Under the pieces are notes generated by a model. It was given only the letters and a program-made list of their open reading frames with translations, searched no databases and was not told the DNA's origin. From contig JAJRSX010000122.1 in the NCBI GenBank assembly GCA_024278555.1, positions 1 to 32,548 on the forward strand: DNA of 32,548 nucleotides, in the 5' to 3' direction. How positions within the stretch are numbered: the first letter of the stretch is position 1; every line of letters begins with the position of its first letter. This document shows, piece after piece, positions 1 through 32,548 of this stretch. This stretch comes from a bacterium. GTDB taxonomy: Bacteria; CG2-30-53-67; CG2-30-70-394. A program made the position numbers and the translations under genes.

Positions 1-1
1 G

Positions 2-850
2 GTCCTCATCGACGCCGACCGGGCGCGCGCCGAGGGGGAGGCGATGGACCTCGCCCACGCCACCGCCCTCCTCGCCCCGGCGCGGGTGTGGGTCGGCGAC
101 TACCGCGACGCGGCCACCGCCGAGATCGCCATCCTCGCCGCCGGGCGCGCCTCCGCCACCCGCGACGAGAGCCGCCTGCAGCTCGTCGGCGACAACGCCC
201 GGATCACCCGACAGATCGTCGGTGAGCTGGCGGCGGTCGGCTTCGACGGCTGCCTGCTGGTGGCCACCAACCCGGTGGACGTCCTGGCCCACATCGCCGA
301 GGCCGCCTCACCTTTGCCGGCGGCGCGGGTGATCGGCTCCGGCACGCTGCTGGACACAGCAAGGCTGCGCCAGCGGATCGCCGCCGCCTGCGGCCTCGAC
401 CCGCGTTCGGTCCACGCCCACATCCTCGGCGAGCACGGCGACTCGGAGATCGCCGCCTGGTCGTCGGCCACCATCGCCGGCCTGCCGTGGGCCGCCTTTG
501 CCGGCCAGGCCGGCGCCGACCTCGCGCCGGAGGCGATCCTCGCCGAGGTGCGCGGCGCGGCGCCGGCGATCATCGAGCGCAAGGGGGCGACCAACTTCGC
601 CATCGGCGCGGCCCTGGCCCGCCTCGTCTCCTGCATCCTGCGCGACGAGCGCTCGGTCCTCATGGTCTCCACCCGCCTTGCCGGCGAGTACGGCGAGCAC
701 GACGTCTACCTCTCGGTGCCGTGCGTGGTCGGCGGTGGCGGGGTGGAGCGGATCATCGAGCTCGACCTCGACCCGGAGGAGCAGGCAGGGCTGCACCGCT
801 CGGCGGAGATCCTCCGGGACGTTGCCCGCCGCGTCGGTGCGGCGGCGTGA
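2..850 (+). CDS. ldh: L-lactate/malate dehydrogenase family protein (5' end outside window)
   Basis: Open frame runs in from the window edge (VLIDADRARAEGEAMDLAHA); ATNPVDVL and GEHGDSE motifs typical of L-LDH. Confidence 0.8.
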   Translation, partial: VLIDADRARAEGEAMDLAHATALLAPARVWVGDYRDAATAEIAILAAGRASATRDESRLQLVGDNARITRQIVGELAAVGFDGCLLVATNPVDVLAHIAEAASPLPAARVIGSGTLLDTARLRQRIAAACGLDPRSVHAHILGEHGDSEIAAWSSATIAGLPWAAFAGQAGADLAPEAILAEVRGAAPAIIERKGATNFAIGAALARLVSCILRDERSVLMVSTRLAGEYGEHDVYLSVPCVVGGGGVERIIELDLDPEEQAGLHRSAEILRDVARRVGAAA

Positions 851-874
851 TCCGCCGCCATGGCGGGGGGACCG

Positions 875-1339
875 CTACTCCGTGGTCGTCATCGCCTCCG
901 CGGTGAGGCGGTACTGGCGTGTGGTCTCCGATTGGGTGGCGCCGCGGTCGTCCGCGATCATCTCGCAGGTGCGTGCCATGCGGGCGTAGAGGGCGGCGCG
1001 CCAGGCGGGGTTGCCCATCTCGGCCGCCAACTCCGGGGGCGCGGTGGCGGCGGCGGCCGCAGCGGCCACGAAGTGGCCCGCCTGGGAGCGCCATTCGGTG
1101 TCGTGGCCGCACTGGGTGAAACTCTCGGCCGCCGCCGTCTTCGCTTCGTGGTGGGCAGCGGCGAGGAGTGGTGCGCCGATCTCCTCCTGGGTCGCCACCT
1201 CTACTGCCTGGCATACCCGCGGGTCATCGGAGAGGTCGATAACCTCCTCCTCAAACTGGCCCGCCAGGCGGCGGCATGTCGCCGGGGAGAGGTGGTTGAG
1301 GGCGATTCGGAGCTCGTGGTCGTTGGTGATCGGGGGCAT
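875..1339 (-). CDS. Hypothetical protein, last gene of the hydrogenase operon
   Basis: 154 aa ORF only 18 nt downstream of hynL on the same strand; no family recognised. Confidence 0.6.
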   Translation of the reverse strand: MPPITNDHELRIALNHLSPATCRRLAGQFEEEVIDLSDDPRVCQAVEVATQEEIGAPLLAAAHHEAKTAAAESFTQCGHDTEWRSQAGHFVAAAAAAATAPPELAAEMGNPAWRAALYARMARTCEMIADDRGATQSETTRQYRLTAEAMTTTE

Positions 1340-1357
1340 CGTCGTGCTCCTCTCGCC

Positions 1358-3080
<1,723 letters not shown>

Positions 3081-3088
<8 letters not shown>

Positions 3089-4355
3089 GGTGGCTCTCCT
3101 CTGTCTCCAGGTGGTCGGCGATCAGCTCGGTGAGCCCCACCAGCTCCACCCCAATCTGGTAGTGGTCGATCGCCTCCTCCATCACCACCCGGCAGTTGGC
3201 GCAGGCGGTGGCCACGGTCTTCGCGCCGGTCGCCTCGATCTGGCCGCGCTTCTTGCCGAAGGCCTTCAGCCGCAGCTCCTCGGCCCGGCCGATGGCGCTC
3301 ACCCCGCCGCCGCCGCCGCAGCACCAGTTGTAGACCCCGTGCTCCTCCATCTCGCGCACGTCGGTCGCCACCATCTTCAGGAGGTTGCGCGGTGCCTCGG
3401 TGACCCCGCCGCGGCGGACCACCTGACACGGGTCGTGGAAGGTGATCGGTAGGTTGAACGTCGAGTCGACCTTCAGCCTCCCCTCCCCGCGCAACCGGTC
3501 GAGGAGCTCAAGGATGTGGAGGACCTCGAAGCGGTACGGCCTGCCGATCAGGTCCGGCCCCTCCCAGCGCAGGGCCATGTAGGCGTGGCCGCACTCGGGG
3601 CTGACCACCCCCTTGACCCCGAGGCGCTCGGCGGCGGTCACCGTGCGCATGACGATCTCCCGGGCGAGCTCGGCGACGCCGATCTGGATGCCGCTGTTGG
3701 TCGCCTCGAAGGCGTCGCTCGCCAGGGTCCACGACACCCCTGCTCGGTCGAAGATCCGCGCCAGGGCGCCGAGCATCTCCGGGGTGTTGACGATCTCCAT
3801 GGAGGAGAGGAGCACCAGGTAGTCCGCCCCCTCCCGGTCCATGGGGATGGGGAGGCCGGTGGCCTCCTCCTGGTGGCGGATCTGGGCCTGGAGGGTGGCG
3901 AGCTGCACCCCCATGGGGCTGCCCAGCTCAATCGCCCGGCGGGTCGCCCCTACCAGCCCCGGCGGGGCGTAGCCGGCGGCGGCCATCCCATCGCGCATCC
4001 GCCGGATCATGTAGGTGATGTCGTTGCCCACCGGGCAGACGAGGGAGCAGCGGCCGCACAGGGTGCACGAGTCGTAGACCAGCTCGCTCCAGTCGGCGAG
4101 CTCCCCGCCGGTCACCGGCTTGGAGAGCCCGAGGGCGGCGGCGATGCGCCCCACGAGGGTGTACTCGCGCCACCACAGCCGCTTGAGCGGCTGGAGCTTG
4201 TGGATCGGCGTGTACCGCGGCTCCTCGGTCTCGGTGTAGAAGAGGCACGCCTCGGCGCACATGCCGCAGCGCACGCAGGTGGCGAAGAAGCCCGCGGTGT
4301 CCGCATCGAGGGACTCGCGAAAGCGGTCCAGGCCGCGTTCCAGTGAGGCGCTCAT
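3081..4355 (-). CDS. isp2: HdrD/GlpC-like iron-sulfur protein Isp2 of Isp-type hydrogenase
   Basis: Two 4Fe-4S motifs (CVRCGMCAEAC, CTLCGRCSLVCP) plus CCG-domain cysteines (CCGGGGG ... CANC). The ORF track starts at 5483, but the start at 4355 (MSASLERGL) overlaps isp1 by ATGA. Confidence 0.88.
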
Positions 4356-5011
4356 GCAGCTACCCCCGTGCGTCCGAAGTGCTCGCCGTTCATCCACCGA
4401 GAGGGGAAGAGGGTCACGAAGTGGATGAGCTTGGTGAACGGCATGAGGACCATCAGCACCTCCACGCTCGCCAGGTGGAGCGCCAGCATGGTGGTGTAGG
4501 GGAGGAGAAGGTGGTGAAAGCAGAGGTAGCCGGTGAGCACCGGCGCGAGGGTGAGGCCCCACGCCACGTAGTCCTCCGCCACCGACAGGAACCGCTTCAC
4601 CGGGTCGAGCAGGCGGCTGGCGAGCATCACCCCGAGGGCGAGGAGGGTGACCACCGCCAGGCCGTCCACCAGGGCGGTGGGCAGCGACGGCCAGGAGAGG
4701 CCGACGGCGCGGCGCAGGAGCTCGATGTGCGGGGTGAAGAAGAAGAAGGTGACGATCAGGCCGATGTGGAAGGTGTAGCCGGCGAGGTAGCTCACCATCG
4801 ACTCGTGCTCTGCCGACGGCCTCGAGCGGCGGAGGATCGTCCACCACCCGGAGGCGCCGGAGCGGCGGCGCAGGGGCGCCAGCGGCCGGTCTCGGCCGAG
4901 GGCGTAGATCTCGATGAGCCGCCACACCAACCCGAGGCAGAAGAGGCCCAGGGCGATGTGGAAGCCGGGGCCGCGGACCCAGGCGAGAAAGGCGATCGAG
5001 GCTGCGCTCAT
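4352..5011 (-). CDS. isp1: Membrane cytochrome b-like subunit Isp1 (NarI/HdrE-like)
   Basis: 219 aa, several hydrophobic segments, located between hynS and isp2 with 4-nt overlaps on both sides. Confidence 0.85.
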   Translation of the reverse strand: MSAASIAFLAWVRGPGFHIALGLFCLGLVWRLIEIYALGRDRPLAPLRRRSGASGWWTILRRSRPSAEHESMVSYLAGYTFHIGLIVTFFFFTPHIELLRRAVGLSWPSLPTALVDGLAVVTLLALGVMLASRLLDPVKRFLSVAEDYVAWGLTLAPVLTGYLCFHHLLLPYTTMLALHLASVEVLMVLMPFTKLIHFVTLFPSRWMNGEHFGRTGVAA

Positions 5012-6108
5012 GGCGTCTCCTCCTGGCCCTTTTCCAGATCATCGACGGTGATCGGCCGGTGCGCTGCCCGTGCCTTGGCGCGCTTGCGCCGGTTGGCCGC
5101 CGCCACCGCCCCGCCCACGGCGACGCCAGCGGCGGCGGCGATCGTCGCGGTGGGGGTGAGCGGCCCGAAGGGGAGGGCGTCGGCGCGGTAGAAGCCGCCG
5201 CCGTCCCAGAAGTCGGGCTGCGAACAGCCGAGGCAGCCGTGGCCCGACTGGATCGGGAAGCTGGTGCCGCCGTTCCACTTGGTGGTGGCGCAGGCGTTGT
5301 AGGTCGTCGGCCCCTTGCAGCCGAGCTTGTAGAGGCACCACCCCTTGCGCGCCCCCTCGTCGTCGAAGGTGTCGGCAAACAGGCCGCGGTCGTAGAAGGG
5401 GCGGCGGTAGCAGCGGTCGTGGATGGTCTCGCCGTAGAACGCCTTCGGCCGGCCGAGGGGGTCGAGGGCCGGCAGGCGGCCAAAGGTGAGGTAGTGGGCG
5501 AGGGTGGCGACGATCACCGCCGGGATCGGCGGGCAGCCGGGGATGGTCACCAGGGGCCGGTCCCGCACCACCTCCGAGACCGGCGCCGCGCCGGTGGGGT
5601 TGGGCGTGGCCCCGGGGAGGCCGCCGAAGGCGGCGCACGACCCCATGGCGATCACCGCCGCGGCGCCCGCCGCCGCCTCTTGTAGCATCGCCAGGTTGGA
5701 GACACCTCCGATGGTGGAGTAGGCCGGATGGCCCACCGGCAGGGAGCCGTCGGCGATCAGGAGGTAGCGGCCGTGGTTCGCCGCCATCGCCTCACGCCTG
5801 GCCTCCTCCGCCGCCCCGCCGGCGGCCGCCTGGAGGGTGTGGTGGTAGTCGAGGGAGACCATGTCGAAGAGGAGCGACTCCACCGTCGGGGCGTGGGCGC
5901 GGGTGAGGGACTCGGTGCAGCCGGTGCACTCCTGGAAGGAGAGCCAGATCACCGACGGCCGCGGTGTCCGTTCCAGGGCGCGGGCGATCGCCCGGCCGGA
6001 CCCCGGCGGTAGGGCGAGGGAGGCGGCGATCGCCCCGCACGCCTGCAGGAAGGCGCGGCGGCTCATGCCGCCGGCGCGCATCGCCGCGTAGACCGTCACC
6101 TTCTCCAT
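5008..6108 (-). CDS. hynS: [NiFe]-hydrogenase small subunit, Tat-exported
   Basis: SRRAFLQACGAIAASLALPPG Tat signal, CTGCTES motif and later Cys clusters; ATG at 6108 preceded by GGAGGTAGGG; hydrophobic C-terminal anchor. Confidence 0.93.
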   Translation of the reverse strand: MEKVTVYAAMRAGGMSRRAFLQACGAIAASLALPPGSGRAIARALERTPRPSVIWLSFQECTGCTESLTRAHAPTVESLLFDMVSLDYHHTLQAAAGGAAEEARREAMAANHGRYLLIADGSLPVGHPAYSTIGGVSNLAMLQEAAAGAAAVIAMGSCAAFGGLPGATPNPTGAAPVSEVVRDRPLVTIPGCPPIPAVIVATLAHYLTFGRLPALDPLGRPKAFYGETIHDRCYRRPFYDRGLFADTFDDEGARKGWCLYKLGCKGPTTYNACATTKWNGGTSFPIQSGHGCLGCSQPDFWDGGGFYRADALPFGPLTPTATIAAAAGVAVGGAVAAANRRKRAKARAAHRPITVDDLEKGQEETP

Positions 6109-6121
6109 CCCTACCTCCGGA

Positions 6122-6655
6122 TTACCGTGTTGTTTCCCGGTTGGCGGCCGCTGGCGAACTCTCCGCCAACCCACTACTGTCCTCCCCATGGCTCCAGCGC
6201 TTCACCACCTCCATCGCGAGGCGGGCGGCGATCGGTACCGCCGCCGCAACCGGGGGAGTGAGCCGCCCTCCCCACTCCAGGGAGGCGGGCTCGATCGCGA
6301 TCAGGGCCCGCTCCTCTGGCGGCCGCCAGCCGGTGAGGCGCGCCAGGTCGAGGAGATCGGCGAGGCCGATCTCGTGGGCGGTGCGGCCACGGCAGGCGAG
6401 CATGCGATCCATCGCCTCCCCCTCCAGGAGTCGCACGCCCCCGGGCTCGTCACCCATCCGTCCCGCATCGAGGACGAGGAGCCGCCGGCAGCAGGTGAGG
6501 GCGGTGATAAAGGAGAGGTCGAGGGCCCCGGCCTCGTGGTAGACGACGCCCCTCCCCGGTGGGTGGTCGCGACGCAGCATGGCGAGGCAGACGATCCCGG
6601 CGCCGTCGTCGCTCATCAGGGGGTTCCCGATGCCGAGGACCAGGATGTTCTGCAT
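6122..6655 (-). CDS. hynD: Hydrogenase maturation protease (HyaD/HupD/HynD family)
   Basis: MQNILVLGIGNPLMSDDGAGI N-terminus typical of the family, directly upstream of hynS. Confidence 0.9.
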   Translation of the reverse strand: MQNILVLGIGNPLMSDDGAGIVCLAMLRRDHPPGRGVVYHEAGALDLSFITALTCCRRLLVLDAGRMGDEPGGVRLLEGEAMDRMLACRGRTAHEIGLADLLDLARLTGWRPPEERALIAIEPASLEWGGRLTPPVAAAVPIAARLAMEVVKRWSHGEDSSGLAESSPAAANRETTR

Positions 6656-6689
6656 CCCGCTACTCCTCTCTCACGCAATGAGTATGCAG

Positions 6690-6729
6690 CGAAAGCGGCC
6701 TTGCGTGTGTCAGCCGGAAACCGCTTTCG
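6690..6729. promoter_or_regulatory. Inverted repeat CGAAAGCGG-N22-CCGCTTTCG in the hydrogenase/hypC divergent region
   Basis: Perfect 9-bp arms at 6690-6698 and 6721-6729, upstream of the protease start on the minus strand. Confidence 0.6.
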
Positions 6730-6833
6730 TGGCCAACTATAGCGAAAAAAATGGTGACCTGATCCAAGTAACTTATGGTAGTTTGTAAAGTATATTTTTC
6801 TGTATAAAGAGTTGACACCTATTTGCTCCTGCC

Positions 6834-7082
6834 ATGTGTCTCGCCATCCCCATGCGCATCGAAGCGGTCGACGGCTTCAACGCCCGCTGTGCGGCAAAGG
6901 GGGTCGAGCGCGACGTCTCCCTCTTCCTCCTCCAGGACGAGGGGGTGGCGGTGGGCGACTACGTCATGGTCCACGTGGGCTACGCGATTCAAAGGGTGGC
7001 GCGGGCGGACGCCGAGGCGTCGTGGGCGCTCTTTGACGAGATCCTCGCCACCGAGCCGCCGCCGGACGGCGGTGGGGGGTAG
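6834..7082 (+). CDS. hypC: Hydrogenase assembly chaperone HypC/HupF
   Basis: MCLAIPMRIEAVDG N-terminus diagnostic of HypC. Confidence 0.95.
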   Translation: MCLAIPMRIEAVDGFNARCAAKGVERDVSLFLLQDEGVAVGDYVMVHVGYAIQRVARADAEASWALFDEILATEPPPDGGGG

Positions 7083-7141
7083 CCGCGGATGGGTGCGCAG
7101 AGGGTCAGAGCGCGGGGCGCCCGTAGGTACGGGGCAGAGCG

Positions 7142-7244
7142 ATTTCAACGCCGAGGCGCAGAGGCGCAGGGGAGGGCGGATGTCGCGGAGAGCGTTGGTG
7201 CGCTCCCTTTGCGTCTCTGCCCCTCTGCGCCTCTGCGTTCGAAA
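7142..7244. repeat. Dispersed palindromic intergenic element (translates as NAEAQRRRG ... LCVSAPLRLCVRK)
   Basis: Arms TTTCAACGCCGAGGCGCAGAGGCGCAGG and (reverse complement of right side) TTCGAACGCAGAGGCGCAGAGGGGCAGA; lies exactly between hypC and hypD. Confidence 0.8.
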
Positions 7245-7270
7245 GCCGCCAGCCACCGCTCTCTCAGAGG

Positions 7271-8365
7271 ATGCGCCGGGTGACCGCCGGGGCGACGTGG
7301 CTGGCGCGGATCCGCGCCCTCGATCTGCCCGAGCGGCTGCGGATCATGAACGTCTGCGGCGGCCACGAGCGCTCGATCGCCCAGGCGGGGCTGCGCACGG
7401 TCCTGCCGGAGGAGATCGAGCTCATCCCCGGCCCCGGCTGCCCGGTCTGTGTCTGCCCGGAGGAGGCGATCTACCACGCCATCCACCTGAGCCTCGACGA
7501 GGGGGTCATCCTGGTCGCCTTCGGCGACATGCTGCGGGTACCGGTGAACGTGGCCAAGGGAGAGGTGCGCTCCCTGGAGGAGGCGCGGGGTCTCGGGGGC
7601 GACGTCCGCCCCATCGCCTCCCCCACGGAGGCCAGGGTGATCGCCGCGGCGGAGCCGGAGCGCACGGTGGTCTTCTTCGCCGCCGGCTTCGAGACCACCA
7701 CCGCGCCGGTGGCCGCCCTGGTGGCCGAGGGGCTGCCGAAGAACCTCCTGCTGCTCACCGCCTGCCGTCGCACCTGGCCGGCGGTGGCCCTGCTCCTGGA
7801 GTCGGGCGAGGCGGGCTTCGACGGCCTGGTGGCGCCGGGCCACGTGGCCACGGTGATGGGGCCGGAGGAGTGGTCGTTCGTGGCCGAGCGGTTTTGCATC
7901 CCGGTGGCGGTGGCCGGCTTCACCCCCGAGAGCCTCCTTGCCGCCTTCGCCTCGGTGGTCCGCCAGCACCTCGACGGCCACCCCCACCTCACCAACTGCT
8001 ACCCGGAGGTGGTGCGGCCCGGCGGCAACCGGGCGGCGCAGCAGATGCTGGCGGCGACCTTCGACGTGGTCGACGCCCCGTGGCGCGGCATCGGCACCCT
8101 GCCGGCGTCGGGCTACCGGCTGAAGGGGCGCTACGCCGACCACGACGCCGCCCTCCGCTTCCCCGCCGCCACCGAGCAGGCGCGCGCCCGCGCCGGGGCG
8201 ATGCCCGCCGGCTGCGGCTGCGCCGAGGTGGTCCTCGGCCGCCTCACCCCCACCGCCTGCGCCCTCTACGGCCACCCCTGCACCCCACGCGCCCCGGTGG
8301 GTCCGTGCATGGTCTCCGACGAGGGGGCGTGCCGCATCTGGTGGTCGAGCGGCAAGCGCGGCTGA
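7271..8365 (+). CDS. hypD: Hydrogenase formation protein HypD
   Basis: MNVCGGHERSIAQAGLR, GPGCPVCVCP and GFETTTAP motifs. Confidence 0.95.
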   Translation: MRRVTAGATWLARIRALDLPERLRIMNVCGGHERSIAQAGLRTVLPEEIELIPGPGCPVCVCPEEAIYHAIHLSLDEGVILVAFGDMLRVPVNVAKGEVRSLEEARGLGGDVRPIASPTEARVIAAAEPERTVVFFAAGFETTTAPVAALVAEGLPKNLLLLTACRRTWPAVALLLESGEAGFDGLVAPGHVATVMGPEEWSFVAERFCIPVAVAGFTPESLLAAFASVVRQHLDGHPHLTNCYPEVVRPGGNRAAQQMLAATFDVVDAPWRGIGTLPASGYRLKGRYADHDAALRFPAATEQARARAGAMPAGCGCAEVVLGRLTPTACALYGHPCTPRAPVGPCMVSDEGACRIWWSSGKRG

Positions 8366-8394
8366 GGCCGCGATTGCCGAGGGAGGGCACCAGG

Positions 8395-8754
8395 TCAGCT
8401 TGGACGGCGGACCCGGATCTTCAACTCGGTGGCAACGACGAAGGGGCCGTGCCACGACTCCACCGCCTCGGTCGCGAAGAGGGCGTGGATGCGGTCGATG
8501 AGGTGGCGGCGACCCGGGACGGCGAGGCGTACCAGCAAGAGTCCGTGGTGGCTACCGGGCCGAAAACGGCGCAGGTCGGAGAAGTCGAGGTCCTGGGTAA
8601 TGAAGAAGCGGCCAGATTCCTGCGCTGCATGCCGCACGACGGAATCGGGTTCGCCCGCCAACCCCTCCTCGGGAATGGTGTCCGCATCGTGGCCCGTATC
8701 CCTCAAGACCTCGGCCACGGTGGCGGGGAGGTTTTCGTCGAGCTTGATTTTCAC
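8395..8754 (-). CDS. DUF5615 PIN-like toxin-type protein
   Basis: KIKLDENLPATVAEVLRDTGHDADTI ... FITQDLDFSDLRRF; GTG start overlaps the upstream gene stop (GTGA, 8751-8754). Confidence 0.85.
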   Translation of the reverse strand: MKIKLDENLPATVAEVLRDTGHDADTIPEEGLAGEPDSVVRHAAQESGRFFITQDLDFSDLRRFRPGSHHGLLLVRLAVPGRRHLIDRIHALFATEAVESWHGPFVVATELKIRVRRPS

Positions 8755-8990
8755 GATGCCCGTGGCATGGCCGCAGTGGGGAGATCCTCTTCCGCCGAGG
8801 CGGCTGCGTAGGCGATGACCGCCCTGAGGTCCTCGGGGGTGAGGGTGGGGAAATCGGCGAGTACCTCCTCGGCCGTTGCCCCCTCGGCGAGGCTCGCGAG
8901 TACCGTCCGCAGGGTGACCCGGGTCCCCTTGATGACCGGCTCCCCGCCGCAGATTCGGCTGTCTCGTACGATGACCCGCTGGAAATCCAT
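8751..8990 (-). CDS. DUF433 family antitoxin-type protein
   Basis: RICGGEPVIKGTRVTLRTVLASLAEGATAEEVLADFPTLTPEDLRAVIAYAA is characteristic of DUF433. Confidence 0.88.
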   Translation of the reverse strand: MDFQRVIVRDSRICGGEPVIKGTRVTLRTVLASLAEGATAEEVLADFPTLTPEDLRAVIAYAAASAEEDLPTAAMPRAS

Positions 8991-9068
8991 GCACACACCC
9001 TTTCGCTCTGGATGGGTCCCATTATGGTCGATGTCGAAGCGATCTCTGCAACCGCCGACTTTTTCCCT

Positions 9069-9821
9069 TCACCACCCCCACTCGGCGAGCTCGGCCATGA
9101 AGGGGCGGGCGGTGAGGTCGAAGTGGATCGGGGTGACGGCGACGTACCCCTCTTCCAGGGCGGTGTCGTCGATGGTCTCGCCCCGGTCGGGGATGAGAGT
9201 CTCCCCCGCCTGCCAGTAGTACTGCTTGCCGCGCGGGTCGATGCGCGCCTCGAAGGCCTCCACGAACCGCCCCTGCCCCTGCTCGGTGACGCGGAAGCCG
9301 TGGATCTGCTCGCGCTTGAGCGCCGGGACGTTGACGTTGAGCAGCACCCCGTCGGGGAGCCGGTGGGCGAGGATCTGCTCGGCCACCTCCACGGCGATCT
9401 CCGCTGCCGGCCCGAAGTCCGGCTCCATGGACCAGGCGCGGGAGATGGCGAAGGAGGGGATGGAGAGGATCGCCCCCTCGGTGGCGGCGGAGACGGTCCC
9501 CGAGTAGATGATGTTGTGGCCGGTGTTGGCGCCGTGGTTGATCCCCGAGACCACCAGGTCCGGCGGTTTGTCCATGAGCATGCGCACCGCCAGCTTCACG
9601 CAGTCCGCCGGGGTGCCGTTCACCGCCCGGCCGAAGATGACCCCGTCGTGGAAGACCTTCTCCACCCGCAGGGGGTCGGTGAGGGTGAGGGCGTGGCCGA
9701 CCGCGGAGCGCTCCACCAGGGGCGCCACCACCGTCACCTCGCCGAGACGGGCCATCGCCTTGGCCAGGCGGTAGATCCCCTCGGCGTGGATGCCGTCGTC
9801 ATTGGTCACCAAGATCCGCAC
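9069..9821 (-). CDS. surE: 5'/3'-nucleotidase SurE
   Basis: MRILVTNDDGIHAEGI and VSGINHGANTGHNIIYSGTVSAA motifs. Confidence 0.95.
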   Translation of the reverse strand: MRILVTNDDGIHAEGIYRLAKAMARLGEVTVVAPLVERSAVGHALTLTDPLRVEKVFHDGVIFGRAVNGTPADCVKLAVRMLMDKPPDLVVSGINHGANTGHNIIYSGTVSAATEGAILSIPSFAISRAWSMEPDFGPAAEIAVEVAEQILAHRLPDGVLLNVNVPALKREQIHGFRVTEQGQGRFVEAFEARIDPRGKQYYWQAGETLIPDRGETIDDTALEEGYVAVTPIHFDLTARPFMAELAEWGW

Positions 9822-10602
9822 GCCATTGCTCCAGTTGCGCCGCGTCGTAGCTCACCTCCACCAGACAGAGCCCCTGGGGTTGGGCGGTGGGGCCGGCGGT
9901 GGTGCGGTCGCGGGCCGAGAGGATCGGGGCCATGGCACCGCTTGGCAAGCGGCCCCGCCCCACCTCCAGCAGAGTCCCGGCGATCGCCCGCACCATGTGC
10001 TTGAGAAAGCCGGTGCCGGCGATCTCCAGGTGGAGCTCGTCGCCCACCGGGCCGAGGCGCGCCCCCACCACCTCCCGCACCGTGGTGGTGGTGTCGGCGT
10101 CGGCGGCGCAGAAGCTGGCGAAGTCGTGCTCTCCCACCAGGGGCGCCACCGCCGCGGCCATCGCCGCCACGTCCAGGGGACGAGACTCCCAAAGGACGAA
10201 CGGCCGGCGGAAGAGGGGGCGCAGGGGGCGGTTGAGGATCCGATAGCGGTAGAGCTTGCCGCAAGCGGCAAAGCGGGCGTGAAAGTCGGGCTCCACCGGC
10301 TCCAGGCGGCGGCAGAGGATGTCGGCAGGCAGGAGGGCGTTGAGGCCGCGCAGGAGTGCCGTTGCCGCGAACGGCCGCTCCAGGTCGAAGTGGGCCGGGA
10401 GGTGTTCCGCGTGGACCCCGGTGTCGGTGCGCGAGGCGGCGTGGACCCGCACCGGCCGGTCGCACAGGCGCGACAGGGCCTTCTCCACCGCCCCCTGGAC
10501 GGTCACCTGATTCGGCTGCACCTGCCAGCCGGCGTAGGCGGTGCCGTCGAAGGCGAGGTGGAGCAGGAGGCGCCGGCCTTTGGGGATGAGGGGTTCGGGC
10601 AT
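9799..10602 (-). CDS. truA: tRNA pseudouridine(38-40) synthase TruA
   Basis: LAFDGTAYAGWQVQPNQVTVQG, ASRTDTGVHA and FLKHMVRAIAGTLLEVG motifs; start at 10602 (MPEPLIPKG). Confidence 0.93.
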   Translation of the reverse strand: MPEPLIPKGRRLLLHLAFDGTAYAGWQVQPNQVTVQGAVEKALSRLCDRPVRVHAASRTDTGVHAEHLPAHFDLERPFAATALLRGLNALLPADILCRRLEPVEPDFHARFAACGKLYRYRILNRPLRPLFRRPFVLWESRPLDVAAMAAAVAPLVGEHDFASFCAADADTTTTVREVVGARLGPVGDELHLEIAGTGFLKHMVRAIAGTLLEVGRGRLPSGAMAPILSARDRTTAGPTAQPQGLCLVEVSYDAAQLEQWRADLGDQ

Positions 10603-10690
10603 GGGGAGATGGCCTACGGTGGATCTCACTCTTCACCCGCTGGGTAGCGAAAGATCCCCTGGGCGGCTGGGCCGGTGATCGCTGCCATGG

Positions 10691-11878
10691 TTATCCGAGC
10701 GGCCACACCTTCCACCCACTGATGGCCGTGACGCCCGGCGCCAGGTCGAAGGGTTGTTGGGTCGTGCAGGCGACGTAGGCGTGGGTGATGGCCTCCTTGC
10801 CGTAGAAGTGGGTGAGGCGGTCGATGGAGCGGGTGGCGCGCGGGTCGGGGCGTTCGGCCCGTTTGCACTCGATGGCGATCAGGCGCTGGTCGAGCTCGAT
10901 GAGCAGGTCGACCTCGTTGCCCGTCTGATCGCGCCAGTACCAGAGGGTGGCGGCGGGGTGGTGCCAGTCGCGCCAGCGGAGCCACTGGTTGACCACATGG
11001 GTCTCCCAGAGGGCGCCGGCCTGGGGGCTGGCCCACAAGGTGTCCGGGGACTGGAAGCCCATGAGGAAGGCGGCCAGGCCGGTGTCGGTGAAGTAGAGCT
11101 TGGGGGACTTGGCGAGCCGTTTGCCCAGGGAGCGGTAATACGGCTCCAAGAGGACAATTTGGTTGGAGGCCACCAGGACGCTGATCCATTGGCGGGCGGT
11201 GGTGGCGGAGATGCCCACGTCGCGGCCGATCTCCGACATGTTCAGGGTCTGGCCGCAGCGGGCGGCGCATGCGCGCAGGAAGCGTTCGAAGTCGCGCAGG
11301 TTCCCCACGTGGAGGAGGTTGCGGACGTCCCGCTCCAGGTAGGTGGCGAGGTAGCCCTGGTACCAGCGATCGCGGTTCGGCGCCGTTGCCGGGTCGGCCC
11401 ACAGGGCGGGGAAGGAGCCGCGCCATAGGAGGTCGCGCCACTGCTCGGGAGTGGGGTCGCCGACGTGGCGGTGCCACTCGTCGGCGGAGAGGCTGAGCAG
11501 CGGGAGGATGGCCGCCCGCCCAGCGAGGGAGTCGGCCACCGACTTCATGAGGGGGAAGTTCTGGGAGCCGGTGAGGATGAAGAGGCCCTTGTCGCTGCGT
11601 CGCCCGTCCACGGCGGTCTTGATGTGGCGGAAGAAGGCGGGGGCGTACTGGATCTCATCGAGGAGCAGCGGTGGCGGGTGCTCGGCGAGGAAATCCGCCG
11701 GCCGGGTCTCGGCCATCTCCGCGTGGGCCGCCACGTCGAGGGAGAGGTAGCTGTGGTCCGGGAAGGTGCGCTCGACCAGGGAGGTCTTGCCCACCTGGCG
11801 GGGTCCGACCAGCACCACCACCGGGAAGGTGGCGGCGGCGGATCGCAGCTCGTCGACCAGCGCTCTGGGAATCCACAT
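10691..11878 (-). CDS. AAA-family ATPase with DUF4143 domain
   Basis: VLVGPRQVGKTSLVERTF Walker A, LLLDEIQYAPAFF Walker B, C-terminal EVDLLIE...IAIECKRA segment. Confidence 0.9.
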   Translation of the reverse strand: MWIPRALVDELRSAAATFPVVVLVGPRQVGKTSLVERTFPDHSYLSLDVAAHAEMAETRPADFLAEHPPPLLLDEIQYAPAFFRHIKTAVDGRRSDKGLFILTGSQNFPLMKSVADSLAGRAAILPLLSLSADEWHRHVGDPTPEQWRDLLWRGSFPALWADPATAPNRDRWYQGYLATYLERDVRNLLHVGNLRDFERFLRACAARCGQTLNMSEIGRDVGISATTARQWISVLVASNQIVLLEPYYRSLGKRLAKSPKLYFTDTGLAAFLMGFQSPDTLWASPQAGALWETHVVNQWLRWRDWHHPAATLWYWRDQTGNEVDLLIELDQRLIAIECKRAERPDPRATRSIDRLTHFYGKEAITHAYVACTTQQPFDLAPGVTAISGWKVWPLG

Positions 11879-12003
11879 GCGTGACGATTTAGCGTCTGAG
11901 ACGCGAAATTGTCAAAGTTTGAGCTGCGAATAACGAATTCTCCTCCATTGCGGCCGCAGGGACTCTCCCCTCGGCCGGCGAGATGGGCGGGGCCGAATGG
12001 GGG

Positions 12004-12741
12004 CTAGCCTTGCAAGGCCCCGATCTCCAACACCCATCCCGCGGTCACGGTGGCGACGACGAGGAGGGTAAAGAGGCCATCGGCGGCGGAGAGGCGCAGG
12101 GCCGCGGCCGCGGTGGTTGGGTCGGTGAGGGTGCCGGACTCGGCGGCCGCGGCACGGGCGGTAATCTCTTGCTCGCCGGCGGTGATCAGCCGCCGGAGGC
12201 GGCCGTCGAGATCAAGCGGCCCGTCGCGCCAGGTGTGCAGGTGGGCGGCGAACCACGGGAGGAAGCCGAGGGCGAGGGAGGCGACCACCACCGCGTGGTG
12301 GAGGCGGCGGCCGGGGGCGGCGAGGCGGCCGGCGAGGCGGGCGAGGCCGGCCACCAGCGCCTCGGGCTCCACCGCCCGGTAGAGGGCGTGGGCGATCCAC
12401 ACGGCGCCCACGAGGCGCACCGCGGTGAGCAGGGCCAACCCCACCCCCTCGCGGGTGATCCACAGATGCAGCGGTGCTACCCCGATCAGGACGTGGCCCG
12501 GGGTGAGGAGCAGGTTGAGGGCCACGGTGATCAGCAGGAGCGCCCGGAGAAAACGGAGGATGGTGAGGAAGGGGCGGGGGGGGAGGTGGTGGAGGAGTCC
12601 GTAGGCGACCCCGGCAACGGCGAGCAGGGCGAGGGCGGCGGGCCGCTCCCAGCGGAAGAGGGGGAGCAGCAGGGCGAGGGCGAAGAGGAGGTGGGTGCGC
12701 GGGTCGAGCGGCGAGGCGCGGCGGTCGAGGCGGGGGAGCAT
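12004..12741 (-). CDS. EcfT/CbiQ-like energy-coupling factor transmembrane protein
   Basis: N-terminal DPRTHLLFALALLLPL, multiple hydrophobic helices, AVEPEALVAGLARLAGRL-type coupling segment. Confidence 0.65.
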   Translation of the reverse strand: MLPRLDRRASPLDPRTHLLFALALLLPLFRWERPAALALLAVAGVAYGLLHHLPPRPFLTILRFLRALLLITVALNLLLTPGHVLIGVAPLHLWITREGVGLALLTAVRLVGAVWIAHALYRAVEPEALVAGLARLAGRLAAPGRRLHHAVVVASLALGFLPWFAAHLHTWRDGPLDLDGRLRRLITAGEQEITARAAAAESGTLTDPTTAAAALRLSAADGLFTLLVVATVTAGWVLEIGALQG

Positions 12742-12824
12742 TCAGGTCTCGGCGTTCAGCGTTCAGCTTGTAATATCAGCTTCGCTGGCCGTTATTTTGG
12801 AAGGAGATCACCACGAGCTGAGAG

Positions 12825-13568
12825 CTACCGTCTGCTGTGGCCTCCCGACAGGGCGTAGGCCGCCTGGTATAGGGCGGGGCCGTTGAAGAGGCGGGCGAGC
12901 CGCTCCCAGGTGGCGGGGTCGGCGGGCGCCGCCACCTGCGGGAGGCGGGCGATCACCGGCACGCCGCACAGCTCGACCAGGTCCTCGACCGCGTGGCGCT
13001 CGGCCACCTCGCCGCCACCTTTCGCCATCCGGTTGACCACCAGACCGACCACCGCCACATGGGCGGCGCGCAGGGCGCGGAGGGTGAGCCAGGTGTGGTT
13101 GAGGGTGCCGAGGCGCGGGGTGGTCACCACCAGGCAGGGGAGGTGGAGGGCGGCGAGCCAGTCCAGGAGGGTGGCCTTGGGGGTGAGGGGGACGCCGAGG
13201 CCGCCGATCCCCTCCACCACCACGAAGGGGTGGCGTTGGCGCAGGCCGGCCACCAGGGCGGAGAGGGCCGCCACCTCTACCTCTTGCCCTACCTCGCGCG
13301 CCGCGCGCAGGGGGGCGGCCGGTGTTGGGAGGCGCACGGCGCACGCCTCCTCGGTGGTCAGCTCCCCGTCTGCCGCCGCGCGCAGGCAGGCGGTGTCCTC
13401 CCCCTCGCCCCCCGCCACCCCGGTCTCCACCGGCTTGCACGCCACCGCCGCCACATGGGCCTGGCGTAGGGCGCGGATGACCGCACACGCCACCACCGTC
13501 TTACCGACGCCGGTGTCCGTCCCGGTGATGAAGAGGCCGCTGCCGAGCATGGGGAGAGTATCGCCCAT
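12825..13568 (-). CDS. bioD: Dethiobiotin synthetase BioD
   Basis: GLFITGTDTGVGKTVVACAVIRAL, ACKPVETG and VVEGIGGLGVPL motifs. Confidence 0.93.
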   Translation of the reverse strand: MGDTLPMLGSGLFITGTDTGVGKTVVACAVIRALRQAHVAAVACKPVETGVAGGEGEDTACLRAAADGELTTEEACAVRLPTPAAPLRAAREVGQEVEVAALSALVAGLRQRHPFVVVEGIGGLGVPLTPKATLLDWLAALHLPCLVVTTPRLGTLNHTWLTLRALRAAHVAVVGLVVNRMAKGGGEVAERHAVEDLVELCGVPVIARLPQVAAPADPATWERLARLFNGPALYQAAYALSGGHSRR

Positions 13569-13620
13569 TCGCCCGCTTCGATCTGCCTCCCCGGAGGGGC
13601 AAAACCACGAAGGCGCGGGA

Positions 13621-15267
13621 TCAGCCGAGGGTCGCCGCCACTTCGGCCACCACCGCCTCCCAGTCGCCGGGCCGTGGTTGGCGGAAGAGGCGGGCGGTGG
13701 GGTACCAGGGGGAGTTGGTGCGTGTGAGCTGCCACCGCCAGTCGGGGACGAAGGGGAGGAGGAGCCACACCGGCTGGCCGAGGGCGCCGGCGACGTGGGC
13801 CACCGCCGTGTCGACGGTCACCACGAGGTCGAGGTTGGCGATCACCGCGGCGGTCTCCGCAAAGTCGTGCAGGTCGTCTCCGAGGGGGGTGGCATCGAGG
13901 CGGGCGCCTTCCAGCTCGCCGGCCGCCGCGCCCTTCTGGAGGGAAAAGAGGCGTGCCCCCTCCACCGCCGCGAGGGGGGCCAGGGCGGCGGCGGGGAGCG
14001 AGCGGCGGGCGTCGTTGCGGTGGTCCGGGTTGCCGGACCACACCACCCCGACGCGCACCTCGCCGTCGGCGCGGGGTGGGAGACGGGCGGCCCACTCGGC
14101 CACCCGATCCGCCGGCGCGGTGAGGTAGGGGACCGGCCCCGGGAGGGTCTCCAGGGTGAGGTCGAGACGGCCGGGGAGGGAGGGGAGGGGGAGGTGGAGG
14201 TCGAAGGGGAGGCCCGGGTCCGTACCTGCATCGCCCGCCACCACCGCGTCGGCCCCGGCCACCCCCTCCAGCAGCGGCGCCAGGGCGGCGGGGCAGAGGA
14301 GGACAACTCGACCGCCGAGGCCGCGCGCCCGGTCGAGGAGGCGGACGAGCTGCACCGTGTCGCCGAGCCCCTGCTCCGCGTGGATCAGGAGGGTCTGGTC
14401 GGGAAAGGGGGTGCCGTCCCACATCGGCTGGCGGTAGGGGGCGGGGGTGGTGGCGCCGGTCTCCTGTCGCGCCTCGTACAGGGGCCAGGCGAGGTGGTAC
14501 TCGCCGATCAGCAGCAGCGCGTTGGCGAGGTTCCAGCGGACGTGCGGGTCGGCCGGCGCGGCCGTCAGGGCGAGGCGCAGGTGGCGGATGGCGGCGGCGA
14601 CCTCGTTGTGCTCCAGGAAGAGGAGGCCGAGGTTGTAGTGGGCGCTGCCGTGGTCGGGGCGGCGGCGCACCAGGTCGAGGAGGAGCTCCACCGCCTCGGT
14701 CGGGCGGCCGAGGTCGTGGAGGGCCGCCGCCAGGTTGTTTGTCGCGGCCCCGTGGTCCGGGTCGAGCTCCAGGGCGCGGCGGCAGTGGACCAGTGCCTTG
14801 CCCGGCCGCCCGGTGCGGCGCAGGAGGTTGGCGAGGTTGGCGTGGGCGTCGGCGTGCAACGGGTCGAGGGCCAGGGCGCGGGCGTGGGCGTGCTCGGCGC
14901 CGTCGGGGTCGCCGCAGGCGGCGAGGGCGACGCCGAGGTGGGTGTGGACCGTGGCCCTCGCCGGCAGTGCCTCGGCCGCGGCCTGGAGCGGCACCACCGC
15001 CTCGCTCGCCTCACCGTGGAGGAGGAGGAGGGCGCCAAGGAGGGCGAGGGGCTCGGGGTCGCTGGGGCGGGCGGCCACGGCGCGGCGGCAGAGGTCGAGG
15101 GCGCCGGCCAGGTCGCCGCGGGCGTGGCGCCGGCGGGCCTCCGCGATCCACTCGGCGGCGGCCTCTCCCGGGTTACCCCCCTGCGGCGGCTCGGGGAGGG
15201 TGGCGGTGGCTGCGTTGCCGGCCGTGGTATCGGTGGTGGTGTCGCTCTCTCGCTGGTGCGGTTCCAT
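13621..15267 (-). CDS. Tetratricopeptide-repeat protein with C-terminal glycosyltransferase-9-like domain
   Basis: Repeated A..HYNLGLLFLEHNEVAAAIRHLRLAL-type TPR units; C-terminal DLVVTVDTAVAHVAGALGQPVWLLLPFVPDWRW. Confidence 0.8.
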   Translation of the reverse strand: MEPHQRESDTTTDTTAGNAATATLPEPPQGGNPGEAAAEWIAEARRRHARGDLAGALDLCRRAVAARPSDPEPLALLGALLLLHGEASEAVVPLQAAAEALPARATVHTHLGVALAACGDPDGAEHAHARALALDPLHADAHANLANLLRRTGRPGKALVHCRRALELDPDHGAATNNLAAALHDLGRPTEAVELLLDLVRRRPDHGSAHYNLGLLFLEHNEVAAAIRHLRLALTAAPADPHVRWNLANALLLIGEYHLAWPLYEARQETGATTPAPYRQPMWDGTPFPDQTLLIHAEQGLGDTVQLVRLLDRARGLGGRVVLLCPAALAPLLEGVAGADAVVAGDAGTDPGLPFDLHLPLPSLPGRLDLTLETLPGPVPYLTAPADRVAEWAARLPPRADGEVRVGVVWSGNPDHRNDARRSLPAAALAPLAAVEGARLFSLQKGAAAGELEGARLDATPLGDDLHDFAETAAVIANLDLVVTVDTAVAHVAGALGQPVWLLLPFVPDWRWQLTRTNSPWYPTARLFRQPRPGDWEAVVAEVAATLG

Positions 15268-15283
15268 GGGGGCTCCCAATCGA

Positions 15284-15309
15284 CTCAAAGTTGAGTACCC
15301 CTCTTCGTC
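15284..15309 (-). promoter_or_regulatory. 26-nt leader element GACGAAGAGGGGTACTCAACTTTGAG (copy 1)
   Basis: 22/26 identical to 18137-18162; begins 17 nt upstream of the TPR protein start codon. Confidence 0.5.
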
Positions 15310-15382
15310 CCCCCGTCCGGGGAGCGTGAGCCGCGGGCGTGGGTAGATGCCGTTGCCCCGGGAGATGGGGTAAGAGGGAGGG

Positions 15383-16108
15383 GTGTTTCTCCTCGACCCC
15401 CACGACCCCACCTTCCCGCCGCCGGCGGCGGCCACCCCCGAGGGGCTCCTGGCGATCGGCGGCGACCTGTCGCGGGCGCGGCTCCTGGCCGCCTACCGCC
15501 ACGGGATCTTCCCCTGGTTCTCCGAGGGGCAGCCGCTCTTGTGGTGGTCGCCGGACCCGCGGGCGCTGCTCTTCCCGCGCCGGATCCGCATCCGCCGCAG
15601 CCTCGCCAAGCGGATCCGCAACGGCGGCTTCACTCTCACCATGGACAGCCGCTTCCGTGAGGTGATGGCGCACTGCGCGGCGCCGCGCCGCGGCGACGCC
15701 GAGGGCGGGACCTGGATCGTCCCAGAGATGGTCGCGGCCTACGCCGCCCTCTTCGAGGCGGGGGACGCCCACTCGTTGGAGGTGTGGCACGACGGCGAGC
15801 TGGCCGGCGGCCTCTACGGGGTGGCGGTGGGGGCGGCCTTTTGCGGCGAGTCGATGTTCTCCCGCGAACGGGACGCCTCCAAGGTCGCCCTCGCCTATCT
15901 GGCCGCCCAGCTCGACCGCTGGTCCTTCCACTTCATCGACTGCCAGCTCCCCACCCCCCACCTCGCCTCCCTCGGGATGGTGGCGGTGGCCCGCGGCGAG
16001 TTCCTCGCCCGGCTCGCCGAGGCGGTGGCGGCCCCGGGCCGCCCGGGCCGGTGGCGTCTCGACGCCGACCTCGACCCCCTGGTGTGGCAGGGGCAAGACC
16101 ACGACTGA
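15383..16108 (+). CDS. aat: Leucyl/phenylalanyl-tRNA--protein transferase
   Basis: GLLAIGGDLSRARLLAAYRHGIFPWF, LLWWSPDPR, GESMFSRERDASKVAL, FIDCQLPTPHLASLG; GTG start. Confidence 0.95.
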   Translation: MFLLDPHDPTFPPPAAATPEGLLAIGGDLSRARLLAAYRHGIFPWFSEGQPLLWWSPDPRALLFPRRIRIRRSLAKRIRNGGFTLTMDSRFREVMAHCAAPRRGDAEGGTWIVPEMVAAYAALFEAGDAHSLEVWHDGELAGGLYGVAVGAAFCGESMFSRERDASKVALAYLAAQLDRWSFHFIDCQLPTPHLASLGMVAVARGEFLARLAEAVAAPGRPGRWRLDADLDPLVWQGQDHD

Positions 16109-16180
16109 CGGGCGCGGCGCCACCTTCTCAGGGGGTTGATAGCCCCGTCGGAAGGGGAGCGCGCCCCCGTCGCCGTTTAG

Positions 16181-16325
16181 TCAGTCTCCATCCCCCTCCA
16201 GCAACCGCGCGTCCCGGATGTCCCTCTCCCGCCCGGTGGCCCGCTTGTTGGTGATGAGATGCTCGCGGGAGAGGACCGGAACCTCCAGGTTGTCTAGGAG
16301 TTTGTCGGACTTTGGCTCGATCTAC
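16181..16325 (-). pseudogene. C-terminal remnant of a nucleotidyltransferase-like/DUF6036-type protein
   Basis: Manual translation gives IEPKSDKLLDNLEVPVLSREHLITNKRATGRERDIRDARLLEGDGD*, with an in-frame TAG immediately upstream and no N-terminal domain. Confidence 0.55.
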
Positions 16326-16359
16326 CTCTTCGTGCCCAGGCGTCTGCGGGAGGCCGGTG

Positions 16360-17073
16360 TCAGCCGGCATCCCGGTGGGTGTACTTGATGACCTCGGCGT
16401 CGGAGAGGACCACGAGCCCCTCGGTGACCATCTCGTCGAGGACCGGCAGGACCGCGCGGATCTTCTCCTCCGTGTCCACCACCGTCACCTGGACCGGCAG
16501 GTCCTTGCCGCGCGCCAAGAGCCCCACCTTGTGGAAGCGACGGTGCGGGCCGTAGCCGGCGATCGTCTTGTAGACCGTCGCGCCGGCGAGGTCCATGGCG
16601 AAGAACCGCTTGCAGATCGCCTCGTAGAGGGGCTCCCCCTCCCACTCGTCATCCTCGCTGATGATCACCCGGAGGATCTTCGCCTTGCCGGTGAGCTTCA
16701 TGGGTTCGCTACCTCCCGCCTCGGCCGCGGCCGCCTGTTTGGCGGAGGCGCAGCAGTGGACCACGTTCGTCTCGTTCACCTCCACCAGGCCGTCGCCGGC
16801 GATCTGGATCACGTCGGCGAGCACCCGGTCGATCGCTTCGGCCTGGTCGATCGCCTCGATCTTCACCGGCATGTGGAGCGCCAGGACCAGGCTCTTCACC
16901 GAGTGGACCTCGCCGCTGCCGCCGTAGCCGCCCACCCCGCGGAAGACGGTCACCCCGGCCACCCCCTTCTTGTGGAGGAGGTCCACCAAGGCCTCGTGGG
17001 CCGGGAGGTGGCCGTGCTTCTGCCCCTCGTCCACGTAGATGGTGAGCTTCTTGGCCGGTCCGCGACTGAGCAT
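16360..17073 (-). CDS. Tandem DUF190 (PII-like) domain protein
   Basis: Two successive DUF190-like units: KKLTIYVDEGQKHGHLPAHEALVDLLHKKGVAGVTVFRGVGGYG and KILRVIISEDDEWEGEPLYEAICKRFFAMDLAGATVYKTIAGYG. Confidence 0.85.
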   Translation of the reverse strand: MLSRGPAKKLTIYVDEGQKHGHLPAHEALVDLLHKKGVAGVTVFRGVGGYGGSGEVHSVKSLVLALHMPVKIEAIDQAEAIDRVLADVIQIAGDGLVEVNETNVVHCCASAKQAAAAEAGGSEPMKLTGKAKILRVIISEDDEWEGEPLYEAICKRFFAMDLAGATVYKTIAGYGPHRRFHKVGLLARGKDLPVQVTVVDTEEKIRAVLPVLDEMVTEGLVVLSDAEVIKYTHRDAG

Positions 17074-17152
17074 GGGGATACCTCACGTCCGTTATACCGC
17101 GCTCCCCCGCGGCCGTCGACGCCACAACGGGTTGGCGCGAAATACGGGTGAG

Positions 17153-18127
17153 CTACCGTCCGCCGACGATGTCGCCGAGGACGCCGAGGACCGACCCCTC
17201 GCCCTTGTGCTGGCCACCCCCACGCCGCGGCGCCGAGGCGATGACCCGGTCGGCGAGGCGGCTGAAGGGGAGCGACTGGAGCCAGACGCGGCCGGGGCCG
17301 GTGAGGGTGGCGAGGAAGAGCCCTTCACCGCCGAACAGCGCCGTCTTGATCCCCCCGGCGAGCTGGATGTCGTAGTCGACCGACGGCTGCATCGCCACCA
17401 TGCAGCCGGTGTCGACCCGCAGCCGCTCGCCGGCTCCGAGCTCGCGCTCCATGAGGGTGCCGCCGGCGTGGACGAAGCAGAGGCCGTCGCCGGTGAGCCG
17501 TTCGAGGATGAACCCCTCGCCGCCGAAGAAGCCGACCCCGAGGCGTCGCTGGAAGGCGATGCCGACCGAGACGCCGCGGGCGGTGGCGAGGAAGGCCTCC
17601 TTCTGGCAGAGGATCTCGCCCCCGAGGTTGGCGAGATCGAGCGGCAGGATCCGGCCGGGGTACGGCGCCGCGAAGGCGACCTGTGCCTTGGTGCCGCCCT
17701 GGTTGGTGAAGGCGGTCATGAACAGCGACTCGCCGGAGAGGATCCGCTTGCCCGCCCCGAAGAGCTTGTCCATCACCCCGGTCGACTGCTTCGAGCCGTC
17801 CCCGAAGATCGTCTCCATGGTGATGTCGGCGTCCATGTACATCATCGCCCCGGCCTCGGCCACGGCGGTCTCCCCCGGGTCGAGCTCCACCTCCACGAAC
17901 TGCATCTCCGCCCCGAGGACCTGGTAGTCGATCTCGTCGGCCCGGCGAGGATTCGGGGCGGCCGCCGGTTGTTGGAGGTCGTACCCCTTGCGGCGCAGGA
18001 ACTCCACGAAGGTGTCGAGCTGCACCTCGGGGACGTTGTAGGTGGCGGCGAGGATCGCGGGGGCGACCCCGCGGTTGAAGTCCTCGGTGAAGCGGCGATA
18101 GCGGGCGTCGAGACGGTCGGGGGACAT
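17153..18127 (-). CDS. TIGR00266/AIM24 family protein with N-terminal extension
   Basis: [40 protein letters not shown] and [15 protein letters not shown]; about 65 extra N-terminal residues. Confidence 0.85.
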
Positions 18128-18136
18128 GACGGGCTC

Positions 18137-18162
18137 CTCAAAGTTGAGCCCCCCTCATCGAC
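18137..18162 (-). promoter_or_regulatory. 26-nt leader element GTCGATGAGGGGGGCTCAACTTTGAG (copy 2)
   Basis: 22/26 identical to 15284-15309; 9 nt upstream of the AIM24-family start codon. Confidence 0.5.
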
Positions 18163-18210
18163 CGGGGGGCACGCGGTTCGCGGGGGTAGCGTACCGCCCC
18201 GAGCGATTCG

Positions 18211-18339
18211 ATAGGAGTGAGCTCCCGCTCGCGATCGGGGCGGGCGGCCCTGCCGGCCCTTCGGTCCGGGGTCGCGGGCATGGCCCGCTCCTACCGGGGG
18301 GCGACGGCGAGGTCGGTAGGAGGGGCCATGCCCCCGACG
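18211..18339. repeat. REP-like palindrome cluster (TAGGAGCGGG-N-CCCGCGA type), three units
   Basis: Units ATAGGAGTGAGCTCCCGCTCGCGAT (+), CGGTAGGAGCGGGCCATGCCCGCGAC (-, 18271-18296), CGGTAGGAGGGGCCATGCCCCCGACGG (+). Confidence 0.7.
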
Positions 18340-18381
18340 GCGCCGAGGCCCCGCCTGCCCGGCGCGCCGGCTCCCGGGCTC

Positions 18382-19593
18382 CTAGTACTTGATCTGGTAG
18401 ACCACCTGCACCCGCTGGTCGTCGCCGAGGTTGTTGCCCGCCGACGGCGCCTTGCTGAGGCCGCCGCTGTTCTCCCCGAACTGCACCGTCTCGTAGTCGA
18501 GCAGGACCATGTTGCCGTGGTGCAGATCAAAGGAGAGGCCGGCGACGTAGAGGTCGTAGTCGGCGTTGTCCGCCACCACCGCGTCCTTGTCCGCGTCGAA
18601 GTGGTCGTAGCGGCCGAAGGCGGCGAGCTTGCGGTGGGTCCCCGGGGCGACCAGACGGCCGAAGAGGGACCACCCCTCGGTGTCGAGGGCGTCACCCGCC
18701 CCGTCCACCAGGCTCCCCTTGGCGTTGCCGGTGGTCTGGAAGTACTGGGCGGTGACGATCCCGAAGGGGTGCTCGTAGCTCACCATCCCGAGGTTCACCG
18801 TGTAGTCGGGGCTCGGGTCGGTGTTGCCCTTGCCGCTCATCCCGAGGTAGCTGAGCTGCAGGCCGGGGAGGGCGTCCGGGAGCGGCCGGAGGGTGAAGCG
18901 GCCTTCGACCACCTTGTTGTCGTTGTGCTCCTTGGCGTGGTACCCGCCGCCGTTGTAGACGCCCACGTGCCAGGAGCCGTAGCGGCCATCGTAGTGGTGG
19001 TTGCCGGTGCGCACCTTGGCATCGTCCAGCTCGCCGCCGAGGTTGCCGCGTAGGGAGAGACCGAGGTCGGCGGAGTTGAAGATCCCGGCCCGCTCGATCG
19101 CCACGGTCCCCTGGGCCCGGTACGGGTTGACGTGCTCCTCGAAGTCCTGCCACGGGATGTGGCCCTGGCCGATCTCCGCCTTCATCTGGGTGAGGAGGCC
19201 CACATCCTGCGGACTGAGCTCGGCGTAGAGGTACTTGAGGCGGAACTTCCAGTCCTCGTCCGAGTCCTGGTGGACGTCGGCGGTGGTGCGCGCGGACATC
19301 CACGGGAGGATCCGCTTCTTCACCGTGAGGTAGCCGCGGGTGAGGGTGAAGCGGTTGAGGGAGGAGGTGTCGTCACCGGCGACGCCGGTATTGCCGACCG
19401 AGTAGTCGACATAGCCGAGGACGCCGACCGAGAGGCCGCGGAGCCCCTCGGGCAGGGGCGCCGACCTGACGCTCGCCGCCTCTTGAGCGGTGAGGACCCC
19501 CTTGTGCCGGAGGAGGTCGGTGAGGGTGTCGGCCGCGACCGGCGAGGCGGCGACGAGGGCGGCGAGCAGGGCCACGGTGAGGCTGTTGCGCAT
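18382..19593 (-). CDS. Outer membrane porin (OprP/phosphate-selective porin-like)
   Basis: Signal peptide, alternating beta-strand pattern, terminal aromatic (VQVVYQIKY), FRLKYLYAELSPQDVG region. Confidence 0.75.
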   Translation of the reverse strand: MRNSLTVALLAALVAASPVAADTLTDLLRHKGVLTAQEAASVRSAPLPEGLRGLSVGVLGYVDYSVGNTGVAGDDTSSLNRFTLTRGYLTVKKRILPWMSARTTADVHQDSDEDWKFRLKYLYAELSPQDVGLLTQMKAEIGQGHIPWQDFEEHVNPYRAQGTVAIERAGIFNSADLGLSLRGNLGGELDDAKVRTGNHHYDGRYGSWHVGVYNGGGYHAKEHNDNKVVEGRFTLRPLPDALPGLQLSYLGMSGKGNTDPSPDYTVNLGMVSYEHPFGIVTAQYFQTTGNAKGSLVDGAGDALDTEGWSLFGRLVAPGTHRKLAAFGRYDHFDADKDAVVADNADYDLYVAGLSFDLHHGNMVLLDYETVQFGENSGGLSKAPSAGNNLGDDQRVQVVYQIKY

Positions 19594-19641
19594 CGATCTT
19601 CTCCTGGGCGGGTGAAACGTGGTGCGAAGGTTGATGGCGGC

Positions 19642-19661
19642 GTGTCACACGGGTGTGGCAC
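19642..19661. promoter_or_regulatory. Operator-like inverted repeat GTGTCACAC-GG-GTGTGGCAC
   Basis: 8 of 9 arm positions complementary; in the divergent region between porin and binding-protein genes. Confidence 0.4.
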
Positions 19662-19742
19662 GCCGGTGACGAGTCCGAGGCGAAGGCGGTGTGATAGGGT
19701 CTGTGCCGCAGATGGTCAAACACGGGTCGCGGCGGAGGTCCC

Positions 19743-20636
19743 ATGGCGGTGCGCCGGCGGTGGGGTTGGGTGTTGGTCGCGGCGGCGCTCCTTTGTGATG
19801 CGCCGGTCGCCGGCGCTGCCGGAGCGGAGCGCGGCCTCTGCTTCGCCATCTCGGCGATGGTCTCGCCGGCGCGTACCTTCTCCGACTACCAGGCCTTCAT
19901 GCGCCTCCTCGGCAAGCGGCTCCACCAGCCGGTGGAGCTGAAGCAGCGGAAGACCTACGAGGAGGTGAACGAGCTCCTGCGCACCGGCAACGCCGACTGC
20001 GGCTTGGTGTGTACCGGCGCCTTCATCCACGCCGATCGCCACTTCAAGGAGACGGTGGTGGCGGTACCGGTGGTGCACGGTGAGGAGACCTATCACTCCT
20101 ACGTGATCGTCCGCAAGGATCGACCGTACACCTCCTTCGCCGACCTCAAGGGTAAGGTCTTCGCCTTCACCGACGAGCTCTCCAACAGCGGTGCCCTCTA
20201 TCCCACCTACCTCCTGGCGAAGCGCGGCGAGACGCCGGACCACTACTTCTCCTACACCTTCTTTACCCACTCGCACGACAAGTCGGTGGAGGCGGTGGCG
20301 CGGGGGCTGGCCGACGGCGCCGCGGTGGACAGCCTGGTCTACGACGCCCTGGTGGCGGCGGCGGGGCCGTGTGCGCTGGCGACCCGGATCATCCACCGCT
20401 CTCCCCCCTTCGGGATCCCGCCGGTGGTGGTGTCGCCGAAGCTCCCCCCGGATCATCGCCGGAAGATCGCCCGCGCGCTCCTCACCTTCGCCGATGAGCC
20501 CGAAGGCAAGGCGGCCCTGGCGCGCCTCGGCATCGACCGCTTCGCCCGGCCTCCCGCCCACCTCTACGACTCGGTGCGCGAGATGGAGTCGTTCGTCGAC
20601 CGTTTCCGCAGGCAGCACCACGCCGTTGTTGAGTGA
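19743..20636 (+). CDS. PhnD/AioX-like periplasmic oxyanion-binding protein
   Basis: Signal peptide; FAISAMVSPARTFSDYQAFMRLLGKRLHQPVELKQRKTYEEVNELLRTGNADCGLVCTGAF; FADLKGKVFAFTDELSNSGALYPTYLL. Confidence 0.88.
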   Translation: MAVRRRWGWVLVAAALLCDAPVAGAAGAERGLCFAISAMVSPARTFSDYQAFMRLLGKRLHQPVELKQRKTYEEVNELLRTGNADCGLVCTGAFIHADRHFKETVVAVPVVHGEETYHSYVIVRKDRPYTSFADLKGKVFAFTDELSNSGALYPTYLLAKRGETPDHYFSYTFFTHSHDKSVEAVARGLADGAAVDSLVYDALVAAAGPCALATRIIHRSPPFGIPPVVVSPKLPPDHRRKIARALLTFADEPEGKAALARLGIDRFARPPAHLYDSVREMESFVDRFRRQHHAVVE

Positions 20637-20644
20637 CGCACAGG

Positions 20645-22087
20645 ATGGCCGGCGAGGGCGTCACCGTTCCGTGGTACCGGGGGATCTCCTTCAAGGTCTC
20701 GGCGGTCATCGTCCTCCTGGTGGTGGCGACGGTGGCGGTGGCCGGGCTGATCTTTCTCGCCACCCTGCACCACTACACCGAGGGGGTCCTGAAGAGTCGC
20801 GGTCGTTATATCGCCGCTACCCTGGCGCAGCAGGCGGTGGAGCCGATCCTCTACGAAGATCGGGTGGCGCTCCTCAAGCTCCTCGAGTCCTTCCAGCCCG
20901 AGGCGGGCGGGGCCACGGACGAGGCGGCGATCGTCGACTACGCGGAGATCCGCGACCGTGACGGCCGTCGGCTCGCCGAGGCGGGGCGCATCGCCACCCC
21001 CCCGCCGGTGCATCAGTCCGGCGGAGAGGGGGTGGTGGTGACCGATGCTGGGGGGATGGTCTTCGAGGTGGCGGCGCCGGTGGTGGTGAAGGGGGTGCAG
21101 ATCGGCCTGGTACGCGTCGGTGTCACCCGCGCCCTGGCGCGGGCCCGCCTGCGCGGTCTCGTCGGTCAGATCGCCCTCCTCCTCGCTTGCGCCGCGCTCC
21201 TCGCCGCCAGCGCCACGGTCCTCCTGTCGCGCCGCTTCATCCGCCCGCTCCTCCAGATGATCCACGGTGCCCGGCAGATCGGTGCGGGTGGATGGGGGAC
21301 CCAGATCCAGGTACGTAGCCGCGACGAGACCGGGGAGCTCGCCGCCACCTTCAACGAGATGTCCGTCCGGCTGCAGGAGGCCTTAGAGGAGGTCCACCGC
21401 ACCCAGGCGCAGCTCATCCGGTCCGAGCGCCTCTCCACCCTCGGCAGCTTCGCCGCCCACCTCGCCCACGAGCTGAAGAACCCCCTCACCTCCATCAAGC
21501 TCTCCATGCAGGCGATGGCCGAGGGGGAGCGCGGCTGTCTCGACGCGGAGGAGCGTGAGCTGATCCTCAACGACGTCGCCCGCATGGACGAGGTGATCAC
21601 CTCCTTCCTCGCCTACGGGAGGCGGCGGCCGGTGGCACCGGTGGCGGTGGAGGCGGCCCCCCTGTTGGAGGAGATCGGCCGTCGCCTGGTGGCGCGCGGC
21701 CGCCAGGCGGGGGTGGCGGTGGAGCTGGCGGTCGCCCCGGACCTCGGTTGCCTGCGCCTCGACCCCGAGCGGATCAGCGAGGCGCTGGAGAATGTGGTGA
21801 CCAACGCCATCCAGGTCTCCGACGACGGCGCCGTGGTCACCGTGGACGTCTCCCGTGACCACCGTGGCCTGCGGGTGGCGGTCGCGGACCACGGTCCGGG
21901 CATGGATGCGGAGGTGCGGGCCCACCTCTTCGAGCCCTTCTACACCACCCGGCACGGTGGCACCGGTCTCGGGCTCGCCATCGCCCAGCAGGGGGTGGAG
22001 GACCACGGTGGCCGCATCGAGGTGGAGAGCACGGTAGGACGCGGTACGGTCGTGACGATCGTGCTGCCGTACACGGGGGAGGAGTGA
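20645..22087 (+). CDS. Membrane sensor histidine kinase (HAMP, HisKA, HATPase)
   Basis: LGSFAAHLAHELKNPLTSIKLSMQ H-box; NVVTNAIQVSDDG, DHGPGMD, HGGTGLGLAIAQQ; two hydrophobic segments. Confidence 0.93.
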   Translation: MAGEGVTVPWYRGISFKVSAVIVLLVVATVAVAGLIFLATLHHYTEGVLKSRGRYIAATLAQQAVEPILYEDRVALLKLLESFQPEAGGATDEAAIVDYAEIRDRDGRRLAEAGRIATPPPVHQSGGEGVVVTDAGGMVFEVAAPVVVKGVQIGLVRVGVTRALARARLRGLVGQIALLLACAALLAASATVLLSRRFIRPLLQMIHGARQIGAGGWGTQIQVRSRDETGELAATFNEMSVRLQEALEEVHRTQAQLIRSERLSTLGSFAAHLAHELKNPLTSIKLSMQAMAEGERGCLDAEERELILNDVARMDEVITSFLAYGRRRPVAPVAVEAAPLLEEIGRRLVARGRQAGVAVELAVAPDLGCLRLDPERISEALENVVTNAIQVSDDGAVVTVDVSRDHRGLRVAVADHGPGMDAEVRAHLFEPFYTTRHGGTGLGLAIAQQGVEDHGGRIEVESTVGRGTVVTIVLPYTGEE

Positions 22088-22090
22088 GCC

Positions 22091-23491
22091 ATGGAACGAG
22101 TCCTCATCGTCGACGACGAGCCGGGCGTTCGTCACTTCCTGAAGAAGATCCTCGACCGAGACTACCTGGTGGCCGCGGCGGAGGACGGCGAGACCGCCCT
22201 GGAGGCGATCGAAGTCGCGGAGCCGGCGGCGATCCTCCTCGACTGGAAGCTGCCGGGGATCTCCGGGGTCGAGCTGTTGCGCGAGATCCGCGGCCGCCTC
22301 CCGGAGGCGGCGGTGGTGGTGATCACCGCCTTCGGCGACACGGACACGGCGATCCAGGTGATCGAGGAGGGCGCCTTCGACTACCTCACCAAGCCGCTCG
22401 ACCTCGACACGGTACGCGAGGTGATCGGCCGCGGGGTGCAGTCGGCGAGCCGCGGTGCCACGGCCGAGATCCTCACCGTCGCCCCGGAGGAGCGGCTCAA
22501 GGGGCACCAGCTCATCGGCAACGCCGCCCCCATGGTGGCGGTCTACAAGCAGATCGCCCAGGTGGCGAAGCTCGACGTCACCGTCCTCATCCGCGGTGAC
22601 TCGGGGACCGGCAAGGAGCTGGTGGCGCGCACCCTGCACCGCTACAGCCGCCGCGCCGGCGGCCCCTTCGTGGCGGTGAACTGCGCCGCCATCCCCGAGA
22701 ACCTCCTGGAGAGCGAGCTCTTCGGTTACGCCCCGGGCGCCTTCACCGGCGCCGACCGCCACGGCAAGGCGGGCCGCTTCGAGCAGGCGGCGGGGGGCAC
22801 CCTCTTCCTCGACGAGGTGGGGGACATGGAGCTCGTCCTGCAGGCGAAGGTCCTGCGGGCGCTCCAGGATGGGACCTTCCAGCGCCTCGGCGGCAGCGAC
22901 ACCCTCCACCCGGACGTGCGGGTGCTTGCCGCCACCAACCGCCCCCTGGAGGAGCTGGTGGGGGAGGGCGGCTTTCGTCCCGACCTCTTTCACCGGCTCA
23001 ACGGGGTGACCATCGAGCTGCCCGCCCTACGCAACCACCTCGATGACCTCCCCGACCTCCTCACCCACTTCATCCAGCGGTTCAACGCCGAGCTTGGCCT
23101 CCACATGCGCGGTTTCGAGCCGGCGGTGGTGGAGCTGCTTGCCGGCTATCCGTGGCCGGGCAACGTGCGCGAGCTGGAGAACACGGTGCGCCGGGCGATG
23201 GTGATGTCGAAGGTGGACTACCTCGCCGCCGACGCGGTGCGCGACCAGCTCCCGGCACCGCCCCCCGCGGTGGGCACCATCGATCCGCGCTGCGCCACCC
23301 TGGTGGAGCAGGCGATTGACCGGAGCGTGGCCGAGGGGGTGGCGCCGTATGCGACGGTCATGGCGATGGTGGAGCGGATGGTGGTGAAGAGCGCCCTGGC
23401 CCGCAGCGAGGGCAACCAGGTGCAGGCGGCCAAGCTCCTGGGGATCACCAGCACGACGTTGCGGAAGAAGATCGAGGAGTATGGATTGTGA
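22091..23491 (+). CDS. NtrC-family sigma-54-dependent response regulator
   Basis: Receiver VLIVDDEPGVRHFLKKIL; AAA+ with GDSGTGKE Walker A and GAFTGA; C-terminal Fis-type HTH NQVQAAKLLGITSTTLRKKIEEYGL. Confidence 0.96.
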   Translation: MERVLIVDDEPGVRHFLKKILDRDYLVAAAEDGETALEAIEVAEPAAILLDWKLPGISGVELLREIRGRLPEAAVVVITAFGDTDTAIQVIEEGAFDYLTKPLDLDTVREVIGRGVQSASRGATAEILTVAPEERLKGHQLIGNAAPMVAVYKQIAQVAKLDVTVLIRGDSGTGKELVARTLHRYSRRAGGPFVAVNCAAIPENLLESELFGYAPGAFTGADRHGKAGRFEQAAGGTLFLDEVGDMELVLQAKVLRALQDGTFQRLGGSDTLHPDVRVLAATNRPLEELVGEGGFRPDLFHRLNGVTIELPALRNHLDDLPDLLTHFIQRFNAELGLHMRGFEPAVVELLAGYPWPGNVRELENTVRRAMVMSKVDYLAADAVRDQLPAPPPAVGTIDPRCATLVEQAIDRSVAEGVAPYATVMAMVERMVVKSALARSEGNQVQAAKLLGITSTTLRKKIEEYGL

Positions 23492-23517
23492 GGGCAAACT
23501 GCGCCCTCACAATCCAT
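23481..23517. terminator. 15-bp perfect hairpin spanning the regulator stop codon
   Basis: ATGGATTGTGAGGGC (23481-23495) / GCCCTCACAATCCAT (23503-23517), 7-nt loop; no U-tract follows. Confidence 0.55.
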
Positions 23518-23610
23518 TAGGGATTAGGGAAGGACGGCCCACCGGGCCGAAGGAGATGCCGATGGAAACCACCCCCCGAAAAAATCATCCGGCCGCGCAG
23601 CGGCCAACCA

Positions 23611-23643
23611 CCCCTATTCCCCTATCTCCCTACCTCCCTACCC
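23611..23643 (-). repeat. C-rich tandem tract; G-quadruplex-capable on the minus strand
   Basis: CCCCTATTCCCCTATCTCCCTACCTCCCTACCC: five C3-C4 tracts with 4-5 nt or shorter spacers. Confidence 0.5.
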
Positions 23644-23674
23644 TAGACCCCGGCTCGCCTGGCGAGCCCCCGGC

Positions 23675-24325
23675 ATGCGGCGTGCTTGGGCTGGATCAAA
23701 GATGACTGTGCTGCTCGCCTTCGTTGTCGTGGTCCTCTCCGCCACCGTGCCGGCGGCGGCGGTCGCGGCGGGGTGCCCGGCGTGCCACCGGGAGGCACCC
23801 GCCGGTTCGCCGGCGGCGGCGGCGTTCGGCCGCTGGCAGGGGTCGGTCCATGCGGCAGCGCAGGTCACCTGCGATCGCTGTCACGGCGGCCACCCGGAGG
23901 CGACGACCCGCGCGGCGGCCCACGCCGGCATGCTTCCCCCTTCGGACTCGGCATCGCCGGTCCACCCGACCCACGTCCCCGCGACCTGTGGCCGCTGTCA
24001 CGAGCCGCAGGTCCAGGAGTTCATCCGCTCACGCCACTACCGCGTCCTCCAGGGGGCGGCGCCCGGTGAGGCACCCACCTGTGTCACCTGCCACGGCGCC
24101 ATGCCCACCGAGGTCCTCACCCCGGAGACGGTGGCGACGGCGTGCGCCCGCTGTCACAACGCCAAGGGGGGGGTCAGCCCGCGCATCCCGCAGGAGGCGC
24201 ACGCCACCCTCGACCTCATCTTTTTTGCCAAGACCACCCTCGAGTGGAGCCGTGACGCCCTCGCCCACGCCCGGGCGCTCGGGCGCCCCGTGGGCGAGGG
24301 AGAGCGGGCGTTGGCGGCGGCGTAG
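23675..24325 (+). CDS. Exported pentaheme c-type cytochrome, apparently truncated by in-frame TAG
   Basis: Signal peptide; CPACH, CDRCH, CGRCH, CVTCH, CARCH. The same frame continues after TAG (24323-24325) to a second TAG at 24482-24484. Confidence 0.85.
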   Translation: MRRAWAGSKMTVLLAFVVVVLSATVPAAAVAAGCPACHREAPAGSPAAAAFGRWQGSVHAAAQVTCDRCHGGHPEATTRAAAHAGMLPPSDSASPVHPTHVPATCGRCHEPQVQEFIRSRHYRVLQGAAPGEAPTCVTCHGAMPTEVLTPETVATACARCHNAKGGVSPRIPQEAHATLDLIFFAKTTLEWSRDALAHARALGRPVGEGERALAAA

Positions 24326-24484
24326 ACGGCCTTCCACGCGGCCGAGGCGAAGTGGCACTCCTTCCGCTTCGACGAGATCCTCGACACCGTGGAGCGCGCC
24401 TACGACGGTGCCAAAGAGGCGAAGCGGGCGGTGGACAGCGCGGTCACCCGCGGCGCCATCGAGGGCCGGGCCGGGCACCGGTAG
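24326..24484 (+). other. In-frame continuation of the pentaheme cytochrome after the TAG codon
   Basis: TAFHAAEAKWHSFRFDEILDTVERAYDGAKEAKRAVDSAVTRGAIEGRAGHR*; resembles the C-terminal helical region of multiheme cytochromes of this type. Confidence 0.65.
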
Positions 24485-24507
24485 GAGCGGGTTGCACCCG
24501 CGATCCG
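24480..24507 (+). repeat. REP-like unit GGTAGGAGCGGGTTGCACCCGCGATCC
   Basis: Matches the 18.2-18.3 kb REP-like units (TAGGAGCGGG...CCCGCGA). Confidence 0.65.
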
Positions 24508-24704
24508 CGCCAGCGGCGCGGCCCTCGGGCTCACCCCTCAGGATTCAAGACCGGCCCTTGGGGCCGGGGGTACAACCCCCTCTACCGGAGACCCTGCGGC
24601 CCGGGCGCCGTCATGCCGGCCCTGAGGGCCGGACACGGAGGGGCCGCCGGCGGGAACCGGCATCTCCCGGCGGGTCGGAGCGGATCCTTTGCACCGGCGC
24701 CGCC

Positions 24705-24721
24705 TGTACAGCGGCTGTACA
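24705..24721. promoter_or_regulatory. Palindrome TGTACAG-CGG-CTGTACA, candidate activator-binding site
   Basis: Perfect 7-bp arms, 131 nt between its end and the sigma-54 -24 element. Confidence 0.55.
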
Positions 24722-24852
24722 CCGGTCGCCCCCTCCCTGTGGAGTGGCTGGTCATGCGGCGGCGCCTGCGGACCGCCACGGTGGGGGGCGGCGCGCCGCA
24801 AGTCCGTGACGGGGCTGGACGGTGGACCGTCCGCCACCGGCTCGGGTGGGGA

Positions 24853-24868
24853 TGGCACATAAGTTGCT
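24853..24868 (+). promoter_or_regulatory. Sigma-54 -24/-12 promoter TGGCAC-ATAAG-TTGCT
   Basis: Exact match to TGGCAC-N5-TTGCW with correct spacing, 62 nt upstream of the triheme lipoprotein start; a GAFTGA regulator lies upstream. Confidence 0.85.
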
Positions 24869-24930
24869 CATCTCCGAGCAGGCTCCCGCGGAGGGGGCAC
24901 GTGCAGATCCTTCAACAGAGGAGAACGGCC

Positions 24931-25596
24931 ATGCAGAGACGACGCTCCACCCTTTGGTACCTCCTGCCCATGGTGGCGCTCCTGATCCTCCCGCTGGCGG
25001 GGTGCGACGACGGGGACGACGGCGCCGTGGGGCCGCCGGGGCCGGAAGGGGCCGCGGGATCGACGGGCCCCGCAGGGCCGGCGGGGCCGGCGGGCCCCAC
25101 CGGGCCGGCGGGGCCGGCCGGCAGCGGCGCCGCCACCCTGAGCGACCTGGATCAGCTCCTGGTCACCACCCTCTCCACGGAGAACGTCGTCGACCTCCAC
25201 GACGAAACCTCCGCCGACTACGACGCCGACTGCGTGAGCTGCCACGGCGACAAGAGCGGTGAGGTGGCCCTCGACGGGACCACCCCCATGGCCCACGCGA
25301 TGATGATGCCGCAGACCCCGGGGGCGGACACCAACGCCAGGTGCGCCTACTGCCACGCCAAGGTCCGCCTCCAGTACCGCAACCCGACGCAGAACTTCCA
25401 CATGGACGTCTACGCCGAGTATGCGGACCCGCGGCCGGCGCTCACCGCCGGGGTCCAGCACGAGACCGCGCGCCAGGACATCAACGCCAGCGCGGCGGGG
25501 ACGGCGATCCGCAAGCCGTACGAGTCGTCCAGCGCGTGCAACACCTGTCACGGCCCCACCCCGGTGGGCACGGCGGTGTCGTTCTACCAGAAGTAG
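24931..25596 (+). CDS. Collagen-like triheme c-type cytochrome lipoprotein
   Basis: ATG at 24931 with a GAGGAG RBS (ORF track starts too far upstream); lipobox LAGC; 12 Gly-X-Y triplets (25021-25128); CVSCH, CAYCH, CNTCH. Confidence 0.88.
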   Translation: MQRRRSTLWYLLPMVALLILPLAGCDDGDDGAVGPPGPEGAAGSTGPAGPAGPAGPTGPAGPAGSGAATLSDLDQLLVTTLSTENVVDLHDETSADYDADCVSCHGDKSGEVALDGTTPMAHAMMMPQTPGADTNARCAYCHAKVRLQYRNPTQNFHMDVYAEYADPRPALTAGVQHETARQDINASAAGTAIRKPYESSSACNTCHGPTPVGTAVSFYQK

Positions 25597-25641
25597 CCAT
25601 CTCCCCCCTTCCGAATCCCTAGCAAGCGGAGGCTTGAACCC

Positions 25642-28600
25642 ATGGCAAGCAAGACAAGCAACGAGCGGCCGAAGAGCTGGCTTGACCCCTCCCTCAGCCG
25701 CAGAGCCTTTCTTAAGTCGAGCAGCGCGTTGGCGGCGGTGGCGGCGGCCGGCACCCTCTTCAAGGCGCGGCCGGCAGAGGCGGTGACCACCGGTGGCCTG
25801 CCCCCCGACCCGATCGAGCAGGACGCCGACATCGTCTACACCGCCTGCCTCCAGTGTCACGGCGGCTGCGGTATCCGGGCGAAGGTGAAGGACGGCGTCC
25901 TGGTGAAGATCGACGGCAACCCGTACCACCCGAACGCCGCCGAGGTGGACCACCGCCTCCCCTACACCACCAGCCGCGCCGACTCCATCCAGACCCTCGG
26001 CTCGGTCTGCCTCAAGGGGCAGGCGGGGGTGCAGACGATCAACAACCCGTACCGCCTGCTTCACCCGCTGAAGCGCGCCGCGGGTCGCGGGGACGGGAAG
26101 TGGGAGGTGATCAGCCTCAACGCCGCCCTCGACGAGGTGGCGCGGGCGATCGCCCCCTACTTCCAGAAGACGGTGGCCGACACCTCCCTCACCCCGGCCC
26201 AGGCGGCCGCGGCGGCGGACGCGGCGAACTACATCGACACCGACTTCCCGGAGCTCGGTGGCAAGGCGAACCAGGTGGTCTTCTCGCCGGGGCGCTTCGA
26301 GCACGGTCAGAAGGAGTTCACCGACCGCCTCTTCAAGCACGGCTTCGGGACGGTGAACTACCGCCACGACCACACCTCCATCTGCGAGACCTCGCACCAC
26401 GTGGCCCACGCCCTGATGTACAACGGCAAGGACCACCTGAAGCCGGACATCGTCAACGCGGAGTTTTGCATCGCCTGGGGCGCGAACCCCCTGGAGGCGG
26501 ACTTCCCGATGCAGGCGATCTCGCGGAAGTTCATGAAGTTCCGCAAGAACGGTGGCGAGCTGGTGGTGATCGATCCCCGCTTCTCCAACTCGGCGGCGGT
26601 CGCCGACCAGTGGCTGCCGGTCCAGCCGGGCCAAGATGCCGCCCTGGCCATGGGGATGATCCAGTCGATCATCGCCAACGCCCGGTACGACGCCGCCTAT
26701 CTCCGTCGGCCGCATGCCGGGGCCGCGAATCCGAACAGCGAGACCACCTTCTCCGACGCCACCTACATCGTCGACACCACCGCCAACAACGGTTCCGGCG
26801 GCCTCCTCCTGAGCGGCGGCGGCAAACAGCAGGTGGTGAACAGCGGCGGCACGGTCGTGGATTTCGACACGGTGGACACGGCCCAGCTCGATCCCTCGAC
26901 CCTCCCGACCGGCCAGATGACCGTCTTCCAGCTCCTCAAGCAGGAGGCGAACAAGAAGACGATCGCGGAGTGGGCGCACATCGCCGACCCCTCGGACACG
27001 GTGATCACCGCGGCGACGATCACCGACCTCGCCAGCCGGTTCACCTCCCACGGCAAGAGGGCGACGATCGAGATCTACCGCGGCGTGGTGCAGCACACCA
27101 ACGGCACCTACACCGCCATGGCGATCCTCGCCCTGAACAACCTGATCGGCAACATCGACTGGAAGGGCGGCATGGCCACCGGCGGCGGCCACTGGCACGA
27201 GGTGGACAAGAAGGCCGCCGGGATGATCAACCTCAAGTCGGACGTGGGGGCCGGGAAGCAGTCGCCCAACGGCATCCCCATCACCCGGGTGGGCAAGGAG
27301 TACGAGAGCGACGCTCCCAACCTCTTCGCCGCCGACGGCTATCCGGCGAAGCGCCCCTGGTTCCCCTTCGCCGGGTTCGGCAACTACCAGGAGATCATCC
27401 CCTCCATCGGCGACGCCTACCCGTACGCCTGCAAGGCGCTACTCACCTACTGGAACAACATGCCGTACTCGGCACCGGCGATCCGTGACGTGGTGATGGA
27501 GATCCTCAAGGACGAGAGCCGGGTGCCGTTCCACGTAAACTTCGACTACGAGATGGGAGAGAACGCCTCCCTCGCCGATGTTGTCATCCCCGACGGCTGC
27601 TACCTGGAGCGCTTCTCCACCCCACACGTGGCACCGTCGATCCTCACCAAGGCGAGCGGCTTCCGCCAGCCGGTGGTGGGCACCTACGACCAGACGAAGA
27701 AGGCGTGGGAGTTCCCCTACAGCCACCCCCTGTCCGGTGACATCCAGATGATCGAGGACCTGATGATCGCCCTCGCCCACAAGGTGGAGGGGATCACCGG
27801 CCAGACGTGGCCCGGCTTCGGCGCCGCCCCCTTCTCCGGGAGCGACCCCGACACCAGTGGCAAGACGCTCTACAACGCCGGCGACTACTACGACCTGATC
27901 CTCAACAACTGGATGATCGAGAGCGGCAAGCCGGCCTCCATCCAGGAGATCCGCGACAAGGGCGGCGTCTTCGAGGACGACAGCGGCGCCTACGACGCCG
28001 ACGGCCTCCACGTCGCCCACCGGTACGGCGGCCAGGTCCACTTCTTCATCGACTACAAGCCCCACGCCCACGCCTACGGCGGCGCCACCCTGGTGGAGAC
28101 GCGCGACTCCCTGAGCGGCGCCAACCACACCGGGCTGCCCACCTACGTCGACCCGGAGCAGGACATCGCCGGGAGCTCCTATGCCGGTGAGGGGAGCGGC
28201 ACCAACGTCTTCAAGCTCCTCACCTTCAAGCCGGTGATGCACGCCCAGGGCAGGACTGTCATCGACCCGTGGCTGGTGGACCTGATGCCCGACCCCATGG
28301 TCCAGATGAACACCGCGGACGCGGCCGCTCTCGGCCTGAAGAGCGGCGACAAGGTGAAGATCACCTCCACCCACACCGGGCCGTACTCGCGCACCATGGG
28401 CGACGCCGACGACCCCTTCCTCGCCAACCGGGCGCACCTGCAGGTGACCGATGGGATCCGGCCGGGGTGTATCTCCATCCCCCACAGCTACGGCCACTGG
28501 CAGATGAGCTCCCAGTCGCGCCAGGTCATCCTGGCCAGCGGCGTGACCCAGACCGTCGAGGGGGATGCGAGCCGCGCCGCCGGAGTCTCCTCGTCACCGG

Positions 28601-28710
28601 TCACCCGTCTCGACACCTCCGTGGGCATCACCTACCCGGCCGCGCCCCAGGACCCGGTGGGCGGCAGCGTCGCCTTCTACGACTCCTTCGTCACCGTCGA
28701 GAGGCTCTGA
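25642..28710 (+). CDS. Tat-exported DMSO-reductase-family molybdopterin oxidoreductase (TtrA/SrdA/ArrA-like catalytic subunit)
   Basis: SRRAFLKSSSALAAVAAAGTL Tat signal; CLQCHGGC...VCLKG 4Fe-4S motif; HTSICETSHHVAHAL with likely Mo-ligand Cys; C-terminal cofactor-binding domain. Confidence 0.9.
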   Translation: MASKTSNERPKSWLDPSLSRRAFLKSSSALAAVAAAGTLFKARPAEAVTTGGLPPDPIEQDADIVYTACLQCHGGCGIRAKVKDGVLVKIDGNPYHPNAAEVDHRLPYTTSRADSIQTLGSVCLKGQAGVQTINNPYRLLHPLKRAAGRGDGKWEVISLNAALDEVARAIAPYFQKTVADTSLTPAQAAAAADAANYIDTDFPELGGKANQVVFSPGRFEHGQKEFTDRLFKHGFGTVNYRHDHTSICETSHHVAHALMYNGKDHLKPDIVNAEFCIAWGANPLEADFPMQAISRKFMKFRKNGGELVVIDPRFSNSAAVADQWLPVQPGQDAALAMGMIQSIIANARYDAAYLRRPHAGAANPNSETTFSDATYIVDTTANNGSGGLLLSGGGKQQVVNSGGTVVDFDTVDTAQLDPSTLPTGQMTVFQLLKQEANKKTIAEWAHIADPSDTVITAATITDLASRFTSHGKRATIEIYRGVVQHTNGTYTAMAILALNNLIGNIDWKGGMATGGGHWHEVDKKAAGMINLKSDVGAGKQSPNGIPITRVGKEYESDAPNLFAADGYPAKRPWFPFAGFGNYQEIIPSIGDAYPYACKALLTYWNNMPYSAPAIRDVVMEILKDESRVPFHVNFDYEMGENASLADVVIPDGCYLERFSTPHVAPSILTKASGFRQPVVGTYDQTKKAWEFPYSHPLSGDIQMIEDLMIALAHKVEGITGQTWPGFGAAPFSGSDPDTSGKTLYNAGDYYDLILNNWMIESGKPASIQEIRDKGGVFEDDSGAYDADGLHVAHRYGGQVHFFIDYKPHAHAYGGATLVETRDSLSGANHTGLPTYVDPEQDIAGSSYAGEGSGTNVFKLLTFKPVMHAQGRTVIDPWLVDLMPDPMVQMNTADAAALGLKSGDKVKITSTHTGPYSRTMGDADDPFLANRAHLQVTDGIRPGCISIPHSYGHWQMSSQSRQVILASGVTQTVEGDASRAAGVSSSPVTRLDTSVGITYPAAPQDPVGGSVAFYDSFVTVERL

Positions 28711-28754
28711 TCGCGGCCTGACGGCAACCCCGCCTCACGAACCATCAAGGAGAA

Positions 28755-29336
28755 ATGACCATGGCACAGATCGGTTGGGCCATCGATTTGGAGCGCTGCA
28801 CCGGGTGTCAGACGTGCACGATCGCCTGCAAGTCGGAGAACAACACCCCCATGGGGACCAACTACCGCGACGTCGCCTTCGTCGACAGCGGCGGCTACCC
28901 CCTGCTTCAACGCCTCTTCGTCACCATGTCTTGCAACCACTGCGAAAACCCGGCGTGTCTCGCCTCGTGTCCGGTGGACGCGATCACCAAGGAGTCGACC
29001 TACGGCATCGTCCTCATCGATCAGGACAAGTGCATCGGTTGCAAGTACTGCGTCTTCGCCTGCCCGTACGGCGCGCCGCGTTACAACGGGTCGACCCAGA
29101 AGGTGGAGAAGTGCACCTTCTGCATCCACCGGATCGAGCAGGGGCTCTTCCCGGCGTGTGAGACCTCGTGCATCGGCCGGGCGATCCGCCACGTCGTCTC
29201 CTTCGACACCGCCGCGGACTCGGGCAGGGACGCCCCCACCGGCTTCGCCGACGCGGGCCTCACCCACCCCTCCACCCGCTTCCTCCACGACGGGAGCGAG
29301 GCGGTGCAGCCGGGGGACCCGGTGGCCGCGACCTGA
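28755..29336 (+). CDS. Four-cluster 4Fe-4S electron-transfer subunit (DmsB/PsrB/TtrB-like)
   Basis: CTGCQTCTIAC, CNHCENPACLASCP, CIGCKYCVFACP, CTFCIHR...PACETSC. Confidence 0.93.
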   Translation: MTMAQIGWAIDLERCTGCQTCTIACKSENNTPMGTNYRDVAFVDSGGYPLLQRLFVTMSCNHCENPACLASCPVDAITKESTYGIVLIDQDKCIGCKYCVFACPYGAPRYNGSTQKVEKCTFCIHRIEQGLFPACETSCIGRAIRHVVSFDTAADSGRDAPTGFADAGLTHPSTRFLHDGSEAVQPGDPVAAT

Positions 29337-29397
29337 GGGTCGCCCCGCACCGCCCCGGCGCCGGTATTCGCCATGACCCTTCGCAAGGAGCCTGTCC

Positions 29398-30132
29398 ATG
29401 AGTGGCACGACCGTCATAGTAGAGAGGGAGCCGGTGGGAGAGCCGATGCGTGAGGTCGCCCCTGCGCGGGCGGCGTGCTACGGGTGGCTCGCTGCCCTCT
29501 TCAAGGGGCCGCCGCCACCGGCGCTCCTGGAATGGGTGGTGAATCCGGACTTCCGGGTGGTCGCCTTCGAGGTGGCCGGCGCGGAGCTCTCCGCCGAGCT
29601 CGTCGCCGCCGCCTCCGAGGCCGACCTCGACGAGCTGCGCTGGGACTACAACAACCTCTTCCTCGTCCCCGCCGGCCAGTACCTCACCCCGTACGAGTCG
29701 GTCTACCGCGGCCGCCACCGCGATGCGCGGGGCAAGGCGCGCCTCGGCGGCCTCAACGGCCCGGAGACGGCGGAGGTGGCCCGCTTCTATCGCGCCTGGG
29801 AGGTGGAGGTGGACCAAGATCGCCGCCTCCTCCCCGACTTCGCCGGCGTCGAGCTCGACTTTCTCCGCCTGCTGGCCGCGCGCGAGGTGAAGGCGTGGGA
29901 GGCGGGTGACGCCGCTGGGGCGCGTCGCCTCGTCGACGCGCAGCGGACCTTCCTCCTCGACCATGCCGGCCGCTGGCTCCCGGAGCTGTGCGGCAAGATG
30001 GCGGCGCTCGCCGGCCAGCCCCTCTATGCGGCGGTGGCCCGTTTTGCCCGCAGCTTCCTGGCCCTGGAGGAGGCGACCTTCCGCGACCTCCCGCCCCTGG
30101 CGGGGGGCGGGAGCCCCGATCCCGCAGGGTGA
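29398..30132 (+). CDS. TorD/DmsD-family molybdoenzyme chaperone
   Basis: LRWDYNNLFLVPAGQYLTPYESVYRG and ELDFLRLLAAREVKAWEAGD are typical of the family; position after the Fe-S subunit. Confidence 0.85.
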   Translation: MSGTTVIVEREPVGEPMREVAPARAACYGWLAALFKGPPPPALLEWVVNPDFRVVAFEVAGAELSAELVAAASEADLDELRWDYNNLFLVPAGQYLTPYESVYRGRHRDARGKARLGGLNGPETAEVARFYRAWEVEVDQDRRLLPDFAGVELDFLRLLAAREVKAWEAGDAAGARRLVDAQRTFLLDHAGRWLPELCGKMAALAGQPLYAAVARFARSFLALEEATFRDLPPLAGGGSPDPAG

Positions 30133-30206
30133 CCGCCATGGTCGCCCCCCTCGACCGCCTGCGGCGCCCGTGGTGCGCCGGGCCGAGACGAGACGAGAGC
30201 CCATCC

Positions 30207-30584
30207 ATGCCCTCCGTCCTCATCGTCGACGACGAGGAGCTCACCTGCTGGGCCCTCGGCAAGAGCCTCCAGGCCGCGGGGTGGCGGGTCCGGTGTGCCC
30301 ACTCGGCGGAGGAGGGGTGGACGCGTCTCGTCGAGGCGGCGGCGGACGTGGTCGTCTCCGATGTGGGGCTCCCCGGGGAGGATGGGATCGCCTTCATCTC
30401 CCGGGTGCGTGGCCGGTGGCCGGCGACACGCTGCTTTGTGATCACCGCCGCGTGGTCGGCCTCGGTGGGGGCCCGCGCCGAGGCCGCAGGCGCCGTGGCC
30501 GCGCTCGCCAAGCCCCTCGATCTTGAAGCCTTCAAGCGGACCGTCGCGGCGGTGGCGGCGAAGTCATCGGGGGCACCGCCGTGA
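30207..30584 (+). CDS. Single-domain response regulator receiver protein
   Basis: SVLIVDDEELTCWALGKSL, VVVSDVGLPGEDG, FVITAAW, ALAKPLDL; no output domain. Confidence 0.85.
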   Translation: MPSVLIVDDEELTCWALGKSLQAAGWRVRCAHSAEEGWTRLVEAAADVVVSDVGLPGEDGIAFISRVRGRWPATRCFVITAAWSASVGARAEAAGAVAALAKPLDLEAFKRTVAAVAAKSSGAPP

Positions 30585-31795
30585 GCCTGGCGACGCGGTG
30601 GGTGAGCTCCCTGCGCGCCGAGCGTGGCTGCGGCCCGGTGCCGGTGGTCGCGCCCCGGCGGTGTCTCCGCCGCCACCCCTCATCCACCCGGTGCGTCCGG
30701 TGTGGCGGGGTCTGCCCGGTCTCGGCGGTGGCGTTCTCGGCAACCGGCGTCTCCCTCGGGGAGGGGTGCATCGGCTGTGAGGCGTGCGTCGTGGCGTGCC
30801 CCACGGACGCCCTGACGGTGCCGCCGGAGGTCGTCGGCCAGCGCCGCGAGCGTCTCGACGCGGCCGCGGAGGTGGTGCGTCTTACCTGTGTCCGCCAGCC
30901 GGGGCGCGGGGCGGCGACGGTCACCTTCGGCTGCCTGGCCGGCCTCCCCCTCGCCACCCTCCTCGCCCCCCTGACCCGGCCGCACCGGCGTGTCGAGGTG
31001 GAGCGTGGCGGCTGTGGCGGGTGTGATCTGGCGGCGACGGGCGCCGCCGTCGCCGCCACCCTCGACCGGGCACGGGCGCTGCTGACCGCCTTCGGGATCG
31101 CCCCGGAGCGAATTGTCGAGGTCGACACCTTTCCCCGGGAGGGGCGGGCGCAGGGGGAGGCGGTGGGGCGCCGGGAGCTTCTTCTCCGCCTGCGTGCCGG
31201 TGCCGGTCGGGCGGTGGCCGCCCTGCGGGAGGAGGAGCGGGAGGAGGGGAGGGGGGAGGCGGCGGCGGGCGCGGCCGAGCCGCAGCTCGCCGCCGTCCTC
31301 CGGGAACTCGGGACGCCGCTGGTCGGGGCGACCCTCCCCACCGGCCTCGACGCCGGCGTGGTGCACGTCACCGGCGCCTGCTTCGGCTGCAACGTCTGCG
31401 AGACCCTCTGCCCGACCCGGGCCTTGCGGCGCGATGCCGATGGCGCGGCCATCCGCCTCCTCTTCGCTCCGGCACGGTGTCGCGGCTGTGGCGTCTGCGC
31501 CGAGGCGTGTCTCGCGGACGCCCTCACGGTCACCCCGGCCACCGGCGGGGCGCAGCCTCCTCCCCTCTCCGACGCCTATCTCACCGGCGCGGAGGTCGAG
31601 CTGGCGGTGGTGGCGCCACGCGCCTGCGTTCGGTGCGGTGCCCGCTTCACTGGAACGCCAGGGGAGGTGTGCGACCCCTGCCGCACCACGGGGCCCGGCG
31701 CCGGTCGCCTGCGCGGCCTGCCGTCCACCGGCGTCCCTTTCCTCCCCGGAGGACCGCACTCGACACCTCCTTTCGGAGACGGCAGACTGAATTGA
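30581..31795 (+). CDS. Polyferredoxin with C-terminal zinc-ribbon-like segment
   Basis: CIGCEACVVACP, CFGCNVCETLCP, CRGCGVCAEACL motifs; CVRCGARFTGTPGEVCDPC; GTG start overlaps the receiver stop (GTGA). Confidence 0.8.
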   Translation: MSLATRWVSSLRAERGCGPVPVVAPRRCLRRHPSSTRCVRCGGVCPVSAVAFSATGVSLGEGCIGCEACVVACPTDALTVPPEVVGQRRERLDAAAEVVRLTCVRQPGRGAATVTFGCLAGLPLATLLAPLTRPHRRVEVERGGCGGCDLAATGAAVAATLDRARALLTAFGIAPERIVEVDTFPREGRAQGEAVGRRELLLRLRAGAGRAVAALREEEREEGRGEAAAGAAEPQLAAVLRELGTPLVGATLPTGLDAGVVHVTGACFGCNVCETLCPTRALRRDADGAAIRLLFAPARCRGCGVCAEACLADALTVTPATGGAQPPPLSDAYLTGAEVELAVVAPRACVRCGARFTGTPGEVCDPCRTTGPGAGRLRGLPSTGVPFLPGGPHSTPPFGDGRLN

Positions 31796-31818
31796 GTCGC
31801 CGGCGGCTTCGGCGGCTC
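31794..31818 (+). terminator. 9-bp stem-loop at the polyferredoxin stop codon
   Basis: GAGTCGCCG-GCGGCTT-CGGCGGCTC (one G-U pair); starts within the TGA; only a short TT follows. Confidence 0.45.
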
Positions 31819-31852
31819 TTGAGAGAGAGTCGGCTCACGCCGGCACACAACC

Positions 31853-31956
31853 CACTCCGAGCCGAAGCGCCTACCTCTCCGCCTAACGGGGACAGGGCGC
31901 CAGGCCGACAGGGTGGGGCTGGAAACGGCCTCGCCTCCCGTGTTTGGAAAGGAGTG
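31853..31956 (+). ncRNA. Moco RNA motif (molybdenum-cofactor riboswitch) upstream of moaA
   Basis: GGCCTCGCCTCCCGTGTTTGGAAAGGAGTGCA closely resembles the recalled 3' part of the E. coli moaA Moco motif; CACTCC (31853-31858) can pair with GGAGTG (31951-31956), sequestering the Shine-Dalgarno. Confidence 0.8.
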
Positions 31957-31960
31957 CACC

Positions 31961-32548
31961 ATGGGCGTTGTCCTGGCCCCCGCGCGGCGGGGGTACACCA
32001 CCGGTGGCGGCCGCCACCTCATCGACCCGCAGGGTCGCCGCCTCCGCTACCTGCGCCTGTCGGTCACCGACCGGTGCAACCTCCGCTGCCGCTACTGCAT
32101 GGGGGCCGACGGCCTCGACTGGGTTCCCCGGGAAGAGGTCCTCACCTGGGAGGAGCTGGAGCGGATCGTGCGCATCGCCGTGGACCTCGGGGTGCGCAAG
32201 GTGCGGATCACCGGCGGCGAGCCCTTCGTCCGCCGCGGCACCGTCGACTTCCTCGCCCGCATCCGGCGACTCCCGGGGCTGGAGCGGCTGTGCGTCACCA
32301 CCAACGGCGTGGGGCTGGCCCCGCGGGTGGCGCGCCTGGGGGCGGCCGGCGTCGACGCGGTGAACCTGTCGCTCGACGCCCTCGACCGCGAACGGTTCTT
32401 GCAGATCAGCCGCCGCGACCGCCTCGCCGACGTCCTCGCCACCCTCGACGCCCTCGTCGCCACGAAGATGCGGGTGAAGGTGAACGCGGTGGTGGTGGCG
32501 GGGATGAACGAGGAGGAGATCGTGCCCCTGGCCGAGCTCGCCCGCACC
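31961..32548 (+). CDS. moaA: GTP 3',8-cyclase MoaA (3' end outside window)
   Basis: LRYLRLSVTDRCNLRCRYCMG radical-SAM motif, VRKVRITGGEPFVRRG; open to the window end and absent from the ORF track. Confidence 0.95.
   Translation, partial: MGVVLAPARRGYTTGGGRHLIDPQGRRLRYLRLSVTDRCNLRCRYCMGADGLDWVPREEVLTWEELERIVRIAVDLGVRKVRITGGEPFVRRGTVDFLARIRRLPGLERLCVTTNGVGLAPRVARLGAAGVDAVNLSLDALDRERFLQISRRDRLADVLATLDALVATKMRVKVNAVVVAGMNEEEIVPLAELART

Follow-up and report, generated by a model that had tools for sequence, protein, structure and literature searches.

An in-frame TAG in a conserved pentaheme cytochrome gene of a Nitrospirota-related draft genome, with a possible origin in the assembly or in a minor strain

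In systems of UAG suppression or reassignment, those for pyrrolysine included, an in-frame UAG is followed by conserved protein sequence. In bacteria, the code reassignments known at the time of PMC8629427 all concern UGA. A decoding of UGA via tRNAs with 4-bp anticodon stems has been described (PMC13092985). The in-frame stops of pseudogenes arise by single-base changes of certain codons (PMC8629427); such nonsense pseudogenes, and likewise the consensus errors of draft assemblies, lie one base step from a sense codon and keep homology downstream of the stop. The pentaheme c-type cytochrome gene analyzed here shares both sets of features. It lies in a stretch of 32,548 nucleotides (the window), a contig of a draft genome of 3.06 Mb in 211 contigs. 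That assembly is probably metagenome-derived, like that of its sister species, the MAG Nitrospirae bacterium CG2_30_70_394, which is the one congener compared. By our analysis the TAG derives from a conserved GAG codon through one G-to-T change private to this genome, and it is moderately likely that this change is a consensus error or the allele of a minor strain.

The cytochrome gene on either side of the TAG

An open reading frame with five CXXCH motifs begins at ATG 23675 on the forward strand and meets an in-frame TAG at 24323-24325. The 216 codons before this stop (23675-24322) hold all five motifs and give a Cytochrome_C7 match above cut-off; judged by alignment with the Met of the sister protein, the ATG at 23702 is the likelier start. 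Beyond the stop, 52 open codons (24326-24481) lead to a second TAG in the same frame (24482-24484), and both the coordinates and the frame reported in the first-pass annotation were verified. An open tail frame is by itself no evidence for protein, because 42% of shuffles of the 156 tail bases in this GC-rich sequence also stay open; since a 52-codon open frame is unremarkable at such composition, it is homology and selection that carry the argument.

When homologues were aligned, none of the 23 relatives and paralogues stopped at the TAG site, and all 23 extended past it. The sister orthologue has GAG at this position and encodes a full-length protein whose stop lies 4 codons before the second TAG of the window, the expected end of the full-length cytochrome, and in five more distant class relatives the residue is Glu in four and Ile in one. 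Compared with the sister, dN/dS is 0.171 over the 48 aligned codons of the tail and 0.173 in the body before the stop, and it exceeds 1 in the two other frames of the tail. These sequence comparisons indicate that the tail is genuine protein under the same purifying selection as the body. They uphold the earlier proposal to that effect, and the sister codon agrees with its companion claim that one change from GAG or CAG would be sufficient to produce the TAG. No indel and no other decay was found in the gene relative to the sister. Given that purifying selection is equally strong in tail and body, the change from GAG to TAG must be recent or exist in the assembly only.

The structural prediction places the stop inside a folded element. 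In an AlphaFold2 model of the cytochrome (mean pLDDT 82), three long helices are predicted at residues 173-201, 207-227, and 232-266, with block pLDDT mostly 88-97 and values of about 90-97 for the helices of the tail. Residue 217, the TAG, falls in the middle of the second helix, and the tail, which encodes the remainder of that helix and the whole of the third, is predicted to complete a C-terminal three-helix bundle. Downstream of the stop, in a C-terminal helix, lies a WHSF motif whose His228 (codon 24356-24358) is the same in all 15 sequences compared and is probably a heme ligand. Among the other histidines outside CXXCH motifs, His59 and His121 are also invariant and His83 is nearly so. 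RNA folding downstream of the TAG was not unusual (z -1.4).

Encoded in the same operon are a triheme protein, a 4Fe-4S subunit, a TorD-like chaperone, and a TtrA/PhsA-type molybdoenzyme whose scores reach none of the named cut-offs; ahead of it lie genes for a PhnD-like protein, a histidine kinase, and a sigma-54 regulator. The triheme protein is a lipoprotein-like cytochrome with a collagen-like Gly-X-Y stretch (window positions 25017-25120; Collagen match below cut-off). Other pentaheme paralogues are present in the genome.

Interrupted genes elsewhere in the genome

Stops flanked on both sides by coding-like sequence were sought in 1.19 Mb of the draft genome and 0.53 Mb of the sister, and the candidates were sorted by eye and checked with Pfam, PDB alignments, or the sister sequence. 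The 1.19 Mb contained about 13 breaks in unrelated genes, 11 of them TAG and 2 TAA, plus a probable frameshift. The count is approximate, in that assignment was partly by eye and short tails are poorly detected; it extrapolates to about 33 breaks per genome. The sister shows at most 1 break in 0.53 Mb, against 5.8 expected at the rate of the draft genome (P 0.02). TAG interrupts the pentaheme cytochrome, lysS, a multiheme cytochrome, an aminotransferase, CbbQ/NorQ, a stomatin-like protein, a response regulator, DUF3106, DsrE, a FAD-binding protein, and a propeller protein; TAA interrupts an NtrC-type regulator and an RND protein. One 18-kb contig, C160 (L100), carries two breaks, at 2784 and 12417, which comprise the TAG of the multiheme cytochrome (Glu in the sister) and the TAA of the NtrC-type regulator (at a Gln position). 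The probable frameshift lies at about 18175 of contig C19 (L125), in a gene whose counterpart in the sister is unbroken.

From codon usage, random nonsense changes should yield 67-70% TAG, about 15% TAA, and about 15% TGA, and under this expectation the probability of at least 11 TAG among 13 is 0.15-0.21; the mix of stops is what random substitution of single bases would give at high GC content. Seven of the nine breaks with an assignable residue lie at Glu or Gln, somewhat above random expectation (P 0.03, rising to 0.10 under a bias towards GC-to-AT changes), a mild lean that we regard as a loose end. Same-frame neighbours in the scans, such as a pair before secY, were set aside by eye as ordinary adjacent genes, and stops from BLAST that lay off frame or upstream of starts were rejected, among them one that precedes the probable start of hisG. 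On the minus strand of contig C50 (L188), at about 609-611, an arsenic-methyltransferase-like gene has a TGA at the site of a conserved Cys of ArsM (ECLGGAL). This codon may specify selenocysteine, and it was left out of the breaks for that reason; selA scores above cut-off in the genome.

The interrupted lysS, which surfaced from a PylS search, deserves separate treatment. Its in-frame TAG lies at a Glu codon (contig C56, about 19009-19011; L098:3510) of the sole bacterial-type lysS in the genome, where no class I LysRS was found. The gene is intact in seven of seven relatives, with Glu at the stop site in those aligned. Because lysS is single and no class I enzyme was found, its stop cannot represent a loss that became fixed in living cells. 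Either the assembly is wrong here or UAG is decoded: if the TAG is real, the latter must hold, because the cell cannot live without lysS. Relative to the sister, lysS has two further private changes, GGC to GAC and GAG to GAT, at positions invariant elsewhere; that these are of the same GC-to-AT kind as the break is suggestive only.

Origin of the TAG

We favour a model in which a G-to-T change at 24323 would have converted the conserved Glu codon GAG to TAG in the draft assembly, as a consensus error or a minor-strain allele, and the living population would keep an intact cytochrome gene. An assembly-side cause is preferred because similar breaks occur elsewhere in unrelated genes, the single lysS among them. 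Counted against it are that about 33 breaks per genome would also be a normal pseudogene load, that most of the broken genes are non-essential, and that the breaks lean to Glu and Gln.

The main rival, ranked next and in our judgment a real possibility though the less probable one, is that the base is correct and marks a recent nonsense mutation, the gene being a young pseudogene or a segregating inactive allele. Translation would then halt after residue 216, within the second helix of the bundle, and the product would keep all five heme-binding motifs and lose the third helix and His228; because these are missing, the truncated cytochrome would probably be non-functional. A single step from GAG suffices for such a mutation, which would take away both the invariant His228 and the last part of the bundle; the other pentaheme paralogues and the ordinary number of broken genes also favour it. 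Against it, the gene shows no further decay, with no indel and with equal dN/dS in tail and body, the remaining genes of the operon are open, and whatever process broke this gene would need to have struck the single lysS too.

Production of the full-length cytochrome by reading through the UAG, with a suppressor or near-cognate tRNA most likely inserting Gln, is very unlikely. Selection on the tail and the lean of the breaks to Glu and Gln codons speak for it, as does the need for a working LysRS if the lysS TAG is real, and lysS keeps open a small chance of UAG suppression. The decoding apparatus speaks against it. None of the 48 tRNAs in the draft genome has a CUA anticodon (a tRNA in an assembly gap would escape this search), and normal 5-bp anticodon stems were seen in all of the inspected tRNAs for Gln, Glu, Trp, and Tyr, with no sign of the 4-bp route described for UGA (PMC13092985). 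RF1 is intact, with prfA above cut-off, and the PylS search of the genome returned matches far below cut-off and none above. Moreover, TAG terminates 334 of 868 coding-like frames in this genome (38%) and 142 of 362 in the sister (39%), back-up stops after TAG are not in excess relative to TGA or TAA, and the bacterial code changes known to PMC8629427 are all of UGA. The first-pass annotation had argued against genome-wide recoding from the TAG stops of hypC and the triheme gene; both genes do end in TAG, and the argument is supported by the normal use of TAG as a stop. Readthrough, which it had listed as an alternative, is not favoured, since TAA breaks and a frameshift accompany the TAG breaks in unrelated genes and readthrough leaves them unexplained; general or programmed readthrough of UAG is unlikely. 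Even less probable is a more specific form of decoding, in which UAG would be ambiguous in this Nitrospirota-related genus, usually a stop and sometimes Gln or Glu, and tolerated by a few dozen genes that include the only lysS. Least probable of all is that the gene is meant to encode only the 216 residues, this species being able to do without the tail: all five CXXCH motifs do precede the stop, but none of the 23 aligned homologues ends there, the tail is under full selection, and the stop falls within a confidently predicted helix.

Comparison with known systems

The cytochrome is closest to the small multiheme cytochromes that have a Cytochrome_C7 (PF14522) domain and are encoded next to operons for TtrA/PhsA-type molybdoenzymes. 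It has the same CXXCH pattern, and its operon likewise has a molybdopterin subunit, a 4Fe-4S subunit, and a TorD-like chaperone; it differs in that its score reaches the NCBIfam cut-off for none of the named cytochrome families and in being interrupted by TAG. No sequence relative was found in the PDB. The top Foldseek matches are the pentaheme and octaheme cytochromes of the NrfA/HAO type, which also combine several hemes with long C-terminal helices; the likeness is weak (best E 0.06, TM about 0.3), and the cytochrome has 269 residues compared with about 475.

A lone in-frame TAG followed by a selected tail will mimic readthrough as long as the remaining genome goes unexamined, and this locus illustrates the point. 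Unlike UAG suppression systems, the genome is without a decoding tRNA or a PylS above cut-off, it has RF1, and it uses TAG as an ordinary stop. With nonsense pseudogenes and draft consensus errors the agreement is closer: the sister has GAG at the site, and the breaks elsewhere in the genome involve a mixture of stops that matches codon usage.
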